Shown here: one piece after another, positions 1-64,000 of the stretch
Position numbering within the stretch: position 1 is the first letter of the stretch
Layout: every line of letters begins with the position of its first letter
Source: Pseudomonas graminis
GTDB lineage: Bacteria; Pseudomonadota; Gammaproteobacteria; Pseudomonadales; Pseudomonadaceae
Reading direction: 5' to 3'
Length of the DNA: 64,000 nt
NCBI RefSeq assembly: GCF_013201545.1
Contig: NZ_CP053746.1
Span: 4,354,501-4,418,500, forward strand
Notes under the pieces: generated by a model
The model's database searches: none
Seen by the model: the letters and a program-made list of their open reading frames with translations, nothing else
What the model was told of the DNA's origin: nothing
Program-made: the position numbers and the translations under genes

Positions 1-1301
1 TAGCCGGCGCGCTTCATCTCCCGCTCCGTCGTCGACTGCGCGGCAGCCAGTGCCTGCTCGACGGAGGTCTGGCCGGTGAGTGCGGCGGAGAAGAGCTTGC
101 CCACCGACGTGCCGATGGCCTGGAATTCCGGGATGGTCACGTACTGAATGCCAACATAGGGCACAGGCTTGGCCGACGGGTGCGTCGGATCGGCGTGCTT
201 CATCATCTCCAGCGTCACTTTGGCGAACGGCGCAGCCTGGAGGTAGGCATCGCTGTAGGTGGAGGTGCGGGTGCCAGGCGGCACGTTGGTGATGCCGTCT
301 TTCTGCGCCACCAGCTGGATGTATTCCTTGGAGGTGGCCCAGGTGGTGAAGGCCTTGGCGGCGTCTTTGTGTCTGGAGGTCGCCGGGATTGCCAGAGACC
401 AGGCGTACAGCCAGGACGAACCCTTGTCGGTCACTTCAACGGGTGCTGGCGCGAAGCCCACGCTGTCCACGACACGGCTCTGTTCCTTGTCGGTGGTGAA
501 CGAGCCCGCCACGCTGGCGTCGACCCAGATCGCGCATTTGCCGCTGTTGAACAGGGCGAGGGTTTCGTTGAAACCGTTACTGGAGACGCCGGGCGGCCCG
601 TAGTTTTTCAGCGTGTTGACGTAGAAATCGGCAGCGGCCTTCCACTCGGGGCTGGTCAGCTCGGGGCGCCATTGCTCGTCGAACCAGCGGGCGCCGAAGG
701 CGTTGGCCATCGTTGTCAGCAAGGCCATGTTCTCGCCCCAGCCGGCCTTGCCTCGCAGGCACATGCCGTACTGACCCTGATCCGGGTGATGCAGTTTGGC
801 GGCAAACGCCCCGAGTTGGGTCCAGGTCGGGTGCTCGGGCATGCTCAGCCCGGCTTGCTTGAACAGGTCGGTCCGGTAGTAGGTCACCGTGCTCTCGCCG
901 TAGAAGGGCAACGCATACAGCGTGTCGTTGACCGACAGGCCCTGGCGCACGGAGGGGATGATGTCGTCGAGGTCGTAGCTGGCGGGCAGGTCCTTCATCG
1001 GCTCCAACCAGTTTTTTGCGCCCCACAATGGCGTCTCGTAGGTGCCGATGGTCAACACATCGAACTGGCCGCCCTGGGTCGCGATGTCAGTCGTCAGCCG
1101 TTGGCGCAGGACGTTCTCTTCGAGCACCACCCAGTTGAGTTTGATGTCGGGGTGCTGCTCTTCGAACACCCTGGAGAGCCGCTGCATGCGGATCATGTCG
1201 TTGTTATTGACCGTCGCGATGGTGATGGTCTCGGCAGCATGACTGACCCCAGCCAGAGACAGGCCGGCAGCCAGCAGCAGCGCGTGATGGGTGATCTTCA
1301 T
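1..1301 (-). CDS. mtlE: Polyol (mannitol/sorbitol) ABC transporter substrate-binding protein, 3' end outside window
   Basis: Periplasmic binding protein of a sugar-alcohol ABC importer. The first 433 codons are visible; the stop lies left of position 1. The protein opens with a Sec signal peptide (hydrophobic stretch at about residues 6-20, likely cleavage after SHA near residue 22) and continues as an extracellular solute-binding protein family 1 fold. The divergent neighbour is an AraC-type activator of the MtlR kind. In fluorescent pseudomonads mtlE is the first gene of mtlEFGKDYZ for mannitol, sorbitol and arabitol use, so the permeases, ATPase and dehydrogenases would lie further left. 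The mtlE name is an inference from family look and neighbourhood; another polyol is possible. Confidence 0.8.
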   Translation of the reverse strand, partial: MKITHHALLLAAGLSLAGVSHAAETITIATVNNNDMIRMQRLSRVFEEQHPDIKLNWVVLEENVLRQRLTTDIATQGGQFDVLTIGTYETPLWGAKNWLEPMKDLPASYDLDDIIPSVRQGLSVNDTLYALPFYGESTVTYYRTDLFKQAGLSMPEHPTWTQLGAFAAKLHHPDQGQYGMCLRGKAGWGENMALLTTMANAFGARWFDEQWRPELTSPEWKAAADFYVNTLKNYGPPGVSSNGFNETLALFNSGKCAIWVDASVAGSFTTDKEQSRVVDSVGFAPAPVEVTDKGSSWLYAWSLAIPATSRHKDAAKAFTTWATSKEYIQLVAQKDGITNVPPGTRTSTYSDAYLQAAPFAKVTLEMMKHADPTHPSAKPVPYVGIQYVTIPEFQAIGTSVGKLFSAALTGQTSVEQALAAAQSTTEREMKRAG

Positions 1302-1438
1302 GGTGATCTCCACTCCACGCCGGTGGCGCGGAATCGTTATTGTTGTTAACCACTGCCATCCCACGAGTGACTCCGGGCAGTGGCGAGTCGATTACAGCAG
1401 CTTGCACGCCCTGCAACAAACACGCTGAGGATGGGCCA

Positions 1439-1493
1439 CTGATGCTTTTTTAACCGCGCAGCCCGGCCCTGCGCCCGGCTAAAAAAGTATCAG
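1439..1493. promoter_or_regulatory. Imperfect inverted repeat in the mtlE-mtlR intergenic region, candidate MtlR operator
   Basis: Two arms, 1439-1461 and 1469-1493, read CTGATGCTTTTTTAACCG and, on the other strand, CTGATACTTTTTTAGCCG, both continuing into CGCAG. The arms match at nearly every position and face each other across a short G+C spacer, about 140 bp upstream of mtlE and 90 bp upstream of mtlR. That fits a dimeric AraC-type activator serving one or both promoters. Seen directly; the assignment to MtlR is inference. Confidence 0.5.
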
Positions 1494-1584
1494 CGCGCAG
1501 CGACAGGCGAGGTGGAGCAGGGCGATGCAATGGGCGTATGGTGCGTCGATGCATGCGCCAACAACGACAAAAAAGGGGCAGACC

Positions 1585-2514
1585 ATGCCTGCAAGCCGGA
1601 CCGACTTATTCGAGCAATTGCCTGCGGAGCTGGAGATCATCCTGCCAGCACCCCAGCAGAGTTTCCGTTGGTACGAGCACGACTATCCCTATGCGCTCGC
1701 GCGCTGGAATCACCATCCTGAATACGAGATTCATCTGATCCGCAAAGGCAGCGGCAAGCTGGTGGCTGGCGATTACATTGGTGCCTTCGGCCCTGGGCAC
1801 GTTGCGCTGATCGGCCCCGACTTGCCCCATGACTGGATGGGCGATCTGGCGCCGGGTGAATACCTGGAAGGCCGTGACGTCGTGCTTCAGTTCGACGGTG
1901 CCACCTTGCTGGCGCTGCGCGAGACGATGCCTGAGCTGGGTGAACTGCAGGGCTTGTTTGATCGCGCCCGCCGTGGGCTGGAATTCACCGGCGAAACCGC
2001 ACTGCGGGCTGCCGACCTGCTTGAACGCATAGGCTCGGCGAACGGGTTACAGCGCTTGCTGCTGTTTCTTGAGCTGCTCAGCACCCTGAACACAGTGCCT
2101 ACCCGTGAAGCCCGCACGCTGGCGAGTTCGTGCTACGCGCCGACCCTGGATGCCAAGAGCGCCGAGCGCGTTCACCGGGCGTTCGACTACCTGCAACGGG
2201 AGCTCACGGGGGATATCAGGCTGTCAGTGATTGCCGAGCGACTGCACATGAGCGAACCGGGGTTCTCACGGTTCTTCAAGCGCGCGACGGGTCACGGGTT
2301 TATCGACCTGATGCGCAAGCTGCGCATCCAGAAGGCCTGCCGGTTGTTGCTGCAGACACAGATGTCCATCGCTGATGTCTGCTTTGAAGTGGGTTACATC
2401 AACCTGTCGAACTTCAATCGACACTTCCGTTACGAGATGAACCAGACGCCGACCGACTACCGAAGAGGGACAGCGGCGACGTTGTTCAACTTGAACACGT
2501 CGAAGGCGTCTTAG
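1585..2514 (+). CDS. mtlR: AraC/XylS-family transcriptional activator of polyol catabolism
   Basis: Transcriptional activator of 309 residues. An N-terminal cupin-like sensor half (about residues 15-130) is followed by a C-terminal AraC DNA-binding domain with two helix-turn-helix units (about residues 205-300), including LSVIAERLHMSEPGFSRFFK and the second unit ending MNQTPTDYRR, the usual AraC signature. The start at 1585 was chosen because AAAGGGG lies 7-8 bases upstream; an in-frame ATG at 1525 would add 20 residues without a good ribosome site. It is divergent from the mtlE-like gene, the expected position for its activator. Confidence 0.8.
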   Translation: MPASRTDLFEQLPAELEIILPAPQQSFRWYEHDYPYALARWNHHPEYEIHLIRKGSGKLVAGDYIGAFGPGHVALIGPDLPHDWMGDLAPGEYLEGRDVVLQFDGATLLALRETMPELGELQGLFDRARRGLEFTGETALRAADLLERIGSANGLQRLLLFLELLSTLNTVPTREARTLASSCYAPTLDAKSAERVHRAFDYLQRELTGDIRLSVIAERLHMSEPGFSRFFKRATGHGFIDLMRKLRIQKACRLLLQTQMSIADVCFEVGYINLSNFNRHFRYEMNQTPTDYRRGTAATLFNLNTSKAS

Positions 2515-2593
2515 TCGTTCTCTCCCTCGACCCTTACCGCTCGGCCATGAACCCAAGGCCACGCCCGACGGCGTACCCGGTGTGTCGGTTGTG

Positions 2594-3511
2594 TCAGTCA
2601 GCCTTGAACCATTTGGGATGCAACGCAGGGAAGTGTTCACGCAGCCAGTCGGCAAAGGCATGGACCTGGGGCGCAAGGTGCGTCCGGCTGGGATAGAGCA
2701 CTGAGACCTTGCGCCGGGCCGGGCGAAAAGGCTGCAGCACTTCGATCAGTTCGCCGCTGGCGAGAAACGCATCCACGGTGATGCCGGGCGCCTGAATGAT
2801 GCCGAACCCTGCCAGCCCGCAGTGAACATAGGCGTTGGACTCGTTGACCGTAATGGCCCCGCGACTCGGGTAAGGCTGGTCCTCTCCGTCGTCCTGAAAA
2901 TACCAGGGCAGGGGCCGGTTGCTTTGGCCCGAGAGAAAATCGACGCCCTGATGCTGGACCAGATCGCCGAGCGTCATGGGCTCACCCCATGTGTCGAGGT
3001 AGGAAGGCGCCGCGCAAGTGACCATTTCCACTGTGCCGATCTGCCGGGCGACCATGCTTGAATCGCGCAGCTCGCCGATCCGCAACACACAATCAACGCC
3101 CTCAGCCACCAGATCCACCGCTCGATCGGTGACGCCCACCACCAGTTCGATGGCGGGAAAAGCGCCAGTGAATCCCTTCAGGCTTTCGATGAAGCTGCGT
3201 TGGGAGAACGCCGTGGGGATGTCCACCCGAAGTCGCCCTTGCAGGGTGACGCCGCTGCGGTCGAACATCGACGTGGTGTCCGAGATGTCAGCGAGGATGC
3301 CTTTGACCCGTTCGTAAAATTGCTCGCCTTCGGCCGTCAGCTTCACCGTGCGCGTGGTGCGCTGAAACAGGCGCACGCCGAGGGAAGCCTCCAGCGTCTG
3401 GATCGATCGCGTGATGTGCGGGCGGCCCAACTGGGTCGCTTCGGCCACTTTGGTGAAGCTGCCGAGCTCAGCCAGCCTCGCAAACACCTGCATCGACTGC
3501 AAAAGGTCCAT
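2594..3511 (-). CDS. LysR-family transcriptional regulator
   Basis: LysR-type regulator of 305 residues. The N-terminal winged helix-turn-helix (about residues 1-60, FTKVAEATQLGRPHITRSIQ) is followed by a periplasmic-binding-like effector domain. The start at 3511 has AAGGAG seven bases upstream; the frame is open 23 codons further but without a ribosome site. It is divergent from the MDR oxidoreductase at 3667 across about 155 bp, the usual LysR arrangement, so that oxidoreductase is its likely target. The effector is unknown. It belongs to the CrgA/DmlR-like group by the feel of its N-terminus (MDLLQSMQVFARLAELGSF). Confidence 0.85.
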   Translation of the reverse strand: MDLLQSMQVFARLAELGSFTKVAEATQLGRPHITRSIQTLEASLGVRLFQRTTRTVKLTAEGEQFYERVKGILADISDTTSMFDRSGVTLQGRLRVDIPTAFSQRSFIESLKGFTGAFPAIELVVGVTDRAVDLVAEGVDCVLRIGELRDSSMVARQIGTVEMVTCAAPSYLDTWGEPMTLGDLVQHQGVDFLSGQSNRPLPWYFQDDGEDQPYPSRGAITVNESNAYVHCGLAGFGIIQAPGITVDAFLASGELIEVLQPFRPARRKVSVLYPSRTHLAPQVHAFADWLREHFPALHPKWFKAD

Positions 3512-3666
3512 CGGTTCGCTCCTTGGAAATCGCGATGATTGTTGCGCATCAGGATAACAATCCTGTGCGTTGCCGGGCATTTATCCCTCCGCTCATAACA
3601 GAAACAATGCCCCCACACTGACGGCCGACCCCGGCCTTCTGGTAAACACTTCAACGGAGATACGCG

Positions 3667-4677
3667 ATGAAAGCCTGGCTTCTGAAAGATTTCGGCCTCG
3701 ACAACCTGCAACTGGGCGAAACCGCAACCCCGACCCCCAAGGCCGGCGAGCTGCTGGTCAAGGTGGGCGCGGTGTCCCTGAACTTCCGCGACAAAGCCAT
3801 CGTTGACGGAATCTATGAACCGCACAGGGTGCCCAAGCCACTGATTCCGGTGAGCGACGCCGCCGGCACAGTGGTCGCCGTGGGCGAGGGCGTCAGTCGC
3901 TTTGCGGTCGGCGACCGGGTCAACTCGCACCTGTACTCACGGTGGCTCGACGGCATGCCCGCCTCCGACGAACCCGACTACTGCTTCGGCTCGCCACTGC
4001 CCGGCGGGCTGGCGGAATTCATGATCATTCACGAAGACAGCGCGGTGCGTGCGCCGGATGACATGACCGACGAAGAGGCGTCGACCCTGCCTATCGCCGC
4101 GTTGACCGCCTGGTACTCGCTGGTGGATTACGGCCAGATCGAGCCTGGCCAGATGGTGTTGGTGCAAGGCACCGGCGGCGTGTCGATCTTCGCCGCACAG
4201 ATCGCCATGGCACTGGGCGCCAAGGTCATCATCACTTCCAGCCGCGACGACAATCTGGACGCCGTGATCAAGCTCGGCGCAATGGCGGGCGTGAACTACC
4301 GCAAGACCCCGGACTGGGCGGCGGAAGTGCTGAAACTCACCGACGGCAAAGGCGTGGACCTGCTGCTGGAGGTGGCTGGCGGGGAGGGCGTCAACGCGTC
4401 CGTTCAGGCGACAAAAGTGGGTGGCAAAATTGCCCAGATCGGTTTCCTGACCGGGCAAACCACCGCGCTGAACCTGATGCCGCTGATCTTCCGTCAGACC
4501 ACCCTTCGCGGGATTGCCGTGGCACCACGTTCTTCGTTCGATCGTATGAATGCTTTCCTCGACACCCACCACATTCGTCCGGTCATCGACCATGTTTACG
4601 CGTTCGAGCAGGCCCGTGAGGCATACGAACATCTGGCTCGGGGGCCGTTTGGCAAGGTGGTGATCAAGGTCAGCTGA
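3667..4677 (+). CDS. Zinc-less medium-chain dehydrogenase/reductase (quinone oxidoreductase type)
   Basis: NAD(P)H-dependent oxidoreductase of the MDR superfamily, 336 residues. An N-terminal GroES-like domain (about 25-125) precedes a Rossmann nucleotide-binding domain (about 150-270) with the VQGTGGVSIFAAQ dinucleotide motif. The catalytic and structural cysteines of zinc alcohol dehydrogenases are absent, so a zinc-independent quinone/enal reductase is more likely than a true alcohol dehydrogenase. A ribosome site (ACGGAG) lies seven bases before the ATG. It is divergent from the LysR regulator at 3511, which probably controls it. The substrate cannot be told from sequence. Confidence 0.8.
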   Translation: MKAWLLKDFGLDNLQLGETATPTPKAGELLVKVGAVSLNFRDKAIVDGIYEPHRVPKPLIPVSDAAGTVVAVGEGVSRFAVGDRVNSHLYSRWLDGMPASDEPDYCFGSPLPGGLAEFMIIHEDSAVRAPDDMTDEEASTLPIAALTAWYSLVDYGQIEPGQMVLVQGTGGVSIFAAQIAMALGAKVIITSSRDDNLDAVIKLGAMAGVNYRKTPDWAAEVLKLTDGKGVDLLLEVAGGEGVNASVQATKVGGKIAQIGFLTGQTTALNLMPLIFRQTTLRGIAVAPRSSFDRMNAFLDTHHIRPVIDHVYAFEQAREAYEHLARGPFGKVVIKVS

Positions 4678-4746
4678 GGTCGACTTATTCAAGGCCGGGC
4701 TGACTGATGCACGGGGTCAAGGAGGCGGCCTGTGCATGCGACGAAA

Positions 4747-4767
4747 AGCCAGGCGGATGGCCTGGCT
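4747..4767. terminator. Bidirectional terminator between convergent genes
   Basis: AGCCAGGC / GCCTGGCT stem (4747-4754 and 4760-4767) with a 5-base loop, an A-run on the left and CTTTGT on the right. It lies between the MDR gene ending at 4677 and aceE2 ending at 4790, so it can serve both. Confidence 0.7.
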
Positions 4768-4789
4768 CTTTGTCTATCGCGGTGTCGAA

Positions 4790-7462
4790 TCAGACGGTAA
4801 TCGGATCGACTTTCTCAACGTCAATCTGCATCTCGGCCAGCGCGCGGGCCACCACTTGCCGGTCGATTGCACCCTCGTCAGCCAGGGCTTTCAGCGCTGC
4901 CAGCACGACAAACTGACGGTCCACTTCGAAGTGCCGGCGCAGCGCTTCGCGGGTGTCCGACTGCCCGAAACCATCGGTGCCCAGCGCGACGAAGCGACGA
5001 TTGCCGATCCACGGACGGATCTGGTCAGCGTGGATTTTCATGTAGTCCGTCGCGACCACCACCGGGCCAGGGTGCCCTTCGAGCACCTCGGTCAGATACG
5101 GCACTTTCGGCTCTTCCAGCGGATGCAGCAGGTTCCAGCGTTCGACCTGCTGCGCCTCACGGCGGACCTCGGTGAGGCTGGTTGCCGACCAGACGTCGCT
5201 GCTCACTTGGTACTCGCTGGCGAGGATCTCCGCCGCTGCGATGACTTCGGGGAGGATCGAGCCACTGCCCATCAGCTGAACGTGGCGACCGGGCTGGGCC
5301 TCGCGTTCGATCGGCAGTCGATACAGGCCCTTGAGAATGCCTTGTTCGGCGCCTTCGGGCAGTTCGGGGTGCGGGTAGTTCTCGTTGAGCAGGGTGATGT
5401 AGTAGTAGATGTCCTCCTGATCGACGTACATGCGGCGCATGCCGTCGTGGACGATGACCGCCAATTCGTAGGCATACGTCGGGTCGTAGGAAACGCAGCA
5501 CGGCACGGTGGCCGACATCACGTGGCTGTGACCGTCGTCGTGCTGCAGGCCTTCACCCATCAGGGTGGTACGCCCGGAGGTTGCGCCGAGCAAAAAGCCT
5601 CGAGCCCGCGCGTCCCCTGCGGCCCAGAGCAGATCACCGACCCGCTGGAAGCCGAACATCGAATAGAAGATGTAGAACGGCAGGGTCATTACGCCATGGT
5701 TGGCGTAGGAGGTACTGGCCGCGATCCAGGATGACGTCGCCCCGGACTCGTTCAGACCTTCCTGCATGATTTGCCCGTCAGTGCTTTCCTTGTAGTAGGA
5801 CAGCGTGCCGGCATCCTGCGGCGTGTAGAGCTGGCCGACGTGGGAATGAATGCCGATCTGGCGGAACAGGTTTTCCATGCCGAAGGTGCGCGACTCGTCA
5901 GGCACGATGGGGACGATGAGCTTGCCGATGTTCGGGTCTTTCAGCAGCGTGGCGAGGATCCGCACGAAGGCCATGGTGGTGGAGATCGCACGGTCACCGG
6001 TGCTTTTCAGCTGCACCTCCAGCGCCGCCAACGGCGGGATCTGCAACGGCTCGACCTCGGCGTGCCGGGCGGGAATCTGGCCTCCGAGGCTCGCGCGTCG
6101 GGCGCGAAGATACCGGGCTTCGACGCTGTCTTCATCCGGTCGCAGGTAAGGCATTTCGCCCAGCAGGTCATCGCTCAGCTCAAGCCCGAAACGGTCGCGG
6201 AATGCCTTGACCGCGTCGCCGCCCATTTTCTTCAGTTGATGGTTGATGTTCTGGCCTTCGCCCGCTTCGCCCATGCCGAAGCCCTTCACCGTTTTGGCGA
6301 GGATCACCGTGGGCCGACCGGTCTTGCGAGATGCCGCGGCGTAGGCGTTGTAGACCTTGACCGGGTCGTGGCCGCCACGGGTGAGTTTCCAGATCTGGTC
6401 GTCGGTCATGTCGCTGACCAATTCCAGAAGCTCGGGGTATTTGCCGAAGAAGTGCTCGCGCACATAAGCGCCGTTCTGGGACTTGTACGTCTGGTACTCG
6501 CCGTCGACGCATTCCATCATGCGCTGGCGCAACAGGCCCGATTTGTCCTTGGCCAGCAGTTCGTCCCAGCCACCCCCCCAGATCACCTTGATCACGTTCC
6601 AGCCGGCGGCCCGGTACAGGCTTTCAAATTCCTGGATGACTTTGCTGTTCCCGCGCACCGGCCCGTCAAGGCGTTGCAGGTTGCAGTTGACGACGAAAAT
6701 GATGTTGTCGAGCTTTTCGCGCCCGGCGAGGGAAATGGCGGCCAGGGATTCCGGCTGGTCCATTTCGCCGTCGCCCAGAAACGCCCAGACCTTGCGGCCC
6801 TGATGCTCCTTGAGGCCACGGTTTTCCAGATAACGCATGAAGCGCGCCTGGTAGGCGGCCGTGATCGGGCCCAGGCCCATGGACACGGTCGGGAATTGCC
6901 AGAAGTCGGGCATCAGGCGGGGGTGGGGATAGGACGACACACCGTCGCGATCGGTTTCCCGGCGGAAGTTATCGAGCTGCGCCTCGGTGAGACGGCCCTC
7001 GGTAAAGGCCCGGCCGTAGATCCCCGGCGCCGAGTGACCCTGGATATACACCAGATCGCCGGCGAAGGTGTCTGTCCGGCCGCGGAAAAAATGATCGAAG
7101 CCCACGTCGTAGAGCACTGCCGCCGATGCGTACGTGGCGATATGGCCACCCACGCCGGAATGCTTGCCGGCCCGCAGGACCATGGTCAGGGCGTTCCAGC
7201 GGATAAAGGCGTTGAGGCGCTTTTCGATGCCGAGGTCGCCCGGGTAAGGCAACTCGCGCTCGGGGGGAATGGTGTTCACGTACGGCGTGGTGACGCGTCC
7301 ATGGAAGTCACCATGAACAGAAACGTCAAAATCGAGCAATTGGTCGATCAGGAAGTGGGCCCTGGGGCGGCCTTCTGCCTCGACGACGGATGCGATCGAG
7401 TCAATCCATTCGCGGGTTTCTTGTGGATCCTCGTCGCGAAGCAGGTAGCTCTGTTCCATCAT
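4790..7462 (-). CDS. aceE: Pyruvate (or other 2-oxo acid) dehydrogenase E1, homodimeric AceE type, second-copy
   Basis: Thiamine-diphosphate E1 component of 890 residues, matching the usual AceE length (887 in E. coli). The TPP motif is present (GDGEMDQP ... NCNLQRLDGPV), as is the active-site segment GLQHDDGHSHVMSATVP, and the transketolase-like C-terminal domain is complete. The start at 7462 has AGGAG five bases upstream (an adjacent ATG at 7459 is equally good). No E2 (aceF) or E3 gene is nearby, unlike the housekeeping aceEF operon, so it must borrow an E2 or act on another 2-oxo acid, as MdeB of P. putida does with 2-oxobutyrate. Its promoter shares two palindromes with the divergent marR gene. 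Confidence 0.9.
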   Translation of the reverse strand: MMEQSYLLRDEDPQETREWIDSIASVVEAEGRPRAHFLIDQLLDFDVSVHGDFHGRVTTPYVNTIPPERELPYPGDLGIEKRLNAFIRWNALTMVLRAGKHSGVGGHIATYASAAVLYDVGFDHFFRGRTDTFAGDLVYIQGHSAPGIYGRAFTEGRLTEAQLDNFRRETDRDGVSSYPHPRLMPDFWQFPTVSMGLGPITAAYQARFMRYLENRGLKEHQGRKVWAFLGDGEMDQPESLAAISLAGREKLDNIIFVVNCNLQRLDGPVRGNSKVIQEFESLYRAAGWNVIKVIWGGGWDELLAKDKSGLLRQRMMECVDGEYQTYKSQNGAYVREHFFGKYPELLELVSDMTDDQIWKLTRGGHDPVKVYNAYAAASRKTGRPTVILAKTVKGFGMGEAGEGQNINHQLKKMGGDAVKAFRDRFGLELSDDLLGEMPYLRPDEDSVEARYLRARRASLGGQIPARHAEVEPLQIPPLAALEVQLKSTGDRAISTTMAFVRILATLLKDPNIGKLIVPIVPDESRTFGMENLFRQIGIHSHVGQLYTPQDAGTLSYYKESTDGQIMQEGLNESGATSSWIAASTSYANHGVMTLPFYIFYSMFGFQRVGDLLWAAGDARARGFLLGATSGRTTLMGEGLQHDDGHSHVMSATVPCCVSYDPTYAYELAVIVHDGMRRMYVDQEDIYYYITLLNENYPHPELPEGAEQGILKGLYRLPIEREAQPGRHVQLMGSGSILPEVIAAAEILASEYQVSSDVWSATSLTEVRREAQQVERWNLLHPLEEPKVPYLTEVLEGHPGPVVVATDYMKIHADQIRPWIGNRRFVALGTDGFGQSDTREALRRHFEVDRQFVVLAALKALADEGAIDRQVVARALAEMQIDVEKVDPITV

Positions 7463-7512
7463 TACATCTCCTGAAAATGGCATCAGCGGGCCGTTGTTCA
7501 ACCCGCTCATCG

Positions 7513-7524
7513 TTGCAATTGCAA
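7513..7524. promoter_or_regulatory. Perfect TTGCAATTGCAA palindrome, candidate MarR operator O1
   Basis: A 12-bp perfect palindrome between aceE2 and marR, about 50 bp from the aceE2 start. The same sequence pattern recurs at 7550-7565 and at 9164-9175, upstream of the other divergent pair in this block. MarR dimers bind palindromes of this size; binding is inferred. Confidence 0.65.
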
Positions 7525-7549
7525 TTGAATCTAGCGTCATTGCCGCTAT

Positions 7550-7565
7550 GATTGCAACTGCAATC
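7550..7565. promoter_or_regulatory. Near-perfect palindrome GATTGCAACTGCAATC, candidate MarR operator O2
   Basis: A 16-bp near-palindrome (only the central base pair step differs), centred 39 bp from O1 and 30 bp before the marR start codon. It shares the TTGCAAnTGCAA core and is placed for autoregulation of marR. Confidence 0.65.
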
Positions 7566-7587
7566 AACCCTAGGATTTGGAGATACC

Positions 7588-8052
7588 ATGGCCACCCCAT
7601 CGCCAGACCTCTGGTACAACTTCATTCGGGCGCACCGCTGCCTGATCAAGGAAATCGAGCGGCGGCTGGCGGAAGAACAGCTGCCGCCGTACGACTGGTA
7701 TGACGCGCTCTGGGGTATCGAAAGCGGGCAGGACGGCGCCCGGAGGATGCACGAACTCGCTGACGTCATGGCCATCGAACGCTACAACCTCACCCGGCTG
7801 GTTGACCGTCTGGAGAAGGAAGGATTGGTCACCCGGGAGAAGTCCCTCGAGGACGGGCGCGGCGCCATCGCCCGGATCACCGACGCCGGCCGGACCCTGC
7901 GCAAACGGATCTGGCAGGTCTACAAGCAGGCCGTCGAGGAACTGTTTCTGGTGGAGTTCGATGACGATCAGAAACGCCTGTTTGCGGACGCGCTGGAAAA
8001 TGCCAGCCGCAACGCCCGCCAATCCCGAAAAATCTCTCAGACCAGCCGATAG
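7588..8052 (+). CDS. MarR-family transcriptional regulator
   Basis: Dimeric winged-helix regulator of 154 residues. The recognition helix region (LADVMAIERYNLTRLVDRL) and the wing (SLEDGRGAIARITDAGR, the MarR DxR...LT pattern) are clear at about residues 55-100, flanked by dimerisation helices. The start at 7588 was chosen for the GGAG six bases upstream; an ATG at 7552 lies inside operator O2. It is divergent from aceE2 and its 3' end overlaps the convergent AceE-like gene by 16 bp. MarR proteins usually repress and are released by phenolics, electrophiles or oxidants. Likely targets are its own gene, aceE2, the AceE-like gene and the glutathione transferase, because all share the same palindrome. 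Confidence 0.85.
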   Translation: MATPSPDLWYNFIRAHRCLIKEIERRLAEEQLPPYDWYDALWGIESGQDGARRMHELADVMAIERYNLTRLVDRLEKEGLVTREKSLEDGRGAIARITDAGRTLRKRIWQVYKQAVEELFLVEFDDDQKRLFADALENASRNARQSRKISQTSR

Positions 8053-9107
8053 CGGTCCAGCGCCTGGCTGACAAGCGCAGTGCTGATCTGCTCGAGATTC
8101 GCCAGCTCGCGCAGGGCCGTCATCGCGATCCAGTGCCGGTCCAGGCGTTGATGGGGTTCCAGGCTGTCGGCACCCAGCGCGGTGAACGGCCCCCGCACAT
8201 GGGCCGCCAGTTGTGCCGCGACGAACTCTGCGTACCCGGTCACGGCAACCACCGGGGTCTGCGAGCTGCCGAGGCAGTCCTGCAGATGGCTGGTCCTCGG
8301 TGCCTCGCCGCGCAGAAGGCGTTTATGCCGGGACTGGCGTTCTGCGTCCCGCGCCAGTTTGGTGTAGCTGGGGCAGCTCCACACTTCGGCGGCGATGCCC
8401 CAGTCATCGTGCAGGATCTGCGCGGCGGCTTGCACCTCCCGCAGCATGAGTCCTGCGCCAAGCAACCGAACCTGCGGTGCCACGGGGGTCGGGTTGTCCA
8501 ACCGGTACATCCCCATAAACGCCTGGGTCCGATCACACGCCAGCCCATCACCGCTTTCATCGTGCAGCGTCATGTAGCAGAAGCCGGGCGCCCCTTGCAC
8601 ATAGAGTTCGTCAAGCGCACCGATAAGTATTGCCCTGGCTTCATCGCCACTGGCGGGGTCGAAAGGGATGCAGTGCCGATTGGAGGCCAGCCACAACGGC
8701 AACCACGGGTGAGCACCTTTTGCCCAGCGCGACGGGGAAGACTCAATGTCATTGAGAACAATGCCTCGCTGCCCGGTCTGGGACGTGAGCATCGAGAGGT
8801 GCGCGGAGGTGGCTGACTGAGTCATGTAGAACAACGGCCGCTCATCGTTGCGCGTCGGTTCGCTGAACCACAACGGCCACGCACTGATCGCCGTGCCGGT
8901 GGATGGCTCGTGGGCACGGTCGTTGACCTTCCAGAATTGGCCGCGGGTGCGCTGATCGCTTTCAAGGCGCTTGATCAGATCGACAACGGTAAAGAGCGGA
9001 GAACTCTGGGTGACCACTCCCGACAGGTGGCTGTGCTCAATGCACTCGATGCACGCCTGAGCCGCCGATTCGGTCCTGGCGGTGCGCTGTAAACGAAGGC
9101 TATCCAT
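8037..9107 (-). CDS. Free-standing AceE C-terminal-half protein, probably non-catalytic
   Basis: A 356-residue protein that aligns with the C-terminal half of AceE. Residues from about 155 (CIPFDPASGDEARAILIGAL, matching CVSYDPTYAYELAVIVHDGM of the aceE2 product) to the end follow the transketolase-like C-terminal domain (VRLLGAGLMLREVQAAAQIL matches VQLMGSGSILPEVIAAAEIL). The TPP-binding half is absent, and the GLQHDDGHSH active-site segment is replaced by ESSPSRWAKGAHP, so it cannot be an E1 by itself. It may modulate or pair with the neighbouring AceE paralogue. The start at 9107 has CAGGAG ten bases upstream. It is divergent from the glutathione transferase and shares a MarR-type palindrome with it. 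Confidence 0.75.
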   Translation of the reverse strand: MDSLRLQRTARTESAAQACIECIEHSHLSGVVTQSSPLFTVVDLIKRLESDQRTRGQFWKVNDRAHEPSTGTAISAWPLWFSEPTRNDERPLFYMTQSATSAHLSMLTSQTGQRGIVLNDIESSPSRWAKGAHPWLPLWLASNRHCIPFDPASGDEARAILIGALDELYVQGAPGFCYMTLHDESGDGLACDRTQAFMGMYRLDNPTPVAPQVRLLGAGLMLREVQAAAQILHDDWGIAAEVWSCPSYTKLARDAERQSRHKRLLRGEAPRTSHLQDCLGSSQTPVVAVTGYAEFVAAQLAAHVRGPFTALGADSLEPHQRLDRHWIAMTALRELANLEQISTALVSQALDRYRLV

Positions 9108-9163
9108 GAAGATGAAACTCCTGTGACTGTCTTGCGGGGTGCTAAAGGAATAATGCAGACTCA

Positions 9164-9175
9164 TTGCAAATGCAA
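9164..9175. promoter_or_regulatory. Palindrome TTGCAAATGCAA, candidate MarR operator O3
   Basis: Same TTGCAAnTGCAA pattern as O1 and O2, placed between the AceE-like gene (start 9107) and the glutathione transferase (start 9196). It is 20 bp before the transferase start codon, where bound repressor would block transcription. Confidence 0.6.
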
Positions 9176-9195
9176 CCACAAGGACGGAACCTTCG

Positions 9196-9825
9196 ATGAA
9201 TACTGCCTCGCTGCACCTGTACACGGCCGATACTCCCAACGGCCAGAAAATCCCCATCGCCCTCGAAGAACTCGGCCTCGACTACACCCTGACCCCTGTC
9301 GATCTGAACAAGGGCGAGCAGAAAGCCCCTGACTTCCTGGCCCTCAACCCGAACGGAAAAATCCCGGTCCTGATCGATCGCGCCAACGGCGTGACGCTGT
9401 TTGAATCGGCAGTGATCCTGACTTATCTGGCTGATCAGCACGCTGCACTGGGTGGCGAGAACCCGGCGGAACGCCTGCAGGTCCAGCAATGGCTGAGTTT
9501 CCAGATCGCAAGCGTGGGGCCGATGCTCGGACAGCTCTGGTGGTTCCGCCATGCCAGCACGATCGCCAACGACCAGGCGCTGGACCGCTACCGTAAAGAG
9601 TCGCTGCGGCTCTACAAGGTAGTGAACAGTCAACTTGCCGATCGCGAGTACATTGCCGGCCAGCGCTACACCATCGCCGACATTGCGCTGTTCACCTGGC
9701 TGCGCACGTATGAAGAACTGGACCTGGACATTTCGCTGTTTCCGGCGGTGCGCGCCTGGTTGCAAACCATCGAGCAGCGCCCGGCCGTCAAGCGAGGGCT
9801 GGCAACCTCTCGCCAGGAACACTGA
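9196..9825 (+). CDS. Glutathione S-transferase, YghU/YfcG (Nu-class) like
   Basis: Cytosolic glutathione transferase of 209 residues. The N-terminal thioredoxin-like domain carries LYTADTPNGQKIPIALEEL, with the T-x-N-G pattern of the bacterial YghU/YfcG group, which often act as disulfide-bond reductases; FESAVILTYLAD is the glutathione gamma-glutamyl contact. The all-helical C-terminal domain (from about 90) includes YTIADIALFTWL. An AAGGACGG ribosome site precedes the ATG. The MarR-type palindrome 20 bp upstream suggests induction together with the AceE paralogues, possibly by an electrophile or oxidant. Confidence 0.85.
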   Translation: MNTASLHLYTADTPNGQKIPIALEELGLDYTLTPVDLNKGEQKAPDFLALNPNGKIPVLIDRANGVTLFESAVILTYLADQHAALGGENPAERLQVQQWLSFQIASVGPMLGQLWWFRHASTIANDQALDRYRKESLRLYKVVNSQLADREYIAGQRYTIADIALFTWLRTYEELDLDISLFPAVRAWLQTIEQRPAVKRGLATSRQEH

Positions 9826-9865
9826 ACCCCATCCGCCTGATGCCAACAAAAAGAAGATGCTGATC

Positions 9866-10564
9866 ATGCATTTCAACGCTCCGCTTTTCGTCAGGCCGGG
9901 CCAGGATCCAAACCTGGCCACCCTGATCGAGCACTTGCCCTCGGAAATAGACTGCCCGTTCACCTACGCCACCATCGACAAACGCACCTTTGGCCTGTCG
10001 AACTTCCTGTCCAGCTTCCCCATTGCCTGGCAGCGCAAATACTGCGGCGAGGCACTGCACCGCGTCGATCCGATCATTTCCCACGGCGTGCAAAGCGTCG
10101 CGCCTTTCCACTGGACCGAAGCCTACCGGCGCAAACCCGTGCAGGGGCAGGGCGCATTCGAGCAGCTCACCCGAGAGTTCTCGATGCAGGACGGCTACAC
10201 CTTCGTCGTCCACGATCCGCAACAGCGCATGGGGTTGTTGAGTCTGGTCAACCGCGAGCAGAGTCCGCACTTCCACCGCCAGATCCAGCACATTAAAGGC
10301 ACGCTGCAACTGGCATTGGTGGCGTTTCACAGCGGCATGAACCCGGACGCGATGTCGCAGAACACCGCAGAGCCGCCACTCACTGTCCGCGAGCACACGA
10401 TTCTGGGTTGGGTGTCCCTCGGCAAGTCCTACAGCGAGATCGCCTGCATCTGTGACATCCGTGTGCGCACGGTCAAGTTCCACATGGCCAACATCGTGCG
10501 CAAGCTTGAGGTCGACACCGCCAAGCAGGCGGTGTTTGTGGCGTCCCGCCTGGGAATCGCCTGA
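9866..10564 (+). CDS. LuxR-type acyl-homoserine-lactone receptor/regulator (LuxR solo in this window)
   Basis: Quorum-sensing regulator of 232 residues. The N-terminal autoinducer domain has the invariant pocket residues with canonical spacing: W55, Y59, D68, P69 and W83 (equivalent to TraR/LuxR W57, Y61, D70, P71, W85), and a Gly near 110. The C-terminal LuxR helix-turn-helix (about 168-225) includes LTVREHTILGWVSLGKSYSEI. An in-frame ATG at 9857 is also possible; 9866 was chosen because AAGAAG sits nine bases upstream. No luxI-type synthase is in the window. The gene precedes the rohP-like operon, in the same direction, with a perfect lux-box palindrome between them, so that operon is its likely target. 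Confidence 0.88.
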   Translation: MHFNAPLFVRPGQDPNLATLIEHLPSEIDCPFTYATIDKRTFGLSNFLSSFPIAWQRKYCGEALHRVDPIISHGVQSVAPFHWTEAYRRKPVQGQGAFEQLTREFSMQDGYTFVVHDPQQRMGLLSLVNREQSPHFHRQIQHIKGTLQLALVAFHSGMNPDAMSQNTAEPPLTVREHTILGWVSLGKSYSEIACICDIRVRTVKFHMANIVRKLEVDTAKQAVFVASRLGIA

Positions 10565-10571
10565 CGGGGGT

Positions 10572-10594
10572 GCCGGTGCGCCTTCTGCACCGGC
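10572..10594 (+). terminator. Hairpin after the luxR gene
   Basis: Perfect 8-bp stem GCCGGTGC / GCACCGGC with a 7-base loop, 8 bases after the luxR stop. There is no T-run, so it may attenuate rather than stop transcription, separating luxR from the next operon. Confidence 0.45.
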
Positions 10595-10626
10595 GCATCC
10601 GACAAGGCTGCGCGGGCAAGCGTTGC

Positions 10627-10642
10627 CTGTACCTAGGTACAG
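10627..10642. promoter_or_regulatory. lux box (perfect 16-bp palindrome) upstream of the azomycin-type operon
   Basis: CTGTACCTAGGTACAG is a perfect palindrome, resembling the lux/las-box class of LuxR operators. Its centre is 82 bp before the rohP-like start. TACAGA at 10661-10666 is a plausible -10 element, which would put the box over the -35 position, the place from which LuxR activators recruit RNA polymerase. The adjacent upstream gene encodes an AHL-type LuxR protein. Confidence 0.75.
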
Positions 10643-10704
10643 TTTCGGGGCGAAAAGGAATACAGAATGATTGCCGGGCAGCCCTGATAACAAACCCACA
10701 ATGA

Positions 10705-10716
10705 GAGGGATCCCTC
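10705..10716 (+). promoter_or_regulatory. Palindromic ribosome-binding site of the rohP-like gene
   Basis: GAGGGATCCCTC is a 12-bp perfect palindrome ending directly at the ATG at 10717; its left half contains the Shine-Dalgarno GAGGG. Folding on itself (4-bp stem, 4-base loop) could partly hide the ribosome site. Confidence 0.5.
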
Positions 10717-11910
10717 ATGACGTTCTCTGCCCAGCCCGTCAGTACGCATGAAGCACGTGTCCTGGAAGACATTACTCAGCACGAAATTACCGCCCTCAAA
10801 ACCCGGCACAATCTTGCCGATGCCCACACCCACCAGAACCAGAGCCGCACCCAGGCCGACATCGTCCGAAAGCTCCCCCAGTTGTGGCAACGCGCGCAGA
10901 CGCTGACCCAATACGAGAGCGAGCAAGCGTTCATCAAGGCATTTTTTCAGTTTCACGGTCAGCACCATGCGCTCAAGCGCAGCGATGAGATTTACCTGGT
11001 GTACGCCGCCTCGGTGGCGATGCACATCACCGCCACCTTTCTGCGCAAGCACGACATGAGCGTCGCCCTGATCGAACCCTGCTTCGACAACCTGCACGAT
11101 CTGCTCAAGCACATGGAAGTGCCGATGACCCCGCTGCCGGAGGCGATCCTGGCTGACCCTACCCAGGTCTACCGGCTGCTGGAGAAAACCGCATCGTCGG
11201 TCGACGCGATCTTTCTGGTGGACCCGAACAACCCGACCGGCACGTCCATGTTCGCCGAGGGCCCGGAAACCTTTATCGAAGTCGCGAAGTACTGCCGCGA
11301 TCACGACAAGATCCTGATTCTGGACTTCTGCTTCGCCTCGTTTCTGAAGGTAACCGGCGGTCAGCGCGTCGACGCCTACGCGATCCTCGATGAGATCGGC
11401 ACCGACTACCTGGTGATGGAAGACACCGGCAAAACCTGGCCGCTGCAGGACACGAAATGCGCGACATTGATGAGCAGTCGCCGCTTGAACCCGGAGATCT
11501 ACAGCATCGTCACCAGCGTGCTGCTCAACGTTTCACCCTTCATTCTTCAAGTCGTCACCGAGTACATCAACGACAGCGAAGCCGATGGCTTTGCCTCCGT
11601 TCGCGACGTGCTGCAGACCAACCGCAAGGTGGCACGCGAATACCTTGAAGGCACGATGCTGCGCTACGTAGAACCGGCCATTGAAACCAGCGTCGCCTGG
11701 TTTGAAATCCAGCGCGATGACCTCTCGGGCGATGACCTGCAAGCCTACCTGCTGACCCATCAGGCCTACGTCTTGCCCGGTCGCTATTTCTTCTGGAGCC
11801 ATCCGGAGCAAGGCCGCTCTTTTGTGCGCCTGGCCCTGGCCCGTGACCCTGACGCTTTCGAAGAGGCTCTGCAGGTTATCCGCCAGGCGCTGGAGGCTTA
11901 CGATGCTTGA
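10717..11910 (+). CDS. rohP: PLP- and O2-dependent L-arginine oxidase/hydroxylase, MppP/RohP family (azomycin pathway)
   Basis: Fold-type-I PLP enzyme of 397 residues. It carries the hallmarks of the arginine oxidase group (MppP, RohP) rather than of ordinary aminotransferases: N-terminal NLADAHTHQ, then CFDNLHDLL, DPNNPTG, an Asp pairing with the PLP ring in ILDFCFASF (D203), the internal-aldimine lysine in MEDTGKTWP (K239), and VLPGRYFFW plus FVRLALAR near the C-terminus. RohP turns L-arginine into 4-hydroxy-2-ketoarginine with O2. It is first in a five-gene overlapping operon (8-base overlap with the next gene) whose order matches the azomycin cluster of Streptomyces cattleya. A plain aminotransferase is the alternative, made unlikely by EDTGKTW and the neighbours. 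Confidence 0.85.
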   Translation: MTFSAQPVSTHEARVLEDITQHEITALKTRHNLADAHTHQNQSRTQADIVRKLPQLWQRAQTLTQYESEQAFIKAFFQFHGQHHALKRSDEIYLVYAASVAMHITATFLRKHDMSVALIEPCFDNLHDLLKHMEVPMTPLPEAILADPTQVYRLLEKTASSVDAIFLVDPNNPTGTSMFAEGPETFIEVAKYCRDHDKILILDFCFASFLKVTGGQRVDAYAILDEIGTDYLVMEDTGKTWPLQDTKCATLMSSRRLNPEIYSIVTSVLLNVSPFILQVVTEYINDSEADGFASVRDVLQTNRKVAREYLEGTMLRYVEPAIETSVAWFEIQRDDLSGDDLQAYLLTHQAYVLPGRYFFWSHPEQGRSFVRLALARDPDAFEEALQVIRQALEAYDA

Positions 11911-12415
11911 AGAGGCGCCGATGATTGATGCGACGGTATTCATGGGCATGCATCACCAAAATGCCGACATCCGCGCCAAGTCGCTGGGGTTTTTCACCCG
12001 GCGCTATCACAGCGAAGTGCGCATGAGCTTCAGCCAGATTGGCGTCTGCGATGCCATTATCTGGAAGAAAGCCCGCGAGCTTCAGGACGTTTACTACCCC
12101 TTTATGGATGTCCTGCACTCCGACATGAACATTCTGCGCGCGGGCTACAGCGACGCAGCGCTGACCCGGGCGGCCAGCAGCCCGGCGTTGGCCGGGCTGT
12201 CTGCGGAAAAGCGCCTGCAGGCGGCGCAGGTGCTTGAGGCCGATTGCCTGTTCTACACCCATGACCGCGACTACCAGAACTGCGCAGCGCTGAAACCGCA
12301 CCTGGCCTCATTCGACGCCGCGTCCGGCGTCCATGGGTTTCCCGACGGGTTGCAGCGGCTGTACAACGCCTCCCTTGAGCTGGTCATTGCCGAGGAGGAT
12401 TACCAGCATGTCTAG
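11903..12415 (+). CDS. rohQ: Small protein matching the RohQ position (2-aminoimidazole-forming cyclodehydratase of azomycin pathway)
   Basis: A 170-residue soluble protein of no common family that I can name firmly; it resembles the DUF6190 / PIN-like group, with acidic positions in MIDATVFMGMHHQNADI near the start and FYTHDRDYQNC near residue 113. The start at 11903 follows GGAGG and overlaps the preceding stop by 8 bases. In the azomycin pathway RohQ closes guanidinoacetaldehyde to 2-aminoimidazole, and this gene holds the same slot between the arginine oxidase and the aldolase. The function is therefore inferred from operon order rather than from a motif. Confidence 0.6.
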   Translation: MLEEAPMIDATVFMGMHHQNADIRAKSLGFFTRRYHSEVRMSFSQIGVCDAIIWKKARELQDVYYPFMDVLHSDMNILRAGYSDAALTRAASSPALAGLSAEKRLQAAQVLEADCLFYTHDRDYQNCAALKPHLASFDAASGVHGFPDGLQRLYNASLELVIAEEDYQHV

Positions 12416-13253
12416 ACACCAAGTGCTGGTGCCCCTGGTGACGCCACTCGACGCCGACGCGAGGGTCTGCCGGCAAAGCGTGAAGCAGCTCGTTCATGCC
12501 TGCGGGCCGCTGGTTGACGGGTTCATCCCGTGTCTGACCTCAGGCGAAGGCTGGAATCTGTCCGCCGCGCAGTGGACCGACATGCTCACGTACACCCTCG
12601 AGTTTGCCGGGGACACCCATCGCGTTGTGGCGGGCATTGAGCTCCCCACCACTGAGGAGGTAATTGAACGGGCCGAACGGGCGCGCAAGCTTGGCGCCAG
12701 GGAAATCATCGTGACGTCACCCTTTGCCCCCGGCATCAGTCAGGCGCAAATTCTGGCCCATTACCAGGCGATTCACAGCCGCACCCCGCTGGACCTGCTG
12801 GTCTACAACGAATCGGCGCTGTCGGGTAATGAAAAGAGCTTCGATACGCTGTTGAAGATTGCTCGGCTGGAGCGTGTGACCGGCCTCAAGGACTCGCCGA
12901 GCCAGGCGCGGACGCAGGCGCAGATCGACCGCATTCGGGGGGAGGGCGTGGATTACTTCATCGGCTGGGAGCGGGAACTGGCCGGCGCGTTGATCAGCGA
13001 TGGAAACGTTGTCTCCCTTGCCAACCTCGAGCCGGCCCTGTGCCGGGTGGCCTGCCTCGCACAGCAGCCAGACGTTGCAGCCATCGTGGCCCGGCTGAAT
13101 GACACATTCTGCCTGGGTGAGGATGACTGGTACGCACACGTGAAGCGCGAACTGGCGGCCCGCGGGGTCCTGCGTTCGTCGCTCACGACACAGAAACATA
13201 ATGCTCACGAGCGCGTTGCTCTCGAGCCAGTCAGTGCGGAGTACGCCAGATGA
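12408..13253 (+). CDS. rohR: DapA-family retro-aldolase, RohR-like (4-hydroxy-2-ketoarginine cleavage)
   Basis: A class I aldolase of the dihydrodipicolinate synthase / N-acetylneuraminate lyase family, 281 residues. The Schiff-base lysine is K161 (GLKDS) and the conserved tyrosine Y133 (LLVYNES), the same numbers as in E. coli DapA. The loop LTSGEGWNL stands for the usual GTTGE. In the azomycin pathway RohR splits 4-hydroxy-2-ketoarginine into guanidinoacetaldehyde and pyruvate, a reaction typical of this fold. It cannot be a housekeeping dapA in this context. The start at 12408 follows GAGGAGG and overlaps the preceding gene by 8 bases; the end overlaps the next gene by 4. Confidence 0.8.
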   Translation: MSRHQVLVPLVTPLDADARVCRQSVKQLVHACGPLVDGFIPCLTSGEGWNLSAAQWTDMLTYTLEFAGDTHRVVAGIELPTTEEVIERAERARKLGAREIIVTSPFAPGISQAQILAHYQAIHSRTPLDLLVYNESALSGNEKSFDTLLKIARLERVTGLKDSPSQARTQAQIDRIRGEGVDYFIGWERELAGALISDGNVVSLANLEPALCRVACLAQQPDVAAIVARLNDTFCLGEDDWYAHVKRELAARGVLRSSLTTQKHNAHERVALEPVSAEYAR

Positions 13254-14095
13254 TCGTTTCCCAGAAATCGCTGTTTCGCGCAAACCGGGCACTGATCGAG
13301 ACGCTTCAGCCCATCCCCGCCGAGCTGCTGGACTTTGAGCAGCAATGGCTTGACGCTGCGATCCGCGACAGCATGACCGAGCAGCAGCCAGCCAATCTGG
13401 GCGAACTGCGCGCCATGCTCGCGGCGCTGGTGGAACACGACAAGGCAGAAGAGCCGGAGACGGCGCGCTATGTGGCCGAACATATGAGCCTGGACGAATT
13501 CAAGATCCTCGTGCAGGAGTTCGCCCTCGACGGTCTCACCGAAGCCCAGGTGTTTTATCACCTCATGCCGCGTCTGAGCCTTGAGGCCCAGATGCCCATG
13601 CTGCGGATGATGATCGACGAATTCGGCTCGGGGAACATCAAGCGTTCGCACACCACGCTCTATCAGGTGCTGCTGGATGAACTGGGCATGCCGACGGATC
13701 TGGAAAGCAATATTCAGGCGAACGCCGAGGCAGGCTGCACCTTTCCCAACATGTTCTGCTGGCTGACCATGCGTGCCCAGGATCCGTCATATTTCGCTGG
13801 CGTCATCACTTACTTCGAGACGGTGGTGCCGTTCTTCTTCGGTTGCTACACCACGCTGTGCGACAGGCTCGGGATCAAAGCCCACACCTATTACAGCGAA
13901 CATGTGCACATCGACGTCTTCCATGCCCTTGAAGGTCAGCGGCTGCTCAAAGCGATGGACAACGACAAGCAACTGAACCACGCCAATGCCTGGCAAGGCA
14001 TCTGCATGGGGCGGTTGATCACCAACCATGCGTTCGATCAGGCGGTGTACAAGGCTCAGTCGATCAAAATCGGCGAGGGCGTTGCCCATGCTTGA
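13250..14095 (+). CDS. rohS: Haem-oxygenase-like diiron N-oxygenase, RohS-like (2-aminoimidazole to 2-nitroimidazole)
   Basis: An iron-dependent oxygenase of the haem-oxygenase-like diiron (HDO) fold, 281 residues. All seven ligand positions known from the N-oxygenase SznF can be placed: E90 (VQEFALDG), E124 and H134 (DEFGSGNIKRSH), the extra glutamate E190 (YFETVVP), and H218, D222, H225 (EHVHIDVFH). The extra glutamate favours amine N-oxygenation over the decarboxylase/desaturase HDOs such as UndA. RohS oxidises 2-aminoimidazole to azomycin, the last step of the pathway. The gene starts on a 4-base ATGA overlap with the aldolase gene and overlaps the Rieske gene by 8. Confidence 0.8.
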   Translation: MIVSQKSLFRANRALIETLQPIPAELLDFEQQWLDAAIRDSMTEQQPANLGELRAMLAALVEHDKAEEPETARYVAEHMSLDEFKILVQEFALDGLTEAQVFYHLMPRLSLEAQMPMLRMMIDEFGSGNIKRSHTTLYQVLLDELGMPTDLESNIQANAEAGCTFPNMFCWLTMRAQDPSYFAGVITYFETVVPFFFGCYTTLCDRLGIKAHTYYSEHVHIDVFHALEGQRLLKAMDNDKQLNHANAWQGICMGRLITNHAFDQAVYKAQSIKIGEGVAHA

Positions 14096-14327
14096 CGAAG
14101 GGGAAGTGGCAGTGAGGCCGGCGACCTTCGTGATTCAGGCCGGGGAGGACCTCTACGAAGTGCCCAGTCTGTGCCCGCACCGCGAGGGCTGGCTGGAGCA
14201 TGGGACGGTCAATCACAACCGACGGACGATCGCCTGTCCGCTGCACTTCTCGGTGTTCAGTCTGGAAACGGGCGAGCAGTTGAGCGGGCCTGCCTGCGGA
14301 AATCTGACCTGCCGAAAATTGACGTGA
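14088..14327 (+). CDS. Small Rieske [2Fe-2S] protein, last gene of the azomycin-type operon
   Basis: A 79-residue Rieske ferredoxin-like protein. The cluster ligands are C29, H31, C50 and H53 (CPH, 18 residues, CPLH). At 79 residues it is shorter than typical Rieske ferredoxins (about 100-110) because the N-terminal strand region is reduced. It overlaps the diiron oxygenase gene by 8 bases and is probably its electron donor, since a HDO needs two electrons per oxygen cycle; that role is inferred. It sits where the S. cattleya cluster has its fifth gene (RohT), but I am not certain of that gene's family, so no symbol is given. Confidence 0.75.
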   Translation: MLDEGEVAVRPATFVIQAGEDLYEVPSLCPHREGWLEHGTVNHNRRTIACPLHFSVFSLETGEQLSGPACGNLTCRKLT

Positions 14328-14405
14328 CGGCTTGCAGGGACGCGGATTCGCGTGGCTTGGGTGGTGCGGAATTCCCAGGATTGGGGGGCGGGCGGGGGAC
14401 CGTGC

Positions 14406-14434
14406 GGCGGCGGCTGACGTTCGTCAGCGCCGCC
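14406..14434. terminator. Strong hairpin between convergent genes
   Basis: A 12-bp stem (GGCGGCGGCTGAC at 14406-14418 with GTCAGCGCCGCC at 14423-14434, one bulged G, 4-base loop GTTC) lies 79 bases after the Rieske stop and before the convergent small gene at 14469. No T-run follows. It is the only evident end signal for the operon. Confidence 0.45.
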
Positions 14435-14468
14435 AGACGCTGGATCTCAGCTCAGGTCAGTGCCTGAT

Positions 14469-14630
14469 TCACGCCTGTTCGTCTTGCTCGGTCTCATCAT
14501 CGTCGTGCTTGAGCGCAGGCTTCATGCCTGGCTGGGGGGCGTGCACGGCATCCGGCGCGACTTCTTCGCCGTGGTTCTTTTTCTCTTGCTGCACTTTTTT
14601 GTCGTGGGCGACGTTACGTGGATCGGTCAT
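14469..14630 (-). CDS. Small charged hydrophilic protein, function unknown
   Basis: A 53-residue protein, rich in Lys, Asp, Glu and Gln, with no membrane segment or cysteine; it starts MTDPRNVAHDKK and ends in an acidic run (HDDDETEQDEQA). AAGGA lies six bases before the ATG, which supports it as a real gene. Proteins of this look are common and uncharacterised in Pseudomonas and are probably disordered. No function is proposed. Confidence 0.6.
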   Translation of the reverse strand: MTDPRNVAHDKKVQQEKKNHGEEVAPDAVHAPQPGMKPALKHDDDETEQDEQA

Positions 14631-14816
14631 GGGAATTCCTTGAGCTGGCAGATGATTCGAATGCCTGCCGACGCGGCACGGTGGCCGTGAGCGTCGGGGC
14701 AAGGTTTGGAGTCAGTGCCGGGTTCAGCGTTCAGTGCATTTCGAGCCGCGATGACTGAGCCCCATGACCAAGTCGCGCGGGCGGACGATGTCGACACGGG
14801 AAATGCTCGCGAATCC

Positions 14817-16400
14817 TCAGCATGCTTGCTGCACAAAAGACGAATGCGTGTAGCAGAACAGGCTCGAGGCCGGCTTCGGACGACCATAAAGGTAGCCCTG
14901 GGCGTAATTGCATCCGCTGTTCGCCAGCCACGACGGCAGATGAGGCAGGTGAAATTCCTCGACCCCTTCGGCCGTGACTTGCATTTTCAGGCTGCGGGCC
15001 ATGCCCAGAATCGCTTCGACCATGGGCAAGTGATCGGTCTGCCCGGGTTCAAAGAACGACCGGTCTATTTTGATCTTGTCGATCGAGAGGCGGGTCAGGT
15101 GATAAAGACTCGAGTAGCCGATGCCGAAGTCGTCCAGCGCGACCGTAATGCCGTGATCATGCAACTTGCTCAGGTTCCGCTGTGCCGCGTCGAGATTGCC
15201 GACAAGGGCCTCCTCGGTGATTTCGACTTCGAAGCGATGAAACGCAAAGTGTTCTTCCCGCAGCTGGTTCAGCAACTGATCGGGAAACAGCACGTCGGTG
15301 ACCATGGTCGCGCTGACATTCATTGAGAGGCGCAAGCGGTCGTCCCAGCGGTTGGCGGCGCGACAGGCTTGCCTGATCAGCGAGCGGGTCATGACGGGGA
15401 TCAGCCCCAGGCGCTCGAGCACAGGGATGAACTCCGCCGGCGTGCTGGTGCTGCCGTCGGGTTTCAACCAGCGTGCGAGCACCTCGAAACCCACGACCTC
15501 CTGCGAAGGGAGCGCCACGATCGGCTGAAAGTAGGGCACGATTTCGTCTTCTTCAACCGCCCGCTTCAGCGACAGTTCGAGGTCGGCCTGGGCCCGGCGC
15601 TGCCGTTCGTATTCGCTGTCATAGAAGTTGAAGGTCGAGCGCCCGCTTTTCTTGCCCCGGTACATTGCCGTATCAGCGCAGTGCAGCAAGGCCGATGCCT
15701 CTTGGGCATCTGTCCATGACCGCGAAATGCCGATGGTGGCGCCCAGTGCCGAGGGCTCGACCGCGGAAGACAACGGCGCACTGAGCTGAACGACCACGGC
15801 CTCGGCGATCTGGCACAGCTCAGTCTGGTGTTTGAAGTTGAGAAACAGCAGGCAAAACTCATCACCGCCCAGACGCACCGCCACCCCGCCGTTATCGTCG
15901 GCGATGGATTCCAGCCTGCGGGCTATCTCGAATAGCACAAGGTCGCCGGCTGCGTGACCGTGCTGATCATTGACGGCCTTGAAATGGTCAAGATCAATGA
16001 GCATGACCGCCGCAGGCCGCCGCAAACCGAGCTGATTGCGCACCATGTTCATGAAAATACGTCGATTGACGAGACCGCTCAGCGAGTCATAGGTGGCCAG
16101 GGTTTCTGTCTGCGCCTGCGCCTGCTTCAGTCGACGGAAGCTCGACTGGGCGTTGGCAATCAGGCGTCTGAGCAGAATGGTCGGGACGATCAGTGAAATC
16201 AGCGAAAATCCGGTCGAGGTCAGGACGAAACGCCACCTTTCGGCGTCTTCAAAATCAGCGTCGTACGGCAGAGCGAGCCAGTGCATGACCCAGCCTTCGA
16301 GCTTGAATTCCCACAGGACGGACAGGCCAATCACAGTAGACACTGCGATCATTAGCAATACAGGCAGGCGACAAGGGTTGCGGCGGTGCAGATCATTCAT
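14817..16400 (-). CDS. Membrane GGDEF-EAL protein (c-di-GMP turnover)
   Basis: A 527-residue inner-membrane protein with two transmembrane segments (about 12-32 and 66-88) around a short periplasmic loop, then a GGDEF domain (about 105-265, RLGGDEF intact) and an EAL domain (about 275-520). EAL catalytic residues are all present: E of FEVLARW, N of SMNVSA, E of EITEEAL, DD of ALDDFGIGYSS, K of KIKIDRSF, E of TAEGVEE and Q of AQGYL, so phosphodiesterase activity is likely. No RxxD inhibition site precedes GGDEF. The start at 16400 has GAGG six bases upstream (a GTG four codons earlier is less good). It is divergent from a second GGDEF-EAL gene at 16665. Confidence 0.88.
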   Translation of the reverse strand: MNDLHRRNPCRLPVLLMIAVSTVIGLSVLWEFKLEGWVMHWLALPYDADFEDAERWRFVLTSTGFSLISLIVPTILLRRLIANAQSSFRRLKQAQAQTETLATYDSLSGLVNRRIFMNMVRNQLGLRRPAAVMLIDLDHFKAVNDQHGHAAGDLVLFEIARRLESIADDNGGVAVRLGGDEFCLLFLNFKHQTELCQIAEAVVVQLSAPLSSAVEPSALGATIGISRSWTDAQEASALLHCADTAMYRGKKSGRSTFNFYDSEYERQRRAQADLELSLKRAVEEDEIVPYFQPIVALPSQEVVGFEVLARWLKPDGSTSTPAEFIPVLERLGLIPVMTRSLIRQACRAANRWDDRLRLSMNVSATMVTDVLFPDQLLNQLREEHFAFHRFEVEITEEALVGNLDAAQRNLSKLHDHGITVALDDFGIGYSSLYHLTRLSIDKIKIDRSFFEPGQTDHLPMVEAILGMARSLKMQVTAEGVEEFHLPHLPSWLANSGCNYAQGYLYGRPKPASSLFCYTHSSFVQQAC

Positions 16401-16664
16401 GTCAGGCCTCACTGGGCCAGAAAGGGAATTGTGATGTCAGACTGCCATCTTCCCACATAGGTTCGTACCGTTGATCGAAGAACTTGCTCTAACTGATGAA
16501 TGACACACTGACCGAAACATTCACGTGGCAAGCGTGACACGTCCTTCAAGCGCAAGACCCCGGCGCTGCTACCGACATTTTTTTATCAGCGCGCTGCAGG
16601 AATGCTGGCGCAGTGATACTTTGCCTGCTTTGCGACCTTGTTCCAGCGTGTAGCAGGAGACCCA

Positions 16665-18917
16665 ATGCACGATGACGTCAACACCCCGGGCCGGGATGCA
16701 ATGAACCTGTTGACCCAGGCCGCGGTTCATTCCGCTGACTGCTCAAGCGCAATGCTGGTAGGTGGCGTAGAAGGGCATTGGGCGATCCTCGCCAGCTACG
16801 GCGCGCAGGAAGTCTTGACGGTCGATGTTCAGACCGAGGCCTTTTTGCGCGAGGCGCTGGTTCACGAAAACCTGACCATCATCAGTGAAGTGGCGGGACG
16901 CAGTTTTCCGATGATGTTTCACCGGTTCATGCATTTTTGCGACGGATTTCTCGTCGGCGTCGCGGTGCGGGGGGGCGACGGCAATTTGCTCGGGGTGATG
17001 CTGGTGGCCGGCAATGACCCGCAACGGCACCTGAGCCCGGCGCAGGTGTATGCGTTGCAGACCCACGGCGCACTCTTCGGCAGGCTCATGCAAGCGAAAG
17101 TCGGGAAACCTGCTTCATCGGACAACCCGATGATCGAGCGCCTGCGATTGCTGGAATCCGTTGTGGTGAACGCCAAAGACGCCATTCTCATCACCGAAGC
17201 AGAGCCCATCGATCAACCAGGGCCGAGGATCGTGTATTGCAACCCTGCCTTCCTGGCGACCACCGGGTTTGATGCTTCGGACGTCATCGGCATGACGCCG
17301 CGTATTCTTCAATCAGCCGAAACCAGTCGGGAAGCGCTGGATCAGATCCGCGATGCCTTGACCCAGTGGCACCCGGTGGAAGTCGAACTGATCAACGTGC
17401 GCAAGGACGGCAGCAAATTCTGGGTGCAGTTGAGCATCGTCCCCGTGGCCAACGAGCGCGGATGGTTTACCCACTGGGTCTCGGTGCAGCGTGACATCAG
17501 TGAACGCAAAGAAGCCGAGCTGCTCGTTCGACAGGCCCAGGCGGACAGGGACGCCAAGATTGCACTGGAAACGCGGCTGCTGGAGCGCGAGCGCATCGAG
17601 CAGGAATTGTCCTATGCCGCGTTCCACGATGACCTGACCTCTCTGCACAACCGCGCGTATCTCATGTCCCGGTTACTGAACCTGTTTAACACCGATGACG
17701 TTCGGCCCATGCCGGCAGCCACTGTGCTGTTTCTGGATCTGGACCGTTTCAAGTTTGTGAATGACAGCCTTGGGCACACCGCCGGCGATCATTTGCTCAA
17801 GGTGGTGGCGCGGCGCCTTGAGCGTTGCGTTCGCGACGGTGATGTGTTCGCCCGGGTGGGTGGCGACGAATTTGCGATTCTGCTTGCGCAGGGCTCCTCC
17901 GCCGCGGATGCCGTCGAGATCGCTCAACACGTCGTCAGCCAGCTCAGCTTGCCGGTGATGATCGATGGCCGGGACATCTTTACCTCGTGCAGCCTGGGCA
18001 TCGTCACCGCCGACGCTTCCCATGCATCACCGGAGGATCTGTTGCGGGATGCCGATGTCGCCATGTACGCGGCGAAAAAGCAGGGAAGGGGACGTTGGGC
18101 AACCTTTGCCCCGTCCATGCGCAAAAACGCTGTCGATGCACTGATCATGCAAAGCGCACTGAAAAAAGCTGTCGTTCGCAATGAGTTCTACGTTGTTTAT
18201 CAACCTATTTATAACGTGAAAACAGGTGAAATCAGCGGCGTTGAGGCGCTGGTCAGATGGCTGCACGCCGACCTCGGTAACGTGCCCCCGGATGTGTTCA
18301 TTCCTGTGGCGGAGGACATCGGCGTGATACATGAGCTCGGCCATTGGGTCATGACTCAGGCGTGTCAGGAACTTCAGCGCTGGAAGCAGGAATTCCCGTG
18401 GTTGCAGTTGCACCTGAACGTGAATGTGTCCGGTATCGAACTGAATCGCCCGGGTTATATAGCCCAGGTCGAAGGCGTCCTGGCCGCCGCCGGTATGGCC
18501 GCGGAAGACTTGCAAATAGAAATCACCGAATCAGTGTTCCTTCACCAGCCCGACGCCATCGCGAAGGTCCTTGAGGCATTGCGTCGGTTGAACATCCGCA
18601 TTGCGCTGGATGACTTTGGCACCGGCTACAGTTCGCTCGGGTACATCGATCGCTATCCACTGGATGCCATCAAAATCGACCGCTCGTTTGTGTCGAGAAT
18701 GATGGCGTTTGACCGCAGCGACGCCATCGTCAGGAGCATCCTTTCCCTGGGCAGGACATTGAACCTCGATATCACGGCTGAAGGTGTCGAATCGCTGGCT
18801 CAGCTGCATCGACTGAAGGAAATGGAGTGTCCATTTGTTCAGGGGTATCTGTTGAGTCCGCCGGTCAGAGCGGAGGAAGTTTCCGCGTTGCTGCGGTCCT
18901 GGTCTGTTCAGCGGTGA
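16665..18917 (+). CDS. Soluble GAF-PAS-GGDEF-EAL sensor protein (c-di-GMP turnover)
   Basis: A 750-residue cytoplasmic protein. An N-terminal GAF-like region (about 10-145) is followed by a PAS domain (about 165-285), a GGDEF domain (about 325-485; RVGGDEF with an RDGD inhibition site five residues before it) and an EAL domain (about 500-745). EAL residues are complete (EALVRW, NVNVSG, EITESV, ALDDFGTGYSS, KIDRSFV, TAEGVES, VQGYL), so both cyclase and phosphodiesterase activity are possible. The start at 16665 has AGGAG six bases upstream. The PAS resembles LOV domains but lacks the flavin-adduct cysteine (GMTPRILQ), so light sensing is not supported. Confidence 0.9.
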   Translation: MHDDVNTPGRDAMNLLTQAAVHSADCSSAMLVGGVEGHWAILASYGAQEVLTVDVQTEAFLREALVHENLTIISEVAGRSFPMMFHRFMHFCDGFLVGVAVRGGDGNLLGVMLVAGNDPQRHLSPAQVYALQTHGALFGRLMQAKVGKPASSDNPMIERLRLLESVVVNAKDAILITEAEPIDQPGPRIVYCNPAFLATTGFDASDVIGMTPRILQSAETSREALDQIRDALTQWHPVEVELINVRKDGSKFWVQLSIVPVANERGWFTHWVSVQRDISERKEAELLVRQAQADRDAKIALETRLLERERIEQELSYAAFHDDLTSLHNRAYLMSRLLNLFNTDDVRPMPAATVLFLDLDRFKFVNDSLGHTAGDHLLKVVARRLERCVRDGDVFARVGGDEFAILLAQGSSAADAVEIAQHVVSQLSLPVMIDGRDIFTSCSLGIVTADASHASPEDLLRDADVAMYAAKKQGRGRWATFAPSMRKNAVDALIMQSALKKAVVRNEFYVVYQPIYNVKTGEISGVEALVRWLHADLGNVPPDVFIPVAEDIGVIHELGHWVMTQACQELQRWKQEFPWLQLHLNVNVSGIELNRPGYIAQVEGVLAAAGMAAEDLQIEITESVFLHQPDAIAKVLEALRRLNIRIALDDFGTGYSSLGYIDRYPLDAIKIDRSFVSRMMAFDRSDAIVRSILSLGRTLNLDITAEGVESLAQLHRLKEMECPFVQGYLLSPPVRAEEVSALLRSWSVQR

Positions 18918-19063
18918 GGCAAGCAGGTCTGCCATCCGGATCAAGTTGCACGATCGACAACGGTTTTGTAGAGGAAATCATCAGCCGTACGCTTTAAGGT
19001 GTCACTGCGGGCCGACCGGGGACGGTGAGCCCATCACCACTCAACAGCACACAGGAACGACCC

Positions 19064-19609
19064 ATGACTGATTCTCTGTACGACATTCCGCTCACGCAAA
19101 TCGACGGCACACCCGCCAGACTGGGCCAGTACCAAGGCAAAGTGCTGCTGGTGGTGAACGTGGCGTCCAAATGCGGCCTGACGCCTCAATACGAAGGGCT
19201 TGAACGCCTGTATCAGAGCAAGAAGGAGGCCGGGCTCGAAGTGCTCGGCTTTCCGGCCAACAACTTCAAGGAGCAGGAGCCTGGCAGCGACAGCGACATT
19301 CAGTCGTTTTGCTCCACCACCTACGATGTCCATTTCCCGCTGTTTTCGAAAATCTCGGTCGCCGGCGACGACACCCATCCGTTATACCGCGAACTGACCG
19401 CCGCACAGCCCGCTGCCACCGGCGACGGCCCGTTCCGTGAACGCCTCAAGGGCTACGGCATCGAAAGCGGCGCAGGCACCGAAGTGCTGTGGAATTTCGA
19501 GAAGTTCCTGATCGGCCGTGACGGCAACGTCATCGGTCGCTTCGCGCCGGACGTGACGGCGGATGATCCACGGCTGACAGCGGCCATCGACGACGCCCTC
19601 GCTGGGTGA
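19064..19609 (+). CDS. Glutathione peroxidase family (thiol peroxidase)
   Basis: A 181-residue cytoplasmic peroxidase of the GPx fold that reduces hydroperoxides. The peroxidatic cysteine is in NVASKCGLTPQY; the catalytic Gln/Trp/Asn partners are represented by FPANNFKEQEPG and LWNFEKFLI. A second cysteine (SFCSTTYDVHFP) can serve as the resolving residue, so thioredoxin rather than glutathione may be the reductant, as in E. coli BtuE. The start at 19064 follows AGGAACG. The stop overlaps the start of the next gene by 4 bases (GTGA). Confidence 0.9.
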   Translation: MTDSLYDIPLTQIDGTPARLGQYQGKVLLVVNVASKCGLTPQYEGLERLYQSKKEAGLEVLGFPANNFKEQEPGSDSDIQSFCSTTYDVHFPLFSKISVAGDDTHPLYRELTAAQPAATGDGPFRERLKGYGIESGAGTEVLWNFEKFLIGRDGNVIGRFAPDVTADDPRLTAAIDDALAG

Positions 19610-20226
19610 AGACAAACCGTCCGCTGTTTGTTTCCCTGGATGGGCCGAAGGGCGTGGGCAAAACCACCTTGCTGGAGGCCGTCACCCAATCGCTGAGGGC
19701 CGCCGACAAGAAAGTGATCCGCCTCTGCGAGCGTAAGAGCGATCCCCATCGGGGTGAAACAATGGCCCTCGTCAACGAACTCGTCAGACATCCCGGCCGC
19801 CGGCTGGAGCTGGAGGTGTGCGTACGCCTTGCCGACAGCCGTGCCTGGATAACCCGGCACGTGCTGACTCAACAACCCCCTGACAGCATCATCCTGATCG
19901 ACCGCTGGTACCCGTCTGACGCGGCGTTTCGGCGGACAGTCCCGTTTGCAGAGATCCTGCAGCTGAACATTGACAGGAGGGTACGCGTGCCGGACTTGCA
20001 CGTCGGGGTCGTCACTGCGGCAGAGGTTTCATGGGGGAGGGCAGCGGCACGACGGCGTGGGTTGAGCAGTACAGTGATTCATACGCTGGAGGAACACGCG
20101 GCTTGCACTGAGGCGTTTGAGCGAGCGGTATCGGATAACGGCTGGGTTTTGTGTCGGAATGAGGGGCTGATCGGGGATGCGACGAGGCAGGTGGTCTCGG
20201 AGATATCCAAAGTTCTTTCTCTGTGA
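19606..20226 (+). CDS. Thymidylate-kinase-like P-loop protein
   Basis: A 206-residue P-loop protein of the dTMP kinase-like fold. Walker A is DGPKGVGKTT (residues 13-22), followed by a DRW motif (ILIDRWYPSD) that matches the DR(Y/F)xxS nucleoside-monophosphate contact of thymidylate kinases. The lid-like segment (WGRAAARRRGLSS) is arginine-rich. It starts with GTG overlapping the peroxidase stop by 4 bases, so the two are translationally coupled. The housekeeping tmk is normally beside holB, so this is a paralogue whose substrate is uncertain. Confidence 0.7.
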   Translation: MKTNRPLFVSLDGPKGVGKTTLLEAVTQSLRAADKKVIRLCERKSDPHRGETMALVNELVRHPGRRLELEVCVRLADSRAWITRHVLTQQPPDSIILIDRWYPSDAAFRRTVPFAEILQLNIDRRVRVPDLHVGVVTAAEVSWGRAAARRRGLSSTVIHTLEEHAACTEAFERAVSDNGWVLCRNEGLIGDATRQVVSEISKVLSL

Positions 20227-20315
20227 CGGCACTCAGCGCAGCGCGGTGTCGTGACAGCGGGGGGTGGGGCATCTCGGAGGGTAGGGTTCTGGCCCGTTTC
20301 CATTCACACTGTTAG

Positions 20316-21875
20316 TTAGTGGCAAATCACCGATGGGTCGCGGTGGAATGCAGCGGCTTCTATGCAGTTGCGCCCTTTTATCTTTGCGCAGTACAGGAGA
20401 CGATCAGCTTCGGCCATGCTACCCCTGTGGCTATTTTTGTCAGTCGGGTAGACCGCAACGACGCCAGCGCTGATTGTGACTATGCCCAGAGCGCTAGCTG
20501 AATGTTGGATCCGTGCTTGCTCAATGGACAGCCGTACTTTTTCAGCCACCACAATCGCACCCGCCAGCTCCGTTTCAGGAAGCAATATGACAAACTCCTC
20601 CCCACCGTAACGGGCGGCTATGTCGAATGGCCTGCTGACATTTCTGGCAATGAGAGCAGCGACTTCAACCAGGCAGTCATCGCCGAGCAAGTGGCCGTAA
20701 TGATCGTTATATTGTTTGAACCAGTCTATGTCCAACAGGATCACGGCAAGACTGGACTGGTTTCTGAGCGCGCGAGCCCATTCTTTTTTAAGAGCACTGT
20801 CGTAACTTCGTCTGTTGGCTAATGACGTCAAACTGTCTGTCATTGCAATGATTTCCAGTTTGTTCTGCGCCGCATTAAGTTCGCGTTCCGCGATAAGCAG
20901 CTGCTGGATCTGGCGGTACAGTAATCCGCCCAGCAACGCCAGCGCCAAAATGATCACGCCGAGAACGGCCAAAGACTGTGCAACATATGACCACCAGGGT
21001 GCGAACACTTGCTGATAGGAGATCCCCGCCGCCGCGATGATGGGCAGGCCCGATAGACGACGATAGGCATATATCCTCTCTACGCCATCTACCACCGACT
21101 TGATAATCGCAGTGCCGCTATCACTGTGGGGAAGATAGCGAGTGAAAATCTCTCCCTTTGAAAGATTGGTTGTCATCAGCGCAGTCACGGTTGGGCGCCG
21201 CGCGAGCAATTCACCTTTGTCGAGGGCGAGGAAGATGACCCCGTCGTTGTTGATATCTACCCGACTGAAAAAGTTTTGAAAATAGGAAACGGGAATAGTG
21301 GCGAGCGCTACGCCCGCAAAGGATCCGTCAGGAGATTCAATGCGGCGGCTGATGGGGATGATCAGATCCCCGGTGGTTCTGCTCTGAACGATAGAACCGA
21401 TGTGGATGGCCTGGGTGGTGTTATCCCGATGAAAAATGAAGTAGTCGCGGTCACTATTATTTTTGGTCTGGACACCCTGAGAGAAAGAATTTGCAACCCA
21501 ATTGCCTTTCGCATCGAATATGAACAGCCCCTGAAGTCCGTCAATGCGTTCGACCTGCCGAGCTAACAACGTCGTCATGCGGCTTTGCTGTTCAGCACCG
21601 ATCCCGTCATGGGCCACACGCTCGGCGATATCTTGCAACGTGTTATCGGCTTGCAGCATCGTGTCACGCGCTAACTGTTCGGCGGCAATGACGATGTTCG
21701 AGACAGAAACTTTCGCAGCATCCACTCGCTCATTTGCCGATTGCTGAATCTGCCAGACGGTAGCAAGAATCAAAAGTAAACAGACTAACGCAATAAAACC
21801 TATCAGGGAGTTGGACAGCGCTTTGGGTGTCAATCTTGTGGAAAAAAATCGAGCAAGCGTCATGTCAGGCGTCAT
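20316..21875 (-). CDS. dCache-type membrane diguanylate cyclase
   Basis: A 519-residue diguanylate cyclase. A transmembrane helix (about 20-43), a periplasmic double-Cache sensor region (about 50-285) and a second helix (about 295-318) lead to a GGDEF-class domain (about 345-505) with the active RYGGEEF signature. An RPFD inhibition site lies exactly five residues before it, so the enzyme is probably active and product-inhibited. No EAL domain. The ribosome site is weak for both candidate starts (21875 and 21863). The Cache ligand, probably a small organic acid or amino acid, is unknown. Confidence 0.87.
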   Translation of the reverse strand: MTPDMTLARFFSTRLTPKALSNSLIGFIALVCLLLILATVWQIQQSANERVDAAKVSVSNIVIAAEQLARDTMLQADNTLQDIAERVAHDGIGAEQQSRMTTLLARQVERIDGLQGLFIFDAKGNWVANSFSQGVQTKNNSDRDYFIFHRDNTTQAIHIGSIVQSRTTGDLIIPISRRIESPDGSFAGVALATIPVSYFQNFFSRVDINNDGVIFLALDKGELLARRPTVTALMTTNLSKGEIFTRYLPHSDSGTAIIKSVVDGVERIYAYRRLSGLPIIAAAGISYQQVFAPWWSYVAQSLAVLGVIILALALLGGLLYRQIQQLLIAERELNAAQNKLEIIAMTDSLTSLANRRSYDSALKKEWARALRNQSSLAVILLDIDWFKQYNDHYGHLLGDDCLVEVAALIARNVSRPFDIAARYGGEEFVILLPETELAGAIVVAEKVRLSIEQARIQHSASALGIVTISAGVVAVYPTDKNSHRGSMAEADRLLYCAKIKGRNCIEAAAFHRDPSVICH

Positions 21876-22200
21876 CTAATTGGCGAGTGGTGCAGATAAT
21901 GCAGTTTTCGTACCGCGCAGGGCATATCCCGCTGCCTCCGAATCAAGCACGCTCGGGATATCCATAACGGAAGGAAAGCCTTGATGGCGGTAGTGAGCTG
22001 CGGACGCCTGGTTGTGGCGCGTTACGCGATCAGCGAAGGAGGGGGCATATCCGGGACATGTGTTGGGCCTGCCGGCGCCCGTTTCATTGCCCATCATGTG
22101 CATAGGTGATCCGGGTCAAAGCGAGCGCTTCGGCACGGATCACCCGTGAAGCAATGTTCAGGCGCCAGTCTCACGGCGCCTCAACCATCCTGCGGGAGAA
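21876..22200. other. Intergenic region, no gene supported
   Basis: About 325 bases between two genes both on the minus strand. The open frame on the minus strand here has no ribosome site and no recognisable protein. A GGCGCC ... GGCGCC hairpin (22161-22180, 8-base loop) lies just after the formaldehyde dehydrogenase stop and may be its weak terminator. Confidence 0.5.
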
Positions 22201-23340
22201 TTACGCCGAAGGCTTGAGCACGACTTTGGTCCAGCCATCAGCCCGCGCGTCAAATTGCTTGTAGGCCTCTGGACCTTCGGACAACTTCAAGCTGTGGGAA
22301 ATGATGTGCGACGGCTTGGCACGGTCATGATGAATCAGCTCGGCAAGGCGACGGTTGTACGCCTTGACGTTAGCCTGACCGGTACGGATCTGCTGGCCCT
22401 TGAACCAGAAGGAGCCGAAATCGAAGGCCATTTTGCCTTCTTTGGCCAGATCGCTTGCAGCGTTCGGGTCTTGCGGCACGAATACGCCCACGACGCCAAT
22501 ACCGCCGGTTGGCTTGGTGGTGGCGACCAGGTTGTTCATGGTTTCGTGATTCGCTTCATGGCCATGCTTGTCGCAGCACTGATAACCCACACATTCGCAG
22601 CCACGGTCAGTGCCTTTGCCGTGGGTCAGATTCAGAATCTGATCGACCGCCTGGGTTTCGGAAGTGTTAATCGGCGTGGCGCCCAGCTTGGCCGCCAGTG
22701 CCAGACGGTCTGGATGGCTGTCGACGACAAACACCTGCGACGCACCTTTGATCATCGCCGCGTGGGCCGCCATCAATCCGACCGGGCCTGCGCCATAGAT
22801 GGCGATGCTTTCACCCGGCAGCAAGCCGGACAATTCAGTCGCGTGCCAGCCGGTTGGGAGGATGTCCGACAGCATGACGTAGTCGTCTTCTTTCTCTTTA
22901 GCGTCTTCGGGCAAGACCAGGCAGTTGAAGTCGCCATACGGGACGCGCAGCAGCTCAGCCTGGCCACCCTCGTAAGGGCCCATTTCCGCAAAACCATAAG
23001 CGCCGCCGGCACTGCCAGGGTTGACAGTCAGGCAATAGCCGGTCAGGCCGCGCTCGCAATTTTCGCAGAAGCCACAGCCGATGTTGAACGGCAGGCAGAC
23101 CATGTCGCCCACCTTGACGCGGTCAACTGCAGCGCCCACTTCAATCACTTCGCCCATGTTCTCGTGGCCCAGAATCCGGCCTGTTTCAAAGCTGGTGCGA
23201 CCTTCATACATGTGCAAATCAGAGCCGCAGATATTGGTCGTGGTAATGCGGACCAGTACATCTGTGGCTTTTTCGATTCTGGCATCAGGAACGTTTTGAA
23301 CGCTGACGTCGTGAGGACCGTTGTAGATAATGGCTTTCAT
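22201..23340 (-). CDS. fdhA: Glutathione-independent formaldehyde dehydrogenase, zinc MDR family
   Basis: NAD-dependent zinc dehydrogenase of 379 residues that oxidises formaldehyde (by dismutation or oxidation) without glutathione. The catalytic zinc ligands are visible (NICGSDLH and LGHEN), the structural-zinc cysteines are in GCGFCENCERGLTGYC, and the Rossmann motif is YGAGPVGLMAA. The family's long insert (CVGYQCCDKHGHEANHETMNNL) is present and separates it from ordinary alcohol dehydrogenases. It is about 20 residues shorter than the classical 399-residue P. putida enzyme. The start at 23340 has AGGAG six bases upstream. Confidence 0.88.
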   Translation of the reverse strand: MKAIIYNGPHDVSVQNVPDARIEKATDVLVRITTTNICGSDLHMYEGRTSFETGRILGHENMGEVIEVGAAVDRVKVGDMVCLPFNIGCGFCENCERGLTGYCLTVNPGSAGGAYGFAEMGPYEGGQAELLRVPYGDFNCLVLPEDAKEKEDDYVMLSDILPTGWHATELSGLLPGESIAIYGAGPVGLMAAHAAMIKGASQVFVVDSHPDRLALAAKLGATPINTSETQAVDQILNLTHGKGTDRGCECVGYQCCDKHGHEANHETMNNLVATTKPTGGIGVVGVFVPQDPNAASDLAKEGKMAFDFGSFWFKGQQIRTGQANVKAYNRRLAELIHHDRAKPSHIISHSLKLSEGPEAYKQFDARADGWTKVVLKPSA

Positions 23341-23885
23341 TGGTTCTCCTGAAGATTGAATACGGGTTGCGTTGGTAGACGCCTGATTTAGTAGACCCTT
23401 GCCGGGCATCGTTCAAAGAGATTGGTCGGGGGTGACGAACGGCAGACAGCCGCAATGGCTCTGCGATGCGGCTTCTAGCGTTGTATTGACGGACTTTTCG
23501 CCAGGCAGGATCGAAAACCTACCGTACTGAATACTCAGAATTGTTGAAAATGGGCACTGACAAGACGACCCGCCGCTCCAGCCCCTTAGCAGCAAGTGCC
23601 TGATCGGTGCTGCCAACCAAACCTGCTATTGACTGATGACTACGGCCGTTACAAACGCCTGGTTATTTGCAGTGTCAGCAGTTGCAGTCGTCAGAGTGCA
23701 CAGCATTTTTCGCGCACCGCCGGGAACAGATCATCGGTAGGAGAGGGTGGGCATCAAGGATTAAGCCGTCCACAGACGGACCGCAAAACTTCCATGTCGC
23801 TAGCCCGGGAGTAAGGAATCTCGAACCGGAAGAAATAGGCAAACTACACCTGTCCGGCACCCAACATTCCTACCCCCAGAAACAG
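23341..23885. other. Intergenic region, no gene supported
   Basis: About 545 bases without a convincing coding frame on either strand; the open frames are short and lack ribosome sites. It should hold the promoter of the formaldehyde dehydrogenase gene, but no operator was recognised. Confidence 0.5.
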
Positions 23886-23886
23886 A

Positions 23887-23908
23887 AAGGCCCGGCGAAC
23901 CGGGCTTT
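23887..23908. terminator. Terminator after the small lipoprotein gene
   Basis: AAGGCCCGG / CCGGGCTTT stem with a CGAA tetraloop (TTCG when read on the minus strand), T-rich on the minus strand, 18 bases past the lipoprotein stop. Confidence 0.75.
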
Positions 23909-23925
23909 CTTAAACCGAAGGCTAC

Positions 23926-24261
23926 TTATTGAGCGGCTTTCAGTTTGATCACGTCACCGGATACAGTCGTGGTATAGCCATTCAGAACCCAAGCCCAGAA
24001 CCACTTTTCCTGCACTTGAGTATTGATCAGCGCATCGCCACCTTTGGCCTGGATGGCGTAACTCTGAGCGCGGACAAAACGGTCGTTCTGACGAATCGGG
24101 ATCAGGCCGAAAAGCATCAGGCCAGTCGCGCTTGCCTCGCTATGGCCAACGACGGTGTACTGGCTCCTGTCATATTGCTGAGTCTTCATGGCGGTGCCGG
24201 TGCAACCCGCCAGAACCAGACCACACACTGCAGAAGCGATGATTTTGCTAAAGGACTTCAC
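23926..24261 (-). CDS. Small lipoprotein, function unknown
   Basis: A 111-residue lipoprotein. A GTG start at 24261 is preferred over the ATG at 24273 because GGAG lies six bases before it and the protein then opens with a textbook lipoprotein signal (KSFSK, hydrophobic core, lipobox LAGC with the cysteine at residue 20). After the signal there is a Gly/Ser-containing soluble domain with a hydrophobic stretch (ATGLMLFGLIPIRQNDRF) and a Trp-rich segment (EKWFWAWVLNGY). Similar short lipoproteins are frequent and uncharacterised in Pseudomonas. Confidence 0.75.
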   Translation of the reverse strand: MKSFSKIIASAVCGLVLAGCTGTAMKTQQYDRSQYTVVGHSEASATGLMLFGLIPIRQNDRFVRAQSYAIQAKGGDALINTQVQEKWFWAWVLNGYTTTVSGDVIKLKAAQ

Positions 24262-24445
24262 GTAAAACTCCATTGACTATAGCCCGAATCCAATTATCGG
24301 GCGGCGACACTTTACCCGAAGGGATAACACTTAGACACATCTTCAATCTCATTCGAGGTGTCTATTAAATCCGGGGCGATTCAGATCGCCCCAATGACCT
24401 GAATGACCGACGCCTATGACGGGAAAACATTGTTGCAGGGAAAGC

Positions 24446-24904
24446 CTAAAGCAAGCGCTGCATAAGCGAATGCTCTTTGCCCCAGGCATGAAATGATTCT
24501 AGATACTCCCATCCTCGCTTTGCGTAATAGTCACGTCGGTCATGTGTGTGCAAATACAGTTTCTGATGTCCGATTCCTTTTGCTGTGGAGCAAATCTCTG
24601 CAATGAGTCGTTCGGCCACGCCACGCTGTCTTGCCAACGGTGCAACAAGAACGCACGCAAGCCATGGTCCGAGTGCTGGGTGATCGGGCGAGTCGTCCTT
24701 GGCCAGGGCAGCCCCTCCGAGCAGTTGGCCATTTTCCAGAGCGATCACGGTTCGCCAGTTACCGTCGTTCTGGCCAGCTTTGAATTCGCGCTGCCAATCA
24801 GGGAGCGCCTGGGCGACGAATTCATACGCGAACTGTTCATGCAGCCACGATGCAAATGTGTCGCTATGGTCCATGTGATCGCGAAGCAAGACGGTCTGGA
24901 ACAT
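24446..24904 (-). CDS. GNAT-family N-acetyltransferase
   Basis: A 152-residue acetyltransferase of the GNAT fold. The acetyl-CoA motif A is LACVLVAPLARQRGVAERLI (R/Q-x-x-G-x-A) at about residues 82-101, preceded by the beta-strand WRTVIALENGQLLGGAAL and followed by KLYLHTHDRRDYYAKRGWEY, which closes the active site. The start at 24904 has AAGGA nine bases upstream. The acceptor substrate is unknown, and the gene stands alone. Confidence 0.85.
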   Translation of the reverse strand: MFQTVLLRDHMDHSDTFASWLHEQFAYEFVAQALPDWQREFKAGQNDGNWRTVIALENGQLLGGAALAKDDSPDHPALGPWLACVLVAPLARQRGVAERLIAEICSTAKGIGHQKLYLHTHDRRDYYAKRGWEYLESFHAWGKEHSLMQRLL

Positions 24905-25180
24905 GTGATTAATCCTTGAGAGGAGCAGGTTTGCAGAGTCTGATTCAAGTGTGCGTGCTGCGTCGCTACCCACGGCCGCCGCAACGTAGTTGCAGGAGTT
25001 CAAACCATCGCCTAGCGGTTTAGCGATGCCGCGCTGACAAAACAGTCTTGGCAAGCCAGCCGGGCGATATTACTGTTGCGGCGCCCGCCGTTCGGCGGAG
25101 TGATTAGGGAAACCAGGCGAATGACTGATGACCGGCGTTCGGCTAACATCGGCCATATCAAAACGACCTTGGAGATTTAA

Positions 25181-25549
25181 ATGTCCCGCCTTGCTGAATT
25201 CCGCAAACTTGAACAGCAGCTCGCCGCCCAGCTCGCCGAACTTGAAACCCTGAAAAATGATAGCGGCTTGAAGAAAGAAATCGAATTTGAAACCAAACTG
25301 CGTGACCTCCTCGGTGAGTACGGCTTCAGCTTGAAAGAGATAGTCGGCATTCTCGATCCTCAGGGACCCAGCGGTCGGCAGTCTGCTCCAGTGGCTGCCG
25401 AGAAAAAAACACGTAAGGCCCGAGCGATGAAGGTTTATAAAAACCCGTTGACAGGTGAGGTCGTAGAAACCAAAGGCGGCAACCACAAGCTTTTGAAAGC
25501 CTGGAAAGGCCAGTTCGGCGACGAGGTTGAGAACTGGTTGGTTAAATGA
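25181..25549 (+). CDS. mvaT: MvaT/MvaU-family H-NS-like nucleoid protein
   Basis: Xenogeneic silencer of 122 residues, the pseudomonad functional counterpart of H-NS. The N-terminal half (1-60) is a coiled-coil oligomerisation region (MSRLAEFRKLEQQLAAQLAE) and the C-terminal half carries the DNA-binding signature YKNPLTGEVVETKGGNHK, with the G-G-N-H-K loop that inserts in the AT-rich minor groove. GGAG precedes the ATG, and a clear terminator follows. Pseudomonads carry several paralogues (MvaT, MvaU, TurB-E); which one this is cannot be told, so the symbol denotes the family. Confidence 0.88.
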   Translation: MSRLAEFRKLEQQLAAQLAELETLKNDSGLKKEIEFETKLRDLLGEYGFSLKEIVGILDPQGPSGRQSAPVAAEKKTRKARAMKVYKNPLTGEVVETKGGNHKLLKAWKGQFGDEVENWLVK

Positions 25550-25566
25550 CCTGGTTAAGCTGAAAC

Positions 25567-25589
25567 AGCCGTCGTGAGACGGCTTTTTT
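25567..25589 (+). terminator. Rho-independent terminator of the mvaT-type gene
   Basis: AGCCGTC / GACGGCT stem with a GTGA loop, followed by TTTTTT, 18 bases after the stop codon. Confidence 0.9.
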
Positions 25590-25675
25590 ATGACTGCGAT
25601 TGCGCCCTGACGTGGGCTATGAAGCGTCTGGAGACGCTTTCCAGGGCGGGGCTAGCAAGCCTGCGTGTTTAGTAC

Positions 25676-26302
25676 TCAGCTTGCGAACTTGTAATCACCG
25701 CCTTTTTCTACCGCACTGATATAGGCCGGCCGCGCCTGGAACCGGTCGATCCACGCGGAGAGGCCAGGGTAGTCGTGCAGCATGCCTTGGGACTTTGCAA
25801 ACTCGCCAATAAAGCTCATCTGGATGTCCGCGCCGCTGATTTCTTCGCCCAACAAGTACGGGGTAAGTTTCAATGCGGTTTCCAGATACCCCAGATAGTT
25901 GGCCAGTTCAGATTCGATTCGCGGCTGCAGCGGCTTGCCAGCTTCCCCAAGGCGCCCGACATAAAGACTCAGCATCAGCGGCAGCATGGCCGACCCTTCT
26001 GCGAAATGAAGCCACTGCACGTATTCGTCGTAGGTTGCGGTGGCCGGGTCAGGTTGCAAACGGCCGTTGCCGTGGCGGCGGATCAGATAATCGACGATAG
26101 CGCCGGACTCGATCAGTACATGAGGGCCATCCTGAATCACCGGTGATTTCCCCAGCGGGTTTATGGCTTTCAGCTCTGGGGGCGCCAGGTTGGTTTTGGG
26201 GTCTCGTTGGTAGTGCTTGATCTCGTAGGGAAGGGCGAGCTCCTCGAGTAGCCAGAGGATGCGCTGCGAACGGGAATTGTTGAGATGATGAACGATGATC
26301 AT
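25676..26302 (-). CDS. Glutathione S-transferase
   Basis: Soluble glutathione transferase of 208 residues. The thioredoxin-like N-terminal domain includes HHLNNSRSQRILWLLEELAL (a serine near residue 10 in the catalytic position) and the glutathione contact LIESGAIVDYLIRRHG; the helical C-terminal domain starts at about 88. It resembles the yeast Gtt1 / YliJ-like group (YPGLSAWIDRFQARPAY). The start at 26302 is the one that begins at the conserved strand; the frame is open 35 codons further without support. It is transcribed toward the mvaT-type gene and shares its terminator region. Confidence 0.85.
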   Translation of the reverse strand: MIIVHHLNNSRSQRILWLLEELALPYEIKHYQRDPKTNLAPPELKAINPLGKSPVIQDGPHVLIESGAIVDYLIRRHGNGRLQPDPATATYDEYVQWLHFAEGSAMLPLMLSLYVGRLGEAGKPLQPRIESELANYLGYLETALKLTPYLLGEEISGADIQMSFIGEFAKSQGMLHDYPGLSAWIDRFQARPAYISAVEKGGDYKFAS

Positions 26303-26582
26303 GAAATTCTCGATGAGGCTTAAGGGTGTGTAAGGACAGACTCTTGTGGCGCACCGTGGTTCTAAATGGTTGTCAGCGTTGGCTTGATGGTTTGGCGAGG
26401 CGAGCACTTGGGACGTCTAAGCACATGGCGGTTACAGGCGCAGAATCGGTTAGCCGTCATGCGCAGGAGCCCGGAGGCTGATCGTCGCTGAACTAATCAC
26501 TGCCCCTGGCCCCTAATTCTGCGCACGTTGCGCCAATCCCAGGCTGATCCTGGGTCACTCACACACGAAGGTTTGGTGAATC

Positions 26583-26831
26583 ATGAAGAGCGAACAGGTA
26601 GAAGGCGTTGTAGAGCAGGTTGCCGGCAAAGCACAGAGCGCAGTTGGGAAACTGTTTGGTGATTCTAAGCTGGAGGCGGAAGGTACCGGTCGCCAGGCTT
26701 CTGGTCAGTTGACCCAAGCCTATGGCGATGCGATGGACAGCATCTCTGCGTTTGTTAAAGAGAAACCAGTCGCTGCAGTTGCCATTGGTGGAATTACTCT
26801 GCTGATTCTGGACCGTCTCTTTCGCCGCTGA
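26583..26831 (+). CDS. CsbD-family stress protein with C-terminal membrane-like helix
   Basis: An 82-residue protein. The first 50 residues are CsbD-like (EQVEGVVEQVAGKAQSAVGKL, then LEAEGTGRQASGQLTQAYGD), a family induced in general stress. The C-terminal 30 residues resemble the DUF883/ElaB end (FVKEKPVAAVAIGGITLLIL), a single hydrophobic helix closed by RLFRR, which suggests an inner-membrane anchor. GAAGG lies upstream of the ATG. The gene is monocistronic, followed by a hairpin. Confidence 0.82.
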   Translation: MKSEQVEGVVEQVAGKAQSAVGKLFGDSKLEAEGTGRQASGQLTQAYGDAMDSISAFVKEKPVAAVAIGGITLLILDRLFRR

Positions 26832-26842
26832 GTGAGGAGAAA

Positions 26843-26866
26843 GGGACGTTCCGATAGGGGCGTCCC
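26843..26866 (+). terminator. Hairpin after the CsbD gene
   Basis: GGGACG / CGTCCC arms around a 12-base loop followed by CGTTTAGT, 11 bases after the stop; a weak terminator. Confidence 0.45.
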
Positions 26867-26908
26867 CGTTTAGTCTGGACCTGCCTGCCCCCGACGCGCT
26901 CAGTCCTG

Positions 26909-27118
26909 CCCGGCCTGCCGCGTCAGGCCTATCAGGCCGAGCTTGAATACCGCCAGGCCGCGGGCTTCTATGCGCAATTGAATGCGCGCTCGGCATCGAG
27001 TTACTACGTCGACTTTGCCAATTCGCTGGGCGCACCGTCCTACACCCTGGCCGCGGTTGCAACGTTGAGCGTTCAGTTCCTGCAACCGCTTGTGTGTTTT
27101 TATGTACAGCTAGCATGA
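26909..27118 (+). pseudogene. Remnant of the C-terminal part of a TonB-dependent receptor
   Basis: In one plus frame this stretch reads PGLPRQAYQAELEYR, then GFYAQLNARSASSYYVDFAN, then LGAPSYTL, which is the look of the last beta-strands of a TonB-dependent siderophore receptor. Similarity runs for about 47 codons and then breaks off at 27049, after which the frame continues with unrelated sequence to a stop at 27118. There is no start codon or ribosome site and the upstream 800 codons are missing. It is probably the scar of a deleted receptor gene. The identity is by eye only. Confidence 0.5.
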
Positions 27119-28060
27119 AACACGCCGCTGTTAATTCAGCTGTTGTTCATTTATTGCGAGGGCTGCCTGTGCTGGGCATCAGGATCTCCGGGTCGCATCG
27201 GCGATTATCGGCGTAACTTGCCAGGCGGTGCGATCCGGCAACTAGCTCAGGTTTTGTGATAGGGAAGCGATGGGCTATGGATTGATGAATGCGGTTACAA
27301 AGAACCTGCACGCCGACACATAATTTAACATAATATACATTATGCGTAACACCATGTTACGCATTTGGCCCAGTGTCCCAGCTAATCGAACGTGGCGCTT
27401 CTGCATTTCATGACCCTCTGTCACAGACATCAAACCCAACGCTCACTTTCGATGATCACAGCTCACCGTTCACGCCGAGCTCAATGATCCAACAAGCTCA
27501 ATCGCCGCTTACCTACCGCGCACCCTTGAATCCAGCGCAGCCTCCGAATCCACAGCGAACATCTCGTAAGCCATGCCAACATCCACATCCACATCCACAT
27601 CAGCATCGATACCTGATCCCCAAGTCACGAGGATGTCGATACCTGACCAGCGCCAGTGATATGCACGACAGACGATCTGCCACAGACGCAGATCCGGAGA
27701 TTCACGACAATTCAGCTCGCCGACATCCAGCTGACCGCGAGCGCCTGACCACCGGGAGCTTGAACGGCGACTTCATGAGGCCCAGGCTTCGAAGCCGATC
27801 CTCCGACACAGCCGGCTCAAGTCAGTGCAAGGACGCCCCAATGAACCGTCACTCCAGCCGCGTAACAGGCAGCAGAGTATCAGTGCGCCCGCAGAAGCCA
27901 CTGGATAGCCCAACAAATCGCTGCCCCTGGGCGTCGAAACTGGCCCAAAAGTCGCGAAATACACCTACCTGCACACGCAAACGTCACTTGAATTGCCCGG
28001 AAGGCATAAAAGAGTTCACAAACCCTAGGGTGACCAGAGAACCCCGCTAACACACCCCGA
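27119..28060. other. Gene-poor, A+C-rich stretch of unknown nature
   Basis: About 940 bases without a believable gene. The longest plus frame (27373-28050) encodes a His/Pro/Arg/Ser-rich string with no start signal and no family look. It holds a CATCCA hexamer run (27580-27602) and an 11-bp direct repeat TCGATACCTGA at 27606 and 27636. It lies between a receptor remnant and an orphan integrase, so it is likely accessory or decaying DNA. Confidence 0.5.
27329..27364. repeat. Two overlapping/adjacent inverted repeats in AT-rich DNA
   Basis: CATAAT / ATTATG (27329-27334 and 27339-27344) is followed by a perfect 9-bp pair ATGCGTAAC / GTTACGCAT (27342-27350 and 27356-27364, 5-base loop). No T-run follows, so an operator or recombinase site is more likely than a terminator. 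Confidence 0.55.
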
Positions 28061-28067
28061 CGCAAAA

Positions 28068-28105
28068 ATGCAATATCCGATAACTGTCAGACCCGGATAT
28101 TGCAT
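28068..28105. repeat. Perfect 12-bp inverted repeat upstream of the orphan integrase
   Basis: ATGCAATATCCG (28068-28079) and CGGATATTGCAT (28094-28105) are perfect complements around a 14-base spacer, 60 bp before the integrase start. The geometry (two inverted arms with a short spacer) resembles tyrosine-recombinase core sites, but a repressor operator or transcript hairpin is equally possible. Confidence 0.6.
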
Positions 28106-28164
28106 CTGGGCCTGTCCTGCATGATCATGCCGGCACCTTCCGCGTTGCCACCAAGCGAATTCCC

Positions 28165-29469
28165 ATGCCCGCGCCCTCGTCACCTCATCCCTTGTTCGAA
28201 ACCTACGCGAAGTTTGGCGAGCTCAACTTCAGCTCCTTAAAGGAAGAGCTTCCCGCGATCCGTGAATATCTCGAGCAGTTCCCCGCCGAGACTCAGGCCA
28301 TCGAAGGCTACCGCGCCGTGCGCAGCTTTCTAAAATCCTACGCCGGCAATGAATCCACGTTTAATTCCTACCGCACCCACGTCGAGCGATTGCTGCTTTG
28401 GACAATGCTCAAATCCAGAACGCCCCTCCTCGCCATGCGGCGCACCCAGGCCGAGGGCTTCATGGAATTTTGCCTGGCGCCTGACCCCGCCTGGGTCGGT
28501 CCGGTGGTCAAATCCCGCTTCACCCGCCTGGGTGCACGCAAGAAAACCGCGACGGACACCTACGCGCTCAACCCTGATTGGCGGCCGTTCAGCCAGACCG
28601 TCGCCAAGGAAGAACGCAAGCGCGCGCAGGAAGAAAACCGGCCCGCCCTCCAGGACACTTACCGGCTGGCCCAAGGCTCTATCGCGCAGATCTTCGCCGT
28701 ATGCGGCAGTTTTTTCCAGCACGCGATCGACGAAGGTTTCTGTGAGCAGAACCCTTTTCGCGCGGTGAAGCAAAAGAGCAAATACAAGGAGCGCAACACC
28801 GATAACCAGGACACGCGCATCCTGACCTCGCTGCAGTGGGATTTCGTGCTGGAAACCGCCGAATTGCTGGCCGCCGAAGACACCAAGTACGAACGCACGC
28901 TGTTTATCGTGGCGACGATCTTTGCCATGTACCTGCGGGTGTCCGATCTGGTGGGTCGCGATAACTGGAAACCGACCATGGGCGATCTGCGCAAGGACAG
29001 CGCCGGCAACTGGTGGTACCACGTAGTGGGCAAAGGCAATAAAGCCGGCAAGATCAGCGTGCGCGACGATTATGTCGAAAACTACCTCAAGCGCTGGCGC
29101 CTGCATCAGGGTCTTTCTCCCCTGCCCGGCTTCCGTGAAAGCACGCCGCTGATCGCCACTCAGCGCGGTCGCGCCGGGCTATCGGACCGGCATATCCGCG
29201 TGCTGCTGCAGGAGGTGTTTGATCGCGCGCTGCAGCGTATGCAAGCCGAGCACTGGCCCGATGAAGACGTCGGCCGTCTGCGCGCTGCATCCTTGCACTG
29301 GCTGCGGCACACCTCGGCCACCTTCGACGCGCCGCACCGGGACATGAAGGATCTGCAAGTCGATCTGCGCCATAACAGCCTCAGCACGACGCAGAACGTC
29401 TACTACAACTCCGAGGACGAGAAGCGGGCGTACTCGGTCAAGCGTCTGCCCATGAAAGAGCGATCGTGA
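28165..29469 (+). CDS. Orphan tyrosine recombinase (phage-integrase family)
   Basis: Site-specific recombinase of 434 residues. An N-terminal SAM-like core-binding domain (about 45-215, with a long insertion) precedes the catalytic domain. The complete catalytic set is visible: R258 (YLRVSDLV), K290 (VGKGNKAGK), H378 and R381 (LHWLRHTS), H403 (DLRHNSLSTTQ) and the tyrosine nucleophile Y413 or Y414 (NVYY). So the protein should be active. No excisionase, phage genes or tRNA attachment site lies nearby. It is convergent with the chemotaxis operon, and its substrate site may be one of the inverted repeats just upstream. Confidence 0.85.
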   Translation: MPAPSSPHPLFETYAKFGELNFSSLKEELPAIREYLEQFPAETQAIEGYRAVRSFLKSYAGNESTFNSYRTHVERLLLWTMLKSRTPLLAMRRTQAEGFMEFCLAPDPAWVGPVVKSRFTRLGARKKTATDTYALNPDWRPFSQTVAKEERKRAQEENRPALQDTYRLAQGSIAQIFAVCGSFFQHAIDEGFCEQNPFRAVKQKSKYKERNTDNQDTRILTSLQWDFVLETAELLAAEDTKYERTLFIVATIFAMYLRVSDLVGRDNWKPTMGDLRKDSAGNWWYHVVGKGNKAGKISVRDDYVENYLKRWRLHQGLSPLPGFRESTPLIATQRGRAGLSDRHIRVLLQEVFDRALQRMQAEHWPDEDVGRLRAASLHWLRHTSATFDAPHRDMKDLQVDLRHNSLSTTQNVYYNSEDEKRAYSVKRLPMKERS

Positions 29470-29478
29470 TCGTTCATT

Positions 29479-29511
29479 GCCTGGCCGGAAGCTGAAGGCC
29501 GGCGGCCAGGC
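29479..29511. terminator. Hairpin between the convergent integrase gene and cheB
   Basis: GCCTGGCC (29479-29486) pairs with GGCCAGGC (29504-29511); the loop contains further short complementarity. It touches the cheB stop codon and can end transcription from the integrase side. Confidence 0.5.
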
Positions 29512-30593
29512 TAGCCGTTCAGTATCGCCTGATGGATATGCTCCAGCGGCATGATCCGCTGGGCAGCGTTGAGCTTGATGGCCTCCTTGGGCATGCCGAA
29601 CACCACGCAGCTCGCCTCATCCTGGGCCACGGTGGCGGCGCCGGCGTCGAGCATCTCCTTGAGACCGCGGGCGCCGTCGTCGCCCATGCCGGTCATGATA
29701 ATCCCGGTGGCGTTCTTGCCGGCGAACTTGGCCACCGACCGAAACAGCACATCCACTGAAGGTCGATGGCGATTCACCTGCGGCCCGTCGATGACCTGCG
29801 CGTGGTAATAAGCGCCACTGCGGGTGACCATCAGGTGCTTGCCACCGGGCGCTATCAGCGCCAGGCCGGGCAGGATGCGGTCGTTGTTACGTGCTTCGCG
29901 CACCTCGATCGCACAGATGCTATTGAGCCGCTCGGCAAAGGAGGCCGTGAACTTCTCGGGCATGTGCTGCACGATCACAATGCCCGGGCACACCCTCGGC
30001 AGAGCCTTGAGCACTGCTTCCAGCGCCTGGGTCCCACCGGTGGAGGTGCCGATGGCGACGATGCGTTCGGTCGTCTGTGCCATGGCGTGGCCACTGGCGG
30101 CCGGCAGGATGGCATCGGCAGTCAGCTTCCCTGCCGGCGCGGCTAACGGCGCCGGGCTGGCGCTGCGCTTTCCTAGGTTTCTGACGTTGGAATGTGCAGC
30201 AGCACGTATCGCTGCAACGAGCTCTGCCGCCGATTCGATCAGGAAATTCTTCAATCCGGTCGTGGGCTTGGTGATGATTTCCACAGCCCCTGCCGACAAC
30301 GCCTGCAGGGAGGTTTCGGCGCCTTTCTGGGTCAGTGAGGAACAGATCACGACCGGCGTCGGACGCTCGCTCATGATTTTCTTGAGAAAGGTGATCCCGT
30401 CCATCCGTGGCATTTCCACGTCCAGCACGATCACATCGGGCCATTCCCGGGCGAGCTTGTCCATGGCGAAAATCGGGTCGGACGCCGCGCCCATGACATG
30501 GATGTCGGGGGTGTCGCTGAGGATGGCCATCAGCACCTGGCGGACCACGGCCGAGTCATCGACCAGCAGAACGCTGATTTTTTTGGTAGGCAT
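29511..30593 (-). CDS. cheB: Chemotaxis protein-glutamate methylesterase CheB
   Basis: CheB of 360 residues: demethylates (and deamidates) receptors when phosphorylated by CheA. The N-terminal receiver domain (about 1-125) has the acidic pair D12/D13 and phospho-acceptor D58 ([11 protein letters not shown]). After a linker, the methylesterase domain (about 175-360) shows the catalytic triad in IGTSTGG (Ser), VQHMPEKF (His) and MTGMGDDG (Asp). It is the last gene of the operon and overlaps cheD by 38 bases in a different frame. Full length and apparently intact. Confidence 0.95.
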
Positions 30594-31089
30594 CGTGTTG
30601 AAGTGTTCCCATTGGTTGGTGCCGAACCCAGACGTTGCCGTTCCACAGGTCGAACATGATCGTGCGGTGACCGGTGCTGCCCATGTCCTGAGCCGTCAGG
30701 TGCAGGTGGTAACGTTCGGCCAGGTCCAGCGCTGCGCGAATATTCAAGCTGGCCACATCTTGCGTGCGCAGGTCGCGCGGCTGATCGGGAAACATCCTGC
30801 CGCCGCCGAACAGCTTGATCTGGTAATCCTGAACCTGAGTACCGTTGATAAGAGCGTGTCGAAGCAGCAACTCCAGCGCCTCGTCGCCATATCGGCCGTC
30901 CAGCGGCAGATCGTGACGCAGGCGTCCTGGCAGCATGAAGTGACACATGCCGCCGATCAGCCGCTGCGGGTGCCAGAAGGTGATCGCGACGCAGGAACCG
31001 AGCAGTGTGCGCAAGCGCGTCGGACGCGTCGCGAAACTGACCTGGCCCGGGGCCAATACCACTTCGGCGGCGCCGACAGGCATTTTCAT
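30556..31089 (-). CDS. cheD: Chemoreceptor glutamine deamidase CheD
   Basis: CheD of 177 residues, which deamidates glutamines of chemoreceptors. The catalytic cysteine is C33 (TLLGSCVAI) and the histidine H50 (GGMCHFMLP); the family segment [10 protein letters not shown] follows. The start at 31089 overlaps the cheR stop by 4 bases (an ATG at 31083 also exists), and the 3' end runs 38 bases into cheB. The C-terminal extension (about 25 residues after [10 protein letters not shown]) is in the overlap with cheB. Confidence 0.93.
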
Positions 31090-31895
31090 GGCTTGCGATA
31101 AATCGAGGGCGCCACCAGCTTCAGGGTGTCGTTAACACCGTTGAGGCTTTCCGAGTGACTGATGATCAAGTAGCCGCCCGGTTTAAGCAGCGGCAGCATG
31201 CGTGCGACGACCTGGGTCTTGGTTGGCTGGTCGAAATAAATCATCACATTGCGCAGGAAGATCACCTCGAACTCACCCAGGGCGGGCAGCGCTTCGTTGA
31301 GGTTGACCTGGACAAAGTTGACGCGGCTGCGCAATGCCTTGTCGACCAGGAAGGTGCCCTCCTGGCGACCGATGCCTTTGAGGCAGTACTTGACCAGCAG
31401 CGGCTGAGGCAACGTCTCGGCACGCCCCATGGCGTAGTGGCCGCTGCGCGCTTTTGCCAGCACTTGGGTACTGATGTCCGAGCCGACCACTTCCCAGGGC
31501 GTGGTCCCCAGGCCTTCGGCCAGGGTCATCGCCAGGCTGTAGGGCTCTTCACCCGAGGAACTGGCTGCACTCCATACCCGAAACACCTTGCCCGGCGCGA
31601 CTTTGGGCAGCACCTGCTGACGCAGGAAGTCGAAGTGCTTGGGCTCGCGAAAGAAATAGGTTTCGTTGGTGGTCAGCAAATCCAGGGCAACCTGCAGTTC
31701 GCCCTTGCGTTCGTCCTTCATGATCAGCTTGAAGTACTCGCCGTAGCTCTGCAGCTCGTAATGCTTGAGGCGCTTGAACAGGCGCCCTGCCACGAGTGCT
31801 TTTTTGGCGGGCGACAGGTTGATGCCGGCCGCGCGATACAGCCAGCTCTGGAACTGACCGAACTCACGATCATCGATGGTAGCGGTGTCTGCCAT
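31086..31895 (-). CDS. cheR: Chemotaxis protein methyltransferase CheR
   Basis: S-adenosylmethionine-dependent receptor methyltransferase of 269 residues. The N-terminal helical CheR domain (about 1-75) precedes the SAM-binding domain (about 76-265), with VWSAASSSGEEPYSLAM (SAM loop) and VIFLRNVMIYFD. No TPR extension. GAGG lies upstream of the ATG. It can add methyl groups to the MCP encoded in the same operon, whose C-terminal EFTRF may tether it. Confidence 0.95.
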   Translation of the reverse strand: MADTATIDDREFGQFQSWLYRAAGINLSPAKKALVAGRLFKRLKHYELQSYGEYFKLIMKDERKGELQVALDLLTTNETYFFREPKHFDFLRQQVLPKVAPGKVFRVWSAASSSGEEPYSLAMTLAEGLGTTPWEVVGSDISTQVLAKARSGHYAMGRAETLPQPLLVKYCLKGIGRQEGTFLVDKALRSRVNFVQVNLNEALPALGEFEVIFLRNVMIYFDQPTKTQVVARMLPLLKPGGYLIISHSESLNGVNDTLKLVAPSIYRKP

Positions 31896-31904
31896 GTTCG
31901 GGCC

Positions 31905-32444
31905 TCAACGTGGATCGAGATCAAGGGCCGGGGCCTGACCGGCTTCGGCAAGGCTGGACATCTCATCGATGGACAGCACGTTGTCCACGTCCAGCACAAT
32001 CACGAACTTGCCATCGACCTTGGCCATGCCGCTGATGAAATCGGATCGAATACGCGCGCCAAAGCTGGGCGGCGGCTCAATCTGTGTGGACGGAATCTCC
32101 TGCACCGCAGACACGGTGTCGACCAGCAAACCGATGTCCTGCGCCTGCCCCTCGTCGGTGCTCGCCTCAATGATGATGACGCAGGAGCGCCGGGTGATTG
32201 CAGAGTTGGCCCGTCCGAAGCGCGCCGACAGATCAACCACCGGCACCACCGCGCCGCGCAGATTGATCACCCCGCGCACAAAGGCGGGCATCATGGGCAC
32301 CACGGTCAGGCTGCCGTATTCGATAATTTCCTTGATCCCCAGAATGCCGATGGCAAACATTTCGCCGCCGAGCATGAAGGTCAGGTACTGCGCGTCCTCA
32401 TCCACCGCAACCGCGGTTTGCCGAGTGGTCGTCACTGCGCCCAT
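31905..32444 (-). CDS. cheW: Chemotaxis coupling protein CheW
   Basis: CheW adaptor of 179 residues joining receptors to CheA. The CheW fold spans about 18-160, with EDAQYLTFMLGGEMFAIGI at the start and GVINLRGAVVPVVDLSARF, the standard CheW signature. The start at 32444 was chosen for AGGGAG six bases upstream, trimming eight codons from the longest frame. It lies between mcp and cheR in the operon. Confidence 0.93.
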   Translation of the reverse strand: MGAVTTTRQTAVAVDEDAQYLTFMLGGEMFAIGILGIKEIIEYGSLTVVPMMPAFVRGVINLRGAVVPVVDLSARFGRANSAITRRSCVIIIEASTDEGQAQDIGLLVDTVSAVQEIPSTQIEPPPSFGARIRSDFISGMAKVDGKFVIVLDVDNVLSIDEMSSLAEAGQAPALDLDPR

Positions 32445-32480
32445 GTCGTTCTCCCTGTAATCCCGCATTGATGCTTGTGA

Positions 32481-34139
32481 TCAGAAGCGGGTGAATTCCG
32501 ATTCATCCGGGGCGCTGGCCATGCTGTACGCAAACGCTTTGCGCGGCGGCTGCGGTTTCACCCGTGGCGGCTGATGGCTAGGCTTGCTGCCGGCGTTGTC
32601 CACGCTGCTGCTTTGGGCAGCGGGCCTGGGCGTTGAATCAAGCACGAAGAAACTCATGGCCTGTTGCAGCTGTTCGGCCTGACTGCTCATTTCTTCGGCG
32701 GTGGCGGCCAGCTCCTCGCTGCTCGACGCATTCTGCTGAGTCACCTGGTTGAGCTGGGTCATCGCCGTATTGATCTGCGCGACGCCGGCGGCCTGCTCCT
32801 CGGAGGCTGCGCTGATTTCCTGCACCAGGTCGCTGGTCTTGTTGATGGACGGCACCATCTCACCGAGCAACTTGCCGGCCTTTTCCGCCATGTCGACACT
32901 GCTGGAAGACAGCTCGCCGATTTCCTGGGCGGCGACCTGGCTGCGTTCGGCCAGCTTGCGCACTTCGGCCGCGACCACCGCGAAACCCTTGCCATGCTCA
33001 CCGGCCCGAGCGGCCTCGATAGCGGCGTTGAGGGCCAGCAGGTTGGTCTGGTAGGCGATGTCATCGATGATGCTGATGCGCTGGGCGATTTTCTTCATCG
33101 CCACGACGGTCTGCTGCACCGAATCGCCACCTTCGGTGGCTTCCTTGGCGGCCTTGCTGGCCATGCCATCGGTCACTTTGGCGTTTTCGGTGTTCTGGTT
33201 GATGCTGGCGCTCATCTGCTCGATCGAGGCACTGGTTTCCTCGACGCTGGCGGCCTGTTCACTGGTCGCCTGGCTCATCGATTGCGCAGTGGCGCTGACC
33301 TGCTCGGAGGCGCTGGCGAGGTTGTCAGCGGCGTTGCGCACTTCGCCGATGATGTGTCCCAGCTTGCCGACCATGTTGCGCATGGCGTTGAGCACCATGC
33401 CGGTTTCATCTTTCGTCCCTGGTTCGATGGGCGTACTGAGATTACCTTCAGCCAATTGCTCGGCGGCGGTGGCGGCTTGTCTCAGCGGACGCGAGATGAT
33501 GCGCGCGATGAACACGGCCAGGCCCAGGCCGATCACTAACGCAGCGATCAGCGCCGCAATGATCGCCCAGCGGGCGCCTTCGTACAGCGCAGAGCCCTTG
33601 TCACCAGCAGCCGTCGCGCCGGCGTCATTGATCTCGACCATTTTCTGCAGGCGGTTGGTCAAGTCTTCGAAACGCGCCTTCGACTCACCCCTGAGCAAGC
33701 TGCGCGCCTGGTCCTCCTGGTTCTGCCGGGACAGTTCGAACAGCTGATTGCTGGTTGCGAGGTAGGTAGCCCAAGCGCCTTTCGCTGCCGCCAGAAGCTG
33801 ACGATCTTCCTCGTTCGAGAGCAGATTCTCATAGGTGCCCATGCGGGTTTCAAACTGCTGGCGGGCTTCGGTGGCTTCCCGCTCGGCCTGGGCCTTCTCT
33901 TCGGCGACATCGGTACCGATGGAGCGATTTTCTTTCAGGCGATAGCTGGCGGCAAAAAAACGCATGCCTGCCGCTGCGCGCATGGAGGGCATCCAGTTAC
34001 CCCGGATGTCCTGAGCAGCCTGATTGACGCCCCCTAGCTGATGAATGGCGAAGACGCCCATTGCGGCAGTGAGGGCCAGGACCACCAGGAATGAGCTGAT
34101 CAACTTGGTGGAAATCTTTAGATCGTAGAACCATTTCAT
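32481..34139 (-). CDS. Methyl-accepting chemotaxis protein with periplasmic four-helix-bundle sensor
   Basis: A 552-residue chemoreceptor. Two transmembrane helices (about 9-31 and 185-208) flank a periplasmic 4HB_MCP-type ligand domain; a HAMP domain and a complete cytoplasmic signalling hairpin follow (tip [23 protein letters not shown]). After the hairpin there is a Pro-rich linker of about 50 residues ending in DESEFTRF. The last five residues EFTRF fit the x-[HFYW]-x-x-[HFYW] tether by which CheR and CheB dock. The start at 34139 has GGAGG seven bases upstream. The ligand is unknown. Confidence 0.92.
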
Positions 34140-34168
34140 CGTGAAACCTCCATGGTGTTGCAAATACG

Positions 34169-36223
34169 TCAGCGAGCGACAACGGTCGGCGAATAAGGCG
34201 CCTGGGTCGTGCGGGCTTCCAGTTGTACGATTTGATTGAGCAATGCCGGTATGTCGAGGATCAGCGCCACCGCGCCACTGCCCAATATGGTCGAGCCGCT
34301 GATGCCGCGCAGTGCGCCGAACAACTTGCCCAACGGTTTGATCACGGTCTGGAATTCTCCGAGCAGGTCATCGACGACCAGCCCGGCCTTGTGCTCGGCG
34401 TAGCGCACGACCACCACATTCTGGCGTCGGCCGGCGCTGCCTTCGTGGCTGAAGTGGTCGCGCAGGTCCACCAGCGGCAACACCTCGCCACGCAGGTCCA
34501 GGTAGCCCTTGTCACGGCTTGACTGGCGCTGGTGTTCATCCAGTTCGATGCATTCCTGAACCATGTCCAGCGGAATCACGTAGGTGGATGTATCGATGCC
34601 GACCAGAAAGCCATTGATGATCGCCAGGGTCAGCGGCAAACGAATGCGCACCACGGTGCCCTGCCCCGGGCGACTGTCCAGATCGACGGTGCCGCGCAGC
34701 AGCGTGATGTTGCGCTTGACCACGTCCATGCCGACGCCACGGCCCGACAGATTGGTCACCGCCTCGGCGGTTGAGAAGCCCGGCTCGAAGATCAGGTTGT
34801 AGATCTCCTGATCGGAGAGCACTGCACCGCTGGCGACCAGTCCGCGCTCTTGAGCCTTCTCCAGGATTCGTTCGCGGTTGAGTCCGTTGCCGTCGTCGGC
34901 GATTTCGATGACGATGCTTCCCGAGTCGTGGTAGGCATTCAGGCTCAGATGGCCCTTCCCCGCCTTACCGGCAGCGCGCCGGGCATCGGCGCTTTCGATG
35001 CCGTGGTCCATGGCGTTGCGCAGCAGGTGCATCAAGGGGTCGCCGATTTTCTCGACGACGGTCTTGTCCAGTTCGGTTTCGGCACCGCTGATGCTCAGCT
35101 CGATGTCCTTGCCCAGCTCCTGACTGATGTCGCGAACCACGCGGCGGAAGCGGTTAAACGTGTCGCCGATGGGAATCATGCGCAAGTGCAGTGCGCCATC
35201 GAGGATCTCCTCCACCAGTCCCGAGACCGTCGACGTCGCCTCTTGCAGCGGGTCGTTGTGACAGGAACGAGCCAACAGGCTGGCACCCGCGCTCGCTATC
35301 ACCAGTTCGCCGACCAGGTTGATCAGTTCGTCGAGCTTGTCGGCATTGACGCGCACGTAGTTGCCGTCCCGGGCTTTCGGCTCACTGGCCGCCGGCAGAC
35401 GCTGCACCGAAGCCGTCAGTGGCCCCTGCTCTGCCTGAGCAACCAACTCGCTGCCGATGGTCACAGCGCTGTGGGGCGCTTCATCGATGGACTCGATGCG
35501 CACCTCACAGTCATCCCGCACAAAGTCGAATACTTCGTTGAGGGTGGCGTGGCTGGCCGTCGAGCGCAGGTCGATCTCGAAACCCAGATAGCAGCTTTCC
35601 GGGTCCCAGCTGTTCAGTGCCGGAAGGCTGTCGGTGAGGGTCGTGACCTGCGTTATCTGCCCCAGGGTTTCCAGGTAGCGCAGGAACGAAAGCGGGTCCA
35701 TGCCATTGCGAAATACGTCCACTCCGAAGCGCAGGGAGATATGCCAGAGCACCTCGGCGGACGTGTCTGCGCCGCCATCAACGCGTTTTTCAGTGTTTTG
35801 AGCGCTGGTATCGGGGACAGGGTGCGCCGCCTGATAGCTGCTCAACGCCTCGCGCAACGCCGCTTCACGCTCCAGGGCCACAGGCTCAAGCGTCTCTCCG
35901 CGACTGGCGACAACGTTGATCAGCTCCAGCATATGATCGCCGCACTTGAGCAGCACCGCGATCAGCCGAGAGTCGACTGCCACACTGCCGTCGCGCAGGC
36001 GGTCGAGTACGTCCTCAACGATGTGCGTGAAGCTGACCACCGGGTTCAGGCCGAACAGGCCGGCCGAACCCTTGATGGTGTGCGCGGCACGAAAAATCGC
36101 ACCGATGGCATCCTGGTCGTCAGGTTCGGTTTCCAGTTGCAGCAGGGATTGCTCCATGACCTGCAACAGTTCGTGGGCCTCGACGATGAATGTCTGCAAT
36201 GCCTGGTCGAGATTGATGCTCAC
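34169..36223 (-). CDS. cheA: Chemotaxis histidine kinase CheA
   Basis: CheA of 684 residues. The P1 phosphotransfer domain contains H48 ([13 protein letters not shown]); a P2-like region (about 150-250) is followed by the P3 dimerisation helices ([16 protein letters not shown]), the P4 ATPase with [11 protein letters not shown] (N box), [11 protein letters not shown] and [10 protein letters not shown] (G boxes), and the C-terminal CheW-like P5 domain. It starts with GTG at 36223, preceded by GGAAGG. It phosphorylates the CheY and CheB of the same operon. Confidence 0.95.
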
Positions 36224-36291
36224 CTGGACCTTCCTTGTCTATCAATGAACGTGCAATGAACGTGGCTGGGGTTGGCGCGGCGGCGGCCTGG

Positions 36292-36579
36292 CTATGAGGC
36301 CGCTTTGCGACACAGCTCAAGGGCCTGCGTGACCGCCAGGCTCTGGCCGGTGACACTTAAGGCGGTGCCAGCGTTCTCGGCTTCACGCTGGATGACCGCG
36401 AGCAACTGCAGCCCCGCGCCATCCATTTCTGTGACCTGCGAGAGGTCCAGCATCAGGCGCGCCGCGCCGCCCATCTGCGGCAACAGCGCGCCCGCCAGCT
36501 CGGCTACGGTGTAGATCGTCAGCTCTCCGTCAATGCTGACGCAGGTGCTGTCGTCGAGTGTTTCGAGGGTGATCGGCAT
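36292..36579 (-). CDS. STAS-domain protein in the chemotaxis operon
   Basis: A 95-residue single STAS (anti-sigma-factor-antagonist-like) domain. The fold is recognisable from SIDGELTIYTVAEL and LMLDLSQVTEMDGAGLQLL. The position that is a phosphorylatable Ser or Thr in SpoIIAA-type proteins (D-S/T-A-G) is glycine here (D-G-A-G), so switching by a serine kinase looks unlikely. AGGAGG lies five bases before the ATG. It sits between cheY and cheA, as in other pseudomonad and vibrio chemotaxis clusters, where a STAS protein may act as a scaffold or link. Confidence 0.85.
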   Translation of the reverse strand: MPITLETLDDSTCVSIDGELTIYTVAELAGALLPQMGGAARLMLDLSQVTEMDGAGLQLLAVIQREAENAGTALSVTGQSLAVTQALELCRKAAS

Positions 36580-36602
36580 CGCAGCCTCCTCCGCGCAAGG
36601 AT

Positions 36603-36971
36603 TCAGGGCAGGATCAGCTTCGACACGGCTGCCAGCATCTGTGCGGGCTGAAACGGCTTCACCACCCACGCTTTGGCGCCCGCCGCCTGCCCCTCGGCCT
36701 TCTTCGACTCCTGGGACTCGGTGGTCAGCATGATGATCGGCGTGAACCTGTAGCTGGCCAGTTTCTTGACCTCCTTGACGAAGGTGATGCCGTCCATGTT
36801 GGGCATGTTCACGTCGCTGATGATCAGGTGCACTTTCTGCCCGGTGAGCTTGCCCAGCGCATCCTTGCCGTCGCACGCCTCGATCACGTCGTAACCTGCG
36901 CTTTTCAAGGCAATGCCTACCACTTGCCGCACGCTGCTGGAGTCGTCGACCACTAATACATTCTTCGCCAT
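36603..36971 (-). CDS. cheY: Chemotaxis response regulator CheY
   Basis: Stand-alone receiver domain of 122 residues. Acidic pair D9/D10, phospho-acceptor D53 (ISDVNMPNMDG), switch threonine in IIMLTTES and lysine in VVKPF are all present, so it should be phosphorylated by CheA. Whether it binds the flagellar motor or another output cannot be told. It is the second gene of the operon, following the MCP-like gene by 9 bases. Confidence 0.95.
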   Translation of the reverse strand: MAKNVLVVDDSSSVRQVVGIALKSAGYDVIEACDGKDALGKLTGQKVHLIISDVNMPNMDGITFVKEVKKLASYRFTPIIMLTTESQESKKAEGQAAGAKAWVVKPFQPAQMLAAVSKLILP

Positions 36972-36980
36972 GATGAGCTC

Positions 36981-38195
36981 CTAAAAGAAGGTGATGTCTT
37001 GAGAGTTCTGCTGCACGGGCGTCTCGCCACGATGGGTGCGACGCTGCTCGTCGGTGGCGTAGGTGGCGTCCATGCGCGCCAGCCATTGGCGGGCATCAAG
37101 GGACGTCGCCTGATCCGGGGTCTCGTTCGCCTGGAGCAGGTGGCCATGCAAATCTTCCATGTTGTCCCGCACGTGGCTGAGGATCTGGCTCACACGGTCC
37201 TGGAATTGCAGGTCGACCAGCACCTCCGTCATCTCATCGCCAATGCCCCGGCTTTCCTGCTTGAGCAGGTCCGCCGATTCGGCCAGGCGCCCGGTGATGT
37301 TATGAAAACGCTCGAGCACGACTTGAATGCTGTTTTCTGACGCGGCCACCGATTGGCTGTCCTGATCGGCGCTGCTCGATGCGGCGTGCACTAACTGCGT
37401 GATGCCGTTATTAATGATGTCGACCTTGGCCGACATCTGCTGGCCGGTTTCACTGGATTTGCTCGACAGGCTGCGCACTGCGTCGGCCACCACGGCAAAG
37501 CCGCGACCGGCTTCACCGGCACGCGCCGCTTCAATGGCTGCGTTGAGGGCCAGGAGGTTTGTTTGCGCGGCGATCGCCGCTACGTCCGCGGCCATGGTGC
37601 GCAGTTCGCCGGTATAAGCGGTAAGGCCGCGCACCTGGGCCAGGGTCTGGTCACGGCTGGTCTGAGCGGCCTTGAGTGAGTTGATCACCTGGCTTAAATC
37701 GCTTTCGCTGAGTGACAGCACTTCAAGCGCCCCGTCTGCCGTTTGCCCGTCGAGTTCGCCGGCAGCGCGCTGGGACGCGTGAACCGTTTCCTGCAATCGC
37801 GCGGCGATCCCGATGAACCGGTTGGTCAGATTCACAATCGCTTCTTCGGTCTGATACCGAGAGCTTTCCACCTGCCGGGCCCAGATCGGCATGGCGCCCA
37901 GCAACACCTCATTGAGTTGTACGCCCGAGGTCATGCCGTTGCTCGCCGCGTCCGCCTCTGACTGCTCCGCCTGCGCCCGAGCCGTGGCTCGCAGCACCAC
38001 GTTACGCTGGGAACCGGCACTCCAGGCACCTGCGCCGAGGCCGATCAAAACCAGCGCTGCGCACGCGATGAGGTTGGGGAGAGAGGTTGACTGGGCGAGT
38101 ATCCATGCAACGGCAGGCACGACCGGAATCAAAGCGAACCAGAGAACACGCGGATGAGCGGAAGGGGCAATGCGAATGGATTGACGCTGGGTCAT
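36981..38195 (-). CDS. Membrane-anchored MCP-like protein without a ligand domain, first gene of the chemotaxis operon
   Basis: A 404-residue protein. Two closely spaced transmembrane helices (about 18-36 and 40-60) leave almost no periplasmic loop, so external ligand sensing is unlikely. The cytoplasmic part has a methyl-accepting signalling hairpin (tip [23 protein letters not shown], then [12 protein letters not shown]) but no evident HAMP. The C-terminal region ([20 protein letters not shown]) is shared with a group of proteins encoded beside cheY, and the protein ends in DITFF. It begins the operon. It may sense cytoplasmic or membrane state, or interact with CheY. Confidence 0.85.
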
Positions 38196-38767
38196 GGGTT
38201 CGATCCTTGAACAAACTTGCGTATGTAACTGACATCACGGTTATCTGCCCAGTGCGTCACAACTTGAGTCATCCCCCTCTGCCTTCCGTCCGGTTTATGA
38301 CCGTCGCGTGACGCTGAAGATGCCTGCGCTCCTTGTAACCGCCGGCCGCGATGACCCGATTGAGAGTAATTCCAACGTGCAAAATCGTAGACTTTTTTGT
38401 TGCGGCACGATGCGCAGAGTGTCCGAACTCCCTGCTATCGCATTGGCAGGATGATGGGATGAGGGCCCGGCAAAGATCGACCATCGTCAACATCCTGATT
38501 AAGACTTATATAAAAGTCTGGAGATTGAAACGCGCTTCTCCGGGCAACTGACGAGCCCTGCCCTGCAACTTTCCGGCATTGGTGAAGTTTGTTCATAAAA
38601 GCATTCTGGAGAGCCGTATGGTTCGGGCCAATACCCCGACGTACAGTGTTGTGACAGCAGGTATCCGATGGGGATTGGACGCGAAAGCGATGAGATTGCT
38701 GACCACTTACTCCATCACGGCTGATTAACTTTCTCCGAATCACCCCACTGCATAAGGTGCCCACAGG
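38196..38767. other. Intergenic region holding the chemotaxis operon promoter; no gene supported
   Basis: About 570 bases between divergent genes. No frame has both a ribosome site and a protein-like composition. A short inverted repeat AGACTT / AAGTCT around ATATAA (38502-38519) is the only clear structure. Confidence 0.5.
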
Positions 38768-39292
38768 ATGCGCGACAAACGATTCGCCCTATTCACCCAA
38801 ACTCATGTCGGGGGCGCAAGGGGACTGACGCGGGCCTTCGGACTTCTGTTAGGCCTGACAGCGTTGAGCGAAAGCAATGCCTCGCCTGCGACCCCCGTGG
38901 GCTCTGCTCCCGCGGCCACGTCAGCCACCGTGCAGCTTCCGGAATCCCGTATCTGGATGACGGTTCGCGACACGCGCTTCGCGATCACCCTGGCGGATAC
39001 ACAAGCGGCACGGGCATTTGCCGCCCTGCTCCCACTCTCCATCGACATGCCTGACCTGAACAACAACGAGAAGCACGCCGAACTGCCGACATCGCTGCCG
39101 ACAAGTACGATTCGCCCCGGCACGATCCACAGCGGCGATCTGATGCTGTACGGGTCACGCACGCTGGTCGCGTTCTACGCTACTTTCTCATCGCCCTATT
39201 CCTACACTCGTTTGGGCCGCATCGACAATGCCGCCGAACTGGCCCGCGTCTTTGGCAGCGATGCAGTACGCATCACTTTTTCAAAACAATAA
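38768..39292 (+). CDS. Secreted cyclophilin-like-fold protein
   Basis: A 174-residue protein with an N-terminal Sec signal (hydrophobic stretch about 20-38, likely cleavage near NASPA) followed, from about residue 58, by a cyclophilin-like domain (IWMTVRDTRFAITLADTQAARAF, LPLSIDMPDLN, then IHSGDLMLYGSRTLVAFYATF and YTRLGRIDN). This is the small bacterial cyclophilin-like family fused to flavodoxins in some species; the prolyl-isomerase residues of true cyclophilins are not evident. CACAGG lies before the ATG. Function unknown; it is not obviously linked to its neighbours. Confidence 0.75.
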   Translation: MRDKRFALFTQTHVGGARGLTRAFGLLLGLTALSESNASPATPVGSAPAATSATVQLPESRIWMTVRDTRFAITLADTQAARAFAALLPLSIDMPDLNNNEKHAELPTSLPTSTIRPGTIHSGDLMLYGSRTLVAFYATFSSPYSYTRLGRIDNAAELARVFGSDAVRITFSKQ

Positions 39293-39479
39293 CGTCAGAC
39301 GATTTTTCTCAAACGGCTGCGCTTTTTGACGGCCCACTGGTGGATATCGTTTTTATAACGAAAGCACTCACGTTGCGATTCTTGAGTGACGGCGCCTGCC
39401 GTCATGTCGAGCGCCGCGGGCGAAGCGTTGTGCGCGTTAAATAGTTAAAGACATTAACCAATTAATGAACGGGCACCTC

Positions 39480-39876
39480 ATGAAATTACGTACTTTTGCG
39501 ACAGCCTTATTGTCTGTCGCGGCGATAGCCGGCTGTACCACTGGAACACCGCGCGCTGAACCTGGGAAGGTCCATCGTCGACATTGAGGCCCACGCAGGA
39601 GACGACATGATCGCAAGACGTCTCGACGGAAATCAGGCCAACAGCTTGAATCATTTCATTGTTTCGCCAGGCAGGCATTCGATGGAAATGGGGATTGTGA
39701 TAATCGGGTATCAGAACAGTCATCGTCGCTGCACGGCAACGCTGGACTACGACGGATTTGCGGCCGATGAGCGCTACACGTTGGTACAGAGCCGAGCGGA
39801 TGCAGAGGTCAAGGTGTCGCTGCTGGACAGTCGAGGCGTTGCGGTGGCTCAAGCCGGCAAGGTGCCTTGCCTTTAA
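39480..39876 (+). pseudogene. Small lipoprotein gene disrupted by a frameshift
   Basis: From the ATG at 39480 the frame gives a normal lipoprotein signal (MKLRTFATALLS, lipobox IAGC with the cysteine at residue 19) and then stops at codon 36 (TGA). Shifted by one base at the CGCGCGC run near 39550-39556, the frame continues as ALNLGRSIVDIEAHAGDDM, then SPGRHSMEMGIVI and DYDGFAADERYTL, to a stop at 39876. This matches a pseudomonad lipoprotein family with an LPPGRHxLEV-like core. So either the gene is inactivated, or there is a sequencing indel in a slippery dinucleotide run. An internal ATG at 39607 could not give an exported protein. Confidence 0.7.
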
Positions 39877-39927
39877 TCAGCCAATCCAGCCAATCGGTCC
39901 GGCAGGCATTGGGGACTGAACCCGTCG

Positions 39928-39962
39928 AGCGTGGCACCCAGCAAATGTGTGGGTGCCACGCT
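39928..39962. terminator. Strong hairpin between convergent genes
   Basis: A perfect 13-bp stem AGCGTGGCACCCA / TGGGTGCCACGCT with a 9-base loop, between the broken lipoprotein gene and the PQQ dehydrogenase. No T-run on either side. Confidence 0.65.
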
Positions 39963-39968
39963 GCCGTT

Positions 39969-42347
39969 TCAGGGTTTGGGCGCCGGCAACGCGAACGCCA
40001 CAATCGTGTTGCTCAGCCGCGTTTTGAGCGCCTTCTTGCCCCCTGCCGCAATCACCACGAACTGCCTGCCGCTGCGGGGGCCGATATAAGTCACGGGGCT
40101 CGCATTGCCTGCGCCCGGCAGCCGCGCCGACCAGAGCTCTTCACCGCTGTGCACATCCAGTGCGCGAATCGTGCGTTCGGCGGTCGCTGCAATGAAGATC
40201 AGACCACTGCGGGTGCTGACCGAGCCGCCGGTCATCGGCGTACCCACCGTCACGGGCAACATCGACGGGATGCCCAGCGGGCCGGTGTCTCTTGCCGTCC
40301 CCAGCGGCCTGGACCAGAGCAGTTTGCCGCTGGCCAGGTCCACTGCCGAAATCAGCCCCCACGGCGGCGCATTGCAGGGCGTGCCGAGTACGGACAGGAA
40401 AGTGGTGCCGTACGCGCCGTAAGGCGTGTTGAGCATGGGCCGCTGGGCATCACCGCCCGGGCTCTGACCGTCCGACAGCCTGAACTTGCGTTCAACCGCC
40501 TCCTCCCGGCTGACCAGTTCGACGCGGTCCACCATTCGCAGCCAGTTGACGACCATCACGCCATGGTCGAGGTCCACCGACACACCGCCCCAATTGATCC
40601 CTCCAGCCGAACCTGGCGCGATCAGCACGGGCTGGCCCAGGGTAATCGGCGTCATGTGCCCCTCGTAGCGAGAATGGCGAAACTGAATCCGGCACAGCAT
40701 CTGGTCCAGCGGGGTAATGCCCCACATGTCACGTTCCTGCAGCGTCGGCTGGCGAAACGCAGGCAGGCCGATCGACGCAGGCTGAGTCGCCGACAACCGC
40801 TCGCCCTTCGCTAGCCCGCCCTGAGGCACTGCCTGCTCTTGAACGGGCGCAATCGGTGTGCCCGTCTCTCGATCGAGGACGAAGACCTCGCCTCGCTTGG
40901 TCGCCTGAATCAGCGCATGGCGGATGACGCCGTCCACGGGCAAATCCACCAGCGTCGGCTGAGCCGGCACGTCGTAATCCCAGATGTCGTGATGGGTGGT
41001 CTGGAAATGCCAGCGCAACCGGCCGGTTTCAGCGTCCAGCGCAATGACCGAGCTGGAGACCTGATCGTCACCCGGCCGACGCAAACCGCCAAAGTTGTCG
41101 GGGGTTGCATTGCCCATGGGCAGATAGACCAGGCCGAGGGTTTCATCGGCGCTGATCGGTGCCCAGCTGTTCGGTGAGGACGGTGAGTAAACCTCGCCAC
41201 TGGGCGGAGCACCCTTACGATCAGGCTGCTCGGAGTCGTAGGCCCATGCCAGTTGGCCGGTCTCTGCATCGAAAGCGCGGATGACTCCGGACGGCCCGCC
41301 CCAGTACTGACCGTCCGAAATTCCGCCCCCGACGACCACCTTGCCGCGAATGATCTGCGGCGCCGAGCTGACGTAATACAGGCCGTGGGGGTAGGCCTTG
41401 ATGCCCTCTCGCAGGTCGACGAAACCCTTGTCGCCGAAGTGCTCGCAGAACTCGCCAGTACGCGCATCAAGGGCCACCAGCCCGGGCATTTGATTGGGTG
41501 CGATGATCCGTTGAGCGCAGGGTCCCTCGGCATTAGGCAGCTGGTAAAAAGCGACGCCTCGGCAGGGTTTGCCGGATGCCGCCGTGCCACCTGAAATGTC
41601 CTGATGCCAGCGCTCTTTGCCGGTTTCCGCATCAAGCGCAGTGACGCGATTCTGATCGTTACACGCATAAAGCGTATCGCCGACCATGATCGGCACCACT
41701 TCCAGACCACCTTCCGGTCCCGGCCCCATAGGGCCTGTCTCAGCTTCCCAGGCGACTTGCAATTGCTGAACGTTGTCGGGCGTGATCTGCGTCAACGGGC
41801 TGAACCGTGTGCCGCCCTGATCATTGCCGAATGCAGGCCAATCCTGGCGAGCGGCCGCCTCTGTCATGCCGTTCGCCGGGGGATAACTGCTCGATACACC
41901 TGCGCGCAGCAGCGGGTCAGATGCCTCGCCCGACTGGCCATGCAGCACAGCGCTCACCGCCACGCTCACCAGTAACACCGCCAGCGAGCCGAGCCATGCC
42001 GATCGGCGCGGAGCTCGAAACCCCACGGTGCTGGCGACCAGCAGAACGGCCAGCAGCACAGGCAGTCCGAGCCGTGGCATTAACTGCCAACCGTCAAACC
42101 CCGCTTCCCAGACACTCCATGCCACCGTTGCGGCCAATAAAACGCCGTAGAGCAGGATGACGCGATGGTCGCGCCGGAACACGCCGATGGCACAGATGAC
42201 CCAGACGATGCCTGCGACCCCGTACCAGGCAGATCCGCCGTCACTGAGCAATACCGCACCGCCCAGCGTCATGGCGACACCCAAAATAGCCAATAACCCG
42301 CCAACGCCCTGCCTGAAGAGTCGGGCTGTTCTGTTTTCCATGCGCAT
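39969..42347 (-). CDS. Membrane-bound PQQ-dependent dehydrogenase, glucose/quinate/shikimate family
   Basis: Quinoprotein of 792 residues. The N-terminal five-helix membrane domain (about 10-145) precedes an eight-bladed PQQ beta-propeller facing the periplasm, with repeated propeller signatures (ALDAETGKERW, LVALDARTGEFC, VIALDAETGRLRW, DVHSGEELWSARLP). It oxidises a sugar or cyclitol and passes electrons to ubiquinone. It is a paralogue of the better Gcd match at 57805, so the substrate may be quinate, shikimate, inositol or another polyol rather than glucose. An alternative ATG lies at 42341. It is followed on the same strand by nothing else before the hairpin at 39928. Confidence 0.85.
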   Translation of the reverse strand: MRMENRTARLFRQGVGGLLAILGVAMTLGGAVLLSDGGSAWYGVAGIVWVICAIGVFRRDHRVILLYGVLLAATVAWSVWEAGFDGWQLMPRLGLPVLLAVLLVASTVGFRAPRRSAWLGSLAVLLVSVAVSAVLHGQSGEASDPLLRAGVSSSYPPANGMTEAAARQDWPAFGNDQGGTRFSPLTQITPDNVQQLQVAWEAETGPMGPGPEGGLEVVPIMVGDTLYACNDQNRVTALDAETGKERWHQDISGGTAASGKPCRGVAFYQLPNAEGPCAQRIIAPNQMPGLVALDARTGEFCEHFGDKGFVDLREGIKAYPHGLYYVSSAPQIIRGKVVVGGGISDGQYWGGPSGVIRAFDAETGQLAWAYDSEQPDRKGAPPSGEVYSPSSPNSWAPISADETLGLVYLPMGNATPDNFGGLRRPGDDQVSSSVIALDAETGRLRWHFQTTHHDIWDYDVPAQPTLVDLPVDGVIRHALIQATKRGEVFVLDRETGTPIAPVQEQAVPQGGLAKGERLSATQPASIGLPAFRQPTLQERDMWGITPLDQMLCRIQFRHSRYEGHMTPITLGQPVLIAPGSAGGINWGGVSVDLDHGVMVVNWLRMVDRVELVSREEAVERKFRLSDGQSPGGDAQRPMLNTPYGAYGTTFLSVLGTPCNAPPWGLISAVDLASGKLLWSRPLGTARDTGPLGIPSMLPVTVGTPMTGGSVSTRSGLIFIAATAERTIRALDVHSGEELWSARLPGAGNASPVTYIGPRSGRQFVVIAAGGKKALKTRLSNTIVAFALPAPKP

Positions 42348-42412
42348 GATGTGCCTGTCTGTGATGGTCTGTAGTGCTGCGGTCGGGGCTGGGCTGGGCT
42401 TCGAAGCCGGAT

Positions 42413-43606
42413 TCAGCCGCGCAAGCGAGTGCCGTTACCGACGATCAAGGCGCCCAGCACCAGCAATGCGGCCGCGCCCATGAATGTCGCGGCAATGCAA
42501 ACGTGATCCAGCAGCAAGCCGCCCAAAGCGCCACCGACCATGATCGACAGCTGAATCGCCGCGACTAGCAAGCCGCCGCCACTTTCCGGGTCATCACTGA
42601 CGCTTCTGCTGAGCCAGGTCGACCAGGCCACCGGAATCGCGGCGTTCAGCCCGCCCCAGCAAATCATCGCCACGGCAACGCCTGGCTTGAGGTGGCCGAA
42701 CAGCAGCATCAACAGCGTCACCGCTGCCAGCAGCAATGGCAGCCAGCGCAACAGCGCATACATCCGCTCATTCACCAGCGCCGTACCCGCATAGGTGCCG
42801 GCAAAACCCGCGACCCCGAGCCCCAGCAAGAACAACGACAGCTGCGGGGTGGTCGCATGCGTGTAGGTTTCAAGGAACGGGCGAAAGTAGGTGAACGCCG
42901 AGAACGCACCGGCGAAGGTCAACATCACCGCCATCATGCCGAACGCCACGTGGCGACGACGCAGCAGCGCGAACAGTTGACGGACCGAGCCCGCCGACTT
43001 GGGCGGCATCGACGGAAGGCTGATCCACTGCCACAGCAGGTTGATCAGCACCAGCGGAACCAGCCCCCAGAACACGCCTCTCCAGCCGATGATGCCGCCC
43101 AGGTAGCTGCCGATGGGTGCCGCAAATGCCGTGGCAATGGCGTTGCCGGTGAAAATGATGCCGAGGGCCTTGGGCACGGTATCGGAAGGAACGAGCCGCA
43201 TGACGGTCGCCGTGGACAGTGCCCAGAACCCGCCGATGGCGATCCCCAGCACGGCGCGCGCAATCATCAGGACCAGGAAGCTCGGCGCCTCGGCAATCAG
43301 GATCAGCGAGGCCAGCATCAGACTGGTCAAGCCGATCAACACGTACCGACGATCAATGCGCCCGGCGATGACCGACATGAACAGGCTGGTGAAGACGGCA
43401 AACAGTCCCGAAATCGAGATAGCCTGGCCGGCCATCCCCTGGGTCGCGCCGAGGTCCGAGGCAATCGGGGTCAGCAGACTGACCGGCATGAACTCGGAGG
43501 CGATCAGCATGGACACGCACATGGCCATCGCGCCCACGGCGCTCCACACACCCCGATCGGGGCTGGCGATTTCAGGTTCGGTTCTTTGTAACTCAGCAGT
43601 ACGCAT
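42413..43606 (-). CDS. MFS exporter, DHA1 family (NepI/YdhP-like)
   Basis: A 397-residue, 12-helix major facilitator superfamily transporter. The motif A loop is AGRIDRRYVLIG between helices 2 and 3, and the antiporter motif C region is ALGIIFTGNAIATAFAAPIGSYLGG. It belongs to the DHA1 proton-antiport exporters (purine nucleoside, arabinose or drug efflux). The start at 43606 has GAGGG six bases upstream; an earlier GTG adds five residues. It precedes the PQQ dehydrogenase on the same strand by about 65 bases, so the two could be co-transcribed. Confidence 0.85.
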   Translation of the reverse strand: MRTAELQRTEPEIASPDRGVWSAVGAMAMCVSMLIASEFMPVSLLTPIASDLGATQGMAGQAISISGLFAVFTSLFMSVIAGRIDRRYVLIGLTSLMLASLILIAEAPSFLVLMIARAVLGIAIGGFWALSTATVMRLVPSDTVPKALGIIFTGNAIATAFAAPIGSYLGGIIGWRGVFWGLVPLVLINLLWQWISLPSMPPKSAGSVRQLFALLRRRHVAFGMMAVMLTFAGAFSAFTYFRPFLETYTHATTPQLSLFLLGLGVAGFAGTYAGTALVNERMYALLRWLPLLLAAVTLLMLLFGHLKPGVAVAMICWGGLNAAIPVAWSTWLSRSVSDDPESGGGLLVAAIQLSIMVGGALGGLLLDHVCIAATFMGAAALLVLGALIVGNGTRLRG

Positions 43607-43786
43607 TAATACCCTCGACACGTGTCCGGCCCGTGCAATCGCCTCACGCCAGGGTGATGTGCGACGAGCGCCGGTTTTGATGGATTGAGTGGCGTCACGC
43701 TACAGACGACGTCAGCCCTCGCCTATCGGGGTGCGTGTGATGCGGTGATGAGCATTGCTCATTAATGAAGGAAAGCGGGAGCACCC

Positions 43787-43821
43787 TGTGGGACCGGCTT
43801 TAGCCGGGAGAGCGTCAGGCG
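43787..43821 (+). repeat. Single REP element
   Basis: GTGGGACCGGCTTTAGCCGGG (palindromic head CCGGCTTTAGCCGG) followed by the usual AGAGCGTC tail; the same unit occurs three times at 57573-57716. It lies between the MFS gene and a LysR gene. Confidence 0.8.
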
Positions 43822-43842
43822 TCCCGGTTGAGCCGTTGCAAA

Positions 43843-44751
43843 TCACCCCAGCGGGGCAATGTCCCGGATCATGTCGATCAGGAGGCGCAGCCCCAGCGGT
43901 TGCTGGCGATAGCTGGAGTAGTAGATGTGGAACCCCGGACTTACGCACGCCCAGTCCTCAAGCACCAACTCAAGGGAACCGCTTTTCACGTAAGGCGCGA
44001 GGATCGGTTCAGCGGCGTATATCAGTCCACTGCCCTCGCAGGCCAGTGCAATCGCCATCCGCGTCTCGTCGAGAATCACGCCACCGAACACCGGGACCGC
44101 GAGCTGCAGGCCCTCTTTTTCGAACTCCCAGTCGTATATTTTGCCGGTGCCGACCTTGAACTTGAGGCAGCGATGTTGCTTCAGGTCTTCAGGGTGAACG
44201 GGAGTGCCCCATTTGCGCAGGTAGTCGGGCGTGCCGGCGACCACCCAGCGCACGTCCGGGGACAGGCGGTGCGCGATCATCCCTTCAGGCACCGTTGCGC
44301 CAAAGCGCATGCCGGCGTCGAAGCCGCCTTCCACGACATCGACCATGCTGTTGGAGATTGAAATATCCACTTCGATGTCCGGGTAACGCTCACCGAACAG
44401 CGGTAATACCGGCGCCAGCAGCAACAGCGCGGCATCGCTGAACACATTCAGCCTGATCCTCCCCGTCGGCTCGTCCCGATAGCGGTTGAGCACGTCCATC
44501 GCCTGGTCGATGCGGTCGATGGGTTCACGAATCGACGCCAGCAGCTCCTGACCGGCAGCGGTCAAGGTGACATTGCGGGTTGTCCGGTTCAGCAAGCGCA
44601 CGCCAAGCCTGGCTTCCAGCGCCTTGATCGCATGACTGAGGGCCGACGGGCTGATGCCGACTTCCAATCCCGCACGGCTGAAACTCAAATGCCGGGCAAC
44701 GGCCAGGAAGTACATGAAATCGGCGAGGTTGGCACGGGTGAGCTGCATCAT
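43843..44751 (-). CDS. LysR-family transcriptional regulator
   Basis: A 302-residue LysR regulator of the CrgA/DmlR group. The helix-turn-helix is in LSFSRAGLEVGISPSALSHA (about 22-45), followed by LGVRLLNRTTRNVTLTAAG, and the effector domain from about 92. The start is at one of two adjacent ATGs (44751/44748) after GGTAG. It lies upstream of the MFS exporter on the same strand, separated by a REP element, and upstream of it is the cupin gene. Likely to regulate one of these, though none is divergent from it. Confidence 0.85.
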   Translation of the reverse strand: MMQLTRANLADFMYFLAVARHLSFSRAGLEVGISPSALSHAIKALEARLGVRLLNRTTRNVTLTAAGQELLASIREPIDRIDQAMDVLNRYRDEPTGRIRLNVFSDAALLLLAPVLPLFGERYPDIEVDISISNSMVDVVEGGFDAGMRFGATVPEGMIAHRLSPDVRWVVAGTPDYLRKWGTPVHPEDLKQHRCLKFKVGTGKIYDWEFEKEGLQLAVPVFGGVILDETRMAIALACEGSGLIYAAEPILAPYVKSGSLELVLEDWACVSPGFHIYYSSYRQQPLGLRLLIDMIRDIAPLG

Positions 44752-44905
44752 CTACCTACGCAAGGGCGTCTCGAACGGCATGGGACGGGTTGATCCCGAA
44801 CACGCGGATTGGGCGAGTATATCCGGGTTCGCCGCGCTCTTTGGATGAGCGCAGCTCATAAGTGAGCTGAGCATCACTCAGCAGTCAACGCGTGTCGGGT
44901 AAGGA

Positions 44906-45388
44906 TCATCGGGAGGCCTCGTACTGGGCATCGGAAACGGGCTCCATCCATTCCACATTCTTGCCATCGAGAAATTCCTGGATCGCCATGTGGGTCATGC
45001 CTGTCTGTGCCGTGGCGCCGTGCCAATGCTTGACGCCCGGCGGCGTCCAGATGACGTCCCCCGGACGAATCACCTGTTTCTCCCCGCCTTGCTGCTGAAC
45101 CCAGCCCGTGCCTGCGGTCACCACCAGCGTTTGCCCCAACGGGTGCGTGTGCCAGGCGGAACGCGCGCCGGGCCCGAACGTGACATAGGCCGCCGAGACC
45201 CGGGACGGCTCATTCGCGGAGACCAATGGATCGATGCGCACCGTGCCGACAAACATCGCCGGGCTCCCGAGAATCGAGGCTTGCGAGCCGTTCGGGACCA
45301 GCGTCATGGCGGGTGTGCTGTCGTCCGCCACAGCGTTGGCGACCATCAGCGTCATCGCCAGTGTCGAGAGTGCTGCAACTGCGTTCAT
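44906..45388 (-). CDS. Secreted/periplasmic cupin-domain protein
   Basis: A 160-residue protein with a Sec signal (about 1-22, cleavage after AVA) and a single conserved-barrel cupin domain. The metal site is visible: motif 1 [12 protein letters not shown] (two His and, in this family, a Gln in place of Glu) and motif 2 [17 protein letters not shown] (His). It resembles the manganese cupins annotated as carboxymuconolactone decarboxylase- or hydroxynitrile-lyase-like. The start at 45388 has AGGAG eight bases upstream. Substrate unknown. Confidence 0.82.
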
Positions 45389-45544
45389 GAGCGAGCTCCT
45401 GGGTGAAAGAGGTTTGGCCTTCAACCTAATTCACGCGTTACCGATGTACTACAGGGCCCTGTGACAAACAGCAGTGAGCGATGCTCATGAATCCCTGTTC
45501 GGAAATGCTGGCTGCTGTGCAGGTGCTCATAACTACGAGCGATG

Positions 45545-46072
45545 TTAGCCCTGGTCAGGGGTGGATAAATCAGACCGTTTCAAGTAATCGGCAATCGCCG
45601 CTAATGCCTGTGCCGGGGAGATGAGCGCGGTATCGACCGTGAAGGGTTCTCTATCCCAAGGCTCATAGTCATGGCTCATGACGGATTGCCAGGTGGGAGG
45701 CGCCAGCCCCGGGATATCGACCTGCCTGGTTTCCACCCTGCGTCGATGCTCCGTCCTGTCGGAACAGATGACCTGAAGATTCACCAATGGCGCGCCAGAG
45801 CGAGAGGATATGGCGCTCCACGCTCTGCGGCTTTCCATCACGGGATTCACACAGTCGACAACCACCGAGCCGCCCAAACCAAGGTTGCTGGCCGCCAACT
45901 CGTAGGCGATCAGATAACCCGTGCGACCCACATCCCCCGCAAAATCCGCCGAATCACGAAGGGCTTGTTCAATCGTATCGACGCGCACATATACGGCACC
46001 CAGCGTTGCGGTCAGGCCCTTGGCAATGGTCGTCTTACCGGTACCGGGGAGACCACTGAAGACAATGAGCAT
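45545..46072 (-). CDS. P-loop kinase-like ATPase
   Basis: A 175-residue small P-loop protein. Walker A is GLPGTGKTT (residues 7-15), and VVVDCVNPVMESRRAW is the Walker B-like segment found in gluconate-kinase / zeta-toxin-like predicted kinases. The start at 46072 has GGGGAG seven bases upstream; the frame is open for 70 more codons but without support. It is divergent from the nucleotidyltransferase-like gene at 46233. The substrate is unknown; no antitoxin partner is visible. Confidence 0.75.
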   Translation of the reverse strand: MLIVFSGLPGTGKTTIAKGLTATLGAVYVRVDTIEQALRDSADFAGDVGRTGYLIAYELAASNLGLGGSVVVDCVNPVMESRRAWSAISSRSGAPLVNLQVICSDRTEHRRRVETRQVDIPGLAPPTWQSVMSHDYEPWDREPFTVDTALISPAQALAAIADYLKRSDLSTPDQG

Positions 46073-46232
46073 TTGAGACTCCCCATAGGATGTGCTGTTA
46101 AAGCAGGCTAATTTACTCATATGAGGGATGCCAACGCCGCTGGTGGTGTTCAAGATCAAATAAATCAGCCCCTTTGAATACAACATGCTGAGTTGAGCTC
46201 GCTGCCAAAGCTGCGCCACCCAGGAACCAGGA

Positions 46233-46787
46233 ATGACACTGACCGCCTCCGCCCTCATCGATCTGGCCTTATCCAACCCGGTCAACGCTCAACTGGTCGA
46301 GCGACTGCCATTGCTCGGGCTCGACCAGACCCTGCTAACAGCAGGCTGCCTGTTTCAGGCGGTCTGGAATCGGATATCCGGTCGTCCGCCGGGCTGGGGA
46401 GTGAATGACTACGATGTATTCTATTTCGACGACGACCTTTCATGGGAAGCGGAAAACCGCGTCATCCTTGCTGCGCAGGCGCTCTTCCAGGATCTGGACG
46501 TCAAGGTGGAATTGCGCAACCAGGCGCGTGTGCACCTGTGGTTCGCAGCGCGGTTCGGCACTGAATACCCGCCGCTAGAATGCTCCAAGGATGGCATCGA
46601 CCGTTTCCTCATTAGCTCGACCTGCGTTGGGTTGTGCCTCGACACTGCCAAGCTCTACGCGCCCCATGGGCTGAATGAGCTCGAACATGGGCTTCTGCGT
46701 ATGAACCCGAACTTCCCGCAACCGGAGCAGTTCCGCAAAAAGGCGCAGAGCTATCAGGCACGCTGGGACTGGTTGCGTATTGTTTAG
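46233..46787 (+). CDS. Nucleotidyltransferase-family protein (NTP_transf_6 / DUF925 type)
   Basis: A 184-residue protein. The nucleotidyltransferase core is LTAGCLFQAVWNRISGRPPG followed by VNDYDVFYFDDDLSWEAE, where D-x-D acidic residues bind metal. A C-terminal helix region contains HGLNELEHGLLRMNPNF. The family is widespread, single-domain and uncharacterised; the acceptor is not known. AGGA precedes the ATG. It is convergent with the P-loop gene at 46843. Confidence 0.78.
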   Translation: MTLTASALIDLALSNPVNAQLVERLPLLGLDQTLLTAGCLFQAVWNRISGRPPGWGVNDYDVFYFDDDLSWEAENRVILAAQALFQDLDVKVELRNQARVHLWFAARFGTEYPPLECSKDGIDRFLISSTCVGLCLDTAKLYAPHGLNELEHGLLRMNPNFPQPEQFRKKAQSYQARWDWLRIV

Positions 46788-46842
46788 ACCGGCCTTTGTT
46801 CCTAAAAGGGTCTGATGTATTTAGCTGCTGAATGCGCATGAA

Positions 46843-47385
46843 TCAGAACCGATTGAGAGAGTAAGCAGCCCCTGCCTCTATCGTCGCGAGAAACCTGCGG
46901 GTCTGTCGGTTTGAGCGCAGTCGGACTACCCGGCATCCCGGTGGCGCCGTTGCGGCAAGTTGCTGCATCTTTTTCCGCGACACCTTGCGGGTCGTCCACA
47001 TGAACCGGAATAACTCCCCAAGTTTGCCAAGCTGCTCCGGGCAATCCTCGGGAAGGTCTGGCCGAGTCCGTCCCCGGTGCCTCACAGCGCGGACCAGCAC
47101 GCGCCAGAATCGCAGCGCCGTTGAACGATCAATCCATACCAGTAGATCCGCCCGGCCAATGCGGTGGGCCCACGTGGTCGAGTGTCCCCCTTCAAAAATC
47201 CACTGATCGCGGGCTTCAACCTCAAGACACAGGCGAGTCTTCTCCGCCGCGCTTCGCTCGACCCATCCAGGTTGCCAATGAATCGTGTCGATGTGAACGA
47301 CGGGAATCCCGGTCAGCTGGCCCAATCTCCGAGCCAACGTGCTTTTGCCAGACCCCGGCTGCCCGACGATCATCACCCGCTGCAT
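46843..47385 (-). CDS. Adenylate-kinase-like P-loop protein (FlaR / topology-modulation type)
   Basis: A 180-residue P-loop protein. Walker A is GQPGSGKSTLARRL (residues 8-21), followed by IPVVHIDTIHWQPGW and WIFEGGHS, the fingerprint of the small AAA proteins annotated as DNA topology modulation protein or adenylate kinase-like. The arginine-rich middle (RVLVRAVRHRGRTRPDLPEDCPE) acts as the lid. GGAGG lies nine bases before the ATG. Physiological role unknown. Confidence 0.78.
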   Translation of the reverse strand: MQRVMIVGQPGSGKSTLARRLGQLTGIPVVHIDTIHWQPGWVERSAAEKTRLCLEVEARDQWIFEGGHSTTWAHRIGRADLLVWIDRSTALRFWRVLVRAVRHRGRTRPDLPEDCPEQLGKLGELFRFMWTTRKVSRKKMQQLAATAPPGCRVVRLRSNRQTRRFLATIEAGAAYSLNRF

Positions 47386-47687
47386 GTGAGCCCCCTCCTC
47401 GGCGAAAAAACTGGCTGAAGTTTAAAGATGTTTGAGGGGATCTGACCTGCTTAATGCTCTGGAACCGCCGAAGAACTGGCTGCAGATTTAAACAAAGACG
47501 ATCCTTTTGAAAAACATGACGTCAATTTACCGACTACCAACCGACGTGCTAATTCACAAAAAATCCAAAAGCGTCATATTCCCGACGAAATGCACTGAAC
47601 CGCCATTGCCTTCTGCCATCACCACCCCTCAAAATCGCCACACACCCGCTGTCCCGCGCCGTGATTTGCCTGAAAGGAATGTGAGCA
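47386..47687. other. Intergenic region with an imperfect direct repeat
   Basis: About 300 bases with no supported gene. AACTGGCTGAAGTTTAAA (47410) and AACTGGCTGCAGATTTAAA (47474) form an imperfect direct repeat 64 bp apart, 25 to 90 bases upstream of the P-loop gene at 47385. Confidence 0.45.
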
Positions 47688-47930
47688 ATGAAGAGCATTT
47701 TTGTGGTTGTAATGACGATGTGTTCCGGTGCGGAAGGATGTCTGGACGAGAGCCAGCCGACCGCGTATTCGAGCCGGGCGGAGTGCATGGAGAGTGTTGC
47801 CGTGATGCCGACCCGAAAGGGCATCAAATACCGCTGTTCGTCGGTGCCACAGGTGTTGATCACCCAGCAGCGCCGCGCCACCCAGAACCACCTGGTGACC
47901 AACTCCGCCGAAGCGTCTGTCCGCCCTTGA
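47688..47930 (+). CDS. Small cysteine-containing protein, function unknown
   Basis: An 80-residue protein. The first 15 residues (MKSIFVVVMTMCSGA) look like a short, weak signal sequence; cysteines occur at about 12, 18, 33 and 50, the spacing CL..EC....C being reminiscent of small exported disulfide proteins. An AAGGAATGTGAG region lies upstream. The end is polar. It is followed by a very strong hairpin shared with the convergent ridA-type gene. No function is proposed. Confidence 0.55.
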   Translation: MKSIFVVVMTMCSGAEGCLDESQPTAYSSRAECMESVAVMPTRKGIKYRCSSVPQVLITQQRRATQNHLVTNSAEASVRP

Positions 47931-47936
47931 GCGACA

Positions 47937-47967
47937 GCGCCGGGCCGGGGATAACCCGGCCCGGCGC
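47937..47967. terminator. Very G+C-rich hairpin between convergent genes
   Basis: A perfect 13-bp stem GCGCCGGGCCGGG / CCCGGCCCGGCGC with a 5-base GATAA loop, 6 bases after the stop of the small gene and 24 bases before the stop of the ridA-type gene. No T-run. Confidence 0.65.
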
Positions 47968-47990
47968 AGTTCATTCCTGCAGCAGATGAT

Positions 47991-48344
47991 TCAGCCCGCC
48001 GCAACCACTGTGATTTCCACCAGCAAATCCGGCGCTGCCAGACGTGATTCCACGGTGGCCCGCGCGGGTGCTTGCCCTTCCGGTGCCCAAGCGTCCCAGA
48101 CTTCATTCATGCCGGCGAAATTCGCCGCGATGTCCGAGAGCCAGACCTGGGCGGTGAGAATCCGCGTCTTGTCCAGGCCGGCTTTGGCCAGGTAGTTGTC
48201 GATTTTCTCCAGCACTTGCGCGGTCTGACCTTTGATGTCGAGGGAGCGGTCCGTTGCGGTCTGGCCGCCGAGGAAGGTAAAGCCATTGCACTGCACGACA
48301 CGGCTCATGCGTTGGTTGGTTTCGATACGGTTGATTTCCAGCAT
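47991..48344 (-). CDS. RidA/YjgF-family enamine/imine deaminase
   Basis: A 117-residue RidA-family protein that hydrolyses reactive enamines or imines. The active-site arginine is in APARATVESRLA (about residue 97), and GGQTATDRSLDIKGQTAQVLEKI is the family signature. The start at 48344 has AGGAG six bases upstream. It is the last gene of the catabolic operon; imines are the immediate products of the flavin amine oxidations encoded upstream, so its job is probably to hydrolyse them. Confidence 0.88.
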   Translation of the reverse strand: MLEINRIETNQRMSRVVQCNGFTFLGGQTATDRSLDIKGQTAQVLEKIDNYLAKAGLDKTRILTAQVWLSDIAANFAGMNEVWDAWAPEGQAPARATVESRLAAPDLLVEITVVAAG

Positions 48345-48378
48345 GTGAACTCCTGATGTGGTGGGAGGGTGTGAGGAA

Positions 48379-49569
48379 TTAACGGGCAACTAAAGGTAAG
48401 TGTGTCGGGATGTGGGAGCCGCTTGAACGCGTCTCATCGAGCCTTGCGGTATCAAAACGTCCTATGTCGAACGCCTCCAGCGAAATGTCCGAGTGCTCGC
48501 CAAGGATCTGCTGCGCCAGACGCTTGCCGGTGCCGGGGCCCATCTGGAAACCGCTGCCGCAGAAGCCGAACGAATAACTGAGATGGCTGGCTCTGCGGCT
48601 GGCGCCAATCACCGGCAAGTCGTCAGCGGTAAACGCTTCGACGCCGGCCCAGACCCGGTTGACGCCCAGGTGCTTGAGGTGGGGAAACAGGTCGGTGACG
48701 GTCCTCGCGCTGATGCCCAGGCGCGCCAGATCGACCTCACCATGGCGCGCCGGGAAATCCACACTGCCAATCAGCTTGCCGCCAATCACCACCGTGCCGT
48801 TGGCGAATTGCTTGAACGACAGCGAGCGACCGGTCGCCCCCAGCACCGGCGCGCAAAACGGCGCGACGCGGTGAGTGACCATCAGCATCAGGCCCTCGGG
48901 ATGAGCCGGCACCGATTCGCCGACTTGTTCTGCCAGCTCCCTCGCCCAGGCACCGGCGGTGATCACCAGATGCCCGGCGCTGAATACTCCGGCGGGCGTG
49001 GTGACCTGCCACCCGCTGCCGCGTTGCTCGATGCGCTGCGCCGGCGTCGTTTCAAGCACCTTCACGCCGAGCTTCTCTGCGGCCAGCCGAAAACTCGTCA
49101 CGGTTTTGTAGGGAATGGCGTAGCCGTCATCCTTGACCCAGATGCCGCCCACCACATGCCGGGCGACGGTGGGAATGATTTCAAATACCTGTTGGGCGTC
49201 GATCAGCACTTCATGGGTGAAACCCCGTCGCTGCAAGTGCTCGACGCGCTGGCGGCACTCGTCGAGTTCTGCAGCGGTTTCCGCGAGCTTGAGCTGGCCG
49301 CTGGGCACGAAACCGCCGTCGTCGCCCAGCGTCTGGACAAGGTCATGCCAGAGATCGCGGGACGACAGCGCCAGCGGGATTTCCGCCTCGTGACGGCCCA
49401 GGGTTCGAACCCCGCCCGCGTTGACCCCGGAGGCATGACGGCCGCAGTAATCAGCTTCCAGCACCGTCACCTCAACGCCGCGCTGGGCCAGATGCAGTGC
49501 AGTGCTCAAGCCATGGATGCCGCCGCCTATCACCAGCACGTCGCTGTGTCTTGCCCGCGCCTCACTCAC
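48379..49569 (-). CDS. FAD-dependent amine oxidase, DadA/opine-oxidase beta subunit-like (first of two)
   Basis: A 396-residue flavoprotein of the DAO fold. The FAD dinucleotide motif is DVLVIGGGIHGLSTALHLA (about residues 10-28), and the C-terminal FAD contact is GSGFQMGPGTGKRLAQQIL. It is likely the substrate-oxidising beta subunit of a heteromeric opine oxidase or D-amino-acid (D-hydroxyproline type) dehydrogenase, working with the alpha subunit at 49562 and the 2Fe-2S subunit at 50953. It begins with GTG and overlaps the alpha-subunit gene by 8 bases. A second DadA-like gene lies at 51326. Confidence 0.8.
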   Translation of the reverse strand: MSEARARHSDVLVIGGGIHGLSTALHLAQRGVEVTVLEADYCGRHASGVNAGGVRTLGRHEAEIPLALSSRDLWHDLVQTLGDDGGFVPSGQLKLAETAAELDECRQRVEHLQRRGFTHEVLIDAQQVFEIIPTVARHVVGGIWVKDDGYAIPYKTVTSFRLAAEKLGVKVLETTPAQRIEQRGSGWQVTTPAGVFSAGHLVITAGAWARELAEQVGESVPAHPEGLMLMVTHRVAPFCAPVLGATGRSLSFKQFANGTVVIGGKLIGSVDFPARHGEVDLARLGISARTVTDLFPHLKHLGVNRVWAGVEAFTADDLPVIGASRRASHLSYSFGFCGSGFQMGPGTGKRLAQQILGEHSDISLEAFDIGRFDTARLDETRSSGSHIPTHLPLVAR

Positions 49570-50956
49570 CGGCCAGTTCCCCCAGGGTGATGGGCTTGAT
49601 CGGCGGACGAATGCGGTAGTAACCCACTTCCGCCGCCGACACGCCGCGAGCCTCGGCGATCACTTCCGTCACCGTCAGCCCGCACATCCTCCCCTGACAG
49701 GGACCCATGCCGCAGCGACCAAACGATTTGGCCTGGTTGGGTCCGGCGCAGCCCAGGGCGATGAACTTACGCAGGTCCCCCGCCGTGACTTCCTCGCAGC
49801 GGCAGACGATGACCTCATCGGCGGGAATGCGGTTCGCTTCCTTCGGCTGATACAGAGCATCGAGAAACGGCCGAATACGCAGGTTCAACGCCAGCTTCTC
49901 GCGCAATCCATCGGCTCGCTGATCACGCTGACCCGCATCCAGCGTGCCCAGCCGTCGGGCAATGCCCAGCGCCGCCAACTCGCCCTGCACGGCCGCGGCC
50001 TGAGCCCCGCCGATGCCGGCGCCGTCACCGGCGACGAACATCCCCGGCACGTCCAGCTCACCCCAGGGATCGATCACCGGGCTGAAGCACAGTTGGTCCA
50101 CATCCCAGTGATGGCGTGCGCGCAACGACTGGCTGAATTGAATGTTCGGCACCACGCCTTGATGCAGCAGTATGCAGCGCGCGGCGATACGCTGAGCCTG
50201 GCCGCCGACGGTGAAGGTCAACGCAGTGGCGGCTTCGTCACCCTCGATCGCCAGTTGCTCGGCGCCGGTGTGGTGCGGGATGCGCGCGCTGCGCAGACTG
50301 CGCATCAGCTCCAGCCCCTTGCGCAAATACGGCCAGGCACGCAACGCTGCGAACAGATGCCGCCGTGCGCGCCAGTAATCTTCAGGGCGCGTGGTGTCGA
50401 CCAAGGCCTTGATCGGTACGCCCGCGCGCAGGTATTGCCAGCCCAGCAGGTACAACAGCGGGCCGCAGCCGGCCAGTACCACCGGCTCGGTCGGCGCGAG
50501 ACCTGCGCTTTTCAGCAGAATCTGCGCGGCGCCTGCGCTCATCACGCCGGGCAAGGTCCAGCCCGGAATCGGAAACGGTCGTTCCATCGCCCCGGTCGCA
50601 AGCAACACCGCCTTGGCCTGCAGCGTGCGCAGACGCCCGTCACGCAGGTAGCTGACCTGGTGATCCCGGGTCACTTGCCAGACCGCCGCGCCTTTTTCAT
50701 AGCGCACCGATGACGACGCCAGGGCCTGAGCCAGCACGTTGCCGTGGGCGTAATCCGCGCCGAGCAGGTCTCGTCTGGACAGCGGCGCAAGGGTGATCCC
50801 GCGATAAATCTGTCCGCCCGGGCTGCCCTGCTCGTCGAGCAACACCACCTGCAAGCCAAGCCCGGCCAGGGCCACGGCGCCTGCCATGCCGGCGGCACCT
50901 GCGCCCACGACCACCACGTCCACAGCCTCCACGCCACCGCCAAAATGATCACTCAT
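49562..50956 (-). CDS. NAD(P)/FAD oxidoreductase with C-terminal BFD-like [2Fe-2S] domain (opine-oxidase alpha-like)
   Basis: A 464-residue flavoprotein. The N-terminal FAD motif is VVVGAGAAGMAGAVALAGLG; a second dinucleotide motif is VVLAGCGPLLYLLGW near 160. The C-terminal bacterioferritin-associated-ferredoxin-like domain (about 375-430) has cysteines in VCRCEEVT, SFGRCGMGPCQGRMC. This layout is that of the alpha subunit of octopine/nopaline oxidases, D-hydroxyproline dehydrogenase and the HcnB family. It overlaps the 2Fe-2S gene by 4 bases (ATGA) and the beta-subunit gene by 8. Electrons from the beta subunit would pass through it to the respiratory chain. Confidence 0.85.
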   Translation of the reverse strand: MSDHFGGGVEAVDVVVVGAGAAGMAGAVALAGLGLQVVLLDEQGSPGGQIYRGITLAPLSRRDLLGADYAHGNVLAQALASSSVRYEKGAAVWQVTRDHQVSYLRDGRLRTLQAKAVLLATGAMERPFPIPGWTLPGVMSAGAAQILLKSAGLAPTEPVVLAGCGPLLYLLGWQYLRAGVPIKALVDTTRPEDYWRARRHLFAALRAWPYLRKGLELMRSLRSARIPHHTGAEQLAIEGDEAATALTFTVGGQAQRIAARCILLHQGVVPNIQFSQSLRARHHWDVDQLCFSPVIDPWGELDVPGMFVAGDGAGIGGAQAAAVQGELAALGIARRLGTLDAGQRDQRADGLREKLALNLRIRPFLDALYQPKEANRIPADEVIVCRCEEVTAGDLRKFIALGCAGPNQAKSFGRCGMGPCQGRMCGLTVTEVIAEARGVSAAEVGYYRIRPPIKPITLGELAGE

Positions 50957-51336
50957 GACTGCACCTCGACGGTCTGCACACTGGCGGTTTGCTCATTGCC
51001 GGTTTGCACGTTGCCGGCCTGAAAAATCAGGTCCCGTGCGCCTTCCTGGGAGCGGATGCGCATGCCCTGCGCCACTTCGATCAGGCAGCTCTGGCGATTG
51101 GGCACGCCGTCGATGTCCACCAGGCACTCGAAGCACACGCCCATCATGCAATACGGCGCCCGGGGCGATTCGCTCACCGGCGTCGCGCGGAAACGGTTGA
51201 CGCCCGACATGAGCAGTGCCGCTGCCACGCTGATGCCCGCCGGCACCTCAAAGGCTTGATCGTTGAAGCTGAGGCTGACAGTTCGCGTCGACCTGACTTC
51301 ACTCGTGACCGGTTGAAACAGCGGATCAGTGCACAT
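50953..51336 (-). CDS. (2Fe-2S)-binding gamma subunit (opine-oxidase / HcnA-like) with repetitive C-terminal tail
   Basis: A 127-residue Fer2_4-type ferredoxin domain protein. Cluster cysteines lie in APYCMMGVCFECLVDIDG and NRQSCLIEV. It should be the gamma subunit of the three-part oxidase. After the fold the C-terminus consists of four five-residue units (GNVQT, GNEQT, ASVQT, VEVQS) coded by 15-bp tandem repeats (50956-51015), likely a variable, disordered tail. The gene overlaps its neighbours on both sides (11 bases with the DadA-like gene, 4 with the alpha-subunit gene). Confidence 0.83.
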   Translation of the reverse strand: MCTDPLFQPVTSEVRSTRTVSLSFNDQAFEVPAGISVAAALLMSGVNRFRATPVSESPRAPYCMMGVCFECLVDIDGVPNRQSCLIEVAQGMRIRSQEGARDLIFQAGNVQTGNEQTASVQTVEVQS

Positions 51337-52468
51337 GGGAAAACACCTTGTCAGTCAGGAAACGCTCGCCGGCGAACGCGCCGAGCTCGTCAGGCATGGC
51401 GCCACCCATCACCCACGGCGCGATGCGCAGGGCGTGGGCAGCGGCCAGGGTCACGCCACTGTGGCAGGTCACCACAAAGGCGCCCGGGTGGCTGGCCGAT
51501 TGCTGATAAATGGGGAAGCCGTCGGGGCTCAGGACGCGCAGCGCCGCCCAGGCCCGGATGAGCCGCACCTCCCGCAACAGCGGAAACGTCGCGACCCCAC
51601 GCCGGGCGATGGCTTCGAGCACCTGGGTGGAGGTGCTGTCGTCGTAACCCACCTCCTCCATGGAGTCGCCCAGCTGAACGGTGCCTTCGTCGGTTTGCCG
51701 GACATGGACCGTCGGGTGGTCGAGAAACGGCCGGACCCGCTCGCTCACCAGGACTTGGCCACGATTGGGTGCCACCGGCGCATGCAGGCCCACTTGCCGG
51801 GCCAGCCCTGGATTGCCCAGTCCGGCAGCGAGCACCACTCTTGGCGCGATGAAGCGTTGATGGCCGGCGGTGACGCAGAACTCGCCGGTGGCGCCGTCGA
51901 TGCGATCCACCTGAATGCCGCCGTAAAACCGCGCGCCTTTGGCCTGGGCCGAGGTGTGCAGCGCGCGCAACAGCTTCAATGGATTGACGTGGCCGTCCAG
52001 GGGGGTGTAGCTGGCGCCCACCACAGACGGGCCGATCAACGGCAGTCGCGCTTTGAGCTCAGCGGCGTCGAGCATCTGGAACGGGTATTCGCCGAGGGCG
52101 TCCTGCAGGGTTTGTAGGCGCGATTGCCGCTCGATCAACTCCTCGTCGTTGAAGCACATATGGAAGCCACCGGGCTGGTGGAGCTGCACGTCCACGCCGC
52201 TGTCGGCCATCAGCGCCCGAGCGAAGTCAGGCCAGCGGGTCGCCGACGACTGCGTCCAGCGCGAATAGTCCGGCAGGTCGTGGCCCTTGCCCTGGACCCA
52301 GACCAGCCCGAAATTGCCCCGCGAGGCGCGAAACGCATCGTCGCCCTGGTCAAGCACCACGGTGTCGGCGCCGCTGCGGGCCAGGCCGTAAGCGACTGCC
52401 GTGCCCACCAGCCCTCCGCCGATGACGATCACGTCCGACTGAATGTCCCTTTGTGTGCCCTGGCTCAT
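51326..52468 (-). CDS. FAD-dependent oxidoreductase, DadA-like (second of two)
   Basis: A 380-residue DAO-fold flavoprotein. The FAD motif is DVIVIGGGLVGTAVAYGLARSGADTVVLDQ in outline, with RASRGNFGLVWVQGKG after it and a C-terminal VTCHSGVTLAAAHALRIA. It is related to, but clearly different from, the DadA-like protein at 48379. The two bracket the alpha and gamma subunit genes, so they may be alternative substrate subunits or act on successive substrates. It overlaps both the permease gene (4 bases) and the 2Fe-2S gene (11 bases). Confidence 0.8.
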   Translation of the reverse strand: MSQGTQRDIQSDVIVIGGGLVGTAVAYGLARSGADTVVLDQGDDAFRASRGNFGLVWVQGKGHDLPDYSRWTQSSATRWPDFARALMADSGVDVQLHQPGGFHMCFNDEELIERQSRLQTLQDALGEYPFQMLDAAELKARLPLIGPSVVGASYTPLDGHVNPLKLLRALHTSAQAKGARFYGGIQVDRIDGATGEFCVTAGHQRFIAPRVVLAAGLGNPGLARQVGLHAPVAPNRGQVLVSERVRPFLDHPTVHVRQTDEGTVQLGDSMEEVGYDDSTSTQVLEAIARRGVATFPLLREVRLIRAWAALRVLSPDGFPIYQQSASHPGAFVVTCHSGVTLAAAHALRIAPWVMGGAMPDELGAFAGERFLTDKVFSHVH

Positions 52469-53262
52469 TTGCCTTCTCCGATCAACACCCGGTCCAATCC
52501 GACCATTCGGTCCAATATCAGCATCAGCAGCAACGTGCCGACGATCAGCACCGTTGAAACCGCCGTGATCAGCGGGTCGATGGTCTGGGAAATCTGGTTG
52601 TACATCGCCACCGGCAGCGTGGTGGTGCCGGGGGTGGCGACGAACACGGTCATGGTCAGTTCGTCGAAGCTCTGGATGAACGCGAGCATCCAGCCACCGA
52701 CCACGCCGGTGCGAATCCGCGGCAGCACCACCCGGTAAAACGCCGTCCAGCGACTGGCGCCCAGGGACAGCGCCGCTTGCTCGATGTCGCGCTCAAGACC
52801 GATGGTGGAGGCCAGCGTGAGGCGCAGCGCATAGGGCAGCACGACAATCACATGGGTCAGGGTCAGTGCCCAGAACGAGCCGCCGATCTGTGCCAGGGAA
52901 AAGAAGCGCAGGAACGCGATGCCCAGCACCACCGATGGAATCATCAGCGGCGACAGTAGAAACCCGGTCACCGCGCCACGACCGGGAAAGTCATAACGGC
53001 TGATGGCCAGCGCCGCCGGAATCGCCAGCAGTGCAGCGATGGTCGCCGAGGCCAGGCCGAGTTTGATCGACAAGGCGAAGGCGTCGAGCATTTCCTGGTT
53101 GTCCGCCAGCGCGCGGAACCACCGTAGTGACAGGCCCTCGGTGGGCAGCGACAGGTAGCCCTTGCTGGTGAACGCCATGGCCATCACCACCACCAGCGGC
53201 GCGACGATGAAGGTGACGAACAGGGCATGGAACAGCAGCGAGAAAAATCCGTTCTTGTGCAT
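52465..53262 (-). CDS. ABC transporter permease (PotC-like)
   Basis: A 265-residue inner-membrane permease of the spermidine/putrescine/iron type (PotC side), with six membrane helices. The EAA loop that contacts the ATPase is DIEQAALSLGASRWTAFYRV (about 150-170). It pairs with the permease at 53269 (6-base gap) and the ATPase at 54128. It overlaps the DadA-like gene by 4 bases, tying uptake and oxidation into one transcript. Confidence 0.88.
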   Translation of the reverse strand: MHKNGFFSLLFHALFVTFIVAPLVVVMAMAFTSKGYLSLPTEGLSLRWFRALADNQEMLDAFALSIKLGLASATIAALLAIPAALAISRYDFPGRGAVTGFLLSPLMIPSVVLGIAFLRFFSLAQIGGSFWALTLTHVIVVLPYALRLTLASTIGLERDIEQAALSLGASRWTAFYRVVLPRIRTGVVGGWMLAFIQSFDELTMTVFVATPGTTTLPVAMYNQISQTIDPLITAVSTVLIVGTLLLMLILDRMVGLDRVLIGEGK

Positions 53263-53268
53263 GGTCGG

Positions 53269-54141
53269 CTACTCGAAGACTTGCTTGAACCGGCGCTCGG
53301 CCAGTTTGCTGCAACCCAGAATGATGATCAGATTCGCCAGCAGCAGGAGCATCGCGATGGCCGCGCCGAGGGGCCAGTTGAGGGTGCCGAGGAACTCGTC
53401 GTAAGCGGCCGTGGCCACCACTTTCAGGCGCCGACCGCCGATGATCGCCGGGGTGGCGAAGGCCGAGGCGGCCAGGGCAAAAACGATGATCGAGCCGGAC
53501 AAAACGCCGGGCATGATCTGCGGCAGGATGATCCGGCGGAACACCGTCAGCCGCGACGCGCCGAGGGACAGGCCCGCCCACTCGACCTGAAGGTCCAGCC
53601 GTTGCAGGGTTGCCCAGAGCGCAATGACCATGAACGGCACCAGCACATGGGTCAGCGCAATGATCACACCGACCTGGGTGAACAGCATTTTCACCGGTTG
53701 ATCGGTGATGCCCAGGGCTTGCAGCGCATCGTTGATCAGGCCGTTGTTGCCCAGCAGAATCGCCCAGCCCAGGGTCCGCACCACCACGGAAATCAGCAGC
53801 GGCCCCAGCACCACCAGCAGGAACAGCGACCGCCAGCGCGGTGCCATGCGCGCAATGATGATGGTTTCCGGGATGCCCAACAGCACGCACAAAACCGTGA
53901 CGGCCAGCGCCATGCCGCCGGTGCGCAGGAAAATCTCGTGAAAGTAATCGTCCTTGAACACCTCCAGGTAATTGCCAAGGCTGTAGCTCTGCACCACGCC
54001 CTCGGTGTCGCTGAACAGGTTCAACGACAGCACGGCGGTCAGCAGCAAGGGCGCCAGCAACAGCGCGATGAACACCAGTAACGCCGGCCCGCTGAGTAAC
54101 CAGGGCGCCACGCCCACCCGTTCGGCGTCATACCTGGCCAT
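53269..54141 (-). CDS. ABC transporter permease (PotB-like)
   Basis: A 290-residue inner-membrane permease of the PotB side with six helices; the first is preceded by a 15-residue cytoplasmic N-terminus. The EAA loop is VEWAGLSLGASRLTVFRRI. The start at 54141 has GGGAGG six bases upstream and overlaps the ATPase gene by 14 bases. Confidence 0.88.
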   Translation of the reverse strand: MARYDAERVGVAPWLLSGPALLVFIALLLAPLLLTAVLSLNLFSDTEGVVQSYSLGNYLEVFKDDYFHEIFLRTGGMALAVTVLCVLLGIPETIIIARMAPRWRSLFLLVVLGPLLISVVVRTLGWAILLGNNGLINDALQALGITDQPVKMLFTQVGVIIALTHVLVPFMVIALWATLQRLDLQVEWAGLSLGASRLTVFRRIILPQIMPGVLSGSIIVFALAASAFATPAIIGGRRLKVVATAAYDEFLGTLNWPLGAAIAMLLLLANLIIILGCSKLAERRFKQVFE

Positions 54142-55201
54142 GGGCGACCTCCCGGTCGAGCAGACGCAGGTCGTCGTCGGACCAGTCCAGCCCGACCTCA
54201 CTGCCCTCCTCCGGCGGCGGCGTGCCGAGATTCGGCAGGGTCATGTGCACCAGCCCCAGGCGACTTTCCACCGCCATCAACCATAGGTTGCCGAGGAACA
54301 CCCGCAGCCGGACGCGCCCGGAAAACCGCCCGCTGCCCACCGCGACCAAGCGGATTTTTTCCGGGCGAATGTAGACGTTGACGTCATTGCCCAGCGCGCG
54401 GTCTTCGTGGGGCACGTGCATCAGTGTGTCGTGGACCTGCACATGGCAGCATCGGTCGTTGCGCAATTGCACCGCGCCGGCAAAGGCGTTGGTCTTGCCG
54501 AGGAACGCCGACGCGAAGGGCGAATGGGGCCGCTCGTAGGCTTCGAACGGCGTGTCGATCTGCACGATGCGGCCCTTCTGCATCACCGCAATGCGATCGC
54601 TCATGGTCATCGCTTCGACCTGATCGTGGGTCACCAGAATGGTGGTGATGCCCAACTCGCGCTGAATCGCCCGCAGCTCGATGTGCATCTCTTCGCGCAG
54701 CTTGGCGTCGAGGTTGGACATCGGCTCGTCGAGCAGCAGGAGGTTCGGCCGGATCGCCAGGGCGCGGGCAATCGCCACACGCTGGCGCTGGCCGCCCGAA
54801 AGCGCTTTCGGGTAGCGCTCACCGAGGCCGGCCAGCCGCACCAGGTCCAGTGCCTCGTCGACCCGCTTGCCGCGCTCGGCCTTGGGCACGCCGCGCATTT
54901 CCAGGCCGAAGCTGATGTTCTGCGCCACGGTCATGTGCGGAAACAACGCATAGCTCTGGAAGACGATGCCCAGCCCGCGCTGTTCGGGGCGCACGTGGGT
55001 GATGTCGCGGCCGTCGAGGACGATGCGGCCTTCGGTGGGCTGCACGAAGCCTGCGATGGACTGCAGGGTGGTGGTCTTGCCGCACCCGGACGGGCCGAGC
55101 AAGGCGATGAACTCGCCGTGCCGGACTTCCAGGTTCAAACCGTCAATGGCCCTGAATGTGCCGTAGGTCTTGACGATGCCTTCGAGGGTGAGAAATGCCA
55201 T
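54128..55201 (-). CDS. ABC transporter ATP-binding protein (PotA-like)
   Basis: A 357-residue nucleotide-binding subunit. Walker A is GPSGCGKTT, the Q-loop follows at VFQSYALFPHMTV, the signature is LSGGQRQRVAIARAL, and Walker B is NLLLLDEPMSNLD. A C-terminal TOBE domain (about 285-350) is typical of polyamine, iron and some opine importers. It drives the permeases at 53269 and 52465 with the binding protein at 55304. Confidence 0.92.
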   Translation of the reverse strand: MAFLTLEGIVKTYGTFRAIDGLNLEVRHGEFIALLGPSGCGKTTTLQSIAGFVQPTEGRIVLDGRDITHVRPEQRGLGIVFQSYALFPHMTVAQNISFGLEMRGVPKAERGKRVDEALDLVRLAGLGERYPKALSGGQRQRVAIARALAIRPNLLLLDEPMSNLDAKLREEMHIELRAIQRELGITTILVTHDQVEAMTMSDRIAVMQKGRIVQIDTPFEAYERPHSPFASAFLGKTNAFAGAVQLRNDRCCHVQVHDTLMHVPHEDRALGNDVNVYIRPEKIRLVAVGSGRFSGRVRLRVFLGNLWLMAVESRLGLVHMTLPNLGTPPPEEGSEVGLDWSDDDLRLLDREVAHGQV

Positions 55202-55303
55202 GGGCGTGCCACGCAGGCGGACCTGCGTCTCCAGAAGGATGCTCGGGGAGATCGGCTGGTAGGTCGATCAGCGACTGTCAGTCAGCGCAAGCGATCGGTG
55301 ACC

Positions 55304-56380
55304 CTAGCGCTCGACGGTGCGGTTCCAGCGCGTGGTCCACTCGCTGCGCTGCGGGTTGATGGATTCCCAATCGACCTTGATCAGCGCGTTGACCTTCTCC
55401 GGCCCGTACGGCATGCGCGCGGCGACATCATCCGGCAGCTTGACGGTCTGGTTGACCGGCGCAAAACCATTCTCCCGCGCCTGGATTTCCTGCACTTCTG
55501 GTGACAGCACGTACTGAATGAACGCCTGGGCCAGCTCGGATTGCGCGTTGGGGGTCACGCTGCACGCGGCGACCTGCAGTGCGATGCCGCCTTCCTTCGG
55601 GTAGATGAATTTGAGCGGAAAGCCGGTGCCCTGCAACGCCACGGCCCGACCGCTGCCGTACACCGCCATGACGATGTCGCCGTTCTGCATCATGCCGTCC
55701 ATCTCGCCCGGGGCCGAGACCCACGCCAGCACGTTGGGGCCGATTTCATCCTTCAGCGCCTTGAAGCCGGGGTCGATGTTTTTCTCGCCGCCGCCCCTCA
55801 GCCGGGCCATTTCCACCAGTGTGTGCAGGCCATAGGTATTGGTCACCGGCGGCATGCCGAGCAGCTGCTTGAAGCGTGGGTCGGTGAGGTTTTCCCAGGA
55901 ATCCGGTGCCGCCCAGCCGCGCTTCTTGAAGGCCTCTTCGTTGTAGCCGATGCCGGTGGCCACCACGCCAATCCCCGTGGCCTCCGGGCTCAGCCGCGCC
56001 AGCGGATAAAGGTCCTTGTAGATCGGCGCGTCAGTGAGCTTCTCGCACAAGCCCATCTGCAACGCCTGATACATCGGTCCGTCGTCCATCATCGCGACGT
56101 TGATCTGCTGACGGCCTTTCTGCGCCTGCAGCTTGGCCAGCGTTTCCGTGGAGTTACCGGCGACGTAGACGACTTTGACGTTGTGTTGCTTTTCGAAGGC
56201 CGGGATGACGCGGTTCTTGTACATCTGCTCGGTGGAGCCGCCGACGCCGGCCACGTACAGCGTGGTCTCGGCGAAGGCCGGCGCACTTCCCATGGCGGCG
56301 AGCGTCAGGGCAATGGCCACGGCACTGCGATGGAAGGGACGAAACGGTCGTGCTGCTGAGGGAAGGTCAAGGCTATTCAC
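55304..56380 (-). CDS. ABC transporter periplasmic substrate-binding protein (PotD-like)
   Basis: A 358-residue binding protein with a Sec signal (hydrophobic stretch about 18-37, cleavage after AFA). The mature part follows the PotD/iron-binding fold: TTLYVAGVGGSTEQMYKNRV, AKLQAQKGRQQINVAMMDDG, NGDIVMAVYGSGRA. It is the first gene of the nine-gene operon and is divergent from a LysR regulator. The ligand is probably an opine-like or other secondary amine compound, given the oxidases downstream; this is inference. Confidence 0.88.
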   Translation of the reverse strand: MNSLDLPSAARPFRPFHRSAVAIALTLAAMGSAPAFAETTLYVAGVGGSTEQMYKNRVIPAFEKQHNVKVVYVAGNSTETLAKLQAQKGRQQINVAMMDDGPMYQALQMGLCEKLTDAPIYKDLYPLARLSPEATGIGVVATGIGYNEEAFKKRGWAAPDSWENLTDPRFKQLLGMPPVTNTYGLHTLVEMARLRGGGEKNIDPGFKALKDEIGPNVLAWVSAPGEMDGMMQNGDIVMAVYGSGRAVALQGTGFPLKFIYPKEGGIALQVAACSVTPNAQSELAQAFIQYVLSPEVQEIQARENGFAPVNQTVKLPDDVAARMPYGPEKVNALIKVDWESINPQRSEWTTRWNRTVER

Positions 56381-56543
56381 AGACTATCTCCGAAGTGCAT
56401 GGGGGCAGATCGAACAATGCGTCAGTCGCTTCGGCATGAACCGAAGCCTTGCATGCAGCGTGCATGCTCCCGGCGAGTCCATCGCGGGGTGGCGCATCTT
56501 CATGTGCGCTATGGGTGGCGGGTTCGAGTATTGCGACGGGGCG

Positions 56544-56595
56544 TCCATATGGTCAAATACGGATATACGGCTTAGTTATTCATATTTGATATGGA
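56544..56595. promoter_or_regulatory. Imperfect inverted repeat in the LysR-operon intergenic region, candidate LysR operator
   Basis: TCCATATGGTCAAATA (56544-56559) faces TATTTGATATGGA (56583-56595), the same arm with three bases fewer. It lies in a locally AT-rich stretch between the divergent LysR gene and the binding-protein gene and runs to within 8 bases of the LysR start, as expected for autoregulation. Confidence 0.45.
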
Positions 56596-56602
56596 GCGCG
56601 AC

Positions 56603-57493
56603 ATGAACCTGAGACAGATCGAAGCCTTCCGCAGCGTCATGCGCCTGGGCTCCATGACCGCCGCCGCCGAGGTGTTGTTTACCTCGCAGCCCAACATCAG
56701 CCGGCTGATCGCACAACTGGAACTCAGCACCGGGCTGACCCTGTTCAAGCGCGCCGGCGTCAGGTTGATTCCGACCCAGGAAGGTCAGGCGTTTTTTCAG
56801 GAGGTCGAGCGCGCCTATGTCGGGCTGGACAGCCTCAAGCTGTCGGCGAAGAACATCCGCAATCTGGGGACGGGGCGCTTGCGGGTGGCGGCGGTGCCGT
56901 CGACCGGGCTGAGCATGATTCCCCGAGTGCTGAAGGCGTTCACCGAGACGCGACCGGAGCTGACCGTGTCCCTCCACGTGAACTCCTCGCCCACTGTTGA
57001 GCAGTGGGTGAAGTCGCAGTTCTGCGACGTGGGGATTGTGGTGCACCCCGGCGATGTCGATAGTCAGCAGATCGAGCTGCTCAGCGAAGTGGCGGCGGTC
57101 TGCGTGCTGCCGGCGGCTCATCCATTGGCGAGCCAAAAAGAAATCACCTTCACCGACCTGGAAGGCGAAACCTTTGTGTCGCTGTGCCATGGCGACGGCA
57201 CCCGGGCGCTGGTGGACGGCCTGTTCGAGCAGGCGGGCGTGGAGCGGGTCATGACCGTGGAGGCGCAGTACAGCGCGATCAATTGCGAGATGGTGGCACT
57301 GGGCATGGGCATCACCCTCGCCCACCCGCTGGTGGCCCGGGATTTTCGCCACCGCGACATCGTCATCCGCCCGTTCGTGCCACAGATCCTCTTCCCCACC
57401 TACGTCATGTGGGCACCCGCCCAGACGCGGACGAAATTGTCCGAAGAATTCGTTGATACGCTCAAGGCGTTCTACCGGAACATCGTTTTTTAG
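56603..57493 (+). CDS. LysR-family regulator, OccR/NocR-like
   Basis: A 296-residue LysR regulator. The winged helix starts MNLRQIEAFRSVMRLGSMTA and has SQPNISRLIAQLE; this opening is characteristic of the octopine and nopaline regulators OccR and NocR. The effector domain spans about 90-290. The start at 56603 has GGAG six bases upstream (an ATG four codons earlier lies in the operator). It is divergent from the nine-gene operon, its likely target, and the resemblance supports an opine-like inducer. Confidence 0.85.
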   Translation: MNLRQIEAFRSVMRLGSMTAAAEVLFTSQPNISRLIAQLELSTGLTLFKRAGVRLIPTQEGQAFFQEVERAYVGLDSLKLSAKNIRNLGTGRLRVAAVPSTGLSMIPRVLKAFTETRPELTVSLHVNSSPTVEQWVKSQFCDVGIVVHPGDVDSQQIELLSEVAAVCVLPAAHPLASQKEITFTDLEGETFVSLCHGDGTRALVDGLFEQAGVERVMTVEAQYSAINCEMVALGMGITLAHPLVARDFRHRDIVIRPFVPQILFPTYVMWAPAQTRTKLSEEFVDTLKAFYRNIVF

Positions 57494-57572
57494 GGCTGAA
57501 TGCGGCTGCATTGCGGGAGCGCCGCTGCTCCGTGATGCGACATATGCAGCAGGGTAGGACCGCATACCCATA

Positions 57573-57602
57573 GTAGGACCGGCTTCAGCCGGGAACAGGC
57601 CA
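57573..57602 (+). repeat. REP element 1 of a cluster
   Basis: GTAGGACCGGCTTCAGCCGGG with the AACAGGCC tail. It pairs with the inverted REP 2 to form a REPIN-like unit. A degenerate half unit (GTAGGACCGCATACCC) lies just before it at 57554. Confidence 0.85.
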
Positions 57603-57634
57603 GTGTGAGCGACACATATTCAGCGGTGTGACAT

Positions 57635-57665
57635 CCGGCGCCTTCCCGGCTAAAGCCAGTCCTAC
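57635..57665 (-). repeat. REP element 2 of a cluster (inverted)
   Basis: Read on the minus strand: GTAGGACTGGCTTTAGCCGGG with the AAGGCGCCGG tail. It is inverted relative to REP 1 and REP 3. Confidence 0.85.
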
Positions 57666-57685
57666 AGGGCGAACGCATATCCCTA

Positions 57686-57716
57686 GTGGGACCGGCTTCA
57701 GCCGGGAAGACGCCGG
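57686..57716 (+). repeat. REP element 3 of a cluster
   Basis: GTGGGACCGGCTTCAGCCGGG with the AAGACGCCGG tail, the most canonical of the three. The three REPs fill most of the 310-base gap between the LysR gene and gcd; no gene lies here. Confidence 0.88.
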
Positions 57717-57757
57717 TGTGAGCACCCTCGAATGTGCGGGATGCCATAACAAAAAAA

Positions 57758-57783
57758 GCCGTGACGCACCACTGCGTCACGGC
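57758..57783 (-). terminator. Rho-independent terminator of gcd
   Basis: On the minus strand an 11-bp stem GCCGTGACGCA / TGCGTCACGGC with a 4-base loop is followed by TTTTTTT, about 20 bases after the gcd stop. Confidence 0.92.
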
Positions 57784-57804
57784 CTTGGTCACACGATCAG
57801 CCCA

Positions 57805-60177
57805 TCAATCCAGACGAAACGCGATCACGCTGTCGCCCAACGTGGTGCCGAGCGAGCCGTGCCCGCCGGCCGAGATGACGACGTACTGCTTGCCGTCGCT
57901 GCCCAGGTAGGTCGAAGGCGTCGCCTGACCGCCCGCCGGTAGCTCCTTCTCCCAGAGCACGTCACCGGTGTTGATGTCGTACGCGCGGATGAAATTGTCC
58001 GCCGTGGCGCCATGGAACACCACGCCGCCCGCCGTCACCAGCGGACCGCCGTGGGCGACCATGCCCATCGGGAAGCCAATCGGGAAGCGGCCAGGCAGGA
58101 AGGCGGTCTTGAGGTTTTTAGTGGTGCCGGTGCGACGCATCCACTCTGTTTTGCCGGTGGTCAGGTCAACCCCGACCATGCGGCCCCACGGTGGCGCAAT
58201 GCACGGCACGCCCAGCTCCGATGCGAATTGCTTGATGCGAATCGCGTAATCGCCCTTGAAGTTCTCGTTCCAGTACGGCGTGCCGTCCTGGGTGAACAGC
58301 CGCTTCTCGGCGGTTTCCGGGGTGCGCTTGATCAGGTTGTAGGTGTAGGCCAGACGCACCGGCGCAGCGATGAGGATTTGCCGATCCGGATCAACCGCCA
58401 CCGAGCCCCAGTTGAACGCCCCGATGTTGCCCGGGAAGATGAGCGAGTCCTGCTCGGTACTCGGCGTCCATGGATTGCCGTCGTAGCGCAGCCTGTTGTA
58501 GGTCGTGCGGCAGGACATCTGATCAAACGGCGTCAGGCCCCACATGGATTTTTCGCTCAGCGCTTCCGGAATGAAGTTGATCTTCGACACCGGTTGAGTC
58601 GGCGCGAAATGCTCGCCCGGCACGCCGCCCTGGGTCGACACCTTGACCTGATCGACCGGGACAATCGGCTCGCCGGTCAGTCGGTTCAGCACGAAAATGT
58701 TGCCCACTTTGGTCGGCAACAGCAGCGCCGGCTGCTTGCTGCCCTCCTTGCCCACGTCCATCAAGGTCGGCTGCGACGGATTATCGCGGTCCCAGAGGTC
58801 GTTGTTCGAGGACTGGAATTTCCACTTGAACGCGCCGGTGTTCAGGTCCAGCGCCACCAGCGTGTCACGGAATTTTTCCGTGTTGCTGTTCGGATCACGG
58901 TTGATGCCGAGTTCGTCCGGCGAGGCGTTGCCGAACGGCACAAACACCAGGCCGTTTTTCATGTCGGCGCTCAGCGTGCCCCATGCCACCGGCGTGTCCT
59001 GCGGGTAGTTCTGGTCGGCGGCGATGGGCTGGGTCACCTCAGGATTGGCCGGGTCGAAATTCCACACCAGCTTACCGGTCACGGCGTTGTAGGCACGGAT
59101 CACACCCGACGGGTTGCCATCGTTGTAGCCGTTGTCCATCACCGAACCGCCGACGATGACCAAGTCGCCGGCGACCAGCGGCGCGGCGGTCTGCATCAGC
59201 GCATGGGGACGGATCTCGCCCATGTTGGCGCTGAGATCGACCACGCCATTTGTACCGAAATCGCTGCACAGCGTGCCGGTGTCCGCGTCCAGGGCCACCA
59301 GTTTTGCGTCTGCGGTGGCGGTGATGATGCGCTTGGTGCATTGGCTCGGTGAGGAATCGGCCGCAGCCGTTGCCGCCGGCGCGTAGTAGCTGACGCCACG
59401 GCAGGTCTGGTGCTGCTGCAGGTACGAGCGGTTCTTCTCCGGCGCCCATTTCCAGTCCAGCGCGCCGGTTTCAGGGTTCAGCGCGTGCACTTCGTTGTGC
59501 GCCGTGCAGACGTAGACCCGGTTGTTGACCTTCAGCGGCGTCGCTTCGAAGGTGTACTCGCCGGCGTCTTTGGCGGCATCACGCAGGTCGCCGGTGTGGT
59601 ATTCCCACGCCACGGAAAGCTTCTTCACGTTGCCGGCGTTGATCTGGTCGAGGCTGGAGAAACGCTGGCCGTTGTTGGTGCCGCCGTAGGCGACCCAGTC
59701 GTCAGCGGCTTCGCCCGTGCTGCGCGCTGCCAGCGGGGCGTCGATCTTGCCGGCCACCGGGTACGGGTCGTAAAACATCACCGCCAGCACGATCAGCATC
59801 ATCACGCCCACGGTGCCACCCAGAAACGGGTGGAAGCGGCGCGTGTCGCCCGGGTTCTGTGCCTTGTACAGCGGACGCACCACCCACGGCAGCGCCAGCC
59901 ACAGACCCAGCAGCGCGAACAGGTCGCCGCGCGGAATCCACTGCCATTTGTCGAAGCCGACCTCGTAGAGGATCCAGATCAGAATCGCCCACATCAGCAG
60001 CGCATACACCGTCAGCGCCGACTTCTTTTTCAGCATCAGCAGCACCGCCGAGGCCAATACCGCCAGGGCGATAATCGAGTATGCCGCCGAGCCGCCGGCG
60101 GCCACCAGTTGCGCACCCATGTACAACAGGGCAATGGCGAAAATCGCCATCACCACCCCAGTCACTCTCAAGATCAT
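57805..60177 (-). CDS. gcd: Membrane-bound PQQ-dependent glucose dehydrogenase
   Basis: Quinoprotein glucose dehydrogenase of 790 residues, oxidising glucose to gluconolactone in the periplasm and reducing ubiquinone. Five N-terminal transmembrane helices (about 4-140) precede the PQQ propeller, which has the expected signatures (ALNPETGALDWKW, KLVALDADTGTLCSDFG, LDLNTGAFKWKFQSSNNDLWDRD, DINTGDVLWEKELPAG). The C-terminus (YLGSDGKQYVVISAGGHGSLGTTLGDSVIAFRL) is typical of Gcd. The start at 60177 is the one that begins at the first helix. In Pseudomonas this enzyme causes acidification and mineral phosphate release. Monocistronic, with its own terminator. Confidence 0.9.
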   Translation of the reverse strand: MILRVTGVVMAIFAIALLYMGAQLVAAGGSAAYSIIALAVLASAVLLMLKKKSALTVYALLMWAILIWILYEVGFDKWQWIPRGDLFALLGLWLALPWVVRPLYKAQNPGDTRRFHPFLGGTVGVMMLIVLAVMFYDPYPVAGKIDAPLAARSTGEAADDWVAYGGTNNGQRFSSLDQINAGNVKKLSVAWEYHTGDLRDAAKDAGEYTFEATPLKVNNRVYVCTAHNEVHALNPETGALDWKWAPEKNRSYLQQHQTCRGVSYYAPAATAAADSSPSQCTKRIITATADAKLVALDADTGTLCSDFGTNGVVDLSANMGEIRPHALMQTAAPLVAGDLVIVGGSVMDNGYNDGNPSGVIRAYNAVTGKLVWNFDPANPEVTQPIAADQNYPQDTPVAWGTLSADMKNGLVFVPFGNASPDELGINRDPNSNTEKFRDTLVALDLNTGAFKWKFQSSNNDLWDRDNPSQPTLMDVGKEGSKQPALLLPTKVGNIFVLNRLTGEPIVPVDQVKVSTQGGVPGEHFAPTQPVSKINFIPEALSEKSMWGLTPFDQMSCRTTYNRLRYDGNPWTPSTEQDSLIFPGNIGAFNWGSVAVDPDRQILIAAPVRLAYTYNLIKRTPETAEKRLFTQDGTPYWNENFKGDYAIRIKQFASELGVPCIAPPWGRMVGVDLTTGKTEWMRRTGTTKNLKTAFLPGRFPIGFPMGMVAHGGPLVTAGGVVFHGATADNFIRAYDINTGDVLWEKELPAGGQATPSTYLGSDGKQYVVISAGGHGSLGTTLGDSVIAFRLD

Positions 60178-60327
60178 TGTTGGTTTTCCGTGTGGGGGCC
60201 GGTGATGGCGCCCGGGTGGGAAGTGGGCGAAAGCGGGAGGTCCGAGCCACCCGTTCGCAAGCGTTCCCGCCCATATTAACGCCCACACCCCGCGCCCCGG
60301 AAAACTTTGTTACACCCTCGCAAGCGT

Positions 60328-62682
60328 CTAGCGCAAGGCTTGTGGGGCACCGGCGCCATTCAACAGCTGCATCTGCTGACGATAATCGTCGGTGACCTGG
60401 CGCGCCTGGCTGCTGCTGTTGATGACCCGCGGGGTGATCAGCACCAGCAACTCGGTGCGGTCTTTGGATCTGCTGCGATTACCGAACAGCCAGCCCAGCC
60501 CGGGCACCCGGCCCAGATAGGGCACGGCGCTGACGCTGTCGCTGTTGTCCTGCTTGATCAGCCCGCCGAGCAACACGGTCTGCCCGCTTTGCGCCGCCAC
60601 CTGGGTCGACACCGAGCGCGTTGAAATGCGCGGGTTGCCGTTCACCGTCACCGTGCCGTCGGCGTCGCTGACCTGCTGCTGAATGTCCATGTACACCAGA
60701 CCGCCCGGGTTGATGCGCGGCACGACGTTGAGGATCACGCCGGTCTGCAGGTACTCGACGCTGCTCAGGGTGGTGTTCGAGACGCCGGTGTTGACCGTCG
60801 TCTGACTGATGGGGATGTTGTCGCCGACCTGGATCTGCGCGTTTTCGTTGTTCATCACCACCAGCGACGGCGCCGACAGCACCTGGGTGCGGCCGTTGGT
60901 TTCCAGGGCATGAATGGCCACTTGCAGGTTGGTGCTGACAAAGGAATAGAACAGCGAATCAGTGGCCCCGAGACCGGCCCCGCCGCCACCGAGCGCACCT
61001 TGACTGCCGGCGGTGTTGGCGACGGTGGTGCTGGTGGAATTGCCGGCCAGGCGGCCGAGGTACCACTGAACGCCCTGATCCAGCTCGCCCGTCAGCTTGA
61101 CTTCGAGAATCCGCGTCTCGATCTGCACTTGCAGCGGCGCATTGTCCAGGCGCTTGATCGCTGCTTCGATCTCCTTCCACTGCGCCGGGCGCGTACGCAC
61201 CAGCAATTGGTTGCTGCTTTTCTGCGCCGAAATGCGGGTGGTTGAGTCGAGGCCTTTCTGCCCATTACCCGAGGCAGCAGTGGCCGATGAGCTGCTGTCG
61301 TCGGCACCGCTGTCACTGCTGGCGTCCGCGTCTTGTTCCGGCTCGTCGTCCGAAGCTGCCGTGCTTTGAAGCCCGCTTTGGGACATGCCGCCCTGGCCGC
61401 TGCTGTTCAAACCGGCGCTGCCGCTCAATCCGCTGCTCGAACCCAGCCCTCCAGAGGTACCGCCTGACGTGCCGCCTGTCAGCGACGACATCGAGCGCGT
61501 GCGCAATCCCGGCGCCACCTTGGCGGCGCTCTCCTCCTTTACTGCGCCCGTGCCGTAGATCTGCTTGAGGTATTTCGCCAGGTCGGTGGCCTTCATGTTG
61601 CGCACGTCGTACACGTACAACTGCGGCTCGTTGCCGCCGCCTTCGTCAATGGTGCGAATCCACGTGCCCACCTCGTTCAGGTATTCGGGTTGGGAAGAAA
61701 ACGCCACCACCGAGTTGGTTCGCTCAATGGGCAGGAAGCGCACCATCCCTGCCAGCGGCATCCCGCTGTCCGGTCCGAACAGCTTCTGCAGCTCGGGCAT
61801 CAGCTCGCTGACCGAGGCCCGTTGCAGACCGAACACGCCCACCGACATGCCCTTGAGCCAGTCGACGTCGAAGGTGTCGATGGTCTGCTGATAGTTCGCC
61901 AGCTCCTCGGTGGTGCCCGCCAGGCTCAGCACATTGCGGGCGGGGTCCACCAGCAGGAACGCGTTCTCCCGGGCAAATGGCTTGAGCAGTTTCTGCATTT
62001 CCGTGGCGGAGATGTAGCGCAGCGGGAACAGCCGCGCCGACAACCCGGCAGATGGCTGGGCCACGGCCATTTCCGGCACCAGCTTGCCGGCAATCGCCTG
62101 GCTCGCCGGGAGGATGACGTAGCGATTGCCCTGACGAATCATCGCGTTGTCGGTCCATGACAGCAGGGTCTCCAGAATCGACAATGCCTGCTGCGGGTTG
62201 ACCGGCCGGGACGTGGAGAAACTCACCTCGCCCTTCACCCCTTGGGCAATGGTGTAGCTCTCGTGAAGCATGTCGCCGAGGATGCTGTTGACCACCGCTT
62301 CGATGGGCTGGTTGGCGAAGTTGAAGACGATGTCGCCTTCCGCTGCCCGGGGCGTTGCGGTTGCCGGCGCCGGTGTTTTCACGAAGCGCTGGGTGCCCCG
62401 GATGATCTGCCGGGTGCCGGTAGTCGCCGCCGAGCTGTCCGCGGGGCTGGCTTGCGCCTGAACCGGCATTTGCTCGCTGCGCGGGTCGACCGGCCGCCGC
62501 TGGGTGCCGGTTCCGTCCAGCGCCTCGCGCAGCATGCCGTTGTCCGGCTCAAGGGTCGTCGGCGCAGTGGTGCAGCCGCTCAAGGCGACGGCCGCTGCCA
62601 GGCACAACAAGGGCGAACCCAGCGTCGCGACGGGTTTCGTGCTAGAGGCACGGCGCAGGGAAGGATTACGGGGCAGGTTCAT
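60328..62682 (-). CDS. gspD: Type II secretion outer-membrane secretin GspD, lipoprotein with a low-complexity insert
   Basis: A 784-residue secretin that forms the outer-membrane gate of a type II secretion system. A lipoprotein signal ends in VALSGC. Periplasmic N0/N1-N3 domains follow (about 105-440; FNFANQPIEAVVNSILGDML and KPFARENAFLLVDPARNVLS), then the secretin domain (about 540-750; QVGDNIPISQTTVN, VPYLGRVPGLGWLFGNRS). Between N3 and the secretin core lies a Gly/Ser/Asp-rich insert of about 75 residues. The start at 62682 overlaps the upstream gene by 17 bases and has a poor ribosome site, so it is probably coupled. Confidence 0.88.
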   Translation of the reverse strand: MNLPRNPSLRRASSTKPVATLGSPLLCLAAAVALSGCTTAPTTLEPDNGMLREALDGTGTQRRPVDPRSEQMPVQAQASPADSSAATTGTRQIIRGTQRFVKTPAPATATPRAAEGDIVFNFANQPIEAVVNSILGDMLHESYTIAQGVKGEVSFSTSRPVNPQQALSILETLLSWTDNAMIRQGNRYVILPASQAIAGKLVPEMAVAQPSAGLSARLFPLRYISATEMQKLLKPFARENAFLLVDPARNVLSLAGTTEELANYQQTIDTFDVDWLKGMSVGVFGLQRASVSELMPELQKLFGPDSGMPLAGMVRFLPIERTNSVVAFSSQPEYLNEVGTWIRTIDEGGGNEPQLYVYDVRNMKATDLAKYLKQIYGTGAVKEESAAKVAPGLRTRSMSSLTGGTSGGTSGGLGSSSGLSGSAGLNSSGQGGMSQSGLQSTAASDDEPEQDADASSDSGADDSSSSATAASGNGQKGLDSTTRISAQKSSNQLLVRTRPAQWKEIEAAIKRLDNAPLQVQIETRILEVKLTGELDQGVQWYLGRLAGNSTSTTVANTAGSQGALGGGGAGLGATDSLFYSFVSTNLQVAIHALETNGRTQVLSAPSLVVMNNENAQIQVGDNIPISQTTVNTGVSNTTLSSVEYLQTGVILNVVPRINPGGLVYMDIQQQVSDADGTVTVNGNPRISTRSVSTQVAAQSGQTVLLGGLIKQDNSDSVSAVPYLGRVPGLGWLFGNRSRSKDRTELLVLITPRVINSSSQARQVTDDYRQQMQLLNGAGAPQALR

Positions 62683-63202
62683 GGAGGTCTTCACGGGAAA
62701 GGGAAAGCGGTGGTGAGGTCGACGGCGCTGGCAATCGCAGGCGCCGGACAGTGAGGGTTTCGTTGCGCTCGCCGAGGCCAAACGTGGCACTCGTCGGGCT
62801 GATCGCGCGCAGGGTCCAGCCGGTGGGCAGCGGCCCGTTGAGGCGGACTTTCAGCGCCGGGCCGTTGGCCGGTTTGATGAACGCCAGCTGCACCGTGCCG
62901 TCGAGCAGAACGCCGGTCAGGGTCAGCCCGGCCAGGCTGGCCGCTGCCTGAGTGCCAGACTGTTGCAGGTCCGGCCGGCGATCGACGCTGAACAGCGGGG
63001 TCTGCCAGCTGTTGGCCAGGCTGGGCAATTCCTCGCGCGGTAATGTCGGCGCTTTTGCCGCGACGGCCGGGCGATGACTCGGTTCGGCAGGCAGCCAGTC
63101 CGCCGACTGCCAGGTGCCAGTGAGTACCAGGGCGATCAGCGCCAGCAGTACGAGGGCGACGGCCATCAGCACGCGCTCGAGTGTGAGCGGGAAGCGCGTC
63201 AC
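62666..63202 (-). CDS. Type II secretion system protein N-like (inner-membrane, single-pass)
   Basis: A 178-residue protein with one N-terminal transmembrane helix (about 10-32) and a periplasmic part. It is positioned between gspM and gspD, where pseudomonad type II operons have a GspN/GspC-like connector; residues about 85-110 (AAASLAGLTLTGVLLDGTVQLAF) resemble the homology region of GspC-type proteins that contacts GspD. It starts with GTG overlapping the gspM stop and overlaps gspD at its end. The family assignment is from position and architecture. Confidence 0.7.
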   Translation of the reverse strand: MTRFPLTLERVLMAVALVLLALIALVLTGTWQSADWLPAEPSHRPAVAAKAPTLPREELPSLANSWQTPLFSVDRRPDLQQSGTQAAASLAGLTLTGVLLDGTVQLAFIKPANGPALKVRLNGPLPTGWTLRAISPTSATFGLGERNETLTVRRLRLPAPSTSPPLSLSREDLHEPAP

Positions 63203-63852
63203 GGGGTGGCCTGCGCTGGGTCGGTTTGATCGGCCGTTGCCTTTGAAGCAACCGGCTGCAGATAGCCGCGAATCAGCAGTTGCACAGTCAGTCGCCCTGC
63301 CCCGCCTTTGCCCGGCGCATTGCTCGCGCGACGCACGCTCATGTGATCGATGAACAGTAACGGTCGCTGATATTCCAGCCCGTGCAACACCGCCATCAAC
63401 GGCTCGATGGCGCATTCCAGGGTGACGCTGACCTTGACCTGGCGGAACGGCTCGCTGCCGTCCTGCTCCGGGGTGATCGGCATCCGTTGAGTAAGGGTGC
63501 AGCCGGCGCCGTTCGCGCCTTGGGCCGTGATGACGTCCGCGACGTGCTGCATGAGATCGGCGGCAACCGCGCTTGGGTCTTCGCCGGTCAACAGGCTCGC
63601 GCTGCTGGCCGGGTCCTGCGCGGCGGTTTCCAGCGCTGCGTTCAGGCTTTCGCGCTGCTGCAGCACGCCGGCGTAGCGCTGCTGTTGCGACTTCAGCTGC
63701 TCGGTCTCTTCGCCCATGTCCCGCAGCGGGCCGGCGAACCAGCTGTCGATGAGCAGCCAGTAGCCTGTGGCCGTCACCAGGGCGAGCACGATCAACGCAG
63801 CGCCGCGACGTTCACGGGGCGTCAATTCACGGGGTATCAGCGTTCGGCGCAT
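63199..63852 (-). CDS. gspM: Type II secretion system protein GspM
   Basis: A 217-residue bitopic inner-membrane protein: a short cytoplasmic N-terminus (ELTPRERRGAALIV), one transmembrane helix (about 17-37), a coiled-coil segment (about 45-80) and a ferredoxin-like periplasmic domain with VKVSVTLECAIEPLMAVLHGLE, which matches the GspM_b family. It overlaps the next gene by 4 bases and the preceding GspL/PilN-like gene by 26. Confidence 0.82.
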   Translation of the reverse strand: MRRTLIPRELTPRERRGAALIVLALVTATGYWLLIDSWFAGPLRDMGEETEQLKSQQQRYAGVLQQRESLNAALETAAQDPASSASLLTGEDPSAVAADLMQHVADVITAQGANGAGCTLTQRMPITPEQDGSEPFRQVKVSVTLECAIEPLMAVLHGLEYQRPLLFIDHMSVRRASNAPGKGGAGRLTVQLLIRGYLQPVASKATADQTDPAQATP

Positions 63853-64000
63853 CGGCGGCCTCCTGATGCAAGCGTGCGTGGAGGGAAAAGCGCTCTTTGC
63901 CGCTGTCGGCGTCGGGCTGGATGACGCCCTGAAACTGCGGGTTGTCCAGGCTGGGGCAGTCTTTCAAATGGCTGATCAGCGCACTGGCTCGCACGCTCTG
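63827..64000 (-). CDS. C-terminal end of a GspL/PilN-like protein, 5' part outside window
   Basis: The last 57 codons of a gene entering from the right edge. The readable end (SHLKDCPSLDNPQFQGVIQP then ERFSLHARLHQEAAD) looks like the periplasmic ferredoxin-like end of PilN/GspL family proteins, which precede GspM in type II secretion operons. It overlaps the gspM start by 26 bases. Too little is visible to be sure of the family. Confidence 0.6.
   Translation of the reverse strand, partial: QSVRASALISHLKDCPSLDNPQFQGVIQPDADSGKERFSLHARLHQEAADAPNADTP

Follow-up and report, generated by a model that had tools for sequence, protein, structure and literature searches.

A predicted azomycin operon beside a LuxR solo in Pseudomonas graminis, and its possible control by foreign acyl-homoserine lactones

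Described systems and the operon of the window

A published survey of Pseudomonas counted 165 genomes with rohPQRST, placed luxRI next to the operon "in all cases" and proposed quorum control (PMC12713392, J Bacteriol, Nov 2025). In the systems known from P. syringae, DF41 and CMR5c, luxI separates luxR from rohP and has a second box of its own. The operon in DF41, orthologous to the one described here, is required for azomycin (PMC12713392). LuxR solos of fluorescent pseudomonads, which are receptors without a synthase, fall into subgroups A–I, and in the available part of that work none of the nine is described beside azomycin genes (PMC8546723). We analysed a 64,000-nucleotide stretch of the P. 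graminis chromosome (NZ_CP053746.1, hereafter the window), which has the same operon and the same box before rohP as the luxRI-linked systems, but no luxI and only one box; its receptor stands without a synthase as in the described solos, but adjoins azomycin genes.

The five genes at 10717–14327 lie on the + strand in the order P-Q-R-S-T, and each overlaps the next (Table 1). The sequence-only reading had assigned them to the azomycin pathway by order and enzyme type, and the coordinates, Pfam families and residues bear this out: EDTGKTWP (K239) and DPNNPTG (169) in RohP and K161 and Y133 in RohR were all found where claimed, the Cys/His residues of RohT are kept, and many acidic and His positions of RohS are invariant across 31 alignment rows. 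The Streptomyces operon likewise has five genes in the same order, of the same families and with the checked catalytic residues kept, and RohP is ∼51% identical to that of S. tanashiensis; but no match to the window LuxR was found within 7 kb in the 41 roh loci outside the two classes defined below, Streptomyces included (a few of these loci end at contig edges). RohP scored 414 bits against the solved structure 6c3a, which we take to be RohP (its own entry title reads 'Uncharacterized protein'), compared with 198 bits against MppP. RohS scored 424 and 417 bits against 9pfw and 9pfx ('PbrRohS'), the next best being SznF with 39; a search of the plasmid collection with RohS gave no hit. Hence the PLP protein and the haem-oxygenase-like protein group with known RohP and RohS and not with other relatives. 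The sequence-based part of the refuting check proposed with the sequence-only reading went in favour of that reading. Identities to the relative genome G268 are 70, 56, 59, 68 and 58% for RohP, RohQ, RohR, RohS and RohT. Identification of the five genes as an azomycin (2-nitroimidazole) operon is strongly supported at the level of sequence.

Table 1. Features of the luxR-roh locus, in window coordinates
Feature	Position	Strand	Description
luxR solo	9866..10564	+	Autoind_bind (~82-83 bits) and GerE (51 bits); 232 aa; no luxI adjoining
lux-box-like perfect 16-bp palindrome CTGTACCTAGGTACAG	10627..10642	.	predicted LuxR operator
-10-like hexamer AATGAT	10666..10671	+	23 bp past the box; chosen by eye
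rohP	10717..11910	+	Pfam Aminotran_1_2; PLP-dependent arginine oxidase/hydroxylase; PLP Lys239
rohQ	11903..12415	+	Pfam DUF6190 protein
rohR	12408..13253	+	Pfam DHDPS; DapA-fold aldolase; Lys161, Tyr133
rohS	13250..14095	+	Pfam Haem_oxygenas_2; haem-oxygenase-like diiron N-oxygenase
rohT	14088..14327	+	Pfam Rieske; small Rieske [2Fe-2S] protein, CxH...CxxH

A receptor without luxI and its predicted operator

Loci that bear luxI were termed class A (n = 11), and a clade of loci with luxR but without luxI, to which the window belongs, class B (n = 9). By neighbourhood, the gene order is LuxR-LuxI-roh in 11 of 11 class A loci and LuxR-roh in all nine of class B. A profile search of 21 genomes with PF00765, a model that finds LuxI-type synthases only and is blind to other synthase families, placed LuxI at the locus in 10/10 class A genomes and 0/8 class B genomes; 13 of the 21 genomes had a match, and 14 control genomes had none. 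No PF00765 match was found anywhere in six of the eight class B whole genomes (G000, G182, G348, G350, G345 and G117; four of the six are drafts), nor at the window locus or throughout the window's one-contig genome. Two class B genomes, G395 and G080, hold two luxI each elsewhere, and rohP is broken in two of the nine class B loci (L076 and L079). The gene directly upstream of the operon does encode a LuxR regulator of the AHL-receptor type, as first read, with Autoind_bind and GerE domains; it has no linked luxI and is thus a LuxR solo rather than part of a canonical pair, in which luxI adjoins luxR. Control by a LuxR solo had been put forward as the new element. The solo status stands and is seemingly unpublished, and we found no report in the open-licence literature of roh genes beside LuxR without LuxI; LuxR linkage of rohPQRST and the proposal of quorum control, on the other hand, were already published (PMC12713392), and what is new is the roh operon adjoining LuxR without LuxI.

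All nine residues that we take to be the canonical LuxR set in TraR numbering (W57, Y61, D70, P71, W85, G113, E178, L182 and G188) are intact in 9/9 class B LuxRs. W57 and Y61 are also named in PMC3909224. In four pairs, dN/dS was 0.05–0.10 for LuxR and 0.05–0.10 for RohS (dS being saturated in two pairs), and judged by these ratios class B luxR is under purifying selection. The window's genome encodes two Autoind_bind proteins, the window LuxR with 83 bits and a second with 31 bits, which is also above the family cut-off. A class-wide search of 369 genomes with the window LuxR returned, besides the window's own genome, one remote match of 32% identity.

The perfect lux-box palindrome claimed upstream of the operon was confirmed as CTGTACCTAGGTACAG. 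It is the sole match within three mismatches in the window, and five of 100 shuffles had one. Within one mismatch of CTGYACYTAGGTRCAG, the 5.52-Mb genome holds only this one place; because a backwards control pattern at the same level also had one genome match, such a chance match is not rare. Across loci, a site within four mismatches lies upstream of rohP in 20/20 of classes A and B, compared with such a site in 113 of 10,000 base-shuffled upstream regions, and the second copy of the box, on the luxI side, is present in 11/11 class A and 0/9 class B loci. The hexamer at the distance given in Table 1 is AATGAT in seven of nine class B loci, AATCAT in one and AAGTAT in one; class A loci show no uniform hexamer at that spacing. 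A conserved and specific palindrome at the target promoter is what a LuxR-type operator would look like, and we regard it as a predicted site.

Class A loci mostly share with the window the neighbours AceE2-MarR-TK_C, and in some cases GST. TK_C was present in 18/18 class A and B genomes (in G212 on another contig), while AceE2 was not seen in L034 and L079; in L038 all three genes are downstream of roh and not upstream, and in L090 AceE2 is downstream. TK_C also matched in 56 of 380 other genomes, some of these matches being C-termini of full-length AceE. From these 56 genomes came 12 TK_C loci without adjoining roh (10 with all three genes, two with TK_C and GST), and luxR, luxI and box were absent from all 12 at the cut-offs used. 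AceE2-MarR-TK_C was considered as part of the system and set aside as a neighbour, on the occurrence of TK_C beyond class A and B genomes, the missing AceE2 in two loci and the 12 loci without luxR, luxI or box.

Candidate mechanism and rival explanations

In the mechanism we propose, rohPQRST would convert L-arginine to azomycin and would be transcribed from one LuxR-dependent promoter. The solo LuxR would bind an N-acyl-homoserine lactone from other bacteria, sit on the palindrome and recruit polymerase. The distance of the palindrome from the inferred start, ∼43 bp on the upstream side, is one at which a lux box stands in for the −35 element. Foreign AHLs fit better as the input than the strain's own cell density, since no LuxI-type synthase was found. 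We rate the chance as even that a solo LuxR switches this azomycin operon in answer to neighbours' AHLs. Four steps of the mechanism are inferred: azomycin production by this copy, an AHL as the ligand, neighbours as the source of that AHL, and activation rather than repression by LuxR. Against it count DC3000 and B728a, in which the operon is present and azomycin was undetected in culture (PMC12713392), and the 2021 Pseudomonas LuxR-solo study, in which the solos mostly did not control their flanking genes under its conditions (PMC8546723). The luxI genes elsewhere in two class B genomes, the two broken rohP genes, the second Autoind_bind protein and the non-uniform class A hexamer are further points on that side.

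The rival explanations overlap one another in part. That LuxR acts ligand-free, or represses until an AHL releases it, for which EsaR is the model, is very unlikely: in 9/9 class B loci the spacing between the box and the inferred −10 (a by-eye pick) resembles that of an activator. For LuxR solos that bind plant ligands (PAB), the substituted pocket positions are presumably Trp57 and Tyr61. These solos are described with one or two pocket residues substituted (PMC3909224), whereas none of the six pocket residues examined is changed in any of the nine class B LuxRs. PAB solos also have an adjacent pip gene, and the neighbours of the window luxR are GST and rohP. It is hence unlikely that the receptor answers a plant compound, a pathway intermediate or another metabolite instead of an AHL, even though Leu stands at the Trp57 position in Burkholderia-type relatives and most LuxR-solo subgroups of fluorescent pseudomonads have pocket substitutions and maybe non-AHL ligands (PMC8546723).

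Self-quorum control as in P. syringae, with the cell's own AHL made by a non-LuxI synthase or by a luxI elsewhere that is paired with this LuxR, would agree with the luxRI pair adjoining roh in class A relatives (also PMC12713392) and with the luxI genes of G395 and G080; we consider it quite unlikely, as the model for LuxI-type synthases, which did find LuxI in most of the genomes searched, matched nothing in the six class B genomes listed above. Highly improbable, finally, is an operon that makes an azomycin relative or stops at 2-aminoimidazole, given that all five genes are present with the checked catalytic residues conserved and that DF41 needs its orthologous operon for azomycin (PMC12713392).

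History of the locus and its meaning

The window LuxR is only 33–35% identical to the LuxR of luxRI-rohPQRST systems, compared with 55–57% to Burkholderia glumae LuxR P0012, and the window RohS is 59–61% identical to B. glumae RohS P0052. The records of LuxR P0011 and RohS P0048 both have a longest contig of 9875 bases, an indirect hint on the Burkholderia neighbourhood. Scott and Lindow reportedly included genes at the roh locus in the AhlR regulon of B728a in 2016, which, if correct, already demonstrates that AHLs control the class A operon. In the concatenated operon tree, class B groups with the luxI-bearing T1-3-2/G287 (UFBoot 79), and AU tests rejected neither all luxI loci together (p 0.31) nor class A with B apart from T1-3-2/G287 (p 0.07). 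Loss of luxI by class B from a class A locus is thus not proved, as the tree alternatives stay unrejected. The LuxR tree splits class B and Burkholderia from class A and two remote proteins (support 95), whereas in the RohS tree Burkholderia branches outside both classes. This conflict points to an exchange of the regulator in one of the lineages, but the LuxR tree is weakly rooted, P0013 and P0014 having very long branches. With a probability somewhat short of even, the locus may be, throughout this Pseudomonas clade, an eavesdropping version of a self-signalled antibiotic operon, with the same operator and mostly the same neighbours, no synthase, and a different LuxR nearer to that of Burkholderia than to its cousins' AhlR, so that the signals of competitors would prompt azomycin production.

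The report that luxRI accompanies the Pseudomonas operon without exception (PMC12713392) needs qualifying, and a LuxR-solo group can be named with a single predicted target. Because some natural copies of the operon have their own signal gene and others lack it, while all share the same box, self-signalling and eavesdropping control of one antibiotic could be set side by side. Competition sensing, in which an antibiotic is made in answer to a rival's signal, has often been proposed; if the proposed mechanism is true, it would be tied here to one operator and one antibiotic.

Identity of the operon

The LuxR-type gene and the five genes behind it (see table) carry, in gene order, the Pfam families Autoind_bind/GerE, Aminotran_1_2, DUF6190, DHDPS, Haem_oxygenas_2 and Rieske. 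RohP scored 414 bits against the solved structure 6c3a (RohP, entry title 'Uncharacterized protein') and 198 bits against MppP, and the scores of RohS were 424 bits with 9pfw, 417 bits with 9pfx (both 'PbrRohS') and 39 bits with SznF, which places both with the known proteins as the sequence-only reading had proposed. In 31 compared operons (the window and 30 of 60 other long loci), only one row, the open piece of a broken parafulva copy, lacked the PLP lysine of RohP (30 of 31 had it). Lys161 and Tyr133 of RohR were borne out as well, the former in 29 of 30 rows (exception, a broken Halomonadaceae copy) and the latter without variation, and the CxH/CxxH pairs of RohT and many Glu, Asp and His positions of RohS were likewise invariant across the compared rows. 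The five genes are almost certainly rohPQRST, an identification as firm as sequence permits.

The database protein P0091 (363 aa, listed with both PF14518 and PF00355) is apparently a RohS-RohT fusion, which agrees with RohS receiving its electrons from the Rieske protein. In three Pseudanabaenaceae MAG loci (L072, L074, L075), a RohR-like gene comes after a RohP relative (48-49%), the vicinity lacking any match to Q, S or T, and the pair perhaps serves a different arginine-derived product. The rohP copies of P. parafulva NBRC 16636 and Pseudomonas sp. KNUC1026 (L076, L079) are broken, by decay or sequencing error.

Coordinates of the features discussed
Feature	Position	Strand	Basis or remark
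LuxR-type gene and five overlapping genes	9866-14327	+	ORFs, Pfam
Second full-length pyruvate dehydrogenase E1, MarR, TK_C, GST	window 4790-9825		adjoining luxR-roh
Palindrome CTGTACCTAGGTACAG	10627-10642		
Palindrome GAGGGATCCCTC	10705-10716		directly before rohP start
Broken rohP	L076 8001-9192		locus without luxI
Broken rohP	L079 8001-9159		locus without luxI

Distribution of luxR and luxI

RohP at ≥60% identity was found in 20 of 398 sampled Pseudomonas genomes, two broken copies counted, and other matches were remote. luxI was at the locus in all ten class A genomes (RohP 68-72%) and missing from it in the eight of class B, which comprises the window and seven genomes at 78-97%, and in the two of class C (60-63%) no LuxR or LuxI was seen within 7 kb. 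Among 61 annotated long neighbourhoods (genus-sample and named loci), the order was LuxR-LuxI-RohPQRST in 11 (RohR not recovered in one, L040) and LuxR-RohPQRST in 9, and the window's LuxR was unmatched within 7 kb in 41, from Streptomyces and other Actinobacteria, other Proteobacteria and cyanobacteria, a few of them cut by contig ends. The LuxI profile PF00765 matched in 13 of 21 genomes, showing that the model works, and in 0 of 14 control genomes. It matched nowhere in six of eight class B genomes, including the window's one-contig genome, four of the six being drafts in which a gap could conceal a gene; the other two (G395, G080) had two matches each, away from the roh locus. In the concatenated operon tree class B was monophyletic and A and B jointly formed a clade (UFBoot 100 each), and the luxI difference may be loss in B or gain in A. 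A draft with the window's species label (G020) has one luxI, GST at only 36%, and no rohP or TK_C match; thus strains of this species seem to differ in the locus.

The upstream genes for the second pyruvate dehydrogenase E1, MarR, the lone E1 C-terminal domain (TK_C) and partly GST were found also without roh. From 56 genomes that have TK_C and lack an A/B operon, twelve control loci were taken, one from class C (G171) and 11 from genomes without roh; at the cut-offs applied, LuxR, LuxI and box were absent from all twelve. In the loci examined, luxR and box track the operon and not the chromosomal place. TK_C was present in 18/18 A/B roh genomes, and at one locus (L038) the flanking module lies downstream of roh. 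The second E1 is 58% identical to the genome's other copy, itself next to an E2-like ORF; this spare E1 may serve self-protection or stand there by coincidence.

Receptor, operator and signal

All nine canonical LuxR residues are intact in class B (9/9) and class A (11/11); Trp57 is Leu in both Burkholderia-type relatives. The dN/dS of LuxR was 0.05-0.10, similar to RohS (four pairs, dS saturated in two), and luxR has stayed functional. The window's genome has one other Autoind_bind protein (31 bits, cut-off 23). Among 5.8 billion proteins, searched only for relatives with short words in common, 12 LuxRs were 57-93% identical and the next two 31-32%. Burkholderia fell outside all A and B loci in the RohS tree and grouped with class B in the LuxR tree, and the window's LuxR is 55% identical to that of B. 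glumae and 33-35% to class A; the regulator probably changed in one lineage.

The lux-box-like palindrome claimed upstream of rohP, CTGTACCTAGGTACAG, is indeed perfect in the window and has ≤2 mismatches in 9/9 class B loci. Class A has this box adjoining rohP (≤4 mismatches, 11/11 loci), and a second, luxI-side site at the same threshold occurs in class A 11/11 and class B 0/9. Additional sites (≤4 mismatches) occurred in two class A stretches (L041, L093) and in none of nine class B stretches, and the window's genome had no second site within one mismatch of CTGYACYTAGGTRCAG, the backwards control pattern matching once. At 23 bp past the box, 7/9 class B loci have the hexamer AATGAT (AATCAT and AAGTAT in 1/9 each), and class A loci vary there. 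RTVKFHM(A/S)N, in the recognition helix, does not differ between A and B, whose LuxRs are only 33-35% identical; it is weak evidence because remote LuxRs carry most of it too. GAGGGATCCCTC is a second perfect palindrome in the window and one relative (G182); in the seven remaining class B loci it is imperfect.

The roh-LuxR link, the headline of the sequence-only reading, is already in print: PMC12713392 reports rohPQRST next to luxRI in Pseudomonas. Psyr_1622/1621 are AhlR/AhlI (PMC5654926, PMC3658600), and the AhlR/AhlI signal is 3-oxo-C6-HSL (PMC7691447). None of the nine LuxR-solo subgroups is described next to roh genes in the passages of PMC8546723 covered here.

It is very likely that the roh operon is under LuxR control, and the ligand is probably an AHL, in which case the signal would quite likely be foreign and not the cell's own; the chance that operon identity, LuxR control, AHL ligand and foreign signal all hold may be about even. 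Most likely, an AHL from other bacteria would bind LuxR, AHL-bound LuxR would bind the palindrome, and the roh operon would then make azomycin.
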